In this document: positions 1 to 64,000 of the stretch, piece by piece
Numbering within the stretch: position 1 is the stretch's first letter
Layout: each line of letters begins with the position of its first letter
Assembly: GCF_030684675.1 (NCBI RefSeq)
Contig: NZ_JAUXXZ010000006.1
Location: forward strand, 1-64,000
DNA from: Daejeonella sp.
GTDB lineage: Bacteria > Bacteroidota > Bacteroidia > Sphingobacteriales > Sphingobacteriaceae
Length of the DNA: 64,000 nucleotides
Direction: 5' to 3'
Notes under the pieces: generated by a model
Seen by the model: the letters and a program-made list of their open reading frames with translations, nothing else
Database searches by the model: none
Told to the model about the DNA's origin: nothing
Made by a program: the position numbers and the translations under genes

Positions 1-1
1 C

Positions 2-2242
2 AATGATACGGATGTAGACGGAACGATCGATGTAACGAGTGTGGACCTTGATCCGGTTACGGTGGGGGTTCAGACCACTTTTACGGTGAGCGGACAAGGA
101 ACCTACACGGCTTCTAATACCGGTACGGTGACTTTCACCCCAGTACTTAACTATAACGGTACGGCCACCCCGGTCAATTATGTGGTTAAAGATAATAGTG
201 GTTCATTGAGCAATAGTACGACGATCACGGTCACGGTCACGGCGGTGAATGACGCCCCTGTTGCCGTAGCGGATGCTTACACAGTAGTAAGAGGGGGAAC
301 GCTGACCATATCAGCTCCCGGATTACTTAATAATGATACAGACACCGAAGGCAGTACAATTACAGCTATAAAAGTAACAGATCCGGCGAATGGTATCCTG
401 ACTCTAAATAGCAATGGTTCATTTACTTATGTTCATAATAATGGCACATCCACTTCAGACAGCTATACTTATAAAGTAAATGACGGAACGATAGATGGGA
501 ATACAGTTACAGTCAGCATTATTATCACTTTCTCAAATACACCTCCTATCATTGCGGATATTTCTAAAACAGGGCCAAGAGATCAGGCTGTTCCATTTAC
601 AAGCAGCGACTTTACAAGTAAATTTACTGACCCGAACGGAGACGCATTATCAAAGATAAAAATCGTTACCCTGCCAACCAGTGGTACCCTGAAACTTGAT
701 GGTGTAAACATTATAATGGGTCAGGAAATCCCTCTGGCAGATCTGGCAAAGATCACCTTTGTACCCGCGACCGGCTTTACCGGAGGCCCTGTGGTCTTCC
801 AATGGAATGGTTCAGATGGAACAGACTATGCGCCAACATCTAAAAATGTTAATGTTATCATTACTGCCGTAAATACACCTCCTGTAGCTGTAGCGGATAA
901 TTATTCTACAACTAAGGGCGGTACGTTAACGGTCGCGGCACCGGGGGTGTTAACGAATGATTCTGATGCCGATGCTAACCAAATAACAGCGATAAGGGTT
1001 ACTTCCCCTTCAAATGGTACGCTTACCTTGAATGCCAATGGTTCATTTACTTATATTCATAATAATGGAGCATCAGCTTCTGATAGCTTCACCTACAAGG
1101 TAAATGACGGAACAGCAGACGGGAATACGGTTACTGTAAGTATCACAGTGGTTAATAATCCGCCTGTAGTATCTAATATTGTAAAAACAGGTACAGGACC
1201 TCTGCCAATTCCATTTACTGTAGCAGACTTTACCACTAAGTATACTGATCCGAATGGTGATCCTCTGGTTAAAGTTAAGATCGCGACACTTCCTTCAAAC
1301 GGAGTATTGAAATTAAATGGAGTACCGGTAATTATCAATCAGGAGATCCCTGTCGCTGATCTTGGAGGACTTATTTTTGAGCCTGCATTGAACTTTACCG
1401 GAACAACAAATTTTGCCTGGAATGGCTCTGATGGCACATCTTATGCCCTTAATAATGCAAACGTAGGTATTACTATTGCCCCTCCAACTGATCCAAATGC
1501 AAAGATAGGGCTTGCTAAGAACCTGGCTTCTGCTACCCCGGTTTTGAATGGAACTTATGATGTTAAGTTTGTTTTTATAGCAGTCAATTTTGGTCCTAAT
1601 GGTTTAGAAAATATTAGTATAAAGGACAATCTTGCTTTGGCATTTGGCGGTTCAGAAGTGATAATCAAGTCGATAACAGCCTTTGGAAATCTGAGAGCAA
1701 ATACGTTATTCAATGGTTCAACTGATACAGAACTTTTACTACCGGCCAGTCGTCTGCTTGCCGCTGAAGAAGCAAAAATAGAATTATTGATTAATGTCAG
1801 GCTGGTAACAACATCCGGTGTTTTTCAAAACACAGCTACTGCCGAAGCTAGTTCATCTGTTAATGGATTTAAAGTAAGGGATGTTTCAACTAACGGTTTG
1901 AGACCTGATCCAAACACGGCTGCTGATGTTAGTCCTGCAGAGACAACACCGATTAAACTTGATCCTTTACCTGCCTATGTTCCTGCAGGTTTCTCTCCGA
2001 ATGGAGATGGTACGAACGATAAGTTTGTCGTGCAGAATGCGAACGGTAAACAGGTATCCCTTGAAATGTATAACAGATGGGGTAACCGTGTTTATAAATC
2101 CGAAGATTACAAAAATGACTGGGGAGGAGAGGTTACTGAAGGATTTTTCCTTGGCAGGGACATCCCTGATGGTACCTATTACTATATTATTATAATAGAT
2201 AAAAAGGATAAATACGCGGGCTTTATTACTGTGAACAGGTAA
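2..2242 (+). CDS. Ig-like repeat adhesin with T9SS type B C-terminal domain (5' partial)
   Basis: The frame is open to the left edge, so the N-terminus lies outside the window; the first in-frame GTG at 41 is not a credible start. The visible part holds cadherin/Ig-like modules with NDAPVA or NTPPVAVADNY linkers. They form two alternating pairs: an A module with SNGSFTY and NDGT motifs, and a B module with FTDPNGDAL and WNGSDGT motifs. A DUF11-like beta domain follows (about nt 1480-1950). The last ~90 residues, from GFSPNGDGTNDKF through MYNRWGNRVY to the end, are the gliding-motility-associated C-terminal domain that sends proteins through the type IX secretion system to the cell surface. 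Such proteins act as adhesins and are commonly paired with a PorP/SprF gene, as here (4-bp gap). The first ~300 bases are clearly more GC-rich than the rest. Confidence 0.93.
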   Translation, partial: NDTDVDGTIDVTSVDLDPVTVGVQTTFTVSGQGTYTASNTGTVTFTPVLNYNGTATPVNYVVKDNSGSLSNSTTITVTVTAVNDAPVAVADAYTVVRGGTLTISAPGLLNNDTDTEGSTITAIKVTDPANGILTLNSNGSFTYVHNNGTSTSDSYTYKVNDGTIDGNTVTVSIIITFSNTPPIIADISKTGPRDQAVPFTSSDFTSKFTDPNGDALSKIKIVTLPTSGTLKLDGVNIIMGQEIPLADLAKITFVPATGFTGGPVVFQWNGSDGTDYAPTSKNVNVIITAVNTPPVAVADNYSTTKGGTLTVAAPGVLTNDSDADANQITAIRVTSPSNGTLTLNANGSFTYIHNNGASASDSFTYKVNDGTADGNTVTVSITVVNNPPVVSNIVKTGTGPLPIPFTVADFTTKYTDPNGDPLVKVKIATLPSNGVLKLNGVPVIINQEIPVADLGGLIFEPALNFTGTTNFAWNGSDGTSYALNNANVGITIAPPTDPNAKIGLAKNLASATPVLNGTYDVKFVFIAVNFGPNGLENISIKDNLALAFGGSEVIIKSITAFGNLRANTLFNGSTDTELLLPASRLLAAEEAKIELLINVRLVTTSGVFQNTATAEASSSVNGFKVRDVSTNGLRPDPNTAADVSPAETTPIKLDPLPAYVPAGFSPNGDGTNDKFVVQNANGKQVSLEMYNRWGNRVYKSEDYKNDWGGEVTEGFFLGRDIPDGTYYYIIIIDKKDKYAGFITVNR

Positions 2243-2246
2243 TTAA

Positions 2247-3206
2247 ATGAGAATATTAACAGTAATGATGCGCAGAATATTAAAAGGATTATTTGTTATT
2301 GTAGTTTTGTTATTACAAGTTGCTGAAGTGTTTGCACAGCAAAATGCATTGTTTTCACAGTATATGTTTAACACCCTTGCATTCAATCCCGCCTATGCGG
2401 GAAGCAGGAACGTGGCAGCCGCTACAGCACTCTACAGAAATCAATGGGTAGGTATTGAAGGAGCACCTCAAACCGGAACCTTCACTATGGATGCACCTTT
2501 TGCAAATGAACGTTTGGGATTGGGTATACAGTTAATGAGTGATAAAGTTGGAATTACAAAAACCACAGGAATCGTGTTAAGCGGGGCTTATCGTATTCCG
2601 ATGAATGAAGGAAGTCTTTCATTTGGTTTGCAGGGAAGTATGAATAATTATTTCGCTGGTTTCTCAAATGTTAATCTTGATCCTTCGGGTCCGGTACCTG
2701 ATATGGCATTCGCCACTGATATAAATAAAACATTGTATAATTTTGGTGCAGGTACATACTACCGCAATAGCCGATTCTATGCAGGATTATCAATTCAGGA
2801 TTTCGTTAGAAACCGACTCAATTATAACGACATAAATGCCGGGGATATTACTGCCAGACAATCTGCTCATGCTTACTTTGCAACAGGTTATGTTTTTCCA
2901 TTGGGGTATGACTTTAATCTCAAGACCTCTGTACTTGTTAAGGGAGTTAAGGGAGCTCCTGTTCAGGGCGATTTAAATGCGACACTTTGGATAAAGGAAG
3001 TGCTCGCAATTGGAGCTGAATATCGTACGAGCGCTGATATCTCTGCAATGATGGAAATAAGGGTAAGTCCCCGGGTGAGTTTAGGTTATGCTTATGATAA
3101 GAGTATCACAAGTTTGAGAACATATAATTCCGGGAGTCATGAGTTTATGTTGAGGTACGAGTTTTCTTTTGACCGCGACAGAGTACTATCACCCAGATAT
3201 TTTTAA
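2247..3206 (+). CDS. PorP/SprF family type IX secretion outer-membrane protein
   Basis: This 319-residue protein has a signal peptide ending near VFAQQ (residue ~31) and the family's opening motif FSQYM...NPAYAGSRN. Alternating beta-strand stretches typical of an outer-membrane barrel follow to the C-terminus. PorP/SprF proteins are outer-membrane partners of T9SS; SprF is needed for secretion of the SprB adhesin in Flavobacterium johnsoniae. It starts 4 bp after the adhesin and is followed 17 bp later by the OmpA-family gene, the usual adhesin-SprF-OmpA order. By inference it handles the adhesin encoded just upstream. An internal start at the second or third Met, in MMRRILKG, is possible. 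Confidence 0.93.
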   Translation: MRILTVMMRRILKGLFVIVVLLLQVAEVFAQQNALFSQYMFNTLAFNPAYAGSRNVAAATALYRNQWVGIEGAPQTGTFTMDAPFANERLGLGIQLMSDKVGITKTTGIVLSGAYRIPMNEGSLSFGLQGSMNNYFAGFSNVNLDPSGPVPDMAFATDINKTLYNFGAGTYYRNSRFYAGLSIQDFVRNRLNYNDINAGDITARQSAHAYFATGYVFPLGYDFNLKTSVLVKGVKGAPVQGDLNATLWIKEVLAIGAEYRTSADISAMMEIRVSPRVSLGYAYDKSITSLRTYNSGSHEFMLRYEFSFDRDRVLSPRYF

Positions 3207-3223
3207 TAAAGAGGATTTAAGAT

Positions 3224-5323
3224 ATGCAATTAAGGAAACCATTAACGATCATTTGCTTATCAGTAATGCTGTTCATTGCTATGCCATTTGCAGATGCACA
3301 GCAGCTTGATAATAGCCCCTTGTTACGGAAAGCCATAATTGAATACCAATCTCTGCGATTTACTGATGCTATAAGGGAGCTTAAAAAAGTTTTGGATAAG
3401 GATCCTGAGAATGTATCAGCTCAGGAGATGATGGCAGCAAGTAACCGGAATATTAAGGATTATGAAGAAGCAATGTATTGGTATGGTGAGCTTTGTAAAC
3501 TTAAAAATGTTAAACCAGAGTGGGCTCTGTATTATGCGGAAGCATTGGCAAATAAAGAAAAGTATGAGCAATCTGAGCAGTGGTACCGTAAATTTCTAAG
3601 TATGAAGCCCAGTGACCGCCGGGCAGATGCATTTTCCAAAGCAAATTTGAATTCTTTCTCAAGGAATGCAGGGGAATATAGGGTTAGCTACTCAAGTATC
3701 AATACAGATGCTTCTGAATATTCACCAATGTATTACAAAGATGGATTGCTCTTCGTGAGCAACCGCTCTCAAAAAACCAGATATATTTTTCAATGGGACA
3801 GGACTTCCTATTCGGACCTGTATATTATTGACAAGCTGGAGGATATCACAGAGGCTGATCCCGACAGTGTTGGTAAATCAGATAAGGCATCTAAACCTTC
3901 TAAGTATATCGCATCGAATTCAGACACAGAGCGGTCTATATTGTCTTTATTTGCTTCAAACAAAGCTGAAAGTACTGATGAAGGCTCTGAGCCTTATTTA
4001 CTCAGAGGGAAAGTGAAGAGCAGCTTTCATGAAGGCCCTTCGATTCTTTTGCCAGAAGGAAGTCTTTTATTTACAAGGAACAATTATGTTGGAGGAAAGG
4101 CTGCAAAAAGCAATAATGGAGTTAATAAATTAAAGCTTTATACAGCTTCAGGACCAGGCTGGAATAAGATAACACCTTTCCCATACAATAATAACGAATA
4201 CTCAACCGGGCATCCGGCTCTTTCTCAGGACGGAAGAATATTGATCTTTGCTTCAGATATGCCCAGAGGGTTTGGCGGTACCGATCTTTACTATAGTGTT
4301 CGTACAGGCGATGGAAAGAAATGGGGTAGGCCAACCAATTTAGGTCCTAAGATTAACACTGAAGGTAATGAACAGTTTCCATTTCTACATAAAGATGGTA
4401 AGCTTTACTTTTCTTCAACAGGACATCCTGGTTTAGGTGGACTGGATATTTTTGAGGTAATATTGAAAGATCTTAAAGCAGTAGGTAGCCCCAAAAATAT
4501 GGGAACTGATATTAACTCTTCTTCGGATGATTTTGGCTTTATTATGGATGAGCCTGCGAAAAGCGGATATTTCAGTTCAAACAGAAGAGGTAATGATGAT
4601 ATCTATCAATTTACCCGTATGGCATATACTGTTGTACTCAAAGGCAAAGTTATTGATGCAGGGACAAATGCCCCGCTTCCGGGTACCAGGGTAATTCTGC
4701 GTAACAACGGCTTAACTGATACCCTTGTGGCAAACAGTAATGGAGAGTTTACCAGAGTGCTTTTAAAGGAGACGGATTATGAATTGAGTGGTAGCCGAAT
4801 GTCTTATGTAAGCCGTCAAAGTTTCCTGAGTACAGTTGGTATTACTGCTGATTCAACTATCAACGTCCTTGTTAAATTGAACAGGGCTGAGAACCTTCAG
4901 CAATGGGTAAGCGACAACTGTGAGACATTAAAGAAAACCTTCAGTCTGGATAATATTTATTATGATCTCGACCAGGCAGAAATCCGTCCTGATGCAATCC
5001 CAACTCTTGATAGAATTGCGATGATCATGCAAAAAAATCCGGAAATCAGTATTATTTCTGCAAGTCATACTGATAGTAGAGCTACCGATAATTATAACAG
5101 ACAGCTGTCATTGAGAAGGGGAGAAGCTGCGCGTTCTTATTTGATTTCCAAGGGGATAGATGGAAGGCGTATCGAAGTGAAATACTACGGTAAAAGCAGG
5201 CTGGTAAATTTATGCGTGGAAGGTGTTAACTGCCCTGAAACTGAGCAGCAGATGAACAGAAGAACAGAATTTGAGGTTATATTGAATGATGTTAATATCA
5301 CCCAGTTGAATTGTAAAGATTGA
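3224..5323 (+). CDS. OmpA-family protein with TPR and PD40 repeats (PorE/SprF-associated type)
   Basis: A 699-residue periplasmic protein that probably ties the outer-membrane secretion machinery to peptidoglycan. Order of parts: signal peptide (1-25, ending FADAQQ); TPR-like helices (~30-140); WD40-like PD40 beta-propeller repeats (~160-465, with FVSNR, LLFTRNN, LIFASDMP, LYFSSTG and YFSSNR blades); a carboxypeptidase-regulatory-like beta domain (~473-555); and an OmpA C-terminal domain (~575-695) with the peptidoglycan-binding SHTDSR and LSLRRGEAARSYL motifs. This layout matches T9SS PorE-like proteins. It is the third gene of the operon and no terminator is evident after it. Confidence 0.92.
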   Translation: MQLRKPLTIICLSVMLFIAMPFADAQQLDNSPLLRKAIIEYQSLRFTDAIRELKKVLDKDPENVSAQEMMAASNRNIKDYEEAMYWYGELCKLKNVKPEWALYYAEALANKEKYEQSEQWYRKFLSMKPSDRRADAFSKANLNSFSRNAGEYRVSYSSINTDASEYSPMYYKDGLLFVSNRSQKTRYIFQWDRTSYSDLYIIDKLEDITEADPDSVGKSDKASKPSKYIASNSDTERSILSLFASNKAESTDEGSEPYLLRGKVKSSFHEGPSILLPEGSLLFTRNNYVGGKAAKSNNGVNKLKLYTASGPGWNKITPFPYNNNEYSTGHPALSQDGRILIFASDMPRGFGGTDLYYSVRTGDGKKWGRPTNLGPKINTEGNEQFPFLHKDGKLYFSSTGHPGLGGLDIFEVILKDLKAVGSPKNMGTDINSSSDDFGFIMDEPAKSGYFSSNRRGNDDIYQFTRMAYTVVLKGKVIDAGTNAPLPGTRVILRNNGLTDTLVANSNGEFTRVLLKETDYELSGSRMSYVSRQSFLSTVGITADSTINVLVKLNRAENLQQWVSDNCETLKKTFSLDNIYYDLDQAEIRPDAIPTLDRIAMIMQKNPEISIISASHTDSRATDNYNRQLSLRRGEAARSYLISKGIDGRRIEVKYYGKSRLVNLCVEGVNCPETEQQMNRRTEFEVILNDVNITQLNCKD

Positions 5324-5388
5324 TTGTTTTGGAGTTTAAATTTAATTGTATATTGATTCCTTAGCCATTTTGAAATAATTTAAACAGA

Positions 5389-6213
5389 ATGTTAAAATAC
5401 TGGCGATTAAACTGGACTCTTCAGCAAATTTTTACATTTCAAAACTATAGAAGGCATAATCAAATACTTCATTCTTCATGGAAATATTGGTTCACACTGA
5501 TTCTAAAGTTTTTCCCTTCGATTTATAAAGGCCCAATTTATCTCAAGCTGAAAGAGGGCGGAAGTTTTATCGTGAAGGACTTTATGACCCTTTATATCTA
5601 TAACGAGATATTTGTTGAGAAGTCGTATGATTATCCCCATCTTACAGCAAATCATCCGGTTATTATAGATATTGGTGCAAATACAGGACTTTTTTCCTTG
5701 AGAATGAAGCAACTTTATCCTGAATCAAGCCTGTATTCTTACGAGCCATTCCTGAAAAATTTTGAGCAGCTTGAGCGGAATATTAATTTAAGTAATCTCA
5801 GGAATATTGATATATTTCAGAAAGGTGTCGGAGGAAGGACGCGGACTGAAAAGCTTTTCCTCAACAAAAATAATCTTGGTGGGCATAGTCTGTTTGAAAT
5901 GGAAGCCCGAAGTAGTGAATTCGTTGAAATTGAGATCATTGGGATTGCTAATCTACTAAGTAATTTGGGCCTGGACCGGATTCATTTGATTAAAATGGAT
6001 TGTGAAGGAGCTGAATATGAGATAATTAAAGGAATTGACGCTCAGCTGGCCTCAAAAATAGAAATTATCTTATTTGAATCAACCGAAAGTGTATATAGCT
6101 TGAATAAGTTGACAGATCATCTAAAAGCTCTGGGCTTTGAGATTGAATTCATTGAGAAGAGCTGTAATTATGTTGCCCGGAATCTGAATTTTTCGACTTG
6201 CAAAATCACCTAA
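5389..6213 (+). CDS. FkbM family methyltransferase
   Basis: A 274-residue SAM-dependent methyltransferase of the FkbM family, which often methylates sugars or lipid-linked glycans. SAM-binding motif I is DIGANTGLFSL (~residues 88-98), followed by YSYEPF and, later, the family's HLIKMDCEGAEYEIIKG stretch (~200-216). The first ~80 residues are variable. It lies 65 bp after the OmpA-family gene and faces the exopolysaccharide cluster, so it probably belongs functionally to the latter. The last five codons and the stop lie within the first copy of a 42-bp duplicated element (6195-6236), so the C-terminus may have been set by insertion of that repeat. Confidence 0.88.
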   Translation: MLKYWRLNWTLQQIFTFQNYRRHNQILHSSWKYWFTLILKFFPSIYKGPIYLKLKEGGSFIVKDFMTLYIYNEIFVEKSYDYPHLTANHPVIIDIGANTGLFSLRMKQLYPESSLYSYEPFLKNFEQLERNINLSNLRNIDIFQKGVGGRTRTEKLFLNKNNLGGHSLFEMEARSSEFVEIEIIGIANLLSNLGLDRIHLIKMDCEGAEYEIIKGIDAQLASKIEIILFESTESVYSLNKLTDHLKALGFEIEFIEKSCNYVARNLNFSTCKIT

Positions 6214-6440
6214 CAGAGCGGAAAGTAGATTTCGTCTTCGCTTACTAATGGAGCGACTGACGAATTTATCTTGCATGGTGCCTATGTAAATTCGTAAGTC
6301 TGAACTACCCTGACTTGCGAAATCACCTGACAGAGCGGAAAGTCGATTTCGTCAGTCGCATCTTAAGAATTTATAGAGTAGGATTTCTAAGTATAAAAGC
6401 GACTGAAGAATTTAAATGCATAGCGCCCAGGTAAATTAAA
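6195..6440. repeat. Imperfect duplicated element with alternating 12-mers
   Basis: 6195-6236 and 6312-6353 match in 39 of 42 positions (GACTTGC...ATTTCGTC). The 12-mer GCGACTGACGAA at 6253-6264 recurs as its exact reverse complement at 6348-6359, and again on the plus strand with one mismatch at 6399-6410. The two ~117-130 bp units also share a downstream AATTT...GCAT..GCC...GTAAATT pattern. No open frame is convincing here. This looks like a small interspersed repeat lying between the convergent FkbM and flippase genes. Confidence 0.75.
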
Positions 6441-6478
6441 GTCAGGAATTCGATTTGGCCATCGGATCAAGTACTTTT

Positions 6479-7810
6479 TCAGGATGCTTTCAGATACTTC
6501 CTGAAGAATTCAGGGTAGAATTGCCAGGCATAGATAAAGGTGTTTTTAATACTAACATTCAATTCTTTCCTGAGAATACTTTGGCCAATGAAAAAGCCAA
6601 TTATGTGGGCCGCTAAAGTGGCATAGGCAGCACCCATTACCCCAAATCTACTGATTAAGATATAGTTCAGCCCTATATTTATTGAGGTAACCATCAATAC
6701 CACAAAAAATGTCAGGCGGGTTTTGCCAATTGAGTCCAGTATATTGCCAAACTGCCTTCCATACGGAGTAAAAAGACAATAGAGCAGGGTGATATGAAGT
6801 AGTGGAATAGTATCCTTATAGTTTGTGCCGGCTACGAGTGTGACCACAAAATCAGAAAAAAGGTAAAGAACTATTACCCCAGGAATAAGTAATGCAATCA
6901 GAGTGCCTACTGATTTTTCATACAGGTACTTAATGCCTTCTTTTCCTTCAGTAGCCATACGCTTTGCGCTTTGAGGAAATACAATTACCGCAACTGCATT
7001 GGTTGGTATGTCGAGCAGATTTGTGATTCTAACCGCTACATTAAAAGCCCCGGCCTGAACAGGTGATAGAATTGCCCCCAGCATCATCTGGTCAACTGTA
7101 ACTGAGAGAATAGCACTCACAGAAGTTCCAAAAGCATATTTTCCGTAATTAAATAGTTTTTTGACCCATTCGGTGTAGATTTTGAATGAAATGGATAAAT
7201 AGGGTCTGACCAGTAAAAATGCAATCAGGGCGCCTATAAGATTGGTTGCTATCTGAACATACACCAAATTGATGAGACTGATGCTAAAATTGCAGATATA
7301 GCAAACAGCTACATATGTAAAGAAAGCTAGCTGCATAATAAATGAGCTCAGAAAAATGCTTCTGAATTGTAAATTAGCCTGAAGAATACAATTAAACTGG
7401 GTCAGTATACCTGAAATGATAAATGTAATGCAATAGACATTGAAGATTTTAATCAGTTCTGGAGCTTTCCATAATAAGGCAAGAATACTTCCAAATCCAA
7501 GAATAAGCAGAATACATATCAGGCTTAGAATACCACTGATGGTGAATGATGCAGCTGTAATTTTATGATGCTCACTTTTTTCTTCGGCTGCAAGGAATCT
7601 GATTAAAGCATTCTGAAGAAGCCCTCCTCTGATGGTCTCAATAATTGTGGTAGTTACCATGAACAATACCCAAACTCCATATTCATTAGGCCCCAATATT
7701 CTCAAAAGAATATAGAAACTCCCTATACTAAAGAAAACACCCGAAAGATTCTGAAGCAGGGAGAAAAACCCTGCTCTGATCCAGTAAAGATCCTTATTGA
7801 AGATCTTCAT
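6479..7810 (-). CDS. Oligosaccharide flippase family protein (Wzx-like)
   Basis: A 443-residue integral membrane protein, with about 12-14 hydrophobic helices spread over its whole length. Its N-terminus (WIRAGFFSLLQNLSGVFFSIGSFYILLRILGP) has the look of the polysaccharide transporter/MATE-like exporter superfamily. These proteins flip undecaprenyl-linked repeat units from the cytoplasmic to the periplasmic face of the inner membrane. The start overlaps the stop of the preceding glycosyltransferase by 4 nt (7807-7810), so the two are translationally coupled. It is the last gene of the minus-strand group and supplies the flippase for the Wzy-like polymerase at 15.2-16.7 kb. Confidence 0.87.
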   Translation of the reverse strand: MKIFNKDLYWIRAGFFSLLQNLSGVFFSIGSFYILLRILGPNEYGVWVLFMVTTTIIETIRGGLLQNALIRFLAAEEKSEHHKITAASFTISGILSLICILLILGFGSILALLWKAPELIKIFNVYCITFIISGILTQFNCILQANLQFRSIFLSSFIMQLAFFTYVAVCYICNFSISLINLVYVQIATNLIGALIAFLLVRPYLSISFKIYTEWVKKLFNYGKYAFGTSVSAILSVTVDQMMLGAILSPVQAGAFNVAVRITNLLDIPTNAVAVIVFPQSAKRMATEGKEGIKYLYEKSVGTLIALLIPGVIVLYLFSDFVVTLVAGTNYKDTIPLLHITLLYCLFTPYGRQFGNILDSIGKTRLTFFVVLMVTSINIGLNYILISRFGVMGAAYATLAAHIIGFFIGQSILRKELNVSIKNTFIYAWQFYPEFFRKYLKAS

Positions 7811-9621
7811 TGCCGGGATAGGGTTTTTTCATCGGATAGGTAATTGTCAATATGACTGAACAGTTCTTTATCACTTTTTGCGTGGTATATCCTTGCACCA
7901 GATAGTTTGGGGTATAATTTCTGATAACATTTAAAATGATGCTCCGGACCTTTTTTAGAAAGGATCAGGTTAATGCCTCCAAAATAGCTGGCAAGAGTTG
8001 CTGTTCCTCCATGTGTAGAAATGAAATGACTGGCATTTGCATAAACCATCAGTTGCAGATGATTGAAATTAGTTGCTTTGGCTTTATTCTCCTTATATAA
8101 AGTTTCCATCAGGATTACATCCGGATGCTCTTGCTCCAGCCATTCATATTCATGAAGATCATAAATTACACTGTCATCAACGGTAATATTTTGTGACCTC
8201 GGGCGGTTATAGATGATTGTATATTTGCCACTTAGTTTTTTTATAATTGAATCAAGTACAGGAATACTAAGGAAGCTAACAGGCGCATCATCCCATTCCA
8301 TATTATATCGATTGGCTATAATCAGGATAGGCTTTTCATAAACATAGACTAAATTCTGGTAAGTCTGCTTTAGTGGTACCTGTTCCCATTTTTTGATGTC
8401 ATAATCCTGGCTATAGAGTATTCGGGGTATTTCAAAATTGTAATTTCCTTCGTTAGAGCGTTCTTCAAAAGCCTCCTCATGATTCGTTGAAAAAAAGTAG
8501 AGTTCCTTGGAGTATTTTGATGATCGGGTTTTATCCAATGTGCCATTTTTAAAATGCCAGTAAGCAAAGGGAAGTACAAACTGTAATTCTGGCGCAAATT
8601 CACCATTGAACGAAATGGTTTTATATTTTTTCCGGATAAAAAAATCTTGCAACAGATGCCTGAACTGGACAATCTGGCAATAATAAGTATCCTTATAAAA
8701 CTGCATGTATTCTCTGGAAACACCTGAATACCTGATTCTTACATAAAGACTCAAGATCTTATTTAGTACTGCCTTGGAAAGATCGATAAAGCTGTTACTT
8801 TCTTTTCTGAGTTTTGCGATGTCTGATTGTATCGCAAAACCATGGTTTGTTCTGAGAAAACGGAGGTCATAATTATACCTGAACTGACGGTAAAGATCTC
8901 TTGAAAATTTTATGAATGGGTTTTTACTCAGTGTTAATACCCCTCGGATAGTAGTGCTTGGCTCTTCTTCCGGATTAATCTGCTTGAAGAGGCTCAGGTA
9001 ATCGTTATAAAAAAGTCCTTTACCTCTTTGCTGAATAAACGATATGCACATCCGGTACTCAGAACGGTCAACGCTCACTTGCTCTGTATATGGACCGAAT
9101 TTTTCAATAAAATTGGATCTTCTTAAGTGAGGATGATCACTGTAATAATAGATTTTACGGTAATTCAATGACCATGGTTTATAGACCATTTGAGAAAATC
9201 CTTTTTCAAATGGTATAAGATGTGGGTATTTGATATAGGAATAAAAGCGAATGATATCCAGATCTTTCTTTTTCTTTATGATTTCAAGAGCATCTTTAAA
9301 CCGTTCCCCAAAAGGAGGTAATGGCACAAAATCTTCCTGAACATAGAGAGTATAGGGTAATGTAACGGCTGCCTGTCCTTTATTAATATTATTGCCCAGT
9401 CCACTATTAACTTCAGTTGTGATCAGTTTAAAATCATATAGGCTTTGAAGTTCTTTGATAACTTCTAAATGCTCGGGTAAACTGCCATCGTCCGAAACGA
9501 CAATTTCTTCAAAAGCATAGTTGAGGTCTTTGAAGGTTTTCAGTAGACGTTCGAGAGAGCTGCTGCGGTTATAGTGGGTAATAAGTAAACTGACGTCTTT
9601 GAAAAAGTAGTCTGAGGTCAT
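7807..9621 (-). CDS. Two-domain glycosyltransferase (GT2 head plus GT-B-like tail)
   Basis: A 604-residue protein. Residues ~8-200 are a GT-A family 2 domain: SLLITHYNRSSSLERLL, then EEIVVSDDGS, then a QED triplet in the DXD position (YTLYVQEDFVP). The middle (~200-400) is unassigned and rich in aromatic residues. The C-terminal ~190 residues look like a second, GT-B-type donor-binding fold, with PILIIANRYN, a DVILMETLY strand and FISTHGGTATLASYFGG, which resembles the nucleotide-sugar loop of GT-B enzymes. It may therefore carry out two sequential sugar transfers; this is inference. It lies 12 bp after the GT2 at 9634-10494. Confidence 0.78.
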   Translation of the reverse strand: MTSDYFFKDVSLLITHYNRSSSLERLLKTFKDLNYAFEEIVVSDDGSLPEHLEVIKELQSLYDFKLITTEVNSGLGNNINKGQAAVTLPYTLYVQEDFVPLPPFGERFKDALEIIKKKKDLDIIRFYSYIKYPHLIPFEKGFSQMVYKPWSLNYRKIYYYSDHPHLRRSNFIEKFGPYTEQVSVDRSEYRMCISFIQQRGKGLFYNDYLSLFKQINPEEEPSTTIRGVLTLSKNPFIKFSRDLYRQFRYNYDLRFLRTNHGFAIQSDIAKLRKESNSFIDLSKAVLNKILSLYVRIRYSGVSREYMQFYKDTYYCQIVQFRHLLQDFFIRKKYKTISFNGEFAPELQFVLPFAYWHFKNGTLDKTRSSKYSKELYFFSTNHEEAFEERSNEGNYNFEIPRILYSQDYDIKKWEQVPLKQTYQNLVYVYEKPILIIANRYNMEWDDAPVSFLSIPVLDSIIKKLSGKYTIIYNRPRSQNITVDDSVIYDLHEYEWLEQEHPDVILMETLYKENKAKATNFNHLQLMVYANASHFISTHGGTATLASYFGGINLILSKKGPEHHFKCYQKLYPKLSGARIYHAKSDKELFSHIDNYLSDEKTLSRQ

Positions 9622-9633
9622 AGCTTCTGAAGA

Positions 9634-10494
9634 TCAGGACTTTCCTTCTGGTTTTTTATTTTCGGGTAATCTGGAATGCAAATTATAAAAAAAACGTCTA
9701 AGTTCTTTGAAGAAGCGAATAATTAGTGCACCCGAGATGCTTCCATCAAGCCTCAGGGTTCGGATGCCTGTCCATGTTCTTGCTTTTTTTGCTTTTACCT
9801 GTTTAATTTTTCCATATTTCATCAGGTCAAGGCAGAGCTGTCCATCTTCACCTCTCCGGTTTATCTTTATAAAACCAACCTTCAAGCCATATTCTTTAAG
9901 ATAACCCATACTCATTCCATAGGCATTGAAATAGGGTCGGTTAACATGTCTGAATTCTGCAATAATGTCTTTCATTAATTCAAAAATGCTCAGTTTCCAG
10001 CGGGGATATCCGGATTCACTGATAAAGGAATAGCGGCCATAAACACATACCACTTCCGGCTGTGATAGAACACTGATCATTTCATCAAGCCAGCAATCAG
10101 GATACAGACAATCGGCATCACCCATTAAGATATACTTCCCCAATGCATTCTCCTGCCCCAGCTGCCTGGCCGATCCGCAACCCTGTACCTCTTCAAACAA
10201 TGATTGAATATGTAATTGGTCTAAGGTGTTTTGAGTTTGGTCTGTTGAATTATTATTAACTACAATTATTTCAAATGGAATTGAACTTTTCAATTTAGAA
10301 AGACTTGCAATGCATCGAAGAATATTGACTTCTTCATTCCAGGCAGCAATTACTATACTTACTACCGGATCTTTACTGATATTTCTATCCAGATTTTGAT
10401 TAATTTCCTCAAAAACCGATTTGGGAATGTCCTTAGCTGAATTGTAAGGGTATTGAAACTGCTTAAGCCAGGTAGGATTTGCTAAAAAGTACAT
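9634..10494 (-). CDS. Glycosyltransferase family 2
   Basis: A 286-residue GT-A glycosyltransferase without membrane segments. It shows the family 2 opening strand SIVIAAWNEE (~residues 45-54), the IIVVNNNSTDQT nucleotide-binding strand and the metal/UDP-sugar DXD as GDADCLYPD (~130). An RRGEDGQLCLDL segment sits where family 2 enzymes carry the catalytic-base ED region. It should add one sugar to a lipid-linked intermediate at the cytoplasmic face; the sugar cannot be predicted. It is 12 bp upstream of the two-domain glycosyltransferase and 22 bp downstream of the GT8 gene, in one minus-strand run. Confidence 0.88.
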   Translation of the reverse strand: MYFLANPTWLKQFQYPYNSAKDIPKSVFEEINQNLDRNISKDPVVSIVIAAWNEEVNILRCIASLSKLKSSIPFEIIVVNNNSTDQTQNTLDQLHIQSLFEEVQGCGSARQLGQENALGKYILMGDADCLYPDCWLDEMISVLSQPEVVCVYGRYSFISESGYPRWKLSIFELMKDIIAEFRHVNRPYFNAYGMSMGYLKEYGLKVGFIKINRRGEDGQLCLDLMKYGKIKQVKAKKARTWTGIRTLRLDGSISGALIIRFFKELRRFFYNLHSRLPENKKPEGKS

Positions 10495-10516
10495 TGCTTT
10501 TGAGGATTGATCATAT

Positions 10517-11416
10517 TTATATGGTTATACTCTTATTCAACCAGTTTCTTTTCTCGAATTTATTATAAATTTTCTTCAATAACCTACGATATTCTCCAAT
10601 AGGTTTAAAATTGTTCCACTTGGTTTGTTTTAAATATTCATAAAATTGATCCTTGTAAGAACTATTATAATTATACGATTTATAGAAAGGTTTACGTCCG
10701 GTAAAGTGAATAATAAATGGCTTTTCTATGGCAAGCATTGCCTGACTATTCCAACGTGGGTCCAATTCGAACCATTGATTGGCAAATACTACATTTAAGC
10801 CATACTGATCAGGGAAATCTGCGAAAGTAATATTATCATGGATACACTTTATTACCTTCTGAGTAATATTTAATTGCCTCCATTTCTGAGTATTAATAAG
10901 CAACAAGCCACTATTATAGTATTTTGCATCAGGTGAAATACCCAGGTCTTTGTAATTTTTTATTCCCAGCCATTCATTACTTACTGAACCAGACCTGTCT
11001 ACAACACCGGCAATCACCTTATTTCCAATATTTCTCTCCCATAATTTAGAAATATCCTCAAGCACGATCATGTCCACATCGAGGTAGATAGCCTTTTCTA
11101 TTTGGTCAGGTATGAAATGGGGTATAAATAATCTGATATAGATATTTAGCGGGAAAGATGAATAATCTAAAGGAAGTTTAAATTCCTTTGGAGTTATTTC
11201 AGACATTTTCAGCCACTTGATATTTATGATTTCTTTATTGGTACTATCAAGCAGCATTTGTTTGTTTTTTGATGATATCTCATCTTCAACAATATAATAA
11301 TCAATTTTCTCGCTGGAATGGTGGTTTTTTTCGATGGATTTTAGAAGTGCAGCAAGCATAATCATATAATGATTATCACATACAGAAATTATAGTAATTC
11401 TGTTTTGCTCATTCAT
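10517..11416 (-). CDS. Glycosyltransferase family 8
   Basis: A 299-residue enzyme. The galactosyltransferase/LgtC-like family 8 signature is clear: an N-terminal ITIISVCDNHYMIMLAALL strand, the DXD motif in AIYLDVDMIVLEDIS (~residues 96-110), YYNSGLLLIN (~165), and DQYGLNVVF followed by IIHFTGRKPF. GT8 enzymes are retaining and use UDP-glucose or UDP-galactose. The gene is visibly more AT-rich than its neighbours, which may mean recent acquisition. It is divergent from the methyltransferase at 11567, with 150 bp between them. Confidence 0.9.
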   Translation of the reverse strand: MNEQNRITIISVCDNHYMIMLAALLKSIEKNHHSSEKIDYYIVEDEISSKNKQMLLDSTNKEIINIKWLKMSEITPKEFKLPLDYSSFPLNIYIRLFIPHFIPDQIEKAIYLDVDMIVLEDISKLWERNIGNKVIAGVVDRSGSVSNEWLGIKNYKDLGISPDAKYYNSGLLLINTQKWRQLNITQKVIKCIHDNITFADFPDQYGLNVVFANQWFELDPRWNSQAMLAIEKPFIIHFTGRKPFYKSYNYNSSYKDQFYEYLKQTKWNNFKPIGEYRRLLKKIYNKFEKRNWLNKSITI

Positions 11417-11566
11417 GATTTAGAGATTCAATTAATTTTAATAACAAATATAATACCTTGTAGTAAGGTATTTAAGAAAATGAATACATTTTGTAAAGGC
11501 CTGATTTATTCATTCTTTTTTGGTAAATTAATCAAGGTATCGGTATCTTAGTATTATATAAATAAG

Positions 11567-12298
11567 ATGAAATTAAGGAACCCCAGCTCGAGGTTTGACC
11601 TCTCCATAAAACCTACAGACAGAGTAATTGAAGTTGGAGGAGGGCATAATCCACATCCCCGGGCAAATGTTGTTGTTGATAAATTTGTAGACTCAAATTA
11701 TCATCGTAGCGGTGATATAAAAGTGTTAACCCATCAGCAATTTTTAAGTGCTGATGGTGAAGAACTTCCTTTTGAAGATAAGTCCTTTGATTATGTAATA
11801 TGTGCACAGGTGTTGGAACATGTCGATGATCCGATCCGTTTTGTAAAGGAGCAGGTAAGGGTTTCTTCAAGGGGGTATATGGAAACTCCTTCAATTATCG
11901 GTGAGTTTTTAATTCCAAAGGAATCTCATCGCTGGATTCTGCAAGAGATTGATAATAAGATCGTAATGTATGAAAAGGAGCAGATCGGATTTAAACCGGT
12001 TATGGATTTTGGTTATGTGTTTCAGGAGTTTCTGCCAAAGAATTCTTTAGGTTTCAAAATCATGCAACAAACTCATAGCGACCTGACCCTGATGAAATAT
12101 GAATGGCAGGATGATCTTGAAATTCTGGTTAATCCTGACAGTTCTTATTTTCGTGATTTCTTCACAAAGCCCTGGGATGAAGAAGCTTGTAACAGGTTTT
12201 TATACAAGCGGACTTTGGGTAAGGAAGGCCTGTCTAGTTTTTCAGCCTTTATTGATATATGCCAGTCGGTGTTTAAAAGTAAAGTACTTAGAAGATAA
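11567..12298 (+). CDS. Class I SAM-dependent methyltransferase
   Basis: A 243-residue methyltransferase. Motif I is VIEVGGGHNPHPRANVVVD (~residues 20-38). The acidic loop is LPFEDKSFDYVICAQVLEHVDDP (~67-89), typical of Methyltransf_11-type enzymes. The remainder is less conserved and may bind the acceptor. It is the only plus-strand gene inside the minus-strand polysaccharide block, and it meets the next glycosyltransferase tail-to-tail with a 6-bp gap. By context it probably methylates a sugar or lipid carrier of the polysaccharide. Confidence 0.83.
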   Translation: MKLRNPSSRFDLSIKPTDRVIEVGGGHNPHPRANVVVDKFVDSNYHRSGDIKVLTHQQFLSADGEELPFEDKSFDYVICAQVLEHVDDPIRFVKEQVRVSSRGYMETPSIIGEFLIPKESHRWILQEIDNKIVMYEKEQIGFKPVMDFGYVFQEFLPKNSLGFKIMQQTHSDLTLMKYEWQDDLEILVNPDSSYFRDFFTKPWDEEACNRFLYKRTLGKEGLSSFSAFIDICQSVFKSKVLRR

Positions 12299-12304
12299 TT
12301 ATGG

Positions 12305-13516
12305 TTAGGATTGTTTGTCTTTTATCGTATTAAAGATCAGTTCCGCAATTTCTTCTCCCCGTTTTTCCCATGTATTTTCTTTCGCAACACTGATTCGAGC
12401 CTGTTTTAAATGAGGATTGTCTGTTTTCAGGACCTCCTCAATAGTCTTTATGAATGAGGGAGCATCTCTGCAAAATGAAACCATACCATGTGTGAATTCT
12501 TCAAGATCAGGGTTGAAATCGGTTGCAATGACGGGTTTTCCGGCTCCAAGGTATTCAAATAGTTTTAGCGGGAAAATGGTTCTGCTGACTTCATCTTTTT
12601 TGAATGGGATGATGGCAATATCGAATCCTTTAATTAGCCCTGGCATATCTTCAAAAGGCAAACGTCCGATATAATGTAAATTGGGAGTTTTCAGGAACCA
12701 GTCAGGGACAAATTCGGGCATGAGGGGACCTGCAAATACAAAACTTTTATCCGGGTTAGCATCAATAACTTCTCTGATCAGCTCATAATTAAAACGTCTT
12801 TCAATGCTGCCGGCATAACCAATAACCGGACGTACCATTCCTTCTAAATGGTGGTTAATGCTTAAGTTTTCATTAAGGGCTTTTGAACTATGCTCAATGT
12901 TGGCCGCATTGGGTATGAAATAGGTGTTGGAATTCTGTTTCTTCTTTTCCTCGTAAAGCATTCTGCTTGTACAAATGACCAGATCACTTTTTAATACAAG
13001 TTCATCCTCAGAGATAATTCCGTGCTTCATATCGTAGGGGATGATCATAGGATCTACACAATGATATACAGATAGTGATGGTTTTAATGAATCAGCAATT
13101 CGCGGATAATGGAAGTTGAATGAGTTGATATAGATAAAATCCTTAATCTTATTTTTTCTGATAGCCATCTTCATTCGCTTCCGGATAAGAAATTCATTAA
13201 TCCGAAGAATTGACCGGTATACTCGTCCTTCCGGAAGGAAATTGATACTTATCAAAGGCGGACTGATTATGATTTTAAGGTTTTCAACCTTGTCTGAAAT
13301 GATGCCGTCTGAAAATGGGGAGAAGTATTGTTTACGTGCCTGAATTAGTTTACTGTTCTTCTTGCTGAAATAATCTTTCCAGGTGATGGGGTAGTCAATG
13401 TAATAAACAAAATTCTTTTTGGATAGTTCTCTTGCTATATTAAAACTTGTTGACTGATCAGGACCATCAAATTTTGTTGCGCCCAGAATGAAGATATGTT
13501 TACCTTTCAGAATCAT
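12305..13516 (-). CDS. Glycosyltransferase, GT4-like GT-B fold
   Basis: A 403-residue protein with the two-Rossmann GT-B organisation. The N-terminal half begins KHIFILGATKFDGPDQSTSF. The C-terminal half has IGYAGSIERRFNYELI (donor domain opening), FVFAGPL, LHYIGRLPFEDMPGL and the donor-binding FPLKLFEYLGAGKPVIAT motif (~residues 315-332). It resembles family 4/1 enzymes that use nucleotide-activated sugars at the cytoplasmic membrane. The start overlaps the stop of the acetyltransferase gene by 4 nt (13513-13516), so the two are cotranscribed. Specificity is unknown. Confidence 0.87.
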   Translation of the reverse strand: MILKGKHIFILGATKFDGPDQSTSFNIARELSKKNFVYYIDYPITWKDYFSKKNSKLIQARKQYFSPFSDGIISDKVENLKIIISPPLISINFLPEGRVYRSILRINEFLIRKRMKMAIRKNKIKDFIYINSFNFHYPRIADSLKPSLSVYHCVDPMIIPYDMKHGIISEDELVLKSDLVICTSRMLYEEKKKQNSNTYFIPNAANIEHSSKALNENLSINHHLEGMVRPVIGYAGSIERRFNYELIREVIDANPDKSFVFAGPLMPEFVPDWFLKTPNLHYIGRLPFEDMPGLIKGFDIAIIPFKKDEVSRTIFPLKLFEYLGAGKPVIATDFNPDLEEFTHGMVSFCRDAPSFIKTIEEVLKTDNPHLKQARISVAKENTWEKRGEEIAELIFNTIKDKQS

Positions 13517-14133
13517 GGATTAACTTTTTCCCAAACTTTGGTGTCCGGGTTGTATTGCTTCACAATTCTTGCAGGGTTTCCAACTGCAACGCAATAAGCC
13601 GGAAGATCTTTGGTTACTATACTGCCTGCCCCAATGATAGTATGCCGACCGATACTGACACCGGCTGTAATTACAGAATTCGCTCCCACCCATACATTTT
13701 CCGCAATGCGGATTTTTGAAGTACTGACCTTTTGCATAGTAGGGGGGATCTCAATATCTTCATAGCTATGATTCATTCCTGAAATGACTACATTTTGGGC
13801 TGTCATCACATGATCTGCAATTTCTACCGGACCGATAATGACGTTTGAAACCCCGATAAAGGACCTGCTGCCAATCAATACATCTCCAACACCATTATTG
13901 ATTGTTGTAAAATCTTCGATAACGGAATAAGAACCTAATTCGAAATTTTTATAAGGGAAAAGATCCATTTTAGTTCTCCACCTGATGATCGAGCCTTTTC
14001 CGCGGCTATGTTTAAATGGATTAAGAAACAATCTTACCCATAAGCGCGGACGATATTGATTTGGTGAAATAAGTGCCCAGCGAGCAACTTTTTTCAAAGA
14101 ATCATTAGATTGGATCAGAGATGAGAGAGACAT
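13513..14133 (-). CDS. Left-handed beta-helix acyltransferase (WcaF/LacA-like)
   Basis: A 206-residue hexapeptide-repeat transferase. Imperfect [LIV]-G-x4 turns run from ~residue 75 (IEDFTTINNGVGDVLIGSRSFIGVSNVIIG) to ~190 (VWVGANSVITAGVSIGRHTIIGAGSIVTKD). A loop carries the likely catalytic His in ISGMNHSYEDIEIPP, and the end is VAVGNPARIVKQ. Family members transfer acetyl groups from acetyl-CoA to sugar hydroxyls; O-acetylation of the repeat unit is the likely role here. The first ~70 residues are an extension. It follows the methyltransferase by 11 bp and overlaps the next glycosyltransferase by 4 nt. Confidence 0.9.
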   Translation of the reverse strand: MSLSSLIQSNDSLKKVARWALISPNQYRPRLWVRLFLNPFKHSRGKGSIIRWRTKMDLFPYKNFELGSYSVIEDFTTINNGVGDVLIGSRSFIGVSNVIIGPVEIADHVMTAQNVVISGMNHSYEDIEIPPTMQKVSTSKIRIAENVWVGANSVITAGVSIGRHTIIGAGSIVTKDLPAYCVAVGNPARIVKQYNPDTKVWEKVNP

Positions 14134-14144
14134 TTTCCTGATTT

Positions 14145-15233
14145 TTATTTCTCAAATATAAACATTGGATATTCTCCTTTTCTACCGCATAGTTCCGGGT
14201 CTTTTTCCTCTTTAGTATAAACCCAGTTTAAGATCCGTTTTCCGAAAAGTGCAGGATGAATGTAGTAACGCATGAATGGTACACTTAAGGACCTCCACAC
14301 TGCAAGTTTAAAGGGTGGCAGATTTTCTCTGAAATAGGTATAAGTATGAGCGTAGAAATAAAGTCTTTTTGCAGGTTCTCCTTTTCCAAGAAGTTTGCTG
14401 ATCAGGCCTAATAAGCGGTTCTTTATAAAAACAAATCCGCGAAATGGTAGCAGATATAGGTTCATCCAGACAGAATGTTTATACCAGTCGTAAACCACTA
14501 CTCCTTTACCGTTCTTTGCCAATAATCTGTATAATTCCCGGATAGCAAGTGCCTGCTCACTTTTAGGGATATGATAAATGGTATTCAGGGATACAAAACC
14601 ATCCATTACATTATCCTTAAAAGGCATATTACACATATCGGCGAGAACGTAGATTCCTTTTTCCCCCAATTTTTTTCTTGCTTCTGACAATGCCTGAAAT
14701 GAAAAATCTACACATACCCTGAAGGTGTAATTTGCAGAATACTGCAGATAGTCGGGATATTGCAACGCCCCGGAAGCGGCATCCAGCATATAGGTTCCTG
14801 AAGAATTCAGGTAGCGGGAAACACGGTCATGGCATTTTTTTAGATAATCTTTGGAAACATCTCTGAGATCTTCGTAAATAACAGCATCTTCATAATTACC
14901 TTCCTCATTCACAAACCAACCTTTCTGATTATAGAAATTTTGAACTAATTGCTTGTCCTTATCTTTTTCTGCCTTAATGAATTTATCAGCAGAACGAGTC
15001 AGTGCAAGATCTTTCAATAATATGATTATGCCATTAATGATGGGGTAAATGTATGATTGGTCTGACGAGATCAGACCCTGTTCTAATGTCTGATTCATCA
15101 CCGATCCATCGGCTTGCCATAGCTTATGAGCGGTTGCATCTGCTTTGAGCAGCATAACCTCCTCTTCTGTAAGAATGCGAAGGTCGAGACCGGTAAGCGG
15201 GCATTTTAAAATTCCAATCCAATTCATATTCAT
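14145..15233 (-). CDS. SAM-dependent methyltransferase with Trm112-like N-terminus
   Basis: I place the start at the ATG at 15233 (MNMNWIGILKCPLTGLDLRIL). This is 4 bp past the polymerase stop and avoids the ~26 basic residues that would come from reading inside that gene; ATG 15227 is equally possible. The N-terminal ~70 residues resemble the Trm112p domain seen ahead of many bacterial methyltransferases. The catalytic part has motif I as MLDAASGALQYPDYL, then FRVCVDFSFQALSEARKKLGEKG, an ADMCNMPFKDNVMDGFVSLNTIYHI acidic loop and a C-terminal aromatic region. The target is unknown; context points to the polysaccharide or its lipid carrier. Confidence 0.8.
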   Translation of the reverse strand: MNMNWIGILKCPLTGLDLRILTEEEVMLLKADATAHKLWQADGSVMNQTLEQGLISSDQSYIYPIINGIIILLKDLALTRSADKFIKAEKDKDKQLVQNFYNQKGWFVNEEGNYEDAVIYEDLRDVSKDYLKKCHDRVSRYLNSSGTYMLDAASGALQYPDYLQYSANYTFRVCVDFSFQALSEARKKLGEKGIYVLADMCNMPFKDNVMDGFVSLNTIYHIPKSEQALAIRELYRLLAKNGKGVVVYDWYKHSVWMNLYLLPFRGFVFIKNRLLGLISKLLGKGEPAKRLYFYAHTYTYFRENLPPFKLAVWRSLSVPFMRYYIHPALFGKRILNWVYTKEEKDPELCGRKGEYPMFIFEK

Positions 15234-15237
15234 TAAT

Positions 15238-16716
15238 TCAATTTGACAGGGTATTTGATATCTTAAGCTTTTCTTCTTTCTTTTTCTTATCGAGGTTATA
15301 GGTTGAATCAATCAGTGCCGCTACAAGGAAAAAATAAACATTTAGGGGGTACTGTGTAATCGCTTCCTGTGGGTAGTTGCCGATGGTAATTGCATACACT
15401 ATCAATACCATGGCAAGGCAGTAGCTTTTGAGTTCCGGATCTTCCATTTTAAAGAAATTTGAGATACCCTTTTGCAGAATGATAAATAACAGAGAGCAGA
15501 AGATAAATAGGCCGATCCAGCCCATTTCAACAGCTACCCTTACATAACCACTGTCTGGAGGAAATGAAGCCAGAAAGGATCCGGGCGAAAACTTTGCACC
15601 CCAAACTCCAGTAGAGCCAAGCCCACCTCCTATAGGATGCGACCAGATATAAGGCTGAATCATCTTTTGATTCCTTGCTCTTACATTGAAGGACGCATCT
15701 TCAGAGGGTTTAAATGCTGATTGGAAACGATATAAAACAGGGTTGCTGGTAGGTATGAATATGATAACAGCCATAAAAAGGGCCGCCCCGGTGGTTATCA
15801 GCATGATCTGCCGGTTGAAAACCAAAATAGTCAGCATTAACATGGCAGCCGGTAATAATACATAGGCACTTCTGGTCCCTGAAAAAAGCATGTTTGAGAT
15901 GAAAAACATGACCAGGGCTGACAAGAATATTTTTCTTCTCGTTGATATCTTTCCGAACATCATCCCAATACAAAGCAGACTGCTTAAGATCATGTTATAA
16001 GAGAACACCGTTGGATCAGAGAATATGGAAAACTTCCTCCAAACTCCATTAATAAAAAGTAAATCCCTGATTAAAGGGTCAGAATAAAGATAAGCCTCTT
16101 CAAAACCCATGAAACCGATAAACTGTTGTCTATATCCATTAATTCCGGCAAAAACACTGAGAATCAGCCAAAGTTTAATAATGAATCTGATAAACTTTAT
16201 GTCCCGGATATGATAACTGAATATGAAATAGGTAAGCATAACAATGGCCATACCTCTTATTGTATAGAGCCATGCCATTTTGGATTGAGCTACCGGATTT
16301 GCAACCAGGATGAGATTATAAATAATCCAAATGGAGATCATAAGACTGATCGGACTACTCAGAAATGACCAGTCGGGTCTATATTTAAGTTGAATAAACA
16401 ACCCTATAATCAATAATGCAAGCAAGCCATCCATTATTGTACCTAATGGGAACCTGACCAGATCCATTCGTATTATCCACATGATCAGATAGGAAGCGAT
16501 CAATAAGGCAGTAATTCCAAATTTGGGTTTAGAAATTATCGCAAATGCAATAATTGGGCCGATTAATAGAATTAATATTATGGCTGCCCCCTTGATCTGG
16601 GCTTCATTTACTATATAGGCAAACAAGATAGAAATGGCAAGTAACACGAAAAACCCCAAGGGTTTACCAAGGGCTTTTGCGAATGAGGTCATGCTATTAA
16701 ATCCTGATCGTATCAC
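15238..16716 (-). CDS. O-antigen ligase/polymerase family protein (Wzy-like)
   Basis: A 492-residue membrane protein with ~11-12 hydrophobic helices. A large periplasmic loop (~residues 325-390: FQSAFKPSEDASFNVRARNQ...HPIGGGLGSTGVWGAKF...DSGYVRVAVEMG) matches the Wzy_C/O-antigen ligase pattern of arginines and an HPIGGGLG motif ahead of a late pair of helices. It should polymerise repeat units on the periplasmic side after flipping. The C-terminal tail is basic and cytoplasmic (LDKKKKEEKLKISNT). It is followed 4 bp later by the methyltransferase. A WaaL-type ligase cannot be excluded, but the Wzc and Wzx neighbours favour a polymerase. Confidence 0.86.
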   Translation of the reverse strand: MIRSGFNSMTSFAKALGKPLGFFVLLAISILFAYIVNEAQIKGAAIILILLIGPIIAFAIISKPKFGITALLIASYLIMWIIRMDLVRFPLGTIMDGLLALLIIGLFIQLKYRPDWSFLSSPISLMISIWIIYNLILVANPVAQSKMAWLYTIRGMAIVMLTYFIFSYHIRDIKFIRFIIKLWLILSVFAGINGYRQQFIGFMGFEEAYLYSDPLIRDLLFINGVWRKFSIFSDPTVFSYNMILSSLLCIGMMFGKISTRRKIFLSALVMFFISNMLFSGTRSAYVLLPAAMLMLTILVFNRQIMLITTGAALFMAVIIFIPTSNPVLYRFQSAFKPSEDASFNVRARNQKMIQPYIWSHPIGGGLGSTGVWGAKFSPGSFLASFPPDSGYVRVAVEMGWIGLFIFCSLLFIILQKGISNFFKMEDPELKSYCLAMVLIVYAITIGNYPQEAITQYPLNVYFFLVAALIDSTYNLDKKKKEEKLKISNTLSN

Positions 16717-16741
16717 TTAAACTCTTATTAAATTCTAAAAA

Positions 16742-16870
16742 TTAGAGAAATAGTATTTTGATAAAAAAGAAAAATACAGTTATGAAAGCCAATGCCATGG
16801 ATCCATATTTACTGAAAAGAAGGAAAATTTCCTTGCTTGTTTTCCTGTCTTTTATGTGGTTGTATCGCAT
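16742..16870 (-). CDS. Candidate 42-residue single-span membrane protein
   Basis: This short reading frame lies between the processive glycosyltransferase and the polymerase, on the same strand (57-bp and 25-bp gaps). It would encode MRYNHIKDRKTSKEIFLLFS, then a short KYGSM linker, then an unbroken hydrophobic helix (ALAFITVFFFFIKILFL) to the stop. A basic N-terminus followed by one C-terminal transmembrane helix is what a genuine small membrane protein would look like, and the frame fills an otherwise unexplained 211-bp gap in a tightly packed operon. There is no recognised family and no strong ribosome-binding site, so it could be chance. Confidence 0.4.
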   Translation of the reverse strand: MRYNHIKDRKTSKEIFLLFSKYGSMALAFITVFFFFIKILFL

Positions 16871-16927
16871 GGTTTAAACACTCTAATCAATATTAACTAT
16901 TTATATTTATGTCAGGGTCTTCAATTG

Positions 16928-18115
16928 TTAATCTTCAGAAGATTTTTTGTGAAGATGTTTTGTAGCCACTGAAATTTTGTTCGCCGACTTTATTTTAAGC
17001 AATGACAACACCTGTAGGAACATAAATTCTGGAATAGTTATCAGGGCCTTATAAATCCTCGGATCTGTATCTCTTTGAAATATTGTGATGCCGAAACCTG
17101 TTATAAAACAGACAAAAGCAAAGATCCATACTATAGCTATGTTTGGATCAAGAAAGATATTGAGGATGAGACATACCATTGAAAGAATCAGGAAGATAAA
17201 CAGGGGTGGCCTGAGCAATGTTAATCCAAACAGGAACTGATTTAGATTAGAATACTGAAGGCCCTTTATCAGGAGCTTAAATCCATTTGAAAAGTATTTA
17301 AACCAAGTATTTATCCATCTTGACCTTTGTTTAACCAGTTGATCAGAAGCAGAGGTCTTTTCATCATAAACGATTGCTTTTTCTGCAAAGGCTATCCGGT
17401 GTTTAAGTTTTACAATAGCGTATTGGAGAACTTTATCAAAACCTGCCCCGCGTATCTCTTTGTTTTCCAGACATTCGCGAAACAGCGTAATGGTAAAAGC
17501 CATCCCTGAACCGGAAAGTGTAGCAGATGAGCCGAGACCAAATAGAACTTTTCCATCATAAAAATGATAATAAAGGTCTCTCGCAGCATCGAGGGCCGCT
17601 ATTTTGGTATCCAAATTCTTAGCTTTTCTTATTCCTTGTACTGCAAGAAAACCCTTGTTGAAATGTTTATTGAGCTCATTTAAGTATCCGCTATCGACTA
17701 AATTATCACTATCAATTATTGTGAGATGTGTATGTTCTCTTTTAAAATGCCTGATTGCATAAAAATGTGAAGCGGTATTACTTGCAAGAGTTTGCTCTGG
17801 TCTGAGCAGAATTATCCGTTCATCATTGAAATGCAGGTTGGATACATCGCATTTATCGGCCACAACATAGACCAAAAACTTGCTGTAATTTGATTTCAGG
17901 ATAGAACTGACTGCCGCAGGAATAAGATCGGTCTGTTCGTATGCAGTGACTATTATTGCATAATCAATCTCCTCAACATGACAAAATTCCAATGTCTGTT
18001 TTTTCAGTATACCCGAAATTTTGTAAAAAAAAAAGAGAATCAATGGTAAAAGAAGATTATATCCGATCAATACCTGGATTACTATCCAAAAATATATTGT
18101 GATATGATACAGCAT
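16928..18115 (-). CDS. Membrane-embedded processive-type glycosyltransferase family 2
   Basis: A 395-residue protein with an N-terminal transmembrane helix (~residues 8-33), a cytoplasmic GT-A domain and C-terminal helices (~290-360). The domain shows YAIIVTAYEQTDLI, the first D in VVADKCD, the DXD as LTIIDSDNLVD (~136) and the QxxRW motif as KQRSRWINTW (~262-272), the mark of BcsA/hyaluronan-synthase-like GT2 enzymes. It may add sugars processively, or act as the initiating or branching transferase of this locus. It begins 1 bp after the Wzc-like gene. Confidence 0.9.
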   Translation of the reverse strand: MLYHITIYFWIVIQVLIGYNLLLPLILFFFYKISGILKKQTLEFCHVEEIDYAIIVTAYEQTDLIPAAVSSILKSNYSKFLVYVVADKCDVSNLHFNDERIILLRPEQTLASNTASHFYAIRHFKREHTHLTIIDSDNLVDSGYLNELNKHFNKGFLAVQGIRKAKNLDTKIAALDAARDLYYHFYDGKVLFGLGSSATLSGSGMAFTITLFRECLENKEIRGAGFDKVLQYAIVKLKHRIAFAEKAIVYDEKTSASDQLVKQRSRWINTWFKYFSNGFKLLIKGLQYSNLNQFLFGLTLLRPPLFIFLILSMVCLILNIFLDPNIAIVWIFAFVCFITGFGITIFQRDTDPRIYKALITIPEFMFLQVLSLLKIKSANKISVATKHLHKKSSED

Positions 18116-18116
18116 A

Positions 18117-20312
18117 TCATTCTAATACATTTGCATGGTCAATACGTTCTTCAGGTTTTCCCTGTTGCTTAACTTTATTTAGAATCCAGCCAATAAACTG
18201 GCCATTGAGTGTTGTCAGATAGTTAATGTGCTGATTCTTTATCTCATTTAAAGTTTGATCAGCTTCAAAAACACTTACAGTTTTGTCGGTAAATATTATC
18301 CATTCTTTTGCTTTATTCAGAGCATCAAGAGGAGGGGTCTCAACCAGAATAACATCGAAGTGTGATCGTAATTGTTCCAGCCTTTCCATAATGGTTTCTT
18401 CGTCGCTTACTTCAAGCAAAGATTTGTCTCCACCCCGGTTTCCCATGACCATTATTCCGGAGTTGAAATTAATTCCACCCAAATCACCTGAGTGCAGAAA
18501 ATCTTCAAGGAATAGTTTGGTATTGGAGTTCTTGGTGATAGAAGGATTGTCGAAGTTTCCATCAACAAGCAGAACTTTTTTATTCACCATGACATAGGTA
18601 TAGGCCATGCAGGCAGAAATGAGTGTTTTTCCTTCACCTTCGCTGATACTGGTAATGCTTAAAACCTGACCACGGTCTGAGGTGCGGGCGAGTTCACGGT
18701 TTACTTCAAATCGGGTAGAGCGTAATTGCTTTTTGAATTCACGCATTTCTGCTGTGCCATGCAGGTTCTTCCAGATACCTTTCAGATCGAGTGTCGATTT
18801 GCCAACAAGGTTGAGGTAACCGAGTACCGGTGCCTTGGTAAGCATTACAAGGTCTGCAGGGCGGCGGATACGGTTATCCAGGAAGAACATGACAAACAGG
18901 ATGATTACACAAAAAACCCCACTTAATATCCCACTGATAATAACTAAGAGCATTTTTTTGGATGGTAGCGGTAGTCCGGGCATCGCAACCTGAGCTTGCC
19001 GGAGCTTAACAGGGAACTCAGCCTCCATCGTCACTTTGTTGTACTGTGCCAGTAAATCCTGATACTCTTCACTACCTGTTTGGATATCCCGTTCATAGCT
19101 TTGAATTACAGCCTCATGCGGTACCAGTTGCTCGAATTTCTTACTCATGACAGCAAGCTGATTTTTGAGTGAATTCAAGCCATAAACAGTACGGTCAAGT
19201 TCAATCTGAAGATCAAGTTTCTTTTGAATAAGTGCGGTTTTTGAGCTTAGGGGATTGTCAGTGTATTTATCCGACATCGTATTGATTTGGGCACTTACAA
19301 TCCTCTGAAGTGAATCGATCGAATTTTTATAACGCTCATCAAAATCACTCTGAATGTATTTATCCTGCAGTGCATTCATTTGAGCCTTTGACCCGATTAT
19401 CTTTTGATTAATATCGGTAAAGGTCGATTCCATATATCGGCGGTCAGCAGGATCGAATCTTTTATCAATGTTGGCAATGGTTCCTTTAATAGCTACAATA
19501 TCTTTTTCGGCCTGCTGCATTCTCAACTCATAATCTGCAGTCTGGGTATAAATCTGGGAGGATTGTTCATTGAGGTTAAGTATTCTGTTTTCTATTTTAT
19601 ATTCACGCAGTCCACTAATCCTGGCTTGAAGGGTGTCAGATTTTATTTTCAACAGGTTTTTAAGGAAGTTTACAGAAGAACGCTGATTTTCTTTCACCAG
19701 AACGGTATAATAGTCGGTAAATTCGTTGGATAATGTGTTGACCACAAAGGCAGATAATTCGGAATTTTCAGATTGATAATCAATGAAGATAAAGTCTGTG
19801 GTTCCGGCACGGTATATCAGCATATCATTCATCAATGACATATAGTCATACCCCATAGACCCTAATATGCGATGCAAACCATTTTCATCGTCATTTCTTA
19901 AATTTAAACCCTCTTTTTTACTATACTTTTCTTTAAAGACGCTTAATGCATGTTTTTTAGCCTCAAGATTTAATGTTTTCAGAAGTTCACTGGGTTCTCT
20001 GAAAGGCTTACCACTCAGGTCATGTATAATTAATTTATATGAAACCAGGTCAATCATGCTTTTTGAATTCATGACCTGCACCATGTTTACAAATTTTTGA
20101 TTGATTCTTGACTCCTGTAATACACTGGCCTCTGAAAGTGCCATTTGTTGAGTTTCGTCGACAATACCTGTTGCAATCTGGGCTTGTGCTGGATAAACAT
20201 CAGGAAGGTTTCGGACAATATAAAAAGTAACCATGACCGTAATAAGCGGCACGGTAATTAAAACTATTTTGTAACGTAATAATAAATCGATGAATTTTTT
20301 TAGTTCTTCCAT
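18117..20312 (-). CDS. Wzc/GumC-like polysaccharide co-polymerase with BY-kinase-like ATPase domain
   Basis: A 731-residue inner-membrane protein controlling chain length and export. It has a transmembrane helix near residue 16-33, a Wzz-like periplasmic region with long coiled coils (~200-430), a second helix (~455-480) and a cytoplasmic ATPase domain (~530-715). Walker A is variant, SEGEGKTLIS; Walker A' is KVLLVDGNFDNPSI; the Walker B strand is DVILVETPPLD, with Glu where Asp is common. The C-terminus (KVKQQGKPEERIDHANVLE) has no tyrosine cluster, so regulation by tail autophosphorylation as in Wzc is doubtful. It lies between the TolC-like and glycosyltransferase genes with gaps of 8 and 1 bp. 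Confidence 0.9.
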   Translation of the reverse strand: MEELKKFIDLLLRYKIVLITVPLITVMVTFYIVRNLPDVYPAQAQIATGIVDETQQMALSEASVLQESRINQKFVNMVQVMNSKSMIDLVSYKLIIHDLSGKPFREPSELLKTLNLEAKKHALSVFKEKYSKKEGLNLRNDDENGLHRILGSMGYDYMSLMNDMLIYRAGTTDFIFIDYQSENSELSAFVVNTLSNEFTDYYTVLVKENQRSSVNFLKNLLKIKSDTLQARISGLREYKIENRILNLNEQSSQIYTQTADYELRMQQAEKDIVAIKGTIANIDKRFDPADRRYMESTFTDINQKIIGSKAQMNALQDKYIQSDFDERYKNSIDSLQRIVSAQINTMSDKYTDNPLSSKTALIQKKLDLQIELDRTVYGLNSLKNQLAVMSKKFEQLVPHEAVIQSYERDIQTGSEEYQDLLAQYNKVTMEAEFPVKLRQAQVAMPGLPLPSKKMLLVIISGILSGVFCVIILFVMFFLDNRIRRPADLVMLTKAPVLGYLNLVGKSTLDLKGIWKNLHGTAEMREFKKQLRSTRFEVNRELARTSDRGQVLSITSISEGEGKTLISACMAYTYVMVNKKVLLVDGNFDNPSITKNSNTKLFLEDFLHSGDLGGINFNSGIMVMGNRGGDKSLLEVSDEETIMERLEQLRSHFDVILVETPPLDALNKAKEWIIFTDKTVSVFEADQTLNEIKNQHINYLTTLNGQFIGWILNKVKQQGKPEERIDHANVLE

Positions 20313-20320
20313 ACTGTACC

Positions 20321-20998
20321 CTACTGTATTTCTTCGATTTTTTTCGTCAATAATTCTTCAAGAGATGCTTTGGCGATCAGAAAGTTTGATTCTGCGGCAA
20401 TTTTAGATTGCAATGCTCCTGAATAGGACATTTGCATTAATGTATATTGCTCATAAGTTATTTCGCTTTTTTCAAATTTGGTTTTGACATCATTACTGAC
20501 ATTAAGTGCGTCAGAGCTCAGTTTGGTTTGGAGACGTAAATTGGAAAGTGCCTGAACATAGGTAAAATAACGTCGTTTTACCTCTGTTTCGAGAGTTAGA
20601 TGGTATTCGTCAAGATCATACTGGGCTAGTTTTACGCTTTCTTTGGCTTGTTTTACATTGCCTGGTTTCTGGAGTAATGCACTTAAATTAAGATTGAATG
20701 CTGCCTGATATCCGTTAAAAAATCTAGGAACTGCCAGGTTCAAAGTATTGTTCGGGTTATAAATGTAGGAAAATGAAAACGCATCGAGCCAGGATAATTG
20801 CTCCTGGCCAACTGTAGTTTTAGCGATCTTTATTCGACCTTCATAATTATTCATTCTAGGATAGTTTTCTTTGGCAGTAGCAATCAGTTTTTCAAGAAAA
20901 ACATATGAAATGTCTGTCATCATTGTTTCCTGCGACTTAGCAGAATTACATAAAAGAAGTAAAAAAAACGTTGCTAAAAAAAAGTATTTCCTGAACAT
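20321..20998 (-). CDS. Half-length TolC-family outer-membrane efflux-like protein
   Basis: A 225-residue protein with a signal peptide (1-22, ending NSAKSQ) and a single OEP repeat: a beta-strand pair (WLDAFSFSYIYNP...AVPRFFNGYQAAFNLNLSALL) between two long helical hairpins (KQAKESVKLAQYDLDEYHLTLETEVKRRYFTYVQAL... and LQSKIAAESNFLIAKASLEELLT). Ordinary TolC proteins have two such repeats and 400-480 residues (compare 26053-27375). The gene is intact with a normal signal peptide and stop, so this is a genuine one-repeat form, not a frameshift I can see. It sits between the sugar transferase (3 bp) and Wzc-like (8 bp) genes, where a Wza-type export gene might be expected. Confidence 0.82.
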   Translation of the reverse strand: MFRKYFFLATFFLLLLCNSAKSQETMMTDISYVFLEKLIATAKENYPRMNNYEGRIKIAKTTVGQEQLSWLDAFSFSYIYNPNNTLNLAVPRFFNGYQAAFNLNLSALLQKPGNVKQAKESVKLAQYDLDEYHLTLETEVKRRYFTYVQALSNLRLQTKLSSDALNVSNDVKTKFEKSEITYEQYTLMQMSYSGALQSKIAAESNFLIAKASLEELLTKKIEEIQ

Positions 20999-21001
20999 AT
21001 A

Positions 21002-22111
21002 TTAAAATTTTTCCTTGTGCAATATTACCGGCAGTGTTTTAATCAATATTTCAAAATCGAACCAGAACGAATATTTTGACGCGTAAAAGTTATCAAATTT
21101 TTTCCGTTCCCGCTCGGAAATATCTCTTTTTCCTCTACTTTTTATTTGCCACAAACCTGTAACACCTGCAGGCCCCATAAAACGCTGTGACCAGTCATTT
21201 GATGTCAGCATTTCAGCTTCATAAAGCGGTAATGGTCTGTTCCCAACCAGAGACATATCTCCTTTTAAAACATTGAAAAGCTGGGGTAATTCATCGATAC
21301 TGGTCCTTCTGATAAAGGATCCAAACCGGGTTATTCTTGGGTCGTCAATTAGTTTTACAAAAGTTGTTCGTTTTTTCTCGTCATCAGCTTCTTCTTCCGG
21401 ATATTCATCGTTTTTGTATCGATTAAGATCTGATAAATCTTCCAACTGGCTGTCGGCTCCCACTCGCATGGATCTGAATTTGTAGAAATCAAATATATTG
21501 TATCCAGTACCAACCCTTTTGCTTTTATAAATAATTGATCCTTTTGAATCCAAGCGAATTAATATTGCAGTTAAAATTATGACAGGTGCTAAAACAATGA
21601 TACATGTTGCTGAGATTACTACATCAAAAAGGCGCTTCATCTGTGGTAATTTGTAGATAACATCAGTGTTTTCCAGTACAGAAAGCTGTGGTCTGATCAA
21701 TTTGAATTTAACTAAAAAATGGAGTCTTTCTATCAGATGTTCAATAGGGAAGGGCATGATATAAAAGTCGTGCACCTTTAATTTTAAAGCACTTGCTTTC
21801 CACACTTTATCCTTTTCAGATGCAATCAGCACAATGATCAACTCACGATAAAGTGGATTTTTCTTAATCTTCTCAATGAATTTAAAACATTTCCCCTCAG
21901 AATCAGTTTCAATCAGTATTACATCAGGTAAAGTTAAAATTGACTGATTATCCAGGTAGTCCTGAAGTTCTTCTAAGGAATGGTGCTTATTTATGAAAAA
22001 TTCGGATGGTAAATCATTAATTAGCAAGGATGTAGAATCTGTGCCCATGTAAGCAATGCTTAAATGATGTACAGTGTTGGTATCCCTCCCTTGCTTAATT
22101 ATTTGCGACAT
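21002..22111 (-). CDS. Initiating sugar transferase with N-terminal pseudo-receiver domain
   Basis: A 369-residue fusion. Residues ~15-140 have a response-regulator receiver fold, but the key sites are altered: the phosphoacceptor strand reads PDVILIETDSEG (Glu for the usual Asp) and the conserved Lys position reads YIMPFPIEHL (Met). Residues ~155-369 are a bacterial sugar transferase (WcaJ/PglC superfamily) with KRLFDVVISATCIIVLAPVI, the reentrant membrane helix, FYKFRSMRVGADSQ, then RITRFGSFIRRTSIDELPQL and VGNRPLPLYEAE. It should transfer the first sugar-1-phosphate to undecaprenyl phosphate. Its first 17 nt overlap the end of the canonical response regulator, pointing to a linked signalling role. 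Confidence 0.92.
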   Translation of the reverse strand: MSQIIKQGRDTNTVHHLSIAYMGTDSTSLLINDLPSEFFINKHHSLEELQDYLDNQSILTLPDVILIETDSEGKCFKFIEKIKKNPLYRELIIVLIASEKDKVWKASALKLKVHDFYIMPFPIEHLIERLHFLVKFKLIRPQLSVLENTDVIYKLPQMKRLFDVVISATCIIVLAPVIILTAILIRLDSKGSIIYKSKRVGTGYNIFDFYKFRSMRVGADSQLEDLSDLNRYKNDEYPEEEADDEKKRTTFVKLIDDPRITRFGSFIRRTSIDELPQLFNVLKGDMSLVGNRPLPLYEAEMLTSNDWSQRFMGPAGVTGLWQIKSRGKRDISERERKKFDNFYASKYSFWFDFEILIKTLPVILHKEKF

Positions 22112-22481
22112 TATGCTTTTGGAGTGTTTCAGTTATTGATGACTTTAATTCAGTAGGATTGAAAGGTTTTTTAAAATAACAATCTGCCCGGAATGGCATT
22201 TGCTCAACAATCTTATCAAGATTATCAGCCCCGGATAGAAGAATTACAGGGGTATCCCTGTAAAATCCACTAATTTTCAGGTTTCTTATAAATGAACCAC
22301 CATCAATATAAGGCATTTCCAAATCAGAAATGATCAGTGCAGGATCATTACCATCTTCAAGCCAACTTATAGCATCTGCGCCATTTTGTTTAATCACAAG
22401 ATCATAGTCTTTTGACAGTATGAAATTAAGCAGTTTTAATATGCTCAACTCATCATCTACAACCAGAATTTGTTTTTTCAT
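22095..22481 (-). CDS. Single-domain response regulator (CheY-like)
   Basis: A 128-residue receiver with no output domain. The acidic pair is in ILVVDDELS (Asp10-Asp11), the phosphoacceptor is in ALIISDLEMPYIDG (Asp ~57), the conserved Thr/Ser is in PVILLSGAD and the Lys is in CYFKKPFNPTEL. All catalytic positions are intact, in contrast with the pseudo-receiver of the next gene. It is the first gene of the polysaccharide operon and overlaps the sugar transferase by 17 nt. It may control polysaccharide initiation by protein-protein contact; no histidine kinase lies in the window. Confidence 0.9.
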   Translation of the reverse strand: MKKQILVVDDELSILKLLNFILSKDYDLVIKQNGADAISWLEDGNDPALIISDLEMPYIDGGSFIRNLKISGFYRDTPVILLSGADNLDKIVEQMPFRADCYFKKPFNPTELKSSITETLQKHNVANN

Positions 22482-22697
22482 AATTTAAATAGCCCTGCCT
22501 TCTCATTGAATGAGATTTATTTCAATAAATACTTATCTACCAGGCAATTCAAATGTTGAATACAGATATTAAAAGTACTTAATTATTGAAAATATATTAA
22601 CCTTTAAAATAAAAATTAATTAAATAATTACTTACCAAATATTACAATGCTAATGCCAATTCAAATAAACTGCCTAAGAGCCTGTGGTGTGGTAAGT

Positions 22698-22736
22698 GTG
22701 GAAATTATTCCCGAAATAGTGTAGAAAAATTTCCAC
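22698..22736. promoter_or_regulatory. Inverted repeat upstream of polysaccharide operon
   Basis: Arms GTGGAAATT and AATTTCCAC match perfectly over 9 bp with 21 bases between them, ~215 bp upstream of the response regulator that opens the operon. It is a candidate operator or RNA hairpin; no regulator can be assigned. Confidence 0.35.
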
Positions 22737-22815
22737 GATTATGGCAAAAATTTAACCTAAATTCCCAGGGTGTGGAGAGTATGTTAAGCTTGATTGATAG
22801 AAGGGAGAGTTGACA

Positions 22816-22871
22816 CCCGATAGCTATCGGGTTGATAGTTAAGGTCCCTCCTGGTGGTACTCGGGATGACA
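22816..22871. repeat. CCCGATAGCTATCGGG palindrome plus CCCTCCT/CGGGATGACA half-element
   Basis: A 16-bp perfect palindrome (22816-22831) is followed by a TTAAGGTCCCTCCTGG...CGGGATGACA segment (22839-22871). The same two parts, in the reverse order, occur at 44442-44505. They are interspersed intergenic repeats. Confidence 0.7.
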
Positions 22872-22934
22872 GAGTGTTGAAATGGAATCAGCTACAACAG
22901 CAATACTTTTCCTAGAAGTAAGAATTTCCTATTT

Positions 22935-22962
22935 CAGATAACAGCTAACTGATAACAGCCAA
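22935..22962. repeat. 7-bp-period array (CAGATAA type)
   Basis: Four consecutive heptamers read CAGATAA, CAGCTAA, CTGATAA and CAGCCAA. The array ends 10 bp before the stop of the minus-strand rhodanese-like gene. It belongs to the ATAACAG/ACAACAG unit family found at 34261 and 61646. Confidence 0.7.
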
Positions 22963-22972
22963 CATCTTGAGG

Positions 22973-23437
22973 TTATTTTGCTCCTATTGGATAGCCCTTC
23001 TCGATCCAGTTCTGTTTCAAATTTGTTGGCAGGTTAAGCAGTTTGCCATTTGTGAATCCCATGGTTTTTAGCATGTTTACCGCAGGGCGGATATTTGGAC
23101 ATTTTTCAAACGGACAGCAGCCACAGTAAACGACTAAAAAAGTGTTCTTTGGCAATTTTGACAGTGCATTATTTAACTTTTGGAGATTCTCTTTTTCGCT
23201 TACTCCACCCATATTTATAGCCCCTTTGATATTATCAACCACTCCAATGTTAAATATTTTAGGTTGATTAGCCTTGGGATTAGCGATAATTGCTGCCAAC
23301 GCAGAAGGCTCGATCAGGTCTTTTTGAGTCCAATTGTCTTTTTTGTCTAATGCCTGATTGGCTCTGATGGTAGTTTGAGCCAGGCTCAAGCTAGTTGCTG
23401 ATATGAAAAATAATATGGTGTAAAAAAGAATTTTCAT
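22973..23437 (-). CDS. Periplasmic rhodanese-like protein
   Basis: A 154-residue protein with a signal peptide ending LSLAQ (residue ~21). The body follows the rhodanese fold: EPSALAAII...IFNIGVVDNIKGAINMGGV, a LPKNTFLVVYCGCCPFEKCPNIRPA active loop (~residues 95-120) and a C-terminal LLNLPTNLKQNWIEKGYPIG. The loop holds four cysteines (105, 107, 108, 113), unlike the single catalytic Cys of standard rhodaneses, so it may bind metal or carry out thiol exchange. The TlpA-like thioredoxin encoded 78 bp upstream on the same strand suggests a shared role in periplasmic thiol or sulfur chemistry. Confidence 0.78.
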   Translation of the reverse strand: MKILFYTILFFISATSLSLAQTTIRANQALDKKDNWTQKDLIEPSALAAIIANPKANQPKIFNIGVVDNIKGAINMGGVSEKENLQKLNNALSKLPKNTFLVVYCGCCPFEKCPNIRPAVNMLKTMGFTNGKLLNLPTNLKQNWIEKGYPIGAK

Positions 23438-23515
23438 GTTGTTTTTTCGGTTAATTAATTACAAAATTAAGCATTTCTAAATAAGGGAGGTTAAAATTCT
23501 TACTAATATGTTCTT

Positions 23516-24097
23516 TTATCTGCTCAGAGCATTCAAGAAGTTAAGCATTTCAGTATTATCATAATCTGCCATCCCACTATGCTGAAAAACGATATCTCCT
23601 TTCGGTCCTACAATTACTGTTGTAGGGAGACTGCCGCTAAAAATATGTTCGGGGATTGCCGACTCACTCGAATAGACTTTTAGTTGGTAGGAGTGTTTTT
23701 TCATAAACTTAACAGATGATACAATTTTATTGTCAACGTCTACCATTATAAAATTGACTTTATCCTTGTTCTTAATCTTCGAAGACAATGAATTTATTGA
23801 TGGCATTTCGGCACGACATGGGGGGCACCAGGTTGCCCAAAAATTGATAAAGTAAACTTCACCTTTATTTTCGCCCAGTTTAAGCAGCTCTCCATCTTCT
23901 GATCTGAAAGTCAGATCAGAAGGTACGGATTTGCTTATTTTTAGATCTGAAGAGGGCGCATCGGCATTATAAAGCCCGGTACTCATAAGCCCCTTGATGA
24001 GGAGTGTCCTCGCATCAGCACTAAAGAACATAATACCTGCAAAAAGCACAAATAAGATATTACCGATATTTGTTTTGACAAATCTTAAAAATCCCAT
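23516..24097 (-). CDS. TlpA-family membrane-anchored thioredoxin-like protein
   Basis: A 193-residue protein with an N-terminal membrane anchor (ILFVLFAGIMFF, ~residues 14-26) and a periplasmic thioredoxin fold. The active site is WATWCPPCRAEMPS, with Cys91 and Cys94. The cis-Pro loop is GSLPTTVIVGPKGDIV, and the end matches the AhpC/TSA-Redoxin superfamily. TlpA/ResA proteins reduce disulfides, for example in cytochrome c maturation. A TTGTAAC/GTTACAA dyad sits 52 bp upstream of the start and may control the gene. Confidence 0.9.
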   Translation of the reverse strand: MGFLRFVKTNIGNILFVLFAGIMFFSADARTLLIKGLMSTGLYNADAPSSDLKISKSVPSDLTFRSEDGELLKLGENKGEVYFINFWATWCPPCRAEMPSINSLSSKIKNKDKVNFIMVDVDNKIVSSVKFMKKHSYQLKVYSSESAIPEHIFSGSLPTTVIVGPKGDIVFQHSGMADYDNTEMLNFLNALSR

Positions 24098-24427
24098 TCT
24101 TTATCTGTTTTTGGTTCCTGGCAAGTTAACACCTTTCATTACGCCTATTTGTAACATTAGTTACAATGCTTTTTAATTACGAGGGGATTTTGAGCAATAA
24201 TGTACAGAAGGATGTCCATTATTTTCTACACTTTTCTAACAAGTTCAGGTCAATATCTTCTTAGCTAAGTCATTAATCTGCAATAATTTACAGGATTAGC
24301 ACTCAAATAACTTTTGTAGAGCACTTTTAGGAATTAAGCTTAATAATCTGACAATCATTTGATCAAAGGAAAAACATTTGGTCTGATTTTCGAGTATAAT
24401 TAATTAATCTGTTAAAATTATATCGGT
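24098..24427. other. 330-bp divergent intergenic region
   Basis: This region separates the minus-strand TlpA gene from a plus-strand small hypothetical gene. I see no additional gene. The notable element is the TTGTAAC-ATTA-GTTACAA dyad at 24149-24166. Confidence 0.6.
24149..24166. promoter_or_regulatory. Dyad TTGTAAC-N4-GTTACAA upstream of TlpA gene
   Basis: Perfect 7-bp arms flank a 4-bp centre. The 18-bp size and spacing resemble Crp/Fnr-superfamily operators. It lies 52 bp upstream of the TlpA-like start on the minus strand. Assignment to a regulator is inference. Confidence 0.5.
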
Positions 24428-24718
24428 ATGGTAAAAAGTAAAATAGCCGCGATAAAAGACTGGATCAAAACAATGGGATTTGAATTGATAAAATCGCATG
24501 ATTTGAGTGGCGAAGAAGTTAAAATTAACTACTACAGTTTGGGTAATTTTGGTATTTACGAGGAAATATCGAATAAGAAATTGGCTGGCCGGGCTACGGG
24601 GACAAAAATGCGATTTATTTCATGGAACCCATGGGGAATTGATTTTGAAGTTAGCTCCCTTAAAGATTTGGTAGACGCTTATCAGGATTCTAAATCCCTA
24701 AGTCCAGAGATACCTTAA
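24428..24718 (+). CDS. Hypothetical protein, 96 residues
   Basis: I do not recognise this family. The protein is soluble, with no signal peptide. It has an amphipathic, lysine-rich N-terminal helix (SKIAAIKDWIKTMGFELI), a probable beta sheet in the middle (EEVKINYYSLGNFGIYEEI and TKMRFISWNPWGIDFEV) and a C-terminal helix (SLKDLVDAYQDS). The alternating pattern and ATG start after a long non-coding stretch support a real gene. It is a single-gene unit converging with the kinase-like gene at 24752. Confidence 0.6.
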   Translation: MVKSKIAAIKDWIKTMGFELIKSHDLSGEEVKINYYSLGNFGIYEEISNKKLAGRATGTKMRFISWNPWGIDFEVSSLKDLVDAYQDSKSLSPEIP

Positions 24719-24751
24719 TGACTTAATTATAGGATGAACTATCTGAATAAA

Positions 24752-25600
24752 CTAGATTCCGTTTTTTAAAATAAACCGGGATAGTTCTTCGATAGGATGT
24801 TTCAGGATTTTCCCTACTTTAATTTCGTTTGCAGTACAGAGCTCTTTCAGGATGTCTGAGAAATGATATGCAATTGAGCCTACAAAATGGCAGGTTTGAT
24901 CCCTGTAATCGGGATAAGATTTGATGTTTGTTTCTATAAATTCACTGAATCCTTTTTTTAAGGTATCAATAATAAAGGGGTGGCTGATATGTTCACTTAG
25001 AAAGGGTGCGAAAGATGCCAGATAGAAATTTGGTGCGGGTTCCTGGTAAACATGCTTAATGATCGACTCTTTATCGATTTTATAGATTGCATCAAAGCTA
25101 ACAGAAAGCTCTGTTGGCATCCGTCCATATAAGAAACTGGCAATTAATTGCCTTCCGAGCCAGGTTCCTGAACCTTCATCGCCAAGAATATATCCCAAAC
25201 CATGCTTACTTTCATGGATTTTTGATCCGTCGAAATAGGTAATGTTAGATCCTGTACCGATTATACAACAGATTCCTTTTGAATTGCCTGCAGTGGCATA
25301 AATGGATGCAATGATATCTATATCAACACTGACAAATGCGTTTTTAAATATTTTAGATAGAGCGTTGGATATATGTTCACGTCGGTCCGGGCTTGAACAG
25401 CCTGCTCCGAAAAAGTATATTTCGTTTACCTGATCTGTATAAGGCTGTATTGCAGGAGTATTCTGGAATATTTTGATAATATCTTTCTCAGACAGGAAGA
25501 ATGGATTGATGCCACTTGTTCTGAAAGGTATGGTTTCAGTATCTGAAAGCGTTAATATCCAGTCGGCTTTGCTTGAGCCGCTGTCTGCAACTAATAACAT
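24752..25600 (-). CDS. BadF/BadG/BcrA/BcrD-type ATPase, N-acetylglucosamine kinase-like
   Basis: A 282-residue member of the ASKHA (actin/hexokinase/Hsp70) fold. It carries the phosphate-1 loop LLVADSGSSKADWIL (residues 2-16), the phosphate-2 region GICCIIGTGSNITYFDG (~109-125) and the GYILGDEGSGTWLGRQLI motif (~136-153) typical of GlcNAc kinases. It would phosphorylate free GlcNAc released by cell-wall or glycan turnover. The start lies 2 bp after the stop of the response regulator, so the two are cotranscribed, an unusual pairing. It is somewhat shorter than the ~300-330 residues common in the family, mainly at the C-terminus. Confidence 0.85.
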   Translation of the reverse strand: MLLVADSGSSKADWILTLSDTETIPFRTSGINPFFLSEKDIIKIFQNTPAIQPYTDQVNEIYFFGAGCSSPDRREHISNALSKIFKNAFVSVDIDIIASIYATAGNSKGICCIIGTGSNITYFDGSKIHESKHGLGYILGDEGSGTWLGRQLIASFLYGRMPTELSVSFDAIYKIDKESIIKHVYQEPAPNFYLASFAPFLSEHISHPFIIDTLKKGFSEFIETNIKSYPDYRDQTCHFVGSIAYHFSDILKELCTANEIKVGKILKHPIEELSRFILKNGI

Positions 25601-25602
25601 AT

Positions 25603-25998
25603 TTAAATTTCCTGAAGAATTTGACTTGTAAGTGGTTTGCCAATAAACTTGGATACGAGGTGATTTTCTTTCACTCTTCTTATGTCTTTTGGATCCAGAG
25701 ATGAGGTGAGAACATAAATCTTAATTTTATCGGGTCCCAGATCAGGCAACTCAGTTAATGCCTTAAGAAATTCAAAACCGTTCATTAAGGGCATTCTCAG
25801 ATCCAAAAAAATGACCTCGGGAAGTTCCTTACCTTCAAGGTATAAATCCCGTATGTATTTATAGGCTTCTTTTGGTGATTCGATTACGGTAATAGACTCT
25901 GCAAAATTGCCATTATCTAAAATCTTTCGATTGATCAGATTGTCTATGTAGCTATCATCTACAAGTAATACACTTTTGTATTTGAAGGTAATCATCAA
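25603..25998 (-). CDS. Single-domain response regulator
   Basis: A 131-residue receiver: VLLVDDSYIDNLINRKIL with the acidic pair, phosphoacceptor Asp in PEVIFLDLRMPLMNGFEFL (~65), Thr in KIYVLTSSLDPKDI and the Lys-Pro in FIGKPLTSQIL. The long alpha helices and DSYIDNLI opening resemble the Rcp1/CheY-like receivers that in Bacteroidota partner with hybrid kinases. No output domain or kinase is adjacent. It lies 54 bp after the TolC gene and 2 bp before the kinase-like gene. Confidence 0.88.
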   Translation of the reverse strand: MMITFKYKSVLLVDDSYIDNLINRKILDNGNFAESITVIESPKEAYKYIRDLYLEGKELPEVIFLDLRMPLMNGFEFLKALTELPDLGPDKIKIYVLTSSLDPKDIRRVKENHLVSKFIGKPLTSQILQEI

Positions 25999-26052
25999 AT
26001 CAAAATTACTAATTCTTTACACTTAAGCAAGAGAATTAGAATTATAGGTCTT

Positions 26053-27375
26053 TTACTGAAGATTAAGTTTTCCTGAGAGCTGCATTAATGCTACCTCTGC
26101 CAGTTTAGCTTCGAATTGTGCATTGGTATAACGAGCATTTGCATCAATATAGTTTCGCTGAGCTTCTCTGAATTCAAGCGGTGCAACACTTCCCAGTCTG
26201 AATTTTTCGAGAGTGATATCCATGTTTTGTCTTGCTACTTCCAGGTTCTGACGTTCAAGTTTCACCAGTTGCAGGTTAGTCTGGAAGGTTTGGAACAAAG
26301 AGCTTAATTGTGAAGTGATAGACTGATTTAGCTTTTCATATTGTAACTGACTGTTTTCTATTTGAAGAGAGGCATTCTTTTCTGCTCTCTTTTGCAAATG
26401 GCCATTAAAAATATTAATTGAAGCAGTGAGACCGTAGTTAAGACCCCTTCCCACCGAATTTCTGGCAAAACCAAGTTCAGAAGTTGATCGGTTAAAGTTA
26501 TAACCTGTATTCAGGTTTATTCCCGGATACCGGTTTGCCTTAACTTCTCTAAGATTGATTTCTGAAATTCGTTTATTAATCAATGCTAATTGTAGTGATG
26601 GATTTAGCTGAGCTGCAGAATTTTGTAATTCAGGAAGCATGAGACTATTGCCAATAATTATGGTGTCTGACACTGAGAAATCGGTATTAATATCTCTTGC
26701 CAGAAGTTCATTGAGTTTAATTTTTGTATTGCGGTACTGGTCAATTTGTCTAAGGAGGTTGGTGGTATCTGTATTCAGGTCAACAGAAGCGGCCAGCACT
26801 TCAAGTTTAGCAGCTTTCCCAATAGTGTACCTGCTTTTAGAATTCCGGAGTCTGATTCTGGATATTTCAAGTGCACCGCCGAGTGCTTTGATTTGCTGTT
26901 GCTGCTGAACCAGATCATAATAGTTGTTAATAACATCAGCAAGTGTTGTCTGAACTGCCAGTTTGAAGTTTGCTTCACCTAAGTTTTCAAGTTCCTTCAG
27001 TCTGTCATATCGGGCGAACATTTGAAAACCGTCAAACACTTGCCAGTTAACAACGGGTCCATAAACCAGATTGGTATTTTTTGCACCATTTCTTTCCTGT
27101 GATATTCCGCTGGAAAGTGTTTGTTTCGTATTTGAAACGGTATTGTTTGTACTTAAATTTCCTGTTACTACAGGAAGCATGCCCGCATTAGCCCTGTTCA
27201 CATTATTTTTGGCCTGCTCAACCTCATTCTTGTTCAACTTGATATCATAGTTGTTTTCCAATGCGGTCTGCACCGCCTGCTCCAGACTAAGTCGTTCCTG
27301 CGCATGGATGCTTGAAATGTGCAATAGGCATGCAAAAATTAGTAGAATACTGAATTTAATTTTTTTTCTGTTCAT
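26053..27375 (-). CDS. TolC-family outer-membrane efflux protein
   Basis: A 440-residue outer-membrane channel with a signal peptide (ending SIHAQ, ~26). It has two OEP repeats: LSLEQAVQTALENNYDIKLNKNEVEQAKNNVNRANAG opens the first and ...LALINKRISEINLREVKANRYPGINLNTGYNFN the second. Long coiled-coil helices end with ALMQLSGKLN. It forms the exit duct for the RND pump encoded directly upstream (56-bp gap). It is of normal length, unlike the half-size homologue in the polysaccharide locus. Confidence 0.93.
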   Translation of the reverse strand: MNRKKIKFSILLIFACLLHISSIHAQERLSLEQAVQTALENNYDIKLNKNEVEQAKNNVNRANAGMLPVVTGNLSTNNTVSNTKQTLSSGISQERNGAKNTNLVYGPVVNWQVFDGFQMFARYDRLKELENLGEANFKLAVQTTLADVINNYYDLVQQQQQIKALGGALEISRIRLRNSKSRYTIGKAAKLEVLAASVDLNTDTTNLLRQIDQYRNTKIKLNELLARDINTDFSVSDTIIIGNSLMLPELQNSAAQLNPSLQLALINKRISEINLREVKANRYPGINLNTGYNFNRSTSELGFARNSVGRGLNYGLTASINIFNGHLQKRAEKNASLQIENSQLQYEKLNQSITSQLSSLFQTFQTNLQLVKLERQNLEVARQNMDITLEKFRLGSVAPLEFREAQRNYIDANARYTNAQFEAKLAEVALMQLSGKLNLQ

Positions 27376-27431
27376 ATGTATTAATATCCCAATGATAAAG
27401 CCTCTTAATAAGCCTGATCCTAGTGTATTTA

Positions 27432-30400
27432 TTAAGCATTAATCAATTCTGCTTCAAGAACTGCTTCTGGTTTTCCTGTTATCTCCGGAAGCGGTTTATG
27501 TTTTTTCGACCACATTGAATAAACTGCTGGGATTACGTATAGCGTTAAGATCAAAGAGAAAAGTGTACCACCTATAATTACAATCCCCATACTCATTCTG
27601 CTTTTTGCAGCTGCACCCAAAGCCATGGCTATTGGTAATGCACCTAAGGCAATTGCCAGACTTGTCATCAGGATTGGCCTTAATCGTGCTACTGATGCTT
27701 CTATAATCGCCTCACCTAAAGGCATTCCCTGTTCTTTCAATTGGTTTGCAAACTCCACAATCAAAATACCATTCTTGGTAACGAGCCCAATGAGCATGAT
27801 CGTTCCGATCTGGCTAAAGATATTCCAGGTTTGTCCGAATAACCAGAGAGAAAGGAAGGCACCGGCCACAGCCATTGGCACTGTCAGGATAATAATGAAT
27901 GGATCAATGAAGCTTTCGAACTGGGCGGCCAGAATCAGGTAGACTAATAGCAAGGCTAGTGTAAATGCAAAAAGGGTATTCGAAGAACTCTCTCTGTAAT
28001 CACGTGATTCTCCACCAAGATCGGTAGTAAATGTATCACCCAGTATTTTTGCAGCTGCTTTGTCCATTACATCAATTCCGTCGCCAATGCTTTTTCCCGG
28101 AGCCAGGCCTGCGGACACTGTTGCGGACATGAATCGGTTGTTATGATACAATTGGGGAGGGGTACTCGTTTCCTGTACTGTAACCAGATTATCGAGCTGT
28201 ATAAGCTCCCCTTTGTTATTTCGTACAAAAATAGAGGTCAGATCCAATGGGTCATTACGGTCGGGTCGGTCATATTGACCGATAACCTGATATTGCCTGC
28301 CGTTCATCTGGAAATAAGCAAATCGCTGTCCGCTAAGTGCAAATTGCAGGGTTTGAGCAACATTAAGTACCGATACACCCAGGTTTCTGGATTTTTCACG
28401 ATCAATAGTGATATTAATTTCAGGTTTATTAAATTTCAGATTTGCGTCAGTTGCGGTAAAAGTTGGGTCCTGACTGATCTCTTCCATGAACAGCGGTAAC
28501 TTTTCACGAAGCTTTTCAAAATTTGGAGCCTGAATAATGTAATTCACCGGTAAACCCCCACGACGGGTAACTGAAATTGTGGGCTGCTGGATTACAAATA
28601 CACGGCCCTCTGTATAGGGCTTGGTAATTTTTGTCAATCTTTCAGCAACTTGTGCTTGTGAAGTTTGCCTTTCTGATGGTTCGCTCAAACGAATTCTTAA
28701 AAATCCGGTGTTTGCTGCTCCTGAACCACTAAATCCCGGAGAAGTTACCATAAGGTTAAATTCTTTCTCCGGAATAGAATCCTCTACCAGTTTGGAAAGC
28801 TCAAGAATGAAGTTATCAGTATATTCGTAAGATGAGCCCTCTGGGGTTGTAACCTGCATACTAACTGCTGCACGGTCATCATAAGGTGCGGTCTCTTTTT
28901 GAAGAACTGTCCAAAAGAGTGCGATAAGACCGATACAAACAATAATGATTGGAAATGCAACCCAGCGTTTCTTCATGAAATTTTTCAGGGAACTTGCGTA
29001 ACCTGAGGTCATACTCTCAAAATAGGGTTCTGACCAATTGTAGAATTTGGTTTTCTTTTTATTGGCCTTCATCATATAAGCATTCAGCATCGGTGTTAAA
29101 GACAGCGATACAAATGCAGATATTAATACTGCAGCCCCGATGACGACCCCGAATTCGCGGAAGAGACGCCCGACAAATCCTTCCAGAAAAATTACCGGAA
29201 GGAATACTGCAGCAAGGGTTACAGAGATTGAAATTACCGCAAAAAAGATCTCATTTGAGCCCTTTATGGCTGCTTCAATTGGACTGTATCCTTCTTCAAG
29301 TTTTTTAAAGATGTTTTCTGTAACAACAATTCCATCATCCACAACCAAACCGGTAGCCAATACAACTGCGAGCAGAGTAAGTACATTGATGGAAAATCCA
29401 AACAGGTACATAATGAAGAAAGTTGATATCAATGATACCGGTATATCGATCAATGGCCTGAATGCGATACTCCAGTCACGGAAGAAAAGAAATATGATCA
29501 GAATTACCAGGATCAGAGAGATTAATATTGTTTCGGCTACCTCGGTAACAGAGCGTTTTATAAATATGGTGGTATCCATTGCAATATCAGTCCTGAAATC
29601 TTCAGGAAGATCTTTCTTAATTTGCTCGTACCGTTTGTAGAATTCATTTGAGATTTCCAGATAATTTGAACCCGGTTGTGGAATCAAACCCATTCCAATC
29701 ATCGGCGTACCGGATGAGCGAAGCATAGTCTCTTCATTTTCAGGCCCTAATACTGCAGTGCCGATATCTCTCAGACGAACAATATTATCCCCCGAACTTT
29801 GAATAATCAGATTATTGAACTCTTCTTCATTGGTGAGATTACCCAATGTCTTTACGGATAATTCGGTAGCGTTTCCGGTTATTTTACCCGAAGGTAATTC
29901 CACATTTTCGCGGTCAAGAGCATTTTTTACATCCAATGCTGTAAGCCTGTATGCCGCCAGTTTAGCCGGGTCTATCCAGATACGCATGGCAAAGCGTTTC
30001 TGCCCCCAGATCTGTATTCCACTAACTCCGGGAATGGTCTGAAGACGTTGAGAAATTACGTTCTCAGCATAATCACTCAGCTCCAATTGATTTCTGCGGT
30101 CACTCTGCAAGGTCATTGAAAGAATAGCTTCTGAGTTCGCATCAGCCTTAGATACTACCGGAAGTCCGTCGATGTCTTTTGGCAAGGTTCTTACAGCCTG
30201 AGAAACCTTATCTCTTACATCATTTGCAGCTTCTTCGAGTTCCTTATCAAGGTTGAATTCAATGTTAATATTACTTGTTCCCTGATTACTTGAAGAGGAT
30301 ATGTTTTTGATACCCTCAATACTGTTCAATGCTTTTTCAAGGGGTTCAGTAATCTGAGATTCAATGATATCTGAGTTTGCACCCGGATAGCTTGTTCGTA

Positions 30401-30539
30401 CCGAAACAATCGGCGGATCGATGGATGGGAATTCCCTCACGCCTAAAAAATTGAAGCCAATGACGCCGAAAAGAACCAAAAGCAGATTCATAACGATTGC
30501 GAGTACTGGTCTTTTTATGCTGGTGGTTGACAAACTCAT
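27432..30539 (-). CDS. RND efflux transporter permease subunit (AcrB/HAE1-like)
   Basis: A 1035-residue inner-membrane proton/drug antiporter. It starts with TM1 (LAIVMNLLLVLFGVIGFNFLGVREFPSIDPP), then a large periplasmic porter domain. The TM4 motif is ATGLVVDDGIVVTENIF, with the adjacent Asp pair needed for proton coupling. The second half repeats the layout, with the TM10 Lys in GLVTKNGILIVEFANQ and a last helix near IPAVYSMW. The length matches AcrB-type pumps (~1030-1050). It follows the adaptor gene by 48 bp and precedes tolC, the usual tripartite operon order; likely substrates are hydrophobic toxins. Confidence 0.96.
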   Translation of the reverse strand: MSLSTTSIKRPVLAIVMNLLLVLFGVIGFNFLGVREFPSIDPPIVSVRTSYPGANSDIIESQITEPLEKALNSIEGIKNISSSSNQGTSNINIEFNLDKELEEAANDVRDKVSQAVRTLPKDIDGLPVVSKADANSEAILSMTLQSDRRNQLELSDYAENVISQRLQTIPGVSGIQIWGQKRFAMRIWIDPAKLAAYRLTALDVKNALDRENVELPSGKITGNATELSVKTLGNLTNEEEFNNLIIQSSGDNIVRLRDIGTAVLGPENEETMLRSSGTPMIGMGLIPQPGSNYLEISNEFYKRYEQIKKDLPEDFRTDIAMDTTIFIKRSVTEVAETILISLILVILIIFLFFRDWSIAFRPLIDIPVSLISTFFIMYLFGFSINVLTLLAVVLATGLVVDDGIVVTENIFKKLEEGYSPIEAAIKGSNEIFFAVISISVTLAAVFLPVIFLEGFVGRLFREFGVVIGAAVLISAFVSLSLTPMLNAYMMKANKKKTKFYNWSEPYFESMTSGYASSLKNFMKKRWVAFPIIIVCIGLIALFWTVLQKETAPYDDRAAVSMQVTTPEGSSYEYTDNFILELSKLVEDSIPEKEFNLMVTSPGFSGSGAANTGFLRIRLSEPSERQTSQAQVAERLTKITKPYTEGRVFVIQQPTISVTRRGGLPVNYIIQAPNFEKLREKLPLFMEEISQDPTFTATDANLKFNKPEINITIDREKSRNLGVSVLNVAQTLQFALSGQRFAYFQMNGRQYQVIGQYDRPDRNDPLDLTSIFVRNNKGELIQLDNLVTVQETSTPPQLYHNNRFMSATVSAGLAPGKSIGDGIDVMDKAAAKILGDTFTTDLGGESRDYRESSSNTLFAFTLALLLVYLILAAQFESFIDPFIIILTVPMAVAGAFLSLWLFGQTWNIFSQIGTIMLIGLVTKNGILIVEFANQLKEQGMPLGEAIIEASVARLRPILMTSLAIALGALPIAMALGAAAKSRMSMGIVIIGGTLFSLILTLYVIPAVYSMWSKKHKPLPEITGKPEAVLEAELINA

Positions 30540-30587
30540 AGGACTATTTTCTTATTTTATCTGGTAAAATATGCTACTAAGCTTAAA

Positions 30588-31658
30588 TTAATTTGTAACC
30601 TTAACTTTTACTGGCAGATCGTTTTTCAATGACATGATACCTGTTGTCAGGACTGTATCGCCAATGCTTAATCCCGAAAGGATTAATACCGATTTTTCGG
30701 TGCGGGTTCCTGTCTCAACCATAACTTCTTTGGCTTTTCCTTTCGAACTTACGTATACTTTTTTGCCCTGAAGAACAGGTACAATCGATTCTGTTGGTAT
30801 TAAAATAGCGTCATTTATATTGCTAAGAGGCAAATCAATCTTAGCGAAAGATCCCGGTAGCAAATCCCCATTAGAATTGGAAGCTTTGGCTTTTAATTGC
30901 ATGGTTCTGGTAGACATATCTATTCCTGGTTCAATCGCATAAACTGTACCAGTATAGGTGTTATTCGAGCCAGCGACTGTAAAGGAGATTTGTGTATTTA
31001 GTTTTATCGTACCTGCATATTTCTCAGGAATTGAAAATAAAATCTTAACTGGGTTAGTACTGACCAATCGGGCAATATTGCTTGAGGGGGTAATATATTC
31101 CCCTGCAGAAATTGTCCTTAATCCAATTTTACCACTGAATGGTGCGCGGATCAGAGTTTTAGCCAATTGTGCGCGGATAAGTTGTGTTTGAGATTGCAAT
31201 GAGCGTAATTCTGAGAGGGCAACATCGTACTCTTCTTTACTGATTGCCTCTTTTTCAAGCAGCTTACCTGCACGATATTCTGTTTCCTGCGCTAATTTTT
31301 GCTTAGTTAAAGCCTGAGAAAGCTGAGCTTGCAGCTCAAGATCATTGATCTTTAACAATACCTTTCCCTTGGAGACGGTACTACCTTCGTTGAAAAGGAT
31401 CTCGGTTACAAGGCCGGATACTTCGCTCCGAATATCAACCTGCTCGTTTGCTTCTATTGTACCAGCGATTGCAAGTGAGTTTGAAAAATTCTCTGCCTTA
31501 GTAACGATACCGTTTACGGTTAGTACAGAGGCTGGTAATTCTGATCCATGACCTGCGCCTGCACCTGCTTTTTGAGCTTTATTCTTATTCATTCGGTATG
31601 CTACAAATACAGCCAGCAGGATCACAAGAATTGTGTAAACGATATATTTAGTTTTCAT
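30588..31658 (-). CDS. RND efflux periplasmic adaptor (membrane fusion protein)
   Basis: A 356-residue HlyD/AcrA-like adaptor. It has an N-terminal membrane anchor (YIVYTILVILLAVFVAY), a lipoyl/barrel-sandwich motif (IEANEQVDIRSEVSGLVTEILFNEGSTVSKGKVLLKI), a helical hairpin (~residues 110-150), the returning lipoyl half (AKTLIRAPFSGKIGLRTISAGEYITPSSNIARLV), a beta-barrel domain and a membrane-proximal domain. It bridges the inner-membrane pump and the TolC channel. It is downstream of marR (124-bp gap holding a GC-rich hairpin) and upstream of the pump gene. Confidence 0.94.
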   Translation of the reverse strand: MKTKYIVYTILVILLAVFVAYRMNKNKAQKAGAGAGHGSELPASVLTVNGIVTKAENFSNSLAIAGTIEANEQVDIRSEVSGLVTEILFNEGSTVSKGKVLLKINDLELQAQLSQALTKQKLAQETEYRAGKLLEKEAISKEEYDVALSELRSLQSQTQLIRAQLAKTLIRAPFSGKIGLRTISAGEYITPSSNIARLVSTNPVKILFSIPEKYAGTIKLNTQISFTVAGSNNTYTGTVYAIEPGIDMSTRTMQLKAKASNSNGDLLPGSFAKIDLPLSNINDAILIPTESIVPVLQGKKVYVSSKGKAKEVMVETGTRTEKSVLILSGLSIGDTVLTTGIMSLKNDLPVKVKVTN

Positions 31659-31690
31659 CTGTTTCTTTTTTGATTTTTTAATGGTGATGA

Positions 31691-31721
31691 AGCCCGTCCG
31701 AACTGCTTGGCCGGGCGGGCT
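31691..31721 (-). other. Intercistronic GC-rich hairpin between marR and adaptor gene
   Basis: Arms AGCCCGTCCG (31691-31700) and CGGGCGGGCT (31712-31721) pair with one mismatch around an 11-nt loop. No T-tract follows on the minus strand, so it is better seen as a processing or partial-attenuation hairpin than a full terminator. Confidence 0.55.
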
Positions 31722-31782
31722 ATCATGATTGGATAATTATATCCATGAAAGGTTTAAGCAAAATCATGATGGTTTCATGCAA

Positions 31783-32250
31783 TTAATTATAGTTTTTTAA
31801 TATAGAATGTGTTTTTTCCTCTAATTCGGGTGTATTGTCGATTAAATTAAACTGAATAGTTGTTAATACCTCGTTGAATATTTGCTTTTTAGACTCACAA
31901 ATATTTTGAAATGCTACTTCATTCAGCTCTTTTATAGCCTCTCTGATGATTGGTATACTGCTTTCAGCTTTTGGGGTTAATCTGATGAGTTGTTCCCTAC
32001 GGTCTTGTGGATTTTTTTCACGCATCGCATAGCCCCTTTCTTCCAGATAATCTAAAATTGTGACCATATAGGATTTATCGATATGTAAAATTTCGGCTAG
32101 TGCTTTTTGGGTTAGGTTTTCATCATGAGAATCTATTAAGATTAATACATAATGATACCTGTCTATAGATAACTGAGCAACCATTTTTGAAAGGGCACTC
32201 AGATATTTTTTAGAAACAGCTATAAATGGATTAGCTAGCGGTTCAAGCAT
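31783..32250 (-). CDS. MarR-family transcriptional regulator (efflux operon)
   Basis: A 155-residue winged-helix repressor. The DNA-binding helices run through LTQKALAEILHIDKSYMVTILDYLEERGYAMR (~residues 60-92), followed by the wing EKNPQDRREQLIRLTPKAES with the conserved D-x-R. Long N- and C-terminal helices should form the dimer. It heads the efflux operon, so it probably represses itself and the pump and releases on ligand binding. A TAGTTG/CAACTA dyad lies 36 bp upstream of its start. Confidence 0.92.
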   Translation of the reverse strand: MLEPLANPFIAVSKKYLSALSKMVAQLSIDRYHYVLILIDSHDENLTQKALAEILHIDKSYMVTILDYLEERGYAMREKNPQDRREQLIRLTPKAESSIPIIREAIKELNEVAFQNICESKKQIFNEVLTTIQFNLIDNTPELEEKTHSILKNYN

Positions 32251-32260
32251 ATTAATAACA

Positions 32261-32268
32261 CAAATCTA
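32261..32268 (-). promoter_or_regulatory. Candidate -7 element for marR-efflux operon
   Basis: The minus strand reads TAGATTTG, a match to the Bacteroidota TAnnTTTG element, 10 bp upstream of the marR start. No clear -33 TTTG is found at the usual distance. Confidence 0.4.
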
Positions 32269-32285
32269 TTTTTATACTTTGTAAT

Positions 32286-32304
32286 TAGTTGGATGTAGCA
32301 ACTA
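32286..32304. promoter_or_regulatory. Candidate MarR operator (efflux)
   Basis: A dyad with 6-bp arms TAGTTG and CAACTA and a 7-bp centre, just upstream of the -7 element of marR and between the divergent marR and M61 peptidase genes. Size and symmetry fit MarR-family operators; binding is inferred. Confidence 0.5.
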
Positions 32305-32352
32305 TTTTACCGAACATTAACAGCCACTCCAATTTAAATTAAATCGAAAACT

Positions 32353-32360
32353 TACTTTTG
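32353..32360 (+). promoter_or_regulatory. Candidate -7 element for M61 peptidase gene
   Basis: TACTTTTG matches the Bacteroidota TAnnTTTG consensus, 26 bp before the ATG at 32386. Confidence 0.45.
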
Positions 32361-32385
32361 CGATCGAACAATTATTTATAGAAGA

Positions 32386-34191
32386 ATGAAATATTTTGTC
32401 TCTTTAATTTTTATTGCCCTTATGTCCAGCTCAGTTCTTGCCCAAAATAAAATTGCTTATGAGGTTTCCTTTACAGAACCTCAGGCTCATTATGCAGAGG
32501 TACTAATGAATATTTCTGGAGTTAAAGCTGCACATATCGATCTAAAAATGCCTGTTTGGACTCCGGGGTCTTATCTGATCAGGGAATTTTCAAAAAATGT
32601 GGAGGGTTTTAAAGCCTTTGGTTCAGGCGGTAAAGAACTTCCATTTGAAAAAATTAACAAAAACACCTGGAGAATCAGTAAAGCAAACTCCGGGATGATA
32701 AAAGTGAGTTACAGGGTATATTCTTTCGAAATATCTGTAAGGACAAGCTTTGTGGATGAATCGCATGCTTTTTTATCTCCAGCAGGAGTTTTTATGTATC
32801 CGGATGGTCAGCTGAATATAGCATCTGAGATCACAATCAATCCTCATAAATCCTGGTCTAAAATATCTACCGGTCTTGAAAAAGTGACTTCAAAGCCAAA
32901 TACTTTTTATGCCCCTGATTTCGATGTGCTTTATGATTCACCTTTCGAAGTAGGGAATCAGGACATTTTTGAATTTGTTGCCGAGGAAGTACGGCATGAG
33001 GTTGCGATGTACGGAAGAGGAAACTATAACAAGGAGATTCTCAAGCGGGATATGGCAAAGATCGTTACAGAACAAACCAGGACTTTTGGTATTAATCCGA
33101 ACAAGCGTTATGTGTTTATTGTTCATAATTTTAATTCCGGAAGTGGCGGACTTGAGCACCTGAATTCAACTGTTTTAGGAGCCAGCCGCAATTCATACAA
33201 TACAGAGACAGGCCTTTTGAGGTTCCTGGGACTTGTTTCTCATGAGTATTTTCATATTTGGAACGTAAAGCGTTTGCGTCCGATAGCATTGGGGCCATTT
33301 AACTATGAGCAGGAGAATTACACCAGAAATCTTTGGATCGCTGAAGGTTTTACGGCTTATTATCAGGATATCTATACCAAAAGGGCTGGTTTACAAAGTC
33401 CGGATCGTTACCTGATGAATTTAGCCGCTTCGATTAGCTCTGTTGAAAATCAGCCGGGGAATCGGATTGAGACTGTTAGCGATGCTAGTTTTGATGCCTG
33501 GATTAAACAATATCGCCCAAATGAAAACTCTGCTAATTCCACTATTTCATATTATAGCAAGGGAGCTCTTATCGCTCTGATTATGGACCTTGAAACCATT
33601 TATTCTACTCAGGCAAAAGCCGGATTGGATGAAGTGATGAAGGCGATGTACGATGAGTATTATACAAAGAAAGGCCGGGGATATACGGATGCCGAGTTTA
33701 AAACAATGCTTGAAAAGGTAGCAGGAAAATCATTTGACGATGTTTACAAAGATTATGTTAACGGCGTAAAGACCATAGATTACAACAAATATTTTGCCTA
33801 TGCCGGATTTACACTGATTGATGATGCGGCTAAAGGTAATGAAGCATATCTGGGAGCGTTAACAGCACTAAAAGATGGTAAGATCATAGTGACAAATGTA
33901 AGTCGCCAGAGCCCGGCATGGATTGCCGGGCTGAATGTGAATGACGAGATACTTTCCATAGATGGAAACCGTATAAATAATGTTTCGGATCCCAGATTAT
34001 CAGAAGTTGAGAAATTCATATCCACTAAAAGTCCCGGTGAAAAAATATTGATATCATTTAATCGTGACGGATTGATAAGACAGACTGAAGTGACGCTGGT
34101 TAGAAATCCAAATCATAGATTTAGAATTGCTTCTTTATCAAATCTTACTGAAGCACAGATTGCTGTGAGGAAGAGGTGGTTGAAACTTTAA
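32386..34191 (+). CDS. M61 family metallopeptidase with PDZ domain
   Basis: A 601-residue exported aminopeptidase-like protein with a signal peptide (1-19, ending SVLAQ). The N-terminal beta domain (20-170) is followed by a thermolysin-like catalytic domain with the zinc motif VSHEYFHIWNVKR (HExxH, ~residue 285) and the third-ligand region LWIAEGFTAYYQDIY (~322). A PDZ domain lies near 490-575 (IIVTNVSRQSPAWIAGLNVNDEILSIDGN). The M61 family includes glycyl aminopeptidases that prefer N-terminal glycine. It is monocistronic, with a heptamer array right after the stop and a strong terminator further on. Confidence 0.94.
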   Translation: MKYFVSLIFIALMSSSVLAQNKIAYEVSFTEPQAHYAEVLMNISGVKAAHIDLKMPVWTPGSYLIREFSKNVEGFKAFGSGGKELPFEKINKNTWRISKANSGMIKVSYRVYSFEISVRTSFVDESHAFLSPAGVFMYPDGQLNIASEITINPHKSWSKISTGLEKVTSKPNTFYAPDFDVLYDSPFEVGNQDIFEFVAEEVRHEVAMYGRGNYNKEILKRDMAKIVTEQTRTFGINPNKRYVFIVHNFNSGSGGLEHLNSTVLGASRNSYNTETGLLRFLGLVSHEYFHIWNVKRLRPIALGPFNYEQENYTRNLWIAEGFTAYYQDIYTKRAGLQSPDRYLMNLAASISSVENQPGNRIETVSDASFDAWIKQYRPNENSANSTISYYSKGALIALIMDLETIYSTQAKAGLDEVMKAMYDEYYTKKGRGYTDAEFKTMLEKVAGKSFDDVYKDYVNGVKTIDYNKYFAYAGFTLIDDAAKGNEAYLGALTALKDGKIIVTNVSRQSPAWIAGLNVNDEILSIDGNRINNVSDPRLSEVEKFISTKSPGEKILISFNRDGLIRQTEVTLVRNPNHRFRIASLSNLTEAQIAVRKRWLKL

Positions 34192-34192
34192 T

Positions 34193-34226
34193 AATTGAGA
34201 ATTGAGAGTGGAGAATTGAGAATGGG
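34193..34226. repeat. 7-bp-period array (AATTGAG type)
   Basis: Beginning 1 bp after the M61 stop: two AATTGAG units, then AGTGGAG, AATTGAG and a degenerate AATGGGT. The AATTGAG-AGTGGAG-AATTGAG core recurs exactly at 44296. Confidence 0.85.
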
Positions 34227-34260
34227 TAACGCGGCCCCTCCAGGCTAATGGTTTATCCTG

Positions 34261-34288
34261 ATAACAGACAACAGATAACAGACAACAA
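34261..34288. repeat. 7-bp-period array (ATAACAG/ACAACAG type)
   Basis: Four heptamers alternate: ATAACAG, ACAACAG, ATAACAG, ACAACAA. It lies 34 bp after the AATTGAG array and directly before a terminator. Confidence 0.85.
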
Positions 34289-34290
34289 AG

Positions 34291-34329
34291 AAAAGGGCTG
34301 CTTCATATGACGCAGCCCCTTTTTTTTTA
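34291..34329. terminator. Bidirectional intrinsic terminator
   Basis: GGGCTGC (34295-34301) pairs with GCAGCCC (34312-34318), flanked by AAAA on the left and a run of nine Ts on the right. It lies between the convergent M61 and outer-membrane protein genes and can serve both. Confidence 0.9.
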
Positions 34330-34806
34330 GAAAGTAAGTCTAATTGCAAGACCTACATCTCCGGTACGAAAATCCGTATTTGGAGTTAATTCGAAACGCG
34401 GTCTCCAATCGATAGCAAGGTTTAGCGGAGCTCCTTCAATTTTATAATCCAGACCCAGCACACCATCAGCACTTAACCAAAGGTCACCTTCGAAATCCCT
34501 TCTTTTATAAGATCCGATACTACCACCACCGCCGTAATACCAAAGCAGACCAGGGGCACCTTCAATAGGATTATGAACTTCGTAAAGTCCGGTCAACAGA
34601 AATCTTTTGAGATCATCATTGTTTCTGAATGATAAATTAAGGTCTAAGGCCTTGTTTGTATTTAAAAACGTTTTGTAGTTTAAGCCATTGTAAGACCCAA
34701 GTCTTACTCCGATGGCATTCTCATAAGTTTGTGCTTGTGAGTTTGAATTGGCAAGAAAAATAAATCCTGCAGTTAAACATAGTAGAAATAGCTTGTTCAT
34801 AATCAT
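34327..34806 (-). CDS. Small outer-membrane beta-barrel protein
   Basis: A 159-residue protein with a signal peptide (ending NSQAQ, ~26) and alternating hydrophobic strands (IGVRLGSYNGLNYKTFL, LDLNLSFRN, FLLTGLYEVHN, LLWYYGGGGSIGSY, LWLSADGVLGLDY, LNLAIDWRPRFEL). It ends with the Phe-terminated barrel signature VGLAIRLTF. This resembles the small PorT/OmpW-like barrels of Bacteroidota but I assign no function. The stop lies inside the T-run of the terminator. The start could also be the Met at position 3. Confidence 0.8.
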   Translation of the reverse strand: MIMNKLFLLCLTAGFIFLANSNSQAQTYENAIGVRLGSYNGLNYKTFLNTNKALDLNLSFRNNDDLKRFLLTGLYEVHNPIEGAPGLLWYYGGGGSIGSYKRRDFEGDLWLSADGVLGLDYKIEGAPLNLAIDWRPRFELTPNTDFRTGDVGLAIRLTF

Positions 34807-35010
34807 AATTATTTATAAACAGTAGTTTTCAAATACAGTGCCATAGCAGAGTTTTTCTGACAGAAATTAAATTTTGTCATGATATTTAATCTTACATTTT
34901 GCCAATCACATGAAGCACACAACTTTATATCAGGGAGAATTTATTTCTTAAGCAGACCTTATTTATTTTTAGCTATTTTGCTAAATTACATTTTACAAAG
35001 AATAGAAGTT

Positions 35011-36777
35011 ATGGCAGAAATTACACGTGTTTTTGATCTTTTGGAGCATTCGCTTGAAAAGCACCGGAAAGATGATATGGTGGCCGCAAAGCAAAATGGT
35101 ATTTGGAATAAATATTCGACAGAAAAATTTGTTGCGCAGGTAAATTCAGTAAGTCAGGGATTAATTGCTTCGGGGATCAAAAAGGATAACAAGGTTGCAA
35201 TTATGTCAGCTAACCGTCCTGAATGGAATATTTGCGATTTCGGAATCATGCAGATCGGGGCAACTCAGGTACCCATGTATCCAACACTTGCCGAGAACGA
35301 TATCAAGTTTATACTCAGAGATGCAGATGTAAAAATAGTATTCGTTTCTGAATCTGTACTGTATGAAAAACTGAACAATGTCAGAAAAACTGAGGGGCTC
35401 GACTTTAAGATATTTAGTTTTGATAGCATTGAAGGAGTACCACACTGGCAGGAATTGATTGAGATTGGAGAGCGGGCTGAACCTGTAAATCTTCAGGTTT
35501 ATCGCGATCGTATACTCCCTGAAGATCTGCTGACTTTAATATATACATCGGGGACTACCGGAACACCAAAAGGAGTCATGCTGACACATAGCAATCTGGT
35601 AAGTAATGTGATTGCCTCTTCTGTATTGTACCCTGAGGGCTTCAAAAAAGCACTAAGTTTTCTTCCGCTCTCACATATTTTTGAGCGGATGGTGCTTTAC
35701 ATGTACTTCTACTTAGGGGTATCGGTATATTACGCCCAGAGTATGGAAACCATAGCTGCAGATCTTGTAGAAGTTAAACCGCATGGTTTTACAACAGTTC
35801 CCCGCCTTCTCGAAAAAGTATACGACAGAATAGTAGCCAAAGGCTCTGAATTAACAGGAGTAAAAAAGCAATTATTTTTTTGGGCATTAAACCTCGGACT
35901 CAGGTATGAAATGAATGGAGCAAACGGTCTCTGGTATGAAATTCAATTAAAACTAGCTAATAAGCTGATTTTCAATAAATGGCGTGATGCTTTGGGTGGC
36001 AATATTCTGGCCGTAGTATCGGGTGGTGCTGCTTTGCAATCGCGTCTTGCGCGGGTTTTTTGGGCTGCAGGTATGCCGGTTCTGGAGGGCTATGGTCTAA
36101 CAGAAACTTCTCCTGTAATTGCAGTAAACGGTCTGACTGTAGGTGCTGCAAAATTCACGACGGTTGGGAAGGCTATCCGGGATGTGGAGATAAAAATTGC
36201 CGAAGATGGAGAAATATTATGTAAAGGTCCAAATGTGATGAAGGGCTATTATAATCGTCCGGATCTAAGTGATGAGGTGATTGATAAGGATGGGTTCTTC
36301 CATACCGGGGATATTGGGGAATTGGTTGATGGTCAATACCTTAGAATAACCGACCGTAAAAAGGAGATCTTTAAAACAGCTGGTGGAAAATATATAGCAC
36401 CACAGATACTCGAAAATAAATTCAAGGAATCACCTTATATCGAGCAAATGATAGTAATCGGGGAGAATGAGCGGTTCCCGGCGGCTTTAATTCTACCTAA
36501 TTTTTCTGCATTATCTGCATGGTGCAGCCGATCAGGAATACCATTCAGCAATAATGCAGATATGATCAAAGATCAAAGGGTAATTGATAAAATTCAATCT
36601 GTTATTGATCATTTCAATAAAGATTTTGGACATTGGGAGCAAGTTAAAAAATTTGAACTGCTGACAGAAGATTGGAGTATCGATGGAGGAGAACTTACTC
36701 CAAAACTAAGTTTGAAAAGGAAAGTTATCTTACAGAAATATAAAGATCAGGTTGAAAAAATATATAAAAATGCATAG
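35011..36777 (+). CDS. Long-chain acyl-CoA synthetase (AMP-forming)
   Basis: I choose the ATG at 35011 (MAEITRVFDLLEHSLEKH), giving 588 residues; the 44 upstream residues read from 34879 look like non-coding leader. It activates fatty acids as acyl-CoA through an acyl-AMP intermediate. Motifs: P-loop LIYTSGTTGTPKGVMLTHSN (~residues 180-199), FLPLSHIFER, GYGLTETSPVIA, FHTGDIGEL, and the hinge and catalytic region ITDRKKEIFKTAGGKYIAPQILE. It resembles the FadD15/bacterial ACSL group of ~590-600 residues. It feeds the beta-oxidation genes at 40-46 kb and is followed 10 bp later by the gamma-glutamyltransferase gene. Confidence 0.94.
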   Translation: MAEITRVFDLLEHSLEKHRKDDMVAAKQNGIWNKYSTEKFVAQVNSVSQGLIASGIKKDNKVAIMSANRPEWNICDFGIMQIGATQVPMYPTLAENDIKFILRDADVKIVFVSESVLYEKLNNVRKTEGLDFKIFSFDSIEGVPHWQELIEIGERAEPVNLQVYRDRILPEDLLTLIYTSGTTGTPKGVMLTHSNLVSNVIASSVLYPEGFKKALSFLPLSHIFERMVLYMYFYLGVSVYYAQSMETIAADLVEVKPHGFTTVPRLLEKVYDRIVAKGSELTGVKKQLFFWALNLGLRYEMNGANGLWYEIQLKLANKLIFNKWRDALGGNILAVVSGGAALQSRLARVFWAAGMPVLEGYGLTETSPVIAVNGLTVGAAKFTTVGKAIRDVEIKIAEDGEILCKGPNVMKGYYNRPDLSDEVIDKDGFFHTGDIGELVDGQYLRITDRKKEIFKTAGGKYIAPQILENKFKESPYIEQMIVIGENERFPAALILPNFSALSAWCSRSGIPFSNNADMIKDQRVIDKIQSVIDHFNKDFGHWEQVKKFELLTEDWSIDGGELTPKLSLKRKVILQKYKDQVEKIYKNA

Positions 36778-36787
36778 AAATACAGCA

Positions 36788-38479
36788 ATGAGATTTATGA
36801 AGGGAACAAGTTTATTAATTGTCCTGGGTATTCTGCTTTCGGGATGTCTTGGCGGAAGCCTCTCTAAAAATAATTCCGGTGAATATAAAAATGGTGTGGT
36901 CGTTTCTGCCCATCCATCTTCCTCGAAAGTAGGTTTGGATATCCTCAAAAAAGGTGGAAATGCGGTTGATGCTGCGGTTGCAGTGCAATTTGCTCTGGCG
37001 GTGGTTTATCCCGGCGCCGGTAATTTAGGTGGAGGAGGATTCATGGTATACCGCTCTGCAAGCGGAGAACTGGCAACGCTGGATTTTCGCGAAAAAGCCC
37101 CGGGAATGGCAAGTCGTGATATGTACCTCGACTCTGCCGGTAATGCCATTACAGATAAGAGTTTATACGGACACCTTGCCGCCGGTGTACCCGGAAGTGT
37201 TGATGGTATGGTTAAGGCTCATGAAAAGTTCGGTAAATTAAGCTGGGCAGAAGTTGTACAACCTGCATTGGATCTTGCCAGAAAGGGATTCCCAGTCACT
37301 GATGAACAGGTAGAAGAGTTTACAGAATTGCAGGAAGGAATCAAAAAATACAATCCGGGTAAATCATACTTTATTAAGGAAAAATGGGAAAAAGGTGATC
37401 TTTGGGTTCAGGATGATCTTGCTAAAGCTCTGGAACTGATCCGGGATAAAGGCCGTGAAGGATTTTACGCGGGTGAAGTGGCAGATCATATAGAAGCTGA
37501 GATGAAAAGGGGTGGTGGTTTGATCAGCAAAGAGGATTTAAAGAATTATCAGTCGCAATGGCGCGAACCTTTGGTTGGAAACTACAAAGATTATAAGATA
37601 ATTACTATGCCACCATCATCAAGTGGTGGCATTGCTTTGCTGCAACTTTTGAATTCTGTTGAAGAATACCCACTCAGGAGATGGGGACATAACTCCGACT
37701 CCACCGTTCAGATTATGGTTGAGGCTGAGCGTAGGGTTTATGCCGACAGGGCAAGCCATCTTGGCGACCCTGATTTTTATAAGGTACCCCAGAAATATCT
37801 GGTTAGTCCGATCTATTCAAAGTACAGAATGAAAGATTTTAATTGGGAGAAAGCAACACTTAGCTCTGATATTAAAGCAGGAGAAATGCCAAAGGAAAGT
37901 GAAGAGACTACCCATTTCTCTATTGTTGACCGGGATGGAAATGCGGTATCAGTGACTACAACACTGAATGGTGGTTATGGCTCAATGGTATTTGTGAAAG
38001 GAGCAGGCTTCCTTTTAAATAATGAGATGGATGATTTTTCAGTAAAGCCGGGCACTCCTAATATGTTCGGAATGCTTGGAGGAGAAGCCAACGCGATTGT
38101 TCCCGGAAAACGAATGCTTAGCTCAATGACCCCAACTATTCTGGAAAAAGGAGGTGAACTGTTCATGATTGTTGGAACACCAGGCGGCTCAACTATTATT
38201 ACTTCTGTTTTTCAAACTATATTGAACGTACTTGAATTTGATATGGGAATGCAGGCTGCGGTAAATGCGAAGAAATTCCATCATCAGTGGTATCCGGATG
38301 TGGTTACCTTTGAAAAAGCTGGATTAGATTCCCTGGTCAGGCAAAAGCTGAAGAAAAAGGGCTATACCTTTAAGGAAAGAAGAGCAATTGGCCGTGTTGA
38401 TGCGATCCTTAAAACCCAATGGGGTTATTATGAGGGTGGCGCTGACCCCCGGGGTGATGACACCAAGATGGGCTGGTAA
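36788..38479 (+). CDS. ggt: Gamma-glutamyltransferase lipoprotein
   Basis: The ATG at 36788 gives a clean lipoprotein signal, MRFMKGTSLLIVLGILLSGC, with the lipobox Cys at residue 20; a TTG at 36752 would overlap the previous gene. The body is a complete two-subunit precursor: VVSAHPSSSKVGLDILKKGGNAVDAA at the N-terminus, PGAGNLGGGGFMVYR, and the autocleavage/nucleophile Thr codon at 37907 in EETTHFSIVD. Then come TTTLNGGYGS and the MLSSMTPTI and GTPGGSTI segments of the small subunit. It cleaves gamma-glutamyl bonds of glutathione outside the cytoplasm and starts 10 bp after the acyl-CoA synthetase gene. Confidence 0.95.
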   Translation: MRFMKGTSLLIVLGILLSGCLGGSLSKNNSGEYKNGVVVSAHPSSSKVGLDILKKGGNAVDAAVAVQFALAVVYPGAGNLGGGGFMVYRSASGELATLDFREKAPGMASRDMYLDSAGNAITDKSLYGHLAAGVPGSVDGMVKAHEKFGKLSWAEVVQPALDLARKGFPVTDEQVEEFTELQEGIKKYNPGKSYFIKEKWEKGDLWVQDDLAKALELIRDKGREGFYAGEVADHIEAEMKRGGGLISKEDLKNYQSQWREPLVGNYKDYKIITMPPSSSGGIALLQLLNSVEEYPLRRWGHNSDSTVQIMVEAERRVYADRASHLGDPDFYKVPQKYLVSPIYSKYRMKDFNWEKATLSSDIKAGEMPKESEETTHFSIVDRDGNAVSVTTTLNGGYGSMVFVKGAGFLLNNEMDDFSVKPGTPNMFGMLGGEANAIVPGKRMLSSMTPTILEKGGELFMIVGTPGGSTIITSVFQTILNVLEFDMGMQAAVNAKKFHHQWYPDVVTFEKAGLDSLVRQKLKKKGYTFKERRAIGRVDAILKTQWGYYEGGADPRGDDTKMGW

Positions 38480-38610
38480 CGCTCTGACCTTTGAAAATCC
38501 AGGATTACAGTTTAGGTTTTCCCTCTGGTCGGTGTTCTCACCGTACCATGGCACTCGCACATTCCATAGTTGGCGAAAATACCGACCAAAGGAACATCAG
38601 GGATTAAATC

Positions 38611-39126
38611 TCAGACTCTGCTTTTTTGCTTCCCTTTTGCGGAAATAAGAACTGTGATCAGAAAGTGGAGCAACACCAACGTCAATAACAAAAATTTTAT
38701 TCCTGCAAAGATAAAAGCTGCACCCGCATATAAATCATCAGGGCCGGAATTGATAAGTTGTAGTAGTGAAAGGTTCTCCAGGAAATCACAAGCAACTGCA
38801 GCAAGGGCCATATTGCTCATAATTCTGAATTTGTTTAAGGGATGATCTTTATCCAGTCTTCCGCATGCCCATGCACTGCCATAAAACAATGTAGCTCCAT
38901 ACAGAAGCGGGAAGATAAAGTCGAGATAAATGCTTAGTGTCATCAATTCTGTATGGCCTAAGGTCTCCAGCTTGTTAAGAAACAGTTCTGCATTTGCGGC
39001 TGTTCCAATAAATTCAAAAGTGAGAATACTGCCCGGATCAAGAGGGGCAGTCATGCTCCGCATCAGAATGATCCATCCCAAAGTTATCAGTAAAAGAATG
39101 GTGAATCTCAGGCCTTTATTTTTCAT
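38611..39126 (-). CDS. Hypothetical four-helix membrane protein
   Basis: A 171-residue protein with four predicted transmembrane helices: residues ~7-24 (FTILLLITLGWIIL), ~64-84 (LSIYLDFIFPLLYGATLFYG), ~105-124 (MALAAVACDFLENLSLL) and ~133-160 (AGAAFIFAGIKFLLLTLVLLHFLIT). A periplasmic loop follows helix 1, and the C-terminus is basic (KGKQKSRV). I do not recognise a family. It lies 18 bp after the other small membrane gene (39145-39546), so the two form an operon. Confidence 0.7.
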   Translation of the reverse strand: MKNKGLRFTILLLITLGWIILMRSMTAPLDPGSILTFEFIGTAANAELFLNKLETLGHTELMTLSIYLDFIFPLLYGATLFYGSAWACGRLDKDHPLNKFRIMSNMALAAVACDFLENLSLLQLINSGPDDLYAGAAFIFAGIKFLLLTLVLLHFLITVLISAKGKQKSRV

Positions 39127-39144
39127 AGATTTTTATTTTTTGAT

Positions 39145-39546
39145 TCAATCTTTAAAGGGGTACTTACGGATTGAACTCTGGCTCATCCCGTCTTTTTCAT
39201 ATATCGCTATACAATTCTTCTTAAAGCGTTCTGCTATATTAATTTCTCCGAAACTCAATTCTTCTGGTAGATCAGTGTTGTTAAGAAAAAAGTAGATTCT
39301 GGTTGTTCCGTATTTTGTATGAGGCATATAATTGCCATACTGCTCCATCTCATCCCAATTTTCAGTCTTAAGACTCACCACATAGATTCTGATTACCGGA
39401 CCTGTGTTCTGTTCATTTCGAATAAATGCTACTTCTTTAAAGTCACTTTTAAGGTCTTTTATTCCGGGTTCTGTAATGGTGTTCCAAATTATCGCAACAA
39501 CTATTAATATTGATACAACAAGGATATAGACTTTATATTTCTTCAT
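39145..39546 (-). CDS. Hypothetical membrane-anchored protein
   Basis: A 133-residue protein with one N-terminal helix (YKVYILVVSILIVVAIIW, residues ~4-21) and a soluble, probably periplasmic alpha/beta domain: VIRIYVVSLKTENWDEM, KYGTTRIYFFLNN, FKKNCIAIYEKDG. No known family is recognised. A TAGCTTTG -7-like element lies just upstream on the minus strand (39554-39561). It is the first gene of a two-gene unit with the four-helix membrane protein. Confidence 0.65.
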   Translation of the reverse strand: MKKYKVYILVVSILIVVAIIWNTITEPGIKDLKSDFKEVAFIRNEQNTGPVIRIYVVSLKTENWDEMEQYGNYMPHTKYGTTRIYFFLNNTDLPEELSFGEINIAERFKKNCIAIYEKDGMSQSSIRKYPFKD

Positions 39547-39553
39547 TTATTCC

Positions 39554-39561
39554 CAAAGCTA
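39554..39561 (-). promoter_or_regulatory. Candidate -7 element for small membrane-protein operon
   Basis: The minus strand reads TAGCTTTG, matching TAnnTTTG. It lies only 7 bp upstream of the ATG, so either the leader is very short or the true start is further in. Confidence 0.3.
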
Positions 39562-39617
39562 AGCTTAAATATACAATTCATAGTTTCTGCCCGCTGAAAA
39601 AAAAAGCATAATTGCTC

Positions 39618-39648
39618 TTGTTTTATATTTATCTATTTTATACATTTG
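39618..39648 (+). promoter_or_regulatory. Candidate promoter of the fad operon
   Basis: TTG at 39618-39620 and TACATTTG at 39641-39648 are 20 bp apart, matching the Bacteroidota -33 TTTG / -7 TAnnTTTG pattern. It lies upstream of the marR start at 39672. Confidence 0.6.
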
Positions 39649-39666
39649 CTATGCTTGCATAGTAAA
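39645..39666. promoter_or_regulatory. Candidate MarR operator in the fad promoter
   Basis: CTATGC and GCATAG flank a TT centre, and the symmetry extends outward to TTT and AAA with one unpaired base on each side (22 bp overall). The dyad overlaps the -7 element and the expected transcription start, so a bound dimer would block initiation. Confidence 0.6.
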
Positions 39667-39671
39667 TTTGA

Positions 39672-40136
39672 ATGAAACCTGAAGAAACTGTAGATTATTT
39701 TTTAAAAATTGTTTGGCAAACGGTTGCTAATAAATACAATCAGATTGCTGCAGATTATGGAATAACACAGGCTCTGGGTTACATGCTGATTAATATACAT
39801 GAAGAGGGTACGGCAGTTTCGCAAATTGCGGCCTTGTCGGGTGTGAAATCTACAAGTCTGTCGAGAATGCTAAAGAATATGGAAGAGCTCGGTCTGATTT
39901 ACAGGGAGACAGATTCAAATGATAAGCGTTCTGTTAAGATATTTTTGACTCCATTCGGTATTGAAAAGCGGCAGATTGCCAAAGATGTCGTGAGAAAATT
40001 TAATGAGTATCTCAATGCACATATTTCCGATAAGGAAAGGCTTAAACTCATTAATACATTAAACAAGATAAATCAACTAACCACTGATTATAAACCTCAG
40101 TTTTGCTACCCGGAAATTCCGGGTAGTAAAACCTGA
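39672..40136 (+). CDS. MarR-family transcriptional regulator (fad operon)
   Basis: A 154-residue winged-helix protein. Helix-turn-helix: AVSQIAALSGVKSTSLSRMLKNMEELGLIYRE (~residues 53-84), then the wing TDSNDKRSVKIFLTPFG with the conserved D-x-R. It opens the beta-oxidation operon and is likely its repressor, perhaps released by acyl-CoA, by analogy with fatty-acid-responsive regulators of other phyla. A 22-bp dyad over its own promoter supports autoregulation. Its last codons contain an almost perfect 31-nt palindrome (40101-40131). Confidence 0.92.
   Translation: MKPEETVDYFLKIVWQTVANKYNQIAADYGITQALGYMLINIHEEGTAVSQIAALSGVKSTSLSRMLKNMEELGLIYRETDSNDKRSVKIFLTPFGIEKRQIAKDVVRKFNEYLNAHISDKERLKLINTLNKINQLTTDYKPQFCYPEIPGSKT
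40101..40131. other. Near-perfect palindrome at the 3' end of marR
   Basis: TTTT-G-CTACCCGGAA and TTCCGGGTAG-T-AAAA are symmetric about a single A at 40116, with one G/T pair. It lies within the last coding codons, 90 bp before fadN-like. No T-tract follows, so it may be an operator or an mRNA-processing hairpin. Confidence 0.55.
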
Positions 40137-40221
40137 AAAAGAGTATTATGAATCCAAGTTCGGGGTTTAAACATCAAAGGTAACATCTGCATCAGCGGGA
40201 TAATAAACAAAAAATAGACAG

Positions 40222-42627
40222 ATGAAACGAGTCATCAGAAAAGTAGCGGTATTGGGTTCGGGTATAATGGGATCCCGCATTGCATGCCACTTTGCGAATA
40301 TTGGTGTTGAAGTATTGCTGCTTGACATGGTGCCGAAAGAGCTGACAGCCGAGGAGCAGGCAAAAGGTGCTGATCTGAATTCTAAAGCAGTCAGAAATAG
40401 AATTGTCAATTCAGCTCTTGAAAGTACTTTAAAGGCTAATCCATCTGCTGTTTTCTCCAAAAAAGTTGCTGTCAATATATCTACGGGCAATTTCGATGAC
40501 AATATGAAAGATATTGCATCCTGCGATTGGGTGATAGAGGTTGTTGTCGAGAGGCTTGATATTAAAAAATTGATTTATGATCAGGTAGAAAAATTCAGAA
40601 CTCCGGGAACTCTGATCAGTTCTAATACTTCAGGAATTCCGATTCACTTAATGGCTGAAGGACACTCAGAAGATTTTCGTTCGCACTTCTGCGGCACTCA
40701 CTTCTTTAATCCACCGCGATACCTGCGTTTGCTTGAAATCATCCCAACCGCTCAGACAAAACCTGAGATTATTGATTTCCTGATGCATTATGGCGATAAA
40801 TTTCTGGGTAAAACCACAGTATTATGTAAAGATACTCCTGCCTTTATAGCCAACCGTGTTGGTGTTTATTCGATCATGGCACTCCTGCACCTTGTTGAGA
40901 AAATGGATCTTTCGGTTGAGGAGGTTGATAAATATACCGGACCTGCCCTGGGCCGACCAAAATCGGCGACTTTTCGTACTACGGATGTAGTCGGACTAGA
41001 CACGATGATCAATGTAGCCGGTGGATTATATAACAATCTCCCTGATGATAAAGCGCATGATCTGTTTGAACTTCCTGGCTATGTTAAGAAAATGCAGGAG
41101 AACAAATGGCTTGGAGATAAAACAAAGCAGGGTTTTTATAAAAAAGTAAAAGGTACTGACGGGAAATCTGAAATTCTGGCTCTTGATCTTAAAACATTAG
41201 AATATAAAGCTCAGCAGAAAATAAAATCGTCAACACTTGAGGCTACAAAGCTGGTTGAAAATTTGCCTGAGCGGATGAAAGTTTTTGCTAATGGAACTGA
41301 TAAGGCTGCTGATTTCTTCCGCCATTCTTTTTTCGGACTTTTTGAATATGTTTCTGACCGTATTCCTGAAATTTCTGATGAATTATACCGCATTGACGAT
41401 GCAATGAGAGCCGGTTTTGGCTGGGAACTCGGACCATTTGAGGTATGGGATGCAATCGGCGTAAAGAAAGCTATTGAAGGAATGAAGAAATATGGTAATG
41501 AGGCATCAGCATGGGTTCATGAGATGCTTCAGGCCGGAAATGAGTCGTTTTATAAGGTTGAGAATGGTCTTAAGAAGTATTATGATATTCCGTCAAAATC
41601 TTATAAACCGGTTCCCGGGACTGATTCTTTTATTATTCTTGATAATATTCGTCAAACAAATACAATCTGGAAAAATTCAGGAACTACAATTACCGATCTG
41701 GGAGATGGAATACTGAATGTTGAATTTCACACCAAAATGAATACGATTGGCGGTGAGGTTATTCAGGGATTAAATAAAGCAATTGATCTGGCAGAAAAAG
41801 ATTACAGGGGCCTGGTTGTTGGGAATGACGGTGCCAATTTTTCGGCTGGCGCGAATATCGGAATGATATTTATGGCTGCTGTAGAACAGGATTGGGATGA
41901 GATCAACATTGCAATTAAGATGTTTCAGAATACGATGATGCGGATGCGTTATTCAAGTATTCCGGTTGTGGCCGCTCCACATAATCTTACTTTGGGAGGT
42001 GGTTGTGAGTTATGTCTGCATGCAGATTTTGTTCAGGCTAATGCCGAAACTTATATGGGACTGGTTGAATTTGGGGTAGGATTAATTCCGGGTGGAGGAG
42101 GTTCAAAAGAGTTTGCCCTTCGTTTATCGGACGACTTCAAAGAGGGTCAGATAGAGCAGGCAGCACTCAGGGAGCGTTTTTTAACCATCGGACAGGCTAA
42201 AGTTTCTACTTCAGCAGTTGAAGCAGTAGAACTCGGTTACCTGCAAAAGGATAAGTTCGGCATAAGCATGAATCGTAACCGATTGATCGTCGACGCTAAG
42301 GAGAAAGCAATTGAACTTGCTGATGCAGGATATACCAAACCTGTTCAGCGCAAAGATATCAGGGTATTGGGTAAGCAGGGGATGGGTATTGTTTATGCAG
42401 GAGCAAATTCCATGTTCGCCGGAAATTTTATCTCAGAACACGATAAGAAGATATCTGAAAAATTGGGCTATGTTTTGTGCGGAGGAAACCTCTCACAACC
42501 AAGCTTGGTTTCAGAGCAATATTTACTCGATCTGGAAAGGGAAGTTTTCCTTTCACTTTGCGGAGAGAAGAAAACACTCGAGAGAATACAGAGTATTCTG
42601 ACTAAGGGCAAGCCGTTGAGAAATTAG
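40222..42627 (+). CDS. fadN: 3-hydroxyacyl-CoA dehydrogenase / enoyl-CoA hydratase fusion (FadN type)
   Basis: An 801-residue bifunctional beta-oxidation enzyme. The N-terminal NAD-binding domain has VAVLGSGIMGSRIACHFANIG (residues ~8-28), followed by GTHFFNPPRYLRLLEII and the dehydrogenase C-terminal domains (~190-410). The crotonase domain is at the C-terminus (~490-700), with GANFSAGANIGMIF forming the oxyanion hole and MGLVEFGVGLIPGGGGSKE supplying the catalytic acid. The domain order is opposite to E. coli FadB and matches Bacillus FadN (~790 residues). It hydrates enoyl-CoA and oxidises 3-hydroxyacyl-CoA. Its TAG stop is the first three bases of the left 33-bp inverted repeat of the following cassette. 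Confidence 0.95.
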   Translation: MKRVIRKVAVLGSGIMGSRIACHFANIGVEVLLLDMVPKELTAEEQAKGADLNSKAVRNRIVNSALESTLKANPSAVFSKKVAVNISTGNFDDNMKDIASCDWVIEVVVERLDIKKLIYDQVEKFRTPGTLISSNTSGIPIHLMAEGHSEDFRSHFCGTHFFNPPRYLRLLEIIPTAQTKPEIIDFLMHYGDKFLGKTTVLCKDTPAFIANRVGVYSIMALLHLVEKMDLSVEEVDKYTGPALGRPKSATFRTTDVVGLDTMINVAGGLYNNLPDDKAHDLFELPGYVKKMQENKWLGDKTKQGFYKKVKGTDGKSEILALDLKTLEYKAQQKIKSSTLEATKLVENLPERMKVFANGTDKAADFFRHSFFGLFEYVSDRIPEISDELYRIDDAMRAGFGWELGPFEVWDAIGVKKAIEGMKKYGNEASAWVHEMLQAGNESFYKVENGLKKYYDIPSKSYKPVPGTDSFIILDNIRQTNTIWKNSGTTITDLGDGILNVEFHTKMNTIGGEVIQGLNKAIDLAEKDYRGLVVGNDGANFSAGANIGMIFMAAVEQDWDEINIAIKMFQNTMMRMRYSSIPVVAAPHNLTLGGGCELCLHADFVQANAETYMGLVEFGVGLIPGGGGSKEFALRLSDDFKEGQIEQAALRERFLTIGQAKVSTSAVEAVELGYLQKDKFGISMNRNRLIVDAKEKAIELADAGYTKPVQRKDIRVLGKQGMGIVYAGANSMFAGNFISEHDKKISEKLGYVLCGGNLSQPSLVSEQYLLDLEREVFLSLCGEKKTLERIQSILTKGKPLRN

Positions 42628-42662
42628 TATTGAGTAGTTAGTATTGAGTATTGAGTATTGAG
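42625..42662. repeat. Left inverted repeat / TATTGAG heptamer array
   Basis: After TAG, five exact 7-bp units run from 42628 to 42662: TATTGAG, then TAGTTAG, then TATTGAG three times. The first 33 bp (to 42657) match the right repeat perfectly in inverted orientation. Confidence 0.9.
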
Positions 42663-42689
42663 AAAGCGGGGCGCATAAATCTGAGGGAT

Positions 42690-43049
42690 ATGCATAAGTA
42701 CAAGGAATTGAAATTGTGGCAAAAGTCAATTGATCTAGTGACTTCTGTTTATTTGTTGACTCGTTCTTTTCCACAGGAAGAAAAATTTGGATTAGTTTCC
42801 CAAATTAACCGATCTGCAGTTTCAATCCCATCCAACATAGCTGAAGGTGCCGGGCGAAATTCAGATAAGGAGTTTATCCAATTTTTGTCAATTGCTCAAG
42901 CATCATCTTATGAACTGGAAACTCAATTAATTATATCAAAGAATTTAAATTATTTAACAATTGAAGAACTAAATCATTTATCTGAGCAAATCGAAGAAGT
43001 TCAAAAGATGAATTACTCTATTCAATTAAAATTTAAGCAGAAGGTTTGA
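42690..43049 (+). CDS. Four-helix bundle protein (23S rRNA intervening-sequence / S23 family)
   Basis: The ATG at 42690 (MHKYKELKLWQKSIDLV), preceded by a GAGGG purine run, is the true start; 13 extra upstream residues would come from repeat sequence. The 119-residue protein has the family hallmarks: KELKLWQKSIDLV, FPQEEKFGLVSQINRSAVSIPSNIAEGAGR (~residues 35-64) and FIQFLSIAQASSYELETQLIISK. It should fold as a pentameric four-helix bundle with a basic face. Relatives are encoded inside 23S rRNA intervening sequences; the related Avd protein binds nucleic acid in retroelements. The function outside rRNA is unknown. It interrupts the fadN-thiolase gene pair. Confidence 0.93.
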   Translation: MHKYKELKLWQKSIDLVTSVYLLTRSFPQEEKFGLVSQINRSAVSIPSNIAEGAGRNSDKEFIQFLSIAQASSYELETQLIISKNLNYLTIEELNHLSEQIEEVQKMNYSIQLKFKQKV

Positions 43050-43071
43050 GTACATAGCCCCAATTATTATG

Positions 43072-43104
43072 TACTCAATACTCAATACTAACTACTCAAT
43101 ACTA
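43072..43104. repeat. Right inverted repeat
   Basis: An exact reverse complement of 42625-42657, composed of CTCAATA heptamers with one CTAACTA. It ends 5 bp before the thiolase start, so it could pair with the ribosome-binding region in the mRNA. Confidence 0.9.
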
Positions 43105-43109
43105 TAGGA

Positions 43110-44288
43110 ATGGAAGAAGCATATATCATAGCCGCATACAGAACCGCAGTTGGAAAAGCACCCCGCGGAGTATTTCGTTTTACCCGGGCTGATGATCTGG
43201 CGGCAGAAGTGGTCAGATATCTCGTGGCATCAGTACCTGATCTTGATAAGGACCAGATCGATGATGTTATCATCGGAAATGCTACTCCCGAAGCGGAGCA
43301 GGGATTGAATATTGCCCGTATGATCTCTTTAATGGGCCTGGATACGGATAAAGTTCCGGGTGTTACAGTGAACCGTTACTGTGCTTCCGGATTGGAGACT
43401 ATAGCCATTGCGACCGCGAAAATAAGGTCGGGTATGGCTGATTGTATCGTTGCCGGTGGTGTTGAAGTGATGTCGGGTATGCCTTTCGGGGGTTGGAAAC
43501 TTGTTCCGAATGCGGATGTTGCAAAAAATAATCCTGAATGGTATTGGGGAATGGGTCTTACAGCCGAGGCCGTTGCCAAAGAATATAAGGTTAGCCGGGA
43601 AGATCAGGATGAGTTTTCTTTTTATTCGCATCAAAAAGCCATTGCAGCAATAAAGAATGGCCACCTTAAAGACGGACTGATTCCGATTACCATTAAGGAA
43701 ACCTATCTGGATGAAAATTTAAAGCAGAAAACAAGGGAATTTATTGTTGATACAGATGAAGGCCCGAGGGCTGATACCGCAATTGATAAGCTCGCAAATC
43801 TCAAACCGGTATTTGCTGCCGGCGGTTCAGTTACTGCAGGTAATTCATCCCAAACATCTGATGGGGCAGCCTTCGTATTGGTGGTTTCAGAAAAAATGTT
43901 GAAGAAATTAAATGTACAGCCAATTGCGCGCCTGGTAAGTTATGGAGTTGCAGGAGTGCCGCCAAGAATCATGGGTATCGGTCCGATAGAGGCTATTCCA
44001 TTGGCCTTGAAAAAGGCAGGTATGAAGCAGCAGGATCTGGATCTCATTGAGCTGAATGAAGCCTTTGCTTCTCAATCTCTTGCTGTGATAAGAACACTGG
44101 ACTTAGATCAGGACAAAGTAAACGTTAATGGCGGTGCTATAGCCCTTGGTCATCCCCTGGGTTGTACAGGTTCAAAACTGTCTGTTCAGCTTTTCAATGA
44201 ACTGAAGCGAAGAGAAAAGAAATTTGGAATGGTTACCATGTGTGTTGGAACAGGGCAGGGAGCAGCGGGGATATTTGAGGTGATGTAG
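43110..44288 (+). CDS. fadA: Acetyl-CoA acyltransferase (thiolase)
   Basis: A 392-residue thiolase completing beta-oxidation by cleaving 3-ketoacyl-CoA to acetyl-CoA. The nucleophilic Cys is in VNRYCASGLETIA (~residue 91). The other active-site residues are in NEAFASQSLA, GGAIALGHPLGCTGSKL (His) and MCVGTGQGAAGIFE (second Cys). The length fits degradative thiolases. In related operons it directly follows the dehydrogenase/hydratase gene; here 482 bp of inserted cassette separate them. An AATTGAG array begins 8 bp after its stop. Confidence 0.95.
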   Translation: MEEAYIIAAYRTAVGKAPRGVFRFTRADDLAAEVVRYLVASVPDLDKDQIDDVIIGNATPEAEQGLNIARMISLMGLDTDKVPGVTVNRYCASGLETIAIATAKIRSGMADCIVAGGVEVMSGMPFGGWKLVPNADVAKNNPEWYWGMGLTAEAVAKEYKVSREDQDEFSFYSHQKAIAAIKNGHLKDGLIPITIKETYLDENLKQKTREFIVDTDEGPRADTAIDKLANLKPVFAAGGSVTAGNSSQTSDGAAFVLVVSEKMLKKLNVQPIARLVSYGVAGVPPRIMGIGPIEAIPLALKKAGMKQQDLDLIELNEAFASQSLAVIRTLDLDQDKVNVNGGAIALGHPLGCTGSKLSVQLFNELKRREKKFGMVTMCVGTGQGAAGIFEVM

Positions 44289-44295
44289 ATATGGA

Positions 44296-44330
44296 AATTG
44301 AGAGTGGAGAATTGAGAATTGAGAATGGAA
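44296..44330. repeat. 7-bp-period array (AATTGAG type)
   Basis: Units: AATTGAG, AGTGGAG, AATTGAG, AATTGAG, AATGGAA, beginning 7 bp after the thiolase stop. It shares the AATTGAG-AGTGGAG-AATTGAG core with the array at 34193. Confidence 0.85.
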
Positions 44331-44371
44331 TAGGGATAATGGATACTACTAGTATTTAAATTTTAGCAGGA

Positions 44372-44471
44372 TGTCATCCTGAGTGTAACGAAGGAACTTA
44401 GCCATATTTAGAGAAGAGTGACATTGACAAAAGCTATTAGGGGCTAAGATCCCTCCTGCGTCGGGATGGCA
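44372..44471. repeat. MITE-like imperfect inverted repeat
   Basis: Outer arms of ~30 bp (44372-44403 and 44442-44471) are largely complementary around a ~38-bp centre. The right arm's CCCTCCT...CGGGATG block also appears at 22845-22870. No coding capacity. Confidence 0.65.
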
Positions 44472-44587
44472 GCAAGAATGGAATTGAGGCCCGATAGCTT
44501 TCGGGTGGAGAATGAAACAGGCAACTGGTCAAAAAATAGAAAATAAAGAGTAATAAGTTGATCCTTATTCCTTAATCAATTAATTAT

Positions 44588-46378
44588 ATGAGCACAATAA
44601 AAACCAAATCAATCAAAGGCGGAGAATTTATTATTCGCGAAACGTCATGTGAGGATATTTTTATCCCTGAAGAGTTTGATGAAGAGCAGTTGATGATCAA
44701 AAAAACCTGTGAGGATTTTTTGGAGGCAGAGGTATTTCCTAATCTCGACAGGATCGATAATCAGGAAGAGGGATTAATGGTGAACCTGATGGATAAGGCC
44801 GGTGATCTGGGTTTATTAGCTGTTTCTATTCCCGAGGAATATGGTGGCTTTGGCAAGAACTTCAATACCTCTATGCTGGTGGCTGATTCAGTTGGGGCTG
44901 GATGTTCCTTCGCGGTAGCACTTTCTGCACATACAGGAATCGGTACATTACCTATTCTTTATTATGGCAATAAAGAGCAGAAGGATAAATACATCCCAAA
45001 ACTGGCAACAGGCGAATGGAAAGCTTCCTATTGCCTGACTGAGCCCAATTCAGGTTCTGATGCAAATTCTGGCAGGACAAAAGCTGTGTTGAATGATGCG
45101 GGCACTCACTACCTGATTACCGGTCAGAAAATGTGGATCACCAATGGTGGTTTTGCTGATATATTTATTGTTTTTGCAAAAATCGGAGAGGATAAAAATC
45201 TGTCTGCATTTATTGTAGAAAAGGATTTTGGCGGAATTACGATGAACCCAGAGGAGCATAAACTGGGTATTAAAGGATCATCAACAAGGCAGGTATTTTT
45301 TACTGACTGCCCTGTCCCTGTTGCCAATTTACTTTCAGAACGTGAGAATGGCTTTAAAATAGCTGTAAATATTCTGAATATCGGCCGGATTAAACTAGGT
45401 GTTGCAGCTATCGGCTCTTCCCGTAAGGTTTTGAATCAGGCGATAAATTATTCGAATGAACGTATTCAGTTCGGTTTGCCGATATCCAAGTTCGGTGCTA
45501 TTCGCTATAAACTTGCAGAAATGGCTACGAGGAATTTTGCTCTTGAAAGCGCTTCATACCGTGCCGGACAGAATATTGATGATGCTTATGATGCTTTGGT
45601 AGCAGAAGGGATGGAACCTTCACAGGCTAAATTGAAATCTACCGAGCAATTCGCTGTGGAATGTGCAATTATTAAGGTCTGGGGATCTGAAGTATTAGAT
45701 TATATCGTTGACGAAGGTCTGCAGGTCTACGGAGGAATGGGTTATTCTGCTGAGGCACCGATGGAACGTGCTTATCGCGATAGCCGCATCAACAGAATAT
45801 TTGAGGGTACCAATGAGATTAACAGGATGCTTATCCTGGATATGCTTTTGAAACGTGCTATGAAAGGTGAACTGGATCTGATGACTCCTGCGCAAGCTGT
45901 TGCCGCCGAATTAATGTCTATTTCTGATTTTGGAGAAGAAGATAATTCATTATTTGCTGCAGAAAAACGTCAATTAGCAAATCTGAAAAAGGCGGGATTG
46001 ATGATAGCCGGTGCCGCAGTTCAGAAATTGATGATGACCCTGTCAAAAGAGCAGGAGATTCTGATGAATATTGCTGACATAATTGGATACATATATGTTG
46101 CTGAATCAACCATATTAAGGGTTGAAAAACTGGTGAAATTAAGAGGTGAAGAAGCATGTGCCGGACAGCTGGATATGATGCGGATCTATCTTTATCAAAC
46201 TGTAGATAAGGTTTCTGTAGCCGGTAAGGAAGCCCTTTATTCATTTGCTGAAGGTGATGAACTACGAATGATGCTGGTTGGACTGAGACGTTTTACAAAA
46301 TCAGAGCCTTTCAATATCAAGGAAACAAGACAACGTGTCGCTAAGCAATTGATTGAGGCAAATAAGTATTGTTATTAA
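44588..46378 (+). CDS. fadE: Acyl-CoA dehydrogenase (FadE type, ~600 residues)
   Basis: A 596-residue flavoprotein catalysing the first oxidation of acyl-CoA to enoyl-CoA. N-terminal domain: EEFDEEQLMIKKTCEDFLEAEVFP. FAD/substrate-binding middle region: ASYCLTEPNSGSDANSGRTKAVL and KMWITNGGFADIFIVFAK. Catalytic helical domain: GGMGYSAEAPMERAYRDSRINRIFEGTNEINRMLI, containing the Glu base. A ~170-residue C-terminal extension of unassigned helices makes it the long form, as in Bacillus FadE. It ends the operon; a hairpin with T-tract follows at 46400-46438. Confidence 0.95.
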   Translation: MSTIKTKSIKGGEFIIRETSCEDIFIPEEFDEEQLMIKKTCEDFLEAEVFPNLDRIDNQEEGLMVNLMDKAGDLGLLAVSIPEEYGGFGKNFNTSMLVADSVGAGCSFAVALSAHTGIGTLPILYYGNKEQKDKYIPKLATGEWKASYCLTEPNSGSDANSGRTKAVLNDAGTHYLITGQKMWITNGGFADIFIVFAKIGEDKNLSAFIVEKDFGGITMNPEEHKLGIKGSSTRQVFFTDCPVPVANLLSERENGFKIAVNILNIGRIKLGVAAIGSSRKVLNQAINYSNERIQFGLPISKFGAIRYKLAEMATRNFALESASYRAGQNIDDAYDALVAEGMEPSQAKLKSTEQFAVECAIIKVWGSEVLDYIVDEGLQVYGGMGYSAEAPMERAYRDSRINRIFEGTNEINRMLILDMLLKRAMKGELDLMTPAQAVAAELMSISDFGEEDNSLFAAEKRQLANLKKAGLMIAGAAVQKLMMTLSKEQEILMNIADIIGYIYVAESTILRVEKLVKLRGEEACAGQLDMMRIYLYQTVDKVSVAGKEALYSFAEGDELRMMLVGLRRFTKSEPFNIKETRQRVAKQLIEANKYCY

Positions 46379-46399
46379 ATAATATTTTAATTGAAAATT

Positions 46400-46438
46400 A
46401 AGACATCAGATTGGTTCTTGCCGGCCTGATGTCTTTTT
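46400..46438 (+). terminator. Intrinsic terminator of the fad operon
   Basis: AAGACATCAG (46400-46409) pairs perfectly with CTGATGTCTT (46426-46435) around a 16-nt loop, followed by a short T-run, 21 bp after the acyl-CoA dehydrogenase stop. Confidence 0.8.
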
Positions 46439-46464
46439 AATACCTGAACAGCGGTCTTCAGGGC

Positions 46465-46472
46465 TATTTTTG
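46465..46472 (+). promoter_or_regulatory. Candidate -7 element for the ABC1-kinase operon
   Basis: TATTTTTG matches TAnnTTTG and lies after the fad terminator, 125 bp before the first gene of the next operon. No clear -33 element. Confidence 0.3.
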
Positions 46473-46597
46473 TAATGCATCCCGAATATTACAAAATATG
46501 ACAAAATGTAAACTATCTGGAAGATTTCTGGCAAACTCTTTGTCTATATATAACGTATATCTTATAGCTGAAATCAGGCAATTAATAATAATAGTTT

Positions 46598-46786
46598 ATG
46601 AAATTAGTTAATTTAATCACCATAGCACTTCTTGAAATGTCCGGACTGATTGACAAATTAAAGGCCCTGAAAGAGAAACTTCAGGATTTCCTTCCGGATC
46701 TTAATCCTCAGGAATCAAATAAAAAACAGTTGATCTATATTCCCCTGCGTGTTTCTGACCAGGACAAGATCAGGAAAAAGTCTTAA
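46598..46786 (+). CDS. Small hypothetical amphipathic protein
   Basis: A 62-residue protein, or 49 if the Met at 46637 is used. Its centre is a charged amphipathic helix (SGLIDKLKALKEKLQDFLPD), followed by an N/Q-rich linker and a QLIYIPLRVSD strand with a basic tail. No family is recognised. It lies 19 bp before the TetR-like gene on the same strand, so it is probably cotranscribed and possibly works with the kinase pair. Confidence 0.5.
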   Translation: MKLVNLITIALLEMSGLIDKLKALKEKLQDFLPDLNPQESNKKQLIYIPLRVSDQDKIRKKS

Positions 46787-46805
46787 GGACAATTAAAATT
46801 CCAAT

Positions 46806-47471
46806 ATGAATAATGCTATGAATACTGCGGAAGAAATTCAAAATGCTTATATCGTTTATGTTTTGACAAAGGGCATCAAACCAGCCTCGGTTTATGTATT
46901 TGCAAAAGAAAATAATCTGACGGAAGAGGAGTTCTATAATTTCTACGCTTCCTTTGAAGGGATTGAAGAATCAATCTGGACTGAGCTTTGCGACAAAACA
47001 TTGACTGAAGCGCAAAATCAGGAAATCTGGGGGCAATACTCTTCACGTGAGAAGACACTTGCATTTTTTTATGCCTTTATTGAGTTGCTGAAGGGTAAAC
47101 GAAGCTTTGTATTGTATAGTTTGAAGCATTCAGGGCAAAGCATCGGTACACCGGCAATTTTAAAAGGAGCTAAAATGCTTTTTGAAGGATTTGCATCCGG
47201 TCTGGTGGATCAGGGTGTAGAGTCGGGAGAATTGGCAAACAGGCGTTTTCTGACCTCGAAATATAAAGATGCTCTCTGGATTCAGTTTGGTGTCATTTTG
47301 AATTTTTGGGCTAAGGATAACAGCCCTGGCTTTGAAAAAACTGATGAAGCCATTGAAAAGGGAATTAACGTCACTTTCGATCTTTTTGGTAAATCACCAT
47401 TGGATAGTTTGTTTGATTATGGGAAGTTCATGATGAATAATGGCGGCATGAAACCAAATGTCAAGTTTTAA
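46806..47471 (+). CDS. TetR-fold protein with COQ9-like C-terminal domain
   Basis: A 221-residue all-helical protein. The N-terminal ~60 residues (AEEIQNAYIVYVLTKGIKPASVYVFAKENNLTEEEFYNFYASFEGIEESIW) follow the TetR helix-turn-helix layout, but the recognition region is acidic rather than basic. The remainder matches the TetR C-terminal/COQ9-like fold. Since COQ9 is a lipid-binding TetR-fold partner of ubiquinone biosynthesis, and a UbiB/COQ8-type kinase lies 34 bp downstream, this may be a lipid-binding partner rather than a repressor. That reading is inference. Confidence 0.75.
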   Translation: MNNAMNTAEEIQNAYIVYVLTKGIKPASVYVFAKENNLTEEEFYNFYASFEGIEESIWTELCDKTLTEAQNQEIWGQYSSREKTLAFFYAFIELLKGKRSFVLYSLKHSGQSIGTPAILKGAKMLFEGFASGLVDQGVESGELANRRFLTSKYKDALWIQFGVILNFWAKDNSPGFEKTDEAIEKGINVTFDLFGKSPLDSLFDYGKFMMNNGGMKPNVKF

Positions 47472-47505
47472 TAGCCATAAAGACAATTAGAACTTCAATT
47501 GCTAA

Positions 47506-48816
47506 ATGAAAGAACAGGACAGTATTCCAACATCAAAAACAGAGCGTTCAGCAAAATTTGTAAAAACTGGTCTTAAGGTTGGCGGAAACTATATAAAGCA
47601 TTACTCTAAAAAGCTATTTAATCCCTCTCTAAATAAAGATGAGTTAGATCTCGACAATGCAACAGATATCTATGCATCCTTAAGTGAGCTGAAGGGAAGT
47701 GCCCTAAAGGTAGCCCAGATGCTTAGTATGGATAAGAATATATTGCCCAAGGCATATGTCGATCAGTTTTCACTTTCTCAATACAATGCTCCTCCCTTAT
47801 CAGGGCCACTGATAGTCAGAACTTTTAGTAAATATTTTGGAAAAACTCCATCCGAGATATACGATGAGTTTAATATCAGGTCGACCAATGCCGCTTCTAT
47901 CGGACAGGTACATCAGGCCAGCTTAAATGGTAAGAAGTTAGCAGTAAAAATTCAATATCCCGGGGTTGGTGACAGTATATCTTCAGACCTCAAAATGGTA
48001 AAGCCATTTGCATTCCGCTTATTGGGAATGAGTCAGAAAGAGCTGGAAGTTTACATGACTGAAGTGGAAGAACGGCTGCTCGAAGAAACTGATTATGACC
48101 TCGAAATAAGACGATCCATAGAGTTTTCGGAAGCTTGTAAAAACATACCCAATGTGGTTTTTCCTGCTTATTATCCTGATCTTTCTTCAAAAAGAATCAT
48201 CACCATGGATTGGCTCGAAGGCCAGCACATGAAAGAATTTATGAAAACGAATCCTTCACAGGAACTCAAGGATAAGATTGGCCAGGCTCTGTGGGATTTT
48301 TATAATTTTCAACAGCATGAGTTGAGGGCGGTACATGCTGATCCTCATCCCGGAAATTTTCTGATCACACCAGAAGGAAAACTGGGGATTATTGATTTTG
48401 GATGCATTAAAGAAATGCCGGATGATTTCTACTATCCTTTCTTTTCGCTGACCTCTACAGATATGCTGAAAGATAAGGCCGGGACCATAAAGGCATTTCG
48501 GCAATTGGAGATGATCCGGGAAAACGATGATGCGGCACAAATAGAATTTTACTACAGGATTTATAAGGAAATGATCGAATTGTTTGCCCAGCCATATATG
48601 TCGAACACCTTTGACTTTAGTAAGACTGAATTTTTTGATAAGCTTTATTCCTATGGAGAGAAGATTTCCCGAATGCCGGAATTCAAACAAGCCCGGGGTG
48701 TAAAGCATTTTATTTATGTAAACCGGACAAACTTTGGCTTATACAATATGCTTCATGATCTGGGTGCAACTGTAAGAACAGATACATGGTATCCTCATTT
48801 GGAGGTCGCTGTTTAA
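47506..48816 (+). CDS. ABC1/AarF/UbiB atypical kinase family protein
   Basis: A 436-residue member of the UbiB/ADCK family. The family's KxGQ motif reads LKVAQMLS (Lys68, Ala70, Gln71), with Gly replaced by Ala. The nucleotide-binding Lys is in KLAVKIQYPGV; the catalytic loop is VHADPHPGNFLI; the metal-binding DFG is LGIIDFGCIKEMP. These proteins act in isoprenoid lipid (quinone) synthesis as ATPases rather than protein kinases. The window has menaquinone-type surroundings at best, so the substrate is open. It forms an operon with the TetR-fold/COQ9-like gene. Confidence 0.9.
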   Translation: MKEQDSIPTSKTERSAKFVKTGLKVGGNYIKHYSKKLFNPSLNKDELDLDNATDIYASLSELKGSALKVAQMLSMDKNILPKAYVDQFSLSQYNAPPLSGPLIVRTFSKYFGKTPSEIYDEFNIRSTNAASIGQVHQASLNGKKLAVKIQYPGVGDSISSDLKMVKPFAFRLLGMSQKELEVYMTEVEERLLEETDYDLEIRRSIEFSEACKNIPNVVFPAYYPDLSSKRIITMDWLEGQHMKEFMKTNPSQELKDKIGQALWDFYNFQQHELRAVHADPHPGNFLITPEGKLGIIDFGCIKEMPDDFYYPFFSLTSTDMLKDKAGTIKAFRQLEMIRENDDAAQIEFYYRIYKEMIELFAQPYMSNTFDFSKTEFFDKLYSYGEKISRMPEFKQARGVKHFIYVNRTNFGLYNMLHDLGATVRTDTWYPHLEVAV

Positions 48817-48923
48817 ATCAGAATAATCAAAGCTTTATATCTTCCGGGATTTCATTAAGGGGATGATAAAATAAAATATTTTGTTAAAAAATGTTAATCC
48901 TTACTTTTTAACGTTTAAAAGGA

Positions 48924-48931
48924 TAAATTTG
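48924..48931 (+). promoter_or_regulatory. Candidate -7 element for FKBP genes
   Basis: TAAATTTG matches TAnnTTTG, 8 bp before the ATG at 48939. Confidence 0.35.
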
Positions 48932-48938
48932 CTGCAAT

Positions 48939-49412
48939 ATGAAAATTCACCTATTACTGTTCTCTATTGTCATGGTGCTTGGATTAAGCTCATGTCTTAA
49001 AGATGATTATGTTGACCCAAACGTTCAGGCGCAAAAAGACGATGCAACAATTGTTAAATTTCTGACTGACAATAAAATATCTGCAATAAAGCATTCCAGT
49101 GGTTTGTATTATCAAATTATTCAATCAGGTGCTGGCAATATCACTTATACCGCTAACACAACCGTTACCTCTAATTATACCGGAAGATTATTATCAGGAC
49201 AGGTTTTTGATAAATCGACCACGCAACCACTAACTTTCAAACTTGGGGGTGTTATTGTTGGCTGGCAGATTGGGGTTCCCCTGATTCAAAAAGATGGTAA
49301 GATCAGATTGTTCATTCCTTCTGGTTATGGATATGGACCTCAGGGTTCTGGCCCGATTCCCGCAAATTCGGTACTCGATTTTGATATCGAATTAGTGGAT
49401 GTTCAAAATTAA
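48939..49412 (+). CDS. FKBP-type peptidyl-prolyl isomerase lipoprotein
   Basis: A 157-residue protein with a lipoprotein signal (MVLGLSSC, Cys ~19). The following LKDDYVD acidic stretch resembles the Bacteroidota surface-export signal. A single FKBP domain occupies residues ~50-157: SGLYYQIIQSGAG, VTSNYTGRLLSGQVFDKS, VIVGWQIGVPLIQKDGKIRLFIPSGYGYG and IPANSVLDFDIELVDV. It assists folding of exported proteins. It is followed 9 bp later by a second FKBP lipoprotein gene. Confidence 0.93.
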   Translation: MKIHLLLFSIVMVLGLSSCLKDDYVDPNVQAQKDDATIVKFLTDNKISAIKHSSGLYYQIIQSGAGNITYTANTTVTSNYTGRLLSGQVFDKSTTQPLTFKLGGVIVGWQIGVPLIQKDGKIRLFIPSGYGYGPQGSGPIPANSVLDFDIELVDVQN

Positions 49413-49421
49413 AAGCACAAA

Positions 49422-50294
49422 ATGAAACAATTTTTTAAATACGCCTTCGCAGTTATTTTTTTGTCGGGCATCCTTGTTTCCTGTGTAAAGGAATACGAGT
49501 CTATTGAAGTAATTGATGATCGGAATGTTAAGGAATACATACAGAAAAATAGTTTATCTGTTCAGGAATATAATGGTACAGGTGTTTATTATCAGGTTGT
49601 TAGTCCGGGGCTTGGAGCCGAAGTGCAATATTCAGAGCTTACTCCCGCAATAATCACAATCCGCTCATTGGATGGTAAATATGTAGCTGTTGATACCTTC
49701 AGCAATGGTAACAGATATTACAATTACCTTGGATATTTTAATCCGGAAGCTGTCCGTGTTGGAATTAAAGAGGTGCTAAAAAAATCCAATGGAACAATCA
49801 GAATAATTGTTCCTTCACGTTTGGCATTTGGAAGGAATGGAACGGCACAGATACCTGGAAATTCCTCACTTGACATTGTTGTGAAGGTTATGGAAAAGGA
49901 GAAAATTCCAAAGTATGATGATTATACAATAATCAAATACATGGAAAAAAATGCAATGACTGGCTTTACCAAAACAAGCACTGGAATTTACTATAAAATA
50001 GGTCAGCCGGGTACAGGTAGTCCAATAACAATTGACTCGACAGTAGTTGCGAATTATACTGGTAAACTACTTAATGGTGCCATATTCGATCGGGCAGTAG
50101 CCGGAAGTGAGGCTACTTTTAGCCTGGTTTCAGTTATAAAGGGTTGGCAACAGGCAATTCCTCTCATTAATCAGGGTGGTAGTATTCGTATGCTAATTCC
50201 TTCAGCACTGGCTTATGGTATGGAGGGAAGTTCACCTTCAATCCCGCCTTTCTCTTGTTTGGATTTTGAGGTTAATGTTACTGATGTCAAGTAA
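49422..50294 (+). CDS. Tandem-domain FKBP lipoprotein
   Basis: A 290-residue protein with a lipoprotein signal (LSGILVSC, Cys ~21, followed by VKEYES). It has two FKBP-like domains. The first (~residues 45-165) is degenerate: it keeps GVYYQVVSPGLG and IRIIVPSRLAFG but lacks the YxGxLxxGxxFD segment that lines the active site. The second (~178-290) is standard: VVANYTGKLLNGAIFDRA, VIKGWQQAIPLINQGGSIRMLIPSALAYG and PPFSCLDFEVNV. The first domain may bind substrate as a chaperone. It is cotranscribed with the preceding FKBP gene. Confidence 0.9.
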   Translation: MKQFFKYAFAVIFLSGILVSCVKEYESIEVIDDRNVKEYIQKNSLSVQEYNGTGVYYQVVSPGLGAEVQYSELTPAIITIRSLDGKYVAVDTFSNGNRYYNYLGYFNPEAVRVGIKEVLKKSNGTIRIIVPSRLAFGRNGTAQIPGNSSLDIVVKVMEKEKIPKYDDYTIIKYMEKNAMTGFTKTSTGIYYKIGQPGTGSPITIDSTVVANYTGKLLNGAIFDRAVAGSEATFSLVSVIKGWQQAIPLINQGGSIRMLIPSALAYGMEGSSPSIPPFSCLDFEVNVTDVK

Positions 50295-50351
50295 ATTCTT
50301 TTGATGCCCTGTTAAGCTGATTCTATTCAGTAATTCTATCTTTTCGTTAAG

Positions 50352-50663
50352 ATGATCTATAAGAAGCATATTTTCGTTTGCACAAATCAGCGTCCATTTG
50401 GCGCCAGGATTTGTTGCGGAGAAGAGCATGGTTCAGCACTCGTTGCAGAATTTAAAAAATTGATAAGGAACAAAGGCCTTGATGTTGAGATGAGAGCTCA
50501 GCGAACAGGCTGTTTTGATATTTGTGAAAAAGGACCAACTGTTGCAATTTATCCTGAAGGAGTGTTCTATGGTAAAGTGCAACTAAGCGATGTCGAAGAA
50601 ATCGTTTTCGAACATTTAGAAAACGACAGAATCGTCAACAGGTTGCTGGTCACCGAAGATTAA
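50352..50663 (+). CDS. Thioredoxin-like [2Fe-2S] ferredoxin
   Basis: A 103-residue protein of the (2Fe-2S) ferredoxin/NuoE-like group: KHIFVCTNQRPFG, CCGEEHGSALVAEFKKL, TGCFDICEKGPTVAIYPEGVFYGKV. The cluster cysteines would be Cys ~9 and one of the CC pair, plus the C-x3-C of GCFDIC. It is soluble and cytoplasmic, and acts as a small electron carrier of unknown partner. It ends 71 bp before a convergent CBS-domain gene, with a tandem hairpin repeat between them. Confidence 0.88.
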   Translation: MIYKKHIFVCTNQRPFGARICCGEEHGSALVAEFKKLIRNKGLDVEMRAQRTGCFDICEKGPTVAIYPEGVFYGKVQLSDVEEIVFEHLENDRIVNRLLVTED

Positions 50664-50686
50664 ACATCCACCGTCCTCATTTCTTA

Positions 50687-50735
50687 CCATGTCAGTCCGG
50701 GCTTAACCCATGTCAGTCCGGGCTTGACCCGGACT
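50687..50735. repeat. 21-bp tandem duplication ending in a hairpin
   Basis: CCATGTCAGTCCGGGCTTAAC starts at 50687 and is repeated at 50708 with an A-to-G change. In the second copy AGTCCGGG (50715-50722) and CCCGGACT (50728-50735) form a perfect 8-bp stem with a 5-nt loop that reaches into the CBS gene's stop codon. It may act as a transcript end between convergent genes. Confidence 0.7.
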
Positions 50736-51163
50736 CAACTACTTATATAACTCTGCAACTGCTCAATCGTTTGTTTCTGGTCTTCTATTACAAACTTAAC
50801 CAGATCCCCAATCGAGATCATTCCTGCAACCTTTCCGTTATCAATAACAGGTAAATGGCGGATATGCTTATCCGTCATGATCTGCATGCAATGATCGATA
50901 CTTGAATTCAGGTTAATGACTTCCAGTTTGGCTGTCATTACACCTTCGATTTTCGTATCCTTGGAAGATTTCCCCTGCAGAATAATTTTACGGGCATAAT
51001 CACGTTCTGTAAAAATTCCTTTTAATTCAGAGCCTTCCATGACCAGCAGAGCGCTGATATTTTTATCCATCATAACCTGAAGTGCATCCAAAACCGAGGA
51101 ATCAGGACTAACTGAGTAAATTGAAGTGGATTTATTCTGGAAAATATTTCTTACTGTTTTCAT
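50735..51163 (-). CDS. CBS-domain pair protein
   Basis: A 142-residue protein of two CBS domains (~residues 8-62 and ~72-132): SVLDALQVMMDKNISALLVMEGSELKGIFTERDYARKI and SIDHCMQIMTDKHIRHLPVIDNGKVAGMISIGDLVKFVI. Such stand-alone pairs bind adenine nucleotides (AMP, ATP, SAM) and regulate partner proteins. It has a potential nucleotide-binding IRHLPVID strand and GxxS/TxxD ends. A 14-bp perfect inverted repeat lies 11 bp upstream of its start. Confidence 0.92.
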   Translation of the reverse strand: MKTVRNIFQNKSTSIYSVSPDSSVLDALQVMMDKNISALLVMEGSELKGIFTERDYARKIILQGKSSKDTKIEGVMTAKLEVINLNSSIDHCMQIMTDKHIRHLPVIDNGKVAGMISIGDLVKFVIEDQKQTIEQLQSYISS

Positions 51164-51174
51164 AATAAGATGGT

Positions 51175-51210
51175 TTAGCTATTAAATATAATAAATTATT
51201 TAATAGCTAA
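51175..51210. promoter_or_regulatory. 14-bp perfect inverted repeat upstream of the CBS gene
   Basis: Arms TTAGCTATTAAATA and TATTTAATAGCTAA are exact reverse complements around an 8-nt centre. The position in the leader or promoter of the CBS gene suggests an operator or a 5' RNA hairpin. Confidence 0.6.
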
Positions 51211-51454
51211 GATTTAGAAGTTTTAATAATTGAACATGAATAAGCCTGTTTTTTTGAAGATTTCATAAAGTATTATCCCATATTGAATAGTTTGAACTCC
51301 TGAATCCTCATTTTTCTGCCAAAATTCTGCATCTATTTAAAATCTTACATGAAAATGATTAAGAAAGTCAATCCTATGACCGTAATTTGCCACAACATTC
51401 AAATTTTCATCAATATTAATGCGTGAAGGTATTCCGGGGGAGCCTTAAATAAAT

Positions 51455-52888
51455 ATGAGCGGTAAAACCATTTTAGTTTGGTTTAGAAAAGATTTACGAA
51501 TTCACGATAACGAGATTTTAGCTGAAGCGGTTCGAAAAGGTGACAGGATTGTACCTGTGTATTGTTTTGATCCCCGTCAATTTGAAATGACCTCATTTCA
51601 AATCATGAAAACCGGTTTGATACGCACCCGTTTTTTACTGGAAAGTGTAGCTGACCTGCGTGACTCTTTTAAAAGAGCGGGAGGCGATCTGATCATTAAG
51701 TTTGGTAAACCTGAAATTATCCTTCCTGAACTTGTTGCAAAATACCAGGCAAATGAAGTATATCATCACCGGGAGGTAGCATCCGAAGAGACCCGCGTCT
51801 CTGCGGATGTTGAGAATGCACTTTGGAAGCTGAAAATCAATCTGAAGCATTTTATTGGCCATACACTATATCACAAGGAAGATCTGCCTTTTCCGATCAA
51901 TAGTATTCCTGATGTCTTTACCAGTTTCCGTAAGAAAGTTGAACGCGACGGCTCAGTCAGAGCATGTCACGAGACTCCCGGCAAAATGAATTTTCCTGAG
52001 AATCTGGAAAGCAGCAAACTCCCCAATCTCTCTGATTTCGGGTTTGATGAGCATGTGCCTACAGATGAGCGATCTGTAATGAAATTCTATGGTGGAGAGA
52101 CCGAGGCTTTAAAACGAATGCAGGATTATTTCTGGGTGACAAATGCTGTTCAGAATTATAAACAAACGCGTAATGGTCTCTTAGGTTCTGATTATTCATC
52201 TAAGTTTTCTGCCTGGATTGCATTGGGATGCCTTTCACCAAGGGAAGTTTATTGGGAGATCAAAAAGTATGATCAGGTCCATGGTTCTGGTGATTCAACC
52301 TATAGCCTTTATCTGGAGCTATTATGGCGTGACTATTTCCGTTTTATGTTTAAAAAGTACGGAAATAAATTTTTTCAGAAAATAGGATTCAAAGGAGTTG
52401 CTCCCGAAGAAAGCGAAAACCAGCAGGAACTCTTCGAACTCTGGAAAAATGCGGAAACAGGTATTCCTTTTATTGACGCTAATATGAAGGAATTGAATGC
52501 AACCGGCTTCATGAGCAACAGGGGTCGTCAGAATGTGGCCAGCTTTTTGGTAAAGGATCTGAAGGTTAACTGGATGTGGGGGGCTTCTTATTTTGAAGAA
52601 AAGCTGATTGACTATTGTCCGGCAAATAATTGGGGGAACTGGGCATATATTGCCGGCGTGGGAAATGACCCAAGGGAATACCGTTATTTCAATGTGCTTA
52701 AGCAGGCAATGGAGTATGATCCACAGGGCGATTATGTGAGGTTATGGATTCCGGAACTTTCAAAAGTACCCGGGGCTGGTGTTCATCAACCATGGAACCT
52801 CTCGCAGGCTGAACAATCTGAATATCAATTGATAAGCTATCTGACAGCCCCTCCGTATACTCCAGAATTAGTCTTTTTAAAAAAGTAA
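51455..52888 (+). CDS. Cryptochrome DASH (photolyase family)
   Basis: A 477-residue photolyase/cryptochrome. The N-terminal alpha/beta photolyase domain begins KTILVWFRKDLRIHDNEIL. The DASH type is shown by SLYLELLWRDYFRFMFKKYGNKFF, MKELNATGFMSNRGRQNVASFLVKDL and the FAD-pocket LIDYCPANNWGNWAYIAGVGNDPREYRYFN. Cry-DASH proteins bind FAD and a folate antenna and repair cyclobutane dimers, mainly in single-stranded DNA. It is a lone gene, starting 290 bp from the divergent CBS gene. Confidence 0.94.
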   Translation: MSGKTILVWFRKDLRIHDNEILAEAVRKGDRIVPVYCFDPRQFEMTSFQIMKTGLIRTRFLLESVADLRDSFKRAGGDLIIKFGKPEIILPELVAKYQANEVYHHREVASEETRVSADVENALWKLKINLKHFIGHTLYHKEDLPFPINSIPDVFTSFRKKVERDGSVRACHETPGKMNFPENLESSKLPNLSDFGFDEHVPTDERSVMKFYGGETEALKRMQDYFWVTNAVQNYKQTRNGLLGSDYSSKFSAWIALGCLSPREVYWEIKKYDQVHGSGDSTYSLYLELLWRDYFRFMFKKYGNKFFQKIGFKGVAPEESENQQELFELWKNAETGIPFIDANMKELNATGFMSNRGRQNVASFLVKDLKVNWMWGASYFEEKLIDYCPANNWGNWAYIAGVGNDPREYRYFNVLKQAMEYDPQGDYVRLWIPELSKVPGAGVHQPWNLSQAEQSEYQLISYLTAPPYTPELVFLKK

Positions 52889-53044
52889 TTCAACAAAAAT
52901 GTTAATTAATGGCTTTTAAACCATATTTAGGCAGTATTCCTGAACATTTTTTCTTAATTTTCCGGCGTGGAAATTATGTGTTTCCTTGTATGCCCTTAAT
53001 TTCAAATTAGCATACACTTTTACACGATTCCATGCTTAAAATCT

Positions 53045-53061
53045 TATTTTTGTGTCACAAA
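53045..53061 (+). promoter_or_regulatory. Candidate promoter with overlapping dyad upstream of 2-oxoglutarate dehydrogenase
   Basis: TATTTTTG (53045-53052) matches the -7 consensus. It overlaps the dyad TTTGTG-T-CACAAA (53049-53061), whose symmetry would suit a Crp/Fnr-like or other dimeric regulator. Confidence 0.45.
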
Positions 53062-53164
53062 CACTCTGTTTTTAAATGAAACCTGCATAAGCTTAATACT
53101 CACACAATAAACTTTAGCTCATGCAATCCCGCACATGCGTGACTTGAAAAACAATAATATACTA

Positions 53165-55960
53165 ATGAAAAATTTATCATACCTCAACAACGCGAATTCT
53201 GCTTACATCGATTCTCTCTATCAGTTATACAAAGAAGACCCTGCTTCAGTGGAGTTTGGCTGGCAGAAATTCTTTGAAGGATTCGATTTTGGTCGCGGTT
53301 CTGAAGCAGGGGTAGTTAGTGCTGAAACTCCTGATCATTTCTTAAAGGAGATAAAAGTATTAAATCTTATAAACGGCTACAGACAGCGCGGACATTTATT
53401 TACTAAAACCAATCCTGTTCAGGAACGTAGATCTTATTTCCCGGGTAAAGAACTATCAACCTTTGGTTTGGATAATGGGGATCTCGAAACAGTGTTCAAT
53501 GCTGGTGTTGAAGTAGGTATTGGCCCGGCCAAATTAAAAGATATTCTGGCGCTTGTTGAGCAAACTTACTGTCAATCAATAGGTGTTGAGTATAAGTATG
53601 TCAGAAATCCCGAAAAGCTTAAATGGTTTGAGCAAAGAATGGAATCCGAGCGTAATACGCCTAATTTCAGTATTGACACCAAAAAAGGAATTCTTAAAAA
53701 GCTGAATGAAGCTGTTGTTTTTGAGAATTTTCTTGGAACCAAATTCTTAGGCCAGAAGCGATTTTCACTTGAGGGTGCAGAAACGGTTATTCCAGCTTTG
53801 GATTTTGTTATTGGTAAAGGAGCTGATCTCGGTATCAATGAGTTTGTGATTGGAATGGCTCATCGCGGGCGCTTAAACGTTCTTGCCAATATCATGCAGA
53901 AAACTTATAAGGATATATTTTCTGAATTTGAAGGTAAAGGTTTTGATGCCAACACACCTTATGGAGGTGATGTAAAGTATCACCTGGGGTATTCAACGGA
54001 TGTTGAAACCGGTTCTGGAAAGAAAGTCCACCTAAGTTTATGCCCTAATCCATCGCACCTCGAAACAGTAGATTCAGTTGTACAGGGAATGGTTCGTTCC
54101 AAGATTGATTTCAAATATGGTGGAGACTATAAACGCATTGCCCCAATTCTGATCCATGGTGATGCATCACTTGCCGGACAAGGGATAACTTATGAAGTTT
54201 TACAGATGGCGAAACTGGATGGTTATAAAACTGGTGGAAGTATTCACCTCGTTATCAATAACCAGGTAGGTTTTACAACGAATTTCAAAGATGCACGGTC
54301 TTCAACATATTGTACAGATCTGGCGAAGGTTACACTATCTCCTGTATTTCACGTGAATGGAGATGATGTGGAAGCCATAGTCTATGCAATCAATATGGCA
54401 GTAGAATACCGTCAGAAATACCATAATGATGTATTTATAGATATTTTATGTTATCGCCGGTACGGTCATAACGAGGCTGATGAACCTAAATTCACACAGC
54501 CGCTTTTATATAAAGCGATTGAAAAACATCCAAATCCACGGGAGATCTACAATCAGAAATTATTGGATCAGGGTAGTGTTGATGCTAATCTGGCAAAGGA
54601 GATGGAAAAAAACTTCCGTGCCTTACTTCAGGACAGATTGAATGAAGCTAAAGAAGATCAGAGCTATTCGGCTGTACATCAGATATTTGGCGGATCATGG
54701 ACGGGGCTGCGTTTGGCAAAACCGGGTACTTTAGCCGAGCCGGTAAATACAAAAGTTCCTGCGAAGAACATCCTTTCCATTGCAAAAGAAATAAGCACTC
54801 TGCCTGGAGATAAGAAGTTTTTCAAGAAAATTGAAAAACTTTTCGAAGAGCGGAAAAAGATGTCGGAAACGAAAGTATTCGATTGGGCTATGGGTGAATT
54901 GATTGCCTATGGAACATTGCTTCAGGAGGGTTTCAGAGTGCGTGTTAGCGGACAGGATGTAGAACGCGGCACTTTCTCGCATAGACATGCAGTAATCACT
55001 CTTGAAGATTCTGCTGAAGAATATGTCCCATTGGCCATGCTCGATAATGGAGCTGCCAAATTTGAAATTTATAATTCACACTTGTCTGAGTATGGAGTTT
55101 TGGGTTTTGAATATGGTTATGCCTTGGCAAATCCAATGGCACTTACAATTTGGGAAGCACAGTTTGGTGATTTCGTGAATGGTGCTCAGATCGTAATCGA
55201 TCAATTTATAACCAGTGCCGAAACGAAATGGCAGCGCTCTAATGGTTTGGTGATGCTTCTTCCTCACGGATTTGAGGGACAGGGTCCTGAACATTCTTCG
55301 GGAAGAATTGAACGTTTCCTGGAGGCCTGTGCCGATGAGAATATACAGGTTGCTAATTGTACCACACCTGCGAACTTCTTTCATGTTCTGCGCAGACAAA
55401 TGAAACGCGATTTCCGCAAACCTCTGGTCGTATTTACACCAAAGAGCCTGCTGAGAAGTGCACAATGTGTAAGCAAACTTGAAGAATTTACTGATGGAGG
55501 ATTCAGGGAACTGATTGATGATACTTATGTAAAGGCTGCTGATGTAAAACGGGTATTATTTTGTAGCGGTAAGATTTATTATGATCTTCTTGAAAAGCAA
55601 CAGACAGATAAAATTAAAGACATAGCGATTGTTCGTCTGGAGCAATTGTATCCTTTACCTTATAATCAGATTGAAGCTGTCAGAAGCAAATACAAGAATG
55701 CAGATGAGCATGTTTGGGTACAGGAAGAGCCGGAGAATATGGGTCCATGGCCGTATATTTCGAGAAAATTCCGAAAGTCATCGATGAATTTTGACTTGGT
55801 ATCCCGTAACGAAAGCAGCAGTACAGCAACCGGTTATGCCAAACAGCATATTGCACAACAATTATTTATTATTACCAAAGCATTTGAAGTGAAAGCTGCA
55901 GGGTCTGAGGTAAAAAAACGGGTAGAAAAAACAGCAGAGAAAGTTGTTGATATTGACTAA
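53165..55960 (+). CDS. sucA: 2-oxoglutarate dehydrogenase E1 component
   Basis: I prefer the ATG at 53165 ([22 protein letters not shown]), giving 931 residues, close to E. coli SucA (933); an upstream ATG at 53135 would add ten residues. It decarboxylates 2-oxoglutarate using thiamine diphosphate. Seen: the N-terminal E2-binding segment YLYxxY-like [55 protein letters not shown], the ThDP/Mg site [15 protein letters not shown] with [10 protein letters not shown], and the C-terminal transketolase domain with [19 protein letters not shown] and [21 protein letters not shown]. It is followed 20 bp later by the E2 gene. Confidence 0.96.
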
Positions 55961-55980
55961 TAGTATTAAGAAAAACCATT

Positions 55981-57210
55981 ATGAGTTTAGTGATCAAAGT
56001 TCCGCCAGTAGGCGAATCTATTTCCGAAGTTACATTGTCCCAGTGGATCAAAAAAGACGGCGATTATGTTGAAATGGACGAAATTATTGCGGAGTTGGAA
56101 TCTGATAAAGCAACATTTGAACTTACAGCAGAAAAGGCCGGAACTTTAAAAACCATTGCAAAAGAGGGTGATACCCTTGAGATTGGTGCACCAGTATGTA
56201 GTATTGAAGAAGACGGAAGTCCGGCAGCTGGTAAACCCGCAGTCGAAGCATCACCTAAAGCTGAAGCACAGAGTCCGGCTATGAAAGTTGAAGATGCAAA
56301 AGCAAGTACTTACGCTTCAGGAGCTCCATCACCATCTGCCGCTAAGATCTTAGCTGAGAAAGGTATTAATCCTGCAGATGTGAATGGAAGTGGAGTAGGA
56401 GGAAGATTAACAAAGGAGGATGCTTTGAATGCATCACCATCCGCTAAAGCTGAAAGCGCTCCTGCAAAACCTGCCGCCGCCGCTCCTGTAGTAAAGGCAA
56501 CCGCAGGTTCAAGAGATGAAAGACGTGAAAAAATGTCTTCATTACGTAAAACCGTTGCCAGACGATTGGTTGCTGTTAAGAATGAAACAGCGATGCTAAC
56601 TACTTTTAATGAAGTAGATATGCAGCCAATTATGGAATTGCGTGCCAAATACAAAGATAAATTTAAAGAAAAGCATGGTGTGGGTTTAGGCTTTATGTCT
56701 TTCTTTACCAAGGCTGTTTGTGAAGCTTTGAAAGATTTCCCATCTGTTAATGCCCGTATTGAAGGTGAAGAAGTTGTATTCAATAATTTTGCAGATATCT
56801 CAATTGCAGTTTCTGCTCCTAAGGGATTGGTGGTTCCTGTAATCCGGAATGCCGAGTCAAAATCTCTTGCAGAGATCGAAGCAGCAGTAATGGAATTGGC
56901 AGTTAAGGCTCGCGACAGTAAATTAACTATTGAAGAGATGACCGGTGGGACATTTACAATCACCAATGGTGGTGTATTTGGTTCAATGATGTCAACTCCA
57001 ATCATAAATGCACCTCAGTCTGCAATTTTGGGGATGCATAATATTGTGGAAAGGCCGGTGGCCCTGAATGGTCAGGTAGTGATCAGGCCAATTATGTATG
57101 TTGCATTATCCTACGATCATCGGATTATTGACGGACGCGAGTCGGTTGGATTCCTGGTGAGGGTGAAGCAATTGCTGGAAGATCCGGCGAGGTTGTTGTT
57201 AGGGGTTTAG
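55981..57210 (+). CDS. sucB: 2-oxoglutarate dehydrogenase E2 (dihydrolipoyl succinyltransferase)
   Basis: A 409-residue E2. The lipoyl domain (1-80) carries the lipoylated Lys in [11 protein letters not shown]. An alanine/proline-rich linker follows (~83-115). The peripheral subunit-binding domain is [33 protein letters not shown] (~117-150), then a second linker. The catalytic domain (~180-409) holds [13 protein letters not shown] and the active-site [13 protein letters not shown], whose His and Asp transfer the succinyl group to CoA. It is part of the sucAB operon; a heptamer array starts directly after its stop, followed by a strong terminator. Confidence 0.96.
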
Positions 57211-57245
57211 GCTGAAAGCTAAAAGCTTAAAGCAGAAAGCGAAAA
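57211..57245. repeat. 7-bp-period array (GCTTAAA type)
   Basis: Five heptamers abut the sucB stop codon: GCTGAAA, GCTAAAA, GCTTAAA, GCAGAAA, GCGAAAA. The same unit family follows lpdA at 61557. Confidence 0.85.
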
Positions 57246-57248
57246 GAA

Positions 57249-57287
57249 AAAAAGGGTACTTCATTTTATATGAAGTACCCTTTTTAA
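57249..57287. terminator. Strong bidirectional terminator
   Basis: A 15-bp perfect stem (57249-57263 and 57271-57285, core GGGTACTTCA / TGAAGTACCC) with a 7-nt loop, A-rich on the left and T-rich on the right. It ends the sucAB operon and the convergent DUF2807 gene. Confidence 0.95.
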
Positions 57288-57316
57288 TGTTAAAAATATA
57301 GCATTGTGGGCTGTTA

Positions 57317-58057
57317 TTATAGTCCTCTTGAAATATTACCGGATCCGCTTTTTGTGCTATTCACAGAGGCGTTACCCCCGTATCTGATATCTCCTGAGCC
57401 ACTCATTACTGCTTCCAGTTGTTTGTCGGCAATAATTGAAATATCTCCTGAACCGCTTACTTTTGCATTGGCGTTGGAGGTTTTTAAATTGCGGCCATCA
57501 AAATCGCCTGAACCTGCAACAGTGATTCTCGCATTTCTTGCACTTCCTTTCGCACTGATTTCGCCAGAACCACTGATAACAGCATTGTAATTCTCGACCT
57601 CAATATTAGCTGTTATACTTCCAGAGCCGCTGATGGTATTATTAAGGTTAGCTGATTTCACCTTGCCATTCACCTCAATATTTCCTGAACCGCTAAGGAC
57701 AAGGTTGTTGAGTCTTTTTGCCTGGATATAGATATTAACCTTACCTGTATTATTCCAGCTACGGGTGTTCATTTGCTTTTTGTTTCGTATTTTTAAAACG
57801 CCATCCTCTACTTTTGTTTCGATTTCATTGATCGCATCGGCATCGCCCTCTAATCGTAAACTTTCGGTATTACCCATCGTGATATAGACATTGTGTCTGC
57901 CGGAAACGGTAATTCCGGAGAATCCTGACACCTGACGTTCATCGTCTGTCTTGATTATTTTACTGTTCACAACAGTGCTTTTGACATTCGCTGTTGTGAA
58001 TTCTGATCCGGCGGCAATGAATAATGCCAGTGTAAGAAATTTTTTGAGGTGATTCAT
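57317..58057 (-). CDS. Head GIN domain (DUF2807) autotransported-like beta protein
   Basis: A 246-residue secreted protein with a signal peptide (LFIAAGSEFTTANVKS). The DUF2807 domain reads as a right-handed beta solenoid: after VSGFSGITVSGRHNVYITMG and LRLEGDADAINEIETKVEDGVLKI, short SGSG(D/E/N)I repeats recur every ~18-20 residues (LSGSGNIEVNG, ISGSGSITANIE, ISGSGEISAKG, VAGSGDFDGR, VSGSGDISI, MSGSGDIRYGG). Function is unknown; family members are common cell-envelope proteins of Bacteroidota. It is a single-gene unit. Confidence 0.9.
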   Translation of the reverse strand: MNHLKKFLTLALFIAAGSEFTTANVKSTVVNSKIIKTDDERQVSGFSGITVSGRHNVYITMGNTESLRLEGDADAINEIETKVEDGVLKIRNKKQMNTRSWNNTGKVNIYIQAKRLNNLVLSGSGNIEVNGKVKSANLNNTISGSGSITANIEVENYNAVISGSGEISAKGSARNARITVAGSGDFDGRNLKTSNANAKVSGSGDISIIADKQLEAVMSGSGDIRYGGNASVNSTKSGSGNISRGL

Positions 58058-58174
58058 CTTATTTTTTTTTAATTGTTTACCGGAACGGTGTTGCGATCCT
58101 ATAATTTCGTTCTTATTAAGATGAGACGCAGGTTTAGAAATAAAGTTGCACGGGTATAAATTTATTTTCTGATT

Positions 58175-59836
58175 TTATTCTGATTGGCTTATTCCCGATT
58201 CAATTTGCTTCAGCCGGATGTAGAAATTCAGGGTGTCAGGAGTAAATGCAGAATTAATTTTTATCTTTTTCCATTCAGTTTCGGGTTTAATCCATTCCAT
58301 TTTATTGCCCCGTTTAATCCTGATGGCCATGTCAAAATCTGCTACATCTGCCTGCCAGCGATATGAAACTTGATTTCCTTCCTGTTTGTACTCAAGGACA
58401 GGAATTTGGGCATAACGCAGGTACTGATCGTAAATTTTAGTCAGATTCTTTCCTGTGACCTTGTTTATATAATTCACAATTTCTTCTGTAGTAGTGGTTT
58501 TAAGGCCGAATTCCTTATTTATTCCCCGCAATAATTCACGCCATTTTTTATCATCATCCAACAATATCCTGGTCATGTGAATGAGGTTAGCTCCTTTATA
58601 ATACATATCGCCTGATCCTTCCTGATTGACATTGTAGGGGCCAATGATAGGTTTGTTATTCATGATATTCGACCTGATACCGGCAATGTACTTCGCACCG
58701 GCAGCTTTTCCTTCCCTGCTTTCAACATACAAGGCTTCCGAATACATAGTAAAGGCCTCGTGGATCCACATATCTGCAATATCCTTAGCCGTAATATTAT
58801 TTCCAAACCATTCATGTCCGGTCTCATGTATGATGATATAATCCCATTTTAAGCCAAGTCCGGTACCCGAAAGATCTCTGCCTCTGTATCCATTGAGGTA
58901 TTTATTGCCATAGGCAATTGCACTCTGATGTTCCATGCCCAAATAAGGAGTTTCTATCAGTTTATATCCATCGCGGTAAAAGGGATAAGGGCCAAACCAG
59001 TTCTCAAAGACAGCGAACATAGGCTTTACATTAGCGCCGAATTGCTTTTTAGCTTTCTCAAGATTCTCCCTCAGAACATAATAATCGAGCGTTAAATTCC
59101 CGTTTTCTCCCTGGTATTTATCATCAAAATGAACATAATCGGCCACATTGAGGCTGACATTGTAATTGTTGATGGGATAAGAAACAAACCAGTTGTATTG
59201 GGTATAGCCATCTTCTATGTTTTTAACAGAAAGCAGCCGACCATTGCTTACATTCATCAGTCCTTTAGGTACGGCAATGCTGATGAGCATGCTGTCAACT
59301 TCATCCGACTGATGGTCTTTGTTAGGCCACCAGGAGCTGGCTCCAAAGCCCTGGCAGGATACGCTGGCCCATGGTTTGCCATTCTGGTCGCTAGAAAAGG
59401 TAAATCCCCCATCCCATGGCGGATTTATCGCAGTTGTTGGATTCCCATTATAATACACCCTGAATTCTTCCTTGCTTCCCTTCTTTATCATTTCCGGGAA
59501 ATCGATGAAAACTGCGTTAAATTCCCTGTTAAATGGAACTTCTTTTCCCTTGTAGCTTACTTTTTCGATGTTCAGATTGTCAAAAAGATCAAACTGAAGC
59601 CGTTTGAGATCCTGGACAGCTGTGAATCTAAAGAGATTTGAGCCACTGATCTTCTTTTTATCGATGTCGAGTTTGATATCCAGGTGGTAGAAATTGATGT
59701 CGTATGAACTCCTCAGCGGACTTAAATTTCCTCTAAGTGTATCTGCTCTGGTAAAGGTATTGCTTTGTCCCTGGCTGCTGGTAATGAAGATAGTTAACAA
59801 CAGAAATAGGAGGATCAGAGTCTTTATTTTAAACAT
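58175..59836 (-). CDS. M1 family metallopeptidase (short form)
   Basis: I use the ATG at 59836 (MFKIKTLILLFLLLTIFITSSQGQ), which gives a clean signal peptide and fits a -7 element at 59883-59890; the alternative at 59875 adds 13 residues. The 553-residue protein has an N-terminal beta domain (YHLDIKLDIDKKKISGSNLFRF), the substrate loop YLGMEHQSAIAYG (GxMEN variant with His) and the zinc site IIHETGHEWFGNN with the third ligand in IHEAFTMYSEALYVE. The C-terminal helical domain of full-length aminopeptidase N is missing, so it resembles the short periplasmic M1 group. Confidence 0.92.
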   Translation of the reverse strand: MFKIKTLILLFLLLTIFITSSQGQSNTFTRADTLRGNLSPLRSSYDINFYHLDIKLDIDKKKISGSNLFRFTAVQDLKRLQFDLFDNLNIEKVSYKGKEVPFNREFNAVFIDFPEMIKKGSKEEFRVYYNGNPTTAINPPWDGGFTFSSDQNGKPWASVSCQGFGASSWWPNKDHQSDEVDSMLISIAVPKGLMNVSNGRLLSVKNIEDGYTQYNWFVSYPINNYNVSLNVADYVHFDDKYQGENGNLTLDYYVLRENLEKAKKQFGANVKPMFAVFENWFGPYPFYRDGYKLIETPYLGMEHQSAIAYGNKYLNGYRGRDLSGTGLGLKWDYIIIHETGHEWFGNNITAKDIADMWIHEAFTMYSEALYVESREGKAAGAKYIAGIRSNIMNNKPIIGPYNVNQEGSGDMYYKGANLIHMTRILLDDDKKWRELLRGINKEFGLKTTTTEEIVNYINKVTGKNLTKIYDQYLRYAQIPVLEYKQEGNQVSYRWQADVADFDMAIRIKRGNKMEWIKPETEWKKIKINSAFTPDTLNFYIRLKQIESGISQSE

Positions 59837-59882
59837 GCTGTTTAATCTTGAATGTAGCTTGTAATAATTGGGCAAAGAATAT

Positions 59883-59890
59883 CAAATGTA
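59883..59890 (-). promoter_or_regulatory. Candidate -7 element for M1 peptidase gene
   Basis: The minus strand reads TACATTTG (TAnnTTTG), 46 bp upstream of the chosen start. It supports the shorter start, because transcription would begin near 59876. Confidence 0.45.
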
Positions 59891-59904
59891 ATTAATTCCG
59901 GTTA

Positions 59905-60120
59905 ATCTGTCAGAATTAGGATTAATATGATTTGTAGGATTATAGGATTAGAATGATTTTTTTCATTAGAGAAGTGTTCTTAATCCTACTAATCCAATAC
60001 TCCTATTAATCCTAATTTTTTAGGATTAGGATAATTGTAATGATTCATAATTCTTATTCGTTTTCGTTAGAGATTGTTCCTAATCCTGGTAATCCAATAA
60101 TCCTATTAATCCTAATATTT
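59905..60120. repeat. GGATTA/TAATCC interspersed repeat cluster
   Basis: Two 43-bp copies (59978-60020 and 60078-60120) share TAATCCT...AATCCAATA..CCTATTAATCCTAAT, and inverted GGATTA-type units lie at 59917-59960 and 60021-60032. TAATCCTAA/TTAGGATTA can pair as a hairpin near 60007-60028. This ~315-bp divergent spacer between the M1 peptidase and lpdA holds no gene; the lpdA promoter follows the repeats. Confidence 0.75.
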
Positions 60121-60122
60121 AT

Positions 60123-60130
60123 TAACTTTG
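60123..60130 (+). promoter_or_regulatory. Candidate -7 element for lpdA
   Basis: TAACTTTG matches TAnnTTTG, 22 bp before the ATG at 60153 and right after the GGATTA repeats. Confidence 0.45.
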
Positions 60131-60152
60131 ATCGAAATTTAAAATATACAAA

Positions 60153-61556
60153 ATGCAATTCGACGTAATAGTTATAGGTAGTGGTCCGGGTGGTTATGTT
60201 GCCGCCATTCGTTGTGCCCAATTGGGATTAAAAACAGCACTAATTGAAAAATACAGTACTTATGGTGGTACCTGCTTAAATGTGGGATGTATTCCATCCA
60301 AGGCTTTATTGGACTCCTCAGAACACTATCATAATGCCCTGCACACATTCAAAGAACATGGTATCAATCTGAAGGACCTTAAGCCCGACCTGAAACAAAT
60401 GGTGAAGCGTAAGGATGAGGTTGTTGCCCACACCACAGGTGGAATTGCATTCCTTTTAAAGAAAAACAAGGTCAGTACCTATCAGGGAATGGGATCTATG
60501 GTCGATAAAAATACAGTGAAGGTTAATAAGGCCGATGGAACATCAGAAACCCTGACGGGTAAAAATGTGATCATCGCTACCGGTTCAAAGCCAACACAGC
60601 TTCCTTTCCTCAAAACCGATGGTAAGCGGATTGTAACTTCAACAGAGGCATTGAATTTAAGCGAAATTCCAAAACACCTGATTCTGATCGGTGGAGGTGT
60701 TATCGGACTTGAGCTGGGCTCTGTTTATGCCCGTTTGGGGTCAAAAGTGACTGTCGTAGAATTTATGGACTCTATTATCGGTACGATGGACAAGAGTTTG
60801 GGTAAAGAACTCCAAAAAGTTCTTGCTAAACAGGGTATGGAGTTCTTGTTAAGTCATAAAGTTACCGGAGCAAGTGTAAAAGGGAATAAGGTAACTGTAA
60901 CTGCGGATAGTCCGAAAGGTGAAAAAATCAGTCTGGAAGGTGATTATTGCCTCGTAGCGGTAGGCCGTGTGGCTTACACTGAAAATCTGGGTCTTGAGAA
61001 TATTGGAATCACTTTAGATGAGCGTGGTAAAAAGATCCCGGTTAATGAGCATCTTGAAACCGCTGTTCCCGGAGTTTACGCCATTGGTGATGTTATCAAA
61101 GGTGCCATGCTAGCTCATAAAGCTGAAGATGAAGGAACTTTTGTGGCTGAAGTTATTGCCGGACAAAAACCACATATCAATTATAATCTGATCCCCGGAG
61201 TAGTTTATACCTGGCCTGAAGTGGCGAGTGTAGGCTATACCGAAGAGCAATTGAAAGAAAGCGGCACCAAATACAAGAGCGGTTCATTCCCCTTCAAAGC
61301 CAGCGGACGTGCCAGGGCAAGTAATGATTCAGACGGATTTATTAAAGTGCTTGCGGATGCATCCACCGACGAAATCCTGGGAGTACATATGATCGGACCA
61401 AGAGCTGCTGATATGATTGCTGAGGCGGTTGTAGCAATGGAATTCAGGGCGTCTGCAGAAGATATTGCAAGGATCTCCCATGCGCACCCAACTTATACCG
61501 AGGCATTTAAAGAGGCAAGTATGGCGGCTACGGAGAATAGAGCGATACATATTTGA
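60153..61556 (+). CDS. lpdA: Dihydrolipoyl dehydrogenase (E3)
   Basis: A 467-residue flavoprotein reoxidising dihydrolipoamide of 2-oxoacid dehydrogenase complexes. FAD site DVIVIGSGPGGYVAAIRCAQLG (residues 4-25); redox disulfide GGTCLNVGCIPSKALL (Cys ~41 and ~46); NAD-binding LILIGGGVIGLELGSVYARLGSKVTVVE; second FAD segment GVYAIGDVIKGAMLAHKAEDEG; active-site His-Glu in ISHAHPTYTEAFKEA. It lies 3 kb from sucAB, separated by two minus-strand genes, and is transcribed separately. Confidence 0.97.
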   Translation: MQFDVIVIGSGPGGYVAAIRCAQLGLKTALIEKYSTYGGTCLNVGCIPSKALLDSSEHYHNALHTFKEHGINLKDLKPDLKQMVKRKDEVVAHTTGGIAFLLKKNKVSTYQGMGSMVDKNTVKVNKADGTSETLTGKNVIIATGSKPTQLPFLKTDGKRIVTSTEALNLSEIPKHLILIGGGVIGLELGSVYARLGSKVTVVEFMDSIIGTMDKSLGKELQKVLAKQGMEFLLSHKVTGASVKGNKVTVTADSPKGEKISLEGDYCLVAVGRVAYTENLGLENIGITLDERGKKIPVNEHLETAVPGVYAIGDVIKGAMLAHKAEDEGTFVAEVIAGQKPHINYNLIPGVVYTWPEVASVGYTEEQLKESGTKYKSGSFPFKASGRARASNDSDGFIKVLADASTDEILGVHMIGPRAADMIAEAVVAMEFRASAEDIARISHAHPTYTEAFKEASMAATENRAIHI

Positions 61557-61605
61557 GCTTAAAGCTTAAAGCTTAAAGCTCAAAGCAGAAAGCTTAAAGC
61601 TAAAA
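61557..61605. repeat. 7-bp-period array (GCTTAAA type)
   Basis: Seven heptamers directly abut the lpdA stop: GCTTAAA three times, then GCTCAAA, GCAGAAA, GCTTAAA and GCTAAAA. Confidence 0.9.
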
Positions 61606-61645
61606 GTCCACTGATGAGATATTCTTCTTAAAGTAGTTATTACTG

Positions 61646-61673
61646 ACAACAGGTAACAGACAACAGATAACAG
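61646..61673. repeat. 7-bp-period array (ATAACAG/ACAACAG type)
   Basis: Units ACAACAG, GTAACAG, ACAACAG, ATAACAG, 40 bp after the GCTTAAA array. The pairing of two array types mirrors 34193-34288. Confidence 0.85.
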
Positions 61674-61695
61674 ATTCAGAAAGAGATAACCAACT

Positions 61696-62139
61696 ATGCA
61701 GATTGTCTTTCATATTGCAATAATCCTTCTCACCATTGCAACTATGGAGGCATTTTCATGGTTTATTCATAAGTATCTGTTTCACGGGCCCTTATGGTTT
61801 ATACATAAAAGCCATCATATTGAGCGGAAAGGTTGGTTTGAGTTTAATGATGTATTTAGTCTGCTCTTTGCAGCCATATCCCTGTATCTGATGTGGGAGG
61901 GAAGGCTGGATTTAAGTTATAAATTTTGGATAGGGCTTGGGATTTCAGTGTATGGAATGATTTATTTTATTTTTCATGATTGGTTCATACACAATCGTTT
62001 TAAGAGTTTTAAATCCGGCAACCCTTACCTTTTAGGAATCAGAAGGGCACATAAGATCCATCACAAGTCAACTAAAAAGAACCCTTCCGAAGAATTCGGA
62101 CTGCTGTTGGCATCCAAAAAGTATTTCAGTCCGAAATAA
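61696..62139 (+). CDS. CrtZ-like beta-carotene hydroxylase / sterol desaturase family
   Basis: A 147-residue membrane protein with four helices and the diiron histidine motifs of carotenoid hydroxylases: FIHKYLFHG, FIHKSHHIE, FHDWFIHNRF and AHKIHHKS. It adds hydroxyl groups to the beta rings of carotenoids, giving zeaxanthin. The size and motif order fit bacterial CrtZ (~150-175 residues), though slightly short. No other carotenoid genes are in the window. It precedes murB by 28 bp, possibly in one transcript. Confidence 0.88.
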   Translation: MQIVFHIAIILLTIATMEAFSWFIHKYLFHGPLWFIHKSHHIERKGWFEFNDVFSLLFAAISLYLMWEGRLDLSYKFWIGLGISVYGMIYFIFHDWFIHNRFKSFKSGNPYLLGIRRAHKIHHKSTKKNPSEEFGLLLASKKYFSPK

Positions 62140-62167
62140 ATGCTATTTTTCCTTTAAATTATTGCAG

Positions 62168-63181
62168 ATGCAGGTAATCGAAAACGTCCCCCTTAAGAAC
62201 CTGAATACGTTCGGAGTTGCAGCCAATGCAGCCTGGTATGTTGATATAAGGGATGAAAATGATTTGCAGGCTCTGTTTGCACAGGATCGCTGGAAGAATT
62301 GCCCGCGTTTGGTTTTGGGAGGGGGCAGTAATATGCTGTTTACCTCCGATTTTAGTGGACTCATTGTTCATGTTAAAATTCAGGGTATCAGCTATGAAGT
62401 AAAAGAAGATGATATTTTTGTGACAGCCGGTGGAGGTGTTGTGTGGAATGATCTGGTTAATTATTGTGTAAAGAATGGTTTTGCCGGTATTGAAAACCTA
62501 AGCCTGATCCCTGGCTCTGTTGGTGCGGCTCCGGTTCAGAACATTGGAGCCTATGGGGTTGAGCTCCAGGATATTTTCCATTCATGCCGGGCTTTTGAAA
62601 TAGCTAGTGGCAAGATCAGGGTGTTTAATAAGGAGGATTGCGGATTTAGTTATCGTGACAGTGTATTTAAGTCGGCCCTCAGGGGATTTTATATTATTAC
62701 TGAAGTAAGCTTTAAACTCTCCAAATTATTTAAGCCTGAGCTGACCTATGGTGCTATTAGCGATGAACTCCAAAAAAGAGGAATCAGCAATCCCACTATA
62801 AAAGACCTTTCTTCTGTCGTTTCTCATATCCGTGTAAGCAAATTACCTGACCCTGCGACCATTGGTAATGCCGGAAGCTTTTTCAAAAATCCGGTAATCC
62901 CTGAAGCTCAGTTTCTCAAATTAAAGACTGATTTTCCTGAAATTGTTCATTTCCCCGCACATGTGGGCTATATCAAGATTTCGGCAGGATGGCTGATTGA
63001 GCATTGCGGATGGAAAGGTAAAGTTGTAGGCAATACCGGAACATGGAAAAATCAGGCCCTGGTATTGGTAAACCATGGGAATGCGACCGGAAAAGAGATT
63101 TTTAAATTTTCAGAATCAATTATTGAGAGCGTGAATGCGAAATTCGGTATTCATCTTGAACGCGAGGTTAATATTATCTGA
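62168..63181 (+). CDS. murB: UDP-N-acetylmuramate dehydrogenase
   Basis: The ATG at 62168 (MQVIENVPLKNLNTFGV) is the likely start, not the TTG six bases earlier. The 337-residue protein is a type I MurB, close to E. coli (342). FAD domain: LVLGGGSNMLFTSDFSG and IENLSLIPGSVGAAPVQNIGAYGVELQD. The Tyr-bearing loop typical of type I is present, as is CGFSYRDSVFK. The proton-donor Ser lies in TIGNAGSFFKNPVI (~residue 234). It reduces UDP-GlcNAc-enolpyruvate to UDP-MurNAc in peptidoglycan synthesis. It converges with the SRPBCC gene, 13 bp apart. Confidence 0.96.
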   Translation: MQVIENVPLKNLNTFGVAANAAWYVDIRDENDLQALFAQDRWKNCPRLVLGGGSNMLFTSDFSGLIVHVKIQGISYEVKEDDIFVTAGGGVVWNDLVNYCVKNGFAGIENLSLIPGSVGAAPVQNIGAYGVELQDIFHSCRAFEIASGKIRVFNKEDCGFSYRDSVFKSALRGFYIITEVSFKLSKLFKPELTYGAISDELQKRGISNPTIKDLSSVVSHIRVSKLPDPATIGNAGSFFKNPVIPEAQFLKLKTDFPEIVHFPAHVGYIKISAGWLIEHCGWKGKVVGNTGTWKNQALVLVNHGNATGKEIFKFSESIIESVNAKFGIHLEREVNII

Positions 63182-63194
63182 GGTAATCAATCAA

Positions 63195-63722
63195 TTATTT
63201 TTCTGAAAGCTCTTTCAAAGATTCCAGTCCGCTGGTGAACGGTTTATCCATCATCATGCCCATACCTAATCCCATCCAGCGATCGTCAATATTCTTTGAT
63301 TCACCACTCATTGACCAGGTAACATTTATGCCATCCGCAGTCTTTTCAAAGCTGAATGTAGAACTGGCTGAATTTTCGAAGGGCTGACGAAATTTGAGTT
63401 CATAATCAAGCGAAGAATAGGGATTTACCTTAATCAATTCCATACTACCCGTTCCCAGTTCTTCACCCTGCCATTCCCATAAATTGCCTGGTTCTGCGCT
63501 GGGGCCACTGATCTTTACCTTTGCCGTAGGCTCCATTTTAAGCCAGGGATTCCATTTTTGAAAATTGTTCATATCTGCAACATTCATGTAGACCACACTG
63601 TCTGCAGCCTTAATTACAATTGATCTGTTGACAGAATAGGTTGTTGGAAGCAGCTGTCCACCTATAAAATAAATAGCAGCGAGTACAATCAGTATAATTC
63701 CAATAATGCGCAATGCTTTCAT
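63195..63722 (-). CDS. SRPBCC-family protein with N-terminal membrane helix
   Basis: I choose the ATG at 63722 (MKALRIIGIILIVLAAIYFIGG); the frame also opens at 63746. The 175-residue protein has one membrane helix (residues ~4-22) and a START-like SRPBCC/polyketide-cyclase domain: SIVIKAADSVVYMNVADMNNFQKWNPWLKMEP, GNLWEWQGEELGTGSMELIKV, YELKFRQPFENSASSTFSFEK and the C-terminal helix MMMDKPFTSGLESLKELSEK. Such proteins bind lipids or hydrophobic ligands; the ligand is unknown. Confidence 0.87.
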   Translation of the reverse strand: MKALRIIGIILIVLAAIYFIGGQLLPTTYSVNRSIVIKAADSVVYMNVADMNNFQKWNPWLKMEPTAKVKISGPSAEPGNLWEWQGEELGTGSMELIKVNPYSSLDYELKFRQPFENSASSTFSFEKTADGINVTWSMSGESKNIDDRWMGLGMGMMMDKPFTSGLESLKELSEK

Positions 63723-63853
63723 AGTTAATACGTTATGGTATATCAAGTTAAAAACTTTTGAACTTATTTCAATATTTTTTTTCTCTTTTTTTTCTTAACA
63801 AGAATGCGGCCTCAGCTTAATCAGAATTATAGTTCTTCCGCACTCATTTTTCT

Positions 63854-63861
63854 TAATTTTG
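63854..63861 (+). promoter_or_regulatory. Candidate -7 element for the last gene
   Basis: TAATTTTG matches TAnnTTTG, 18 bp before the ATG at 63880. Confidence 0.4.
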
Positions 63862-63879
63862 AAAACAATACCAAAGCAG

Positions 63880-64000
63880 ATGAAATTCAGATTTTTACTA
63901 CTCTTATTTATATTCATATCAGTTCACTCCAACGCAGAACCTATCGTACTTGATGAATTCAGAAATATTAAGGTAGCGGTTCACCGGGCAATTGAAAGTT
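63880..64000 (+). CDS. Start of an exported protein (3' partial)
   Basis: An ATG at 63880 opens a frame that runs to the window edge. The first 40 residues are MKFRFLLLLFIFISVHSNAE (a signal peptide), then PIVLDEFRNIKVAVHRAIES. A promoter-like TAATTTTG sits 18 bp upstream. Forty residues are too few to identify the family. Many signal-transduction proteins of Bacteroidota start with such a region, but that is only a guess. Confidence 0.6.
   Translation, partial: MKFRFLLLLFIFISVHSNAEPIVLDEFRNIKVAVHRAIES

Follow-up and report, generated by a model that had tools for sequence, protein, structure and literature searches.

Inverted heptamer arrays around four-helix-bundle genes at gene junctions of Daejeonella and other bacteria

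The 64,000-nucleotide stretch of a Daejeonella sp. contig analysed here (NZ_JAUXXZ010000006.1, positions 1 to 64,000; hereafter the window) contains nine intergenic arrays of degenerate 7-bp units, several of which start at a stop codon. What are these arrays, and how did they come to lie at gene boundaries? Bacterial heptamer arrays have been on record for decades and, to our knowledge, their spread has no accepted explanation. One pair in the window flanks a gene of the S23/IVP four-helix-bundle (4HB) family, for which we know of no function.

Period-7 arrays in the window and its host genome

Tandem Repeats Finder returned period-7 arrays at each of the nine places pointed out in a preliminary description of the window (22935, 34193, 34263, 42626, 43072, 44296, 57211, 61556 and 61648; Table 1). 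According to that description, four arrays begin within one base of a stop codon and one more lies 7 bp past a stop; the ORF ends, at 34191, 42627, 57210 and 61556 for the four and at 44288 for the array at 44296, agree. It had also sorted the arrays into three heptamer families, but the pair at 42626 and 43072 belongs to a fourth (AGTATTG/TACTCAA). The two arrays of this pair are in inverted orientation on either side of the 4HB gene, and this bracketing provided the key to what follows.

Table 1. Features of the window
Feature	Positions	Strand	Basis
Array CAGATAACAGCTAACTGATAACAGCC, adjoining the end of the minus-strand ORF 22973-23437	22935..22963	-	Tandem Repeats Finder, sequence
Gene-less array AATTGAG, directly after the M61 peptidase gene stop	34193..34223	+	Tandem Repeats Finder, sequence
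Partner array of another family (GATAACAGACAACA), C-rich orientation	34260..34287	-	Tandem Repeats Finder, sequence
Left (5') arm, AGTATTG heptamer array	42616..42662	+	Tandem Repeats Finder, sequence; starts at the fadB-like gene stop (gene 40222-42627)
Four-helix-bundle gene (23S_rRNA_IVP, PF05635; TIGR02436), about 119 aa	42690..43049	+	Pfam, NCBIfam, solved relatives, dN/dS
Right (3') arm, inverted family TACTCAA	43072..43103	-	Tandem Repeats Finder; sequence; inverted alignment
Gene-less array AATTGAG, after the thiolase stop	44296..44326	+	Tandem Repeats Finder; orthologous junctions in relatives
Gene-less GCTTAAA-type array, 1 bp past the stop at 57210	57211..57252	+	Tandem Repeats Finder, sequence
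Gene-less array AGCTTAA, at the stop of a dihydrolipoamide-dehydrogenase-like gene	61556..61606	+	Tandem Repeats Finder, sequence
Array GACAACAGATAACAG, shortly ahead of the ORF starting at 61696	61645..61690	-	Tandem Repeats Finder, sequence

We scanned 823,687 bases of the host genome (G000; 84 contigs, 4.25 Mb) for tandem arrays at a score threshold of 10. Intergenic DNA contained 72 arrays of period 7, as compared with one of period 5, one of period 6, two of period 8 and none to five for each of the periods 9 to 12, and shuffled intergenic DNA was expected to yield only 0.25 arrays of period 7. Period 7 is therefore specific and far above chance. The inference that an active process favours a 7-bp unit, which would have fallen had other periods or shuffled DNA done as well, is supported. 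Chance and generic microsatellites are ruled out by the period counts, the shuffles and the flank control presented below. We also considered that the arrays might be stop-codon insulators, as the heptamers often hold stops in the coding direction. Yet AGAATCA and similar heptamers have no stops on that strand, so that this reading is not general.

The arrays of the host genome occupy defined positions. Where the coding strand of an array is G-rich, the array begins between 13 bp upstream and 7 bp downstream of a stop codon; C-rich arrays end a few bases ahead of a start codon. The order in a gap is gene, stop, '>' array, '<' array, start; among neighbouring pairs, 14 are arranged '> <' and two '< >'. 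Some '> <' pairs, such as 34193/34263, join two unlike heptamer families and cannot form the hairpin.

The window holds other repeats as well. Period-9 arrays (TAGGATTTA and TAATCCTAA) lie in opposite orientations at 59917-60117, upstream of the ORF at 60153, and may represent a gene-less element built on a different period. A 21-bp repeat (CCATGTCAGTCCGGGCTTAAC) occurs in two copies at 50687-50730.

A 4HB gene between inverted arms

The window cassette lies between a fadB-like and a thiolase gene, its right arm ending 6 bp ahead of the thiolase start at 43110. Its protein matches PF05635 (E 3.8e-42, 143 bits; cut-off 33.8) and TIGR02436 (3e-39, 133.6 bits; cut-off 24), meeting both family criteria, and is related to the solved structures 2gsc and 2rld; phage records gave no match to it. 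The dN/dS ratio is 0.05 against the orthologue in the relative G002 and ranges from 0.05 to 0.26 in 12 pairs of 4HB genes, indicating purifying selection. The arms align with a score of 34 when inverted, versus 10-11 in direct orientation. In the predicted fold of the cassette RNA (-139.6 kcal/mol versus -97.1 for shuffles; z -7.3), they form a closing stem of 34 bp. Two gene-less mini-elements were also predicted to fold (z -11.4 and -4.5), and no fold was predicted for a lone solo arm.

The preliminary description had raised the possibility of a link between the arrays and a four-helix-bundle cassette, and the rest of the host genome bears this out. It encodes nine PF05635 members, and by eye all nine genes are bracketed by inverted arrays of one family. 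With a uniform flank definition, an inverted score of at least 15 was reached by eight of the nine, as against 32 of 616 other genes (5%). The ninth fell below the cut-off because its ORF call extends into the array, and scored 23 with a corrected flank.

The same arrangement was found beyond this genome. In the genus, 56 of 65 4HB loci scored at least 17 in inverted orientation, versus 12 of 65 in direct orientation and 10% of mismatched loci. In a set of 80 loci from GTDB genomes, at least 53 had an inverted score of at least 17, versus 7.9% under the null; the dominant arm period was 7 in 48 of 61 loci, 8 in five and 9 in one. The latter set was found with the window protein and is thus biased to relatives of one protein, and its loci, which share junctions, are not independent (34 upstream contexts in all). 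At the thresholds used, about one fifth to one third of 4HB loci had no clear arms.

Position and orientation were equally regular. Left arms in the GTDB set started at a median of -1 bp from the upstream stop (within 10 bp in 48 of 60), right arms ended at a median of 12.5 bp ahead of the next start, and the strand context was (+,+) for 75 of the 80 loci. In co-directional gaps of the genus, the 4HB gene was sense in 45 cases and antisense in eight; at cyanobacterial loci, it was antisense to its neighbours in three of 11.

Cyanobacterial plasmids carry 4HB genes between nrdB and nrdA, cas6 and cas4, or cmr2 and cmr3. Several are flanked by heptamers of the short-tandem-repeat (STRR) type (GGGAGTA/TACTCCC, AGGGAAC/GTTCCCT, AAAGCTA, GGAGATA), so that the comparison with STRRs made at the outset fits; at several other loci, the arms are weak or absent. 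At three of the plasmid loci (L324, L325 and L330), the 4HB genes lie between CRISPR genes (cas6/cas4, cmr2/cmr3) and might be taken for genes of Cas accessory proteins.

These observations show a cassette anatomy, a heptamer array followed by a 4HB gene and by the same array inverted, that recurs across Bacteroidota and at several loci on cyanobacterial plasmids. They support a refined form of the earlier interpretation, in which the arrays are inverted cassette ends. By inference, the solo arrays are probably derivatives of the cassette that lack the gene. The 4HB family itself was present in 116 of 148 Bacteroidota genomes sampled. Gene-less arrays numbered none in 360 kb of genomes free of 4HB genes and two in 400 kb of the other 4HB-bearing Bacteroidota sampled. 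Their genome-wide proliferation looks genus-specific, abundance having been seen only in this genus.

Turnover and inheritance of the cassettes

At the fadB/fadA junction, a 4HB gene or its remnant was present in all 11 relatives read and in G012. The relatives have three 4HB protein types and at least four array families there, and the two arms agree in family wherever they are clear. At the next junction, after the thiolase gene, several relatives carry another 4HB cassette where the window has the 44296 array; nothing but arrays or remnants is present there in G000, G004, G005, G007 and G011. Two further observations concern this junction. A dispersed sequence of palindromic type (gatgtcatcctgagtgtaacgaagg...) adjoins the 44296 array at 44360-44500, and parts of it also occur at the G007 junction. 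In G001 (L084), several near-identical gene-less mini-hairpins stand in tandem around the 4HB gene, which suggests local amplification.

Elsewhere, sister species with flanks 88-97% identical have a different 4HB type and different arms (sites c2, c3 and c9), and one relative has the interior reversed (site c7). Array families are swapped at the gene-less junctions s3, s6 and s11. The junction of the 34193 array has an AGATATG-family array in G007 and a TTGACAG-like array in G010, and is 45 bp long without an array in G001. At 57211, G001 and G004 have no array and G007 has one of the AGTTATA family at the same spot, and at 61556 the junction is short and without an array in G001 and G005. Heptamer arrays also flank an rplP-like gene in an apparent ribosomal-protein operon (L072, 18717-19288); at this site (s14), G010 lacks the upstream array.

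Two copies in the host genome, L004 and L007, align only from 1397 to 1934, with both ends inside arrays. Copies that share only the element at different sites, together with empty sites in relatives, satisfy one of the criteria for a transposon. Neither a transposase or reverse transcriptase nor a target duplication was identified for the cassette; array ends would blur such a duplication.

We then compared arm families with the proteins that they enclose. Among pairs of non-orthologous loci, the array family was common to 50% of those with a protein identity of at least 0.62, versus 0.6% of those below 0.55 (permutation p=0.0005). A rank correlation of array sharing with protein identity over all such pairs did not reach significance (p 0.11). 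Since sharing is confined to close proteins, the thresholded permutation test replaced the rank correlation, and its threshold was picked after the latter result was known. A comparison of own-arm with same-family-arm matches was discarded, as it was confounded by inverted orthologous loci. Arm family goes with protein type, and the unit is swapped or lost over the times in which species diverge; its junction position and the selection on its gene are likewise observed.

A proposed origin of the arrays and its alternatives

We hypothesize, with some confidence and short of certainty, that the arrays serve as arms of a cassette resembling the intervening sequences (IVSs) of 23S rRNA, which sits at gene junctions, is copied, replaced or lost there, and leaves gene-less derivatives. 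As the cassette lies between genes and usually in sense orientation, it could be transcribed as part of the host operon. Once in the mRNA, its arms could pair into a stem around the 4HB frame that brings the upstream stop near the downstream start; this hairpin is inferred from the predicted fold, and its geometry would be that of the 23S rRNA IVSs which encode proteins of this family and are processed by RNase III. A stem bridging stop and start codons would make an insertion between genes tolerable. By analogy with the IVSs, the stem might be processed by RNase III in the cell, and the 4HB protein may act on its own stem or arms. The unit would be copied from junction to junction by an enzyme that has not been identified, mobility itself being inferred, and the gene-less arrays and mini-hairpins would derive from cassettes. 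Slippage by 7 nt together with template switching from arm to arm could make both arms change family together. Several observations weigh against the hypothesis: no mover has been identified, some array pairs join unlike families, gene-less arrays are scarce in the other 4HB-rich Bacteroidota sampled, and a part of the 4HB loci have no clear arms.

The cassette could instead serve the host mainly as a regulatory or spacer element of operon junctions. Pairing of its arms would then adjust how the mRNA is processed or how the translation of subunit genes is coupled, the 4HB protein would bind the stem of its own cassette, and movement would be rare. We regard this as unlikely, though it cannot be set aside. 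The strong purifying selection on the 4HB gene and the abutment of arrays on stop and start codons would suit such a role, as would a precedent, the STRR hairpins between hupS and hupL, for which effects on transcript stability or translational coupling have been suggested (PMC2670836). Junctions are also reused across the phylum (fadB/fadA in 23 of the 80 GTDB loci, fadA/acyl-CoA dehydrogenase in eight, sdhA/sdhB-like in six), and the retention of a 4HB gene at some of them argues for long residence, perhaps for a host function, rather than for frequent jumping. Yet sister species have different protein types, different array families or nothing at the same junction, and L004 and L007 have only the cassette in common.

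Another possibility is a trans-acting mover of the arrays, either a Y1 transposase or a reverse transcriptase, to which the 4HB protein would be an Avd-like accessory. A gene between inverted short repeats, accompanied by many dispersed gene-less copies, does resemble REPIN/RAYT systems, and homology of PF05635 to Avd of diversity-generating retroelements, a related four-helix-bundle fold family, is on record (PMC10053308). However, the cassette has no HUH nuclease, its arms are tandem arrays tied to gene junctions rather than single palindromes, and the repeat-flanked gene belongs to PF05635 instead of being a Y1/HUH transposase. The matches of the 4HB protein to the Avd and bAvd models are weak and below their cut-offs (30.9 bits for 80 and 38.5 for 40, respectively), so that it does not qualify as part of such a retroelement. 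Furthermore, RVT_1 is absent from 11 of 13 genus genomes, including G000, and Y1_Tnp from three of 13, while all 13 have 4HB genes. Neither enzyme is supported as the mover, and we consider this explanation improbable. Least probable of all is replication slippage in 7-nt steps that has nothing to do with the 4HB gene. In its favour, heptamers outnumber other long simple repeats in many bacteria, and polymerase slippage has been proposed to account for them (Mrazek et al. 2007, cited in PMC4679880). Alone, it leaves unexplained the same-family arrays inverted on both sides of 4HB genes, on which the inverted-flank controls largely refute it, the exact abutment on stop codons, the association with protein type and the near-absence of such arrays in most other Bacteroidota sampled.

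The IVS-like cassette that we favour can be set against described systems. The 23S rRNA IVS of Coxiella contains an S23p ORF, has an inverted-repeat stem and is excised by RNase III; it carries three to four tandem GACAGAT heptamers at its 5' arm, and how it arose is said to be unclear, transposition being one of the ideas put forward (PMC4990558). Like the IVSs of Leptospira and Coxiella, the cassette combines the same protein family with an inverted-repeat stem enclosing the ORF, at a comparable size, and it satisfies the IVS criterion of an S23p/IVP ORF within complementary, stem-forming ends (on the prediction given above). Unlike them, it is found at junctions of protein genes, as in the window, and not inside a 23S rRNA gene. 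It also has long heptamer-array arms of many families, occurs in several copies per genome with gene-less derivatives, and its ORF is under purifying selection instead of decaying.

The heptamers of Xanthomonas and Beggiatoaceae and the STRRs of cyanobacteria have been described without a partner gene (PMC2670836, PMC4692102, PMC4679880); those of Xanthomonas campestris include GGGAATC (PMC4692102). The window arrays fit the definition of STRRs as tandem degenerate 7-bp units in intergenic DNA, and share with them the capacity to form hairpins and a location between subunit genes such as hupS and hupL (PMC2670836); unlike STRRs as described, the cassette heptamers bracket 4HB genes, those on cyanobacterial plasmids included. 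The TAACTGA repeats of Beggiatoaceae and of some Cyanobacteria and Bacteroidetes (PMC4679880) are similar in forming heptamer arrays near start codons and in their scattered taxonomic distribution, but consist of one fixed heptamer for which no gene partner was proposed. In the full-text literature searched, we found no account of 4HB genes enclosed by inverted heptamer arrays; subscription papers were not covered, so that priority is not proven.

More tentatively, and as a possibility on which we would not yet insist, heptamer-armed 4HB cassettes may form a large, unrecognised class of mobile elements. Their tandem-array ends would be inherited with the protein, and they would enter operon junctions in sense orientation, bridged by an RNA stem, without a known transposase. 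Such a class would unify IVSs, STRRs and other heptamers, and the function of the S23/IVP family. It would also account for the presence of 4HB genes within fadBA, nrd, cas and similar operons. With one cassette for both, the arrays gain a candidate source, the inverted arms become a candidate substrate for the 4HB protein of their own cassette, and the origin of the 23S rRNA intervening sequences becomes directly testable.
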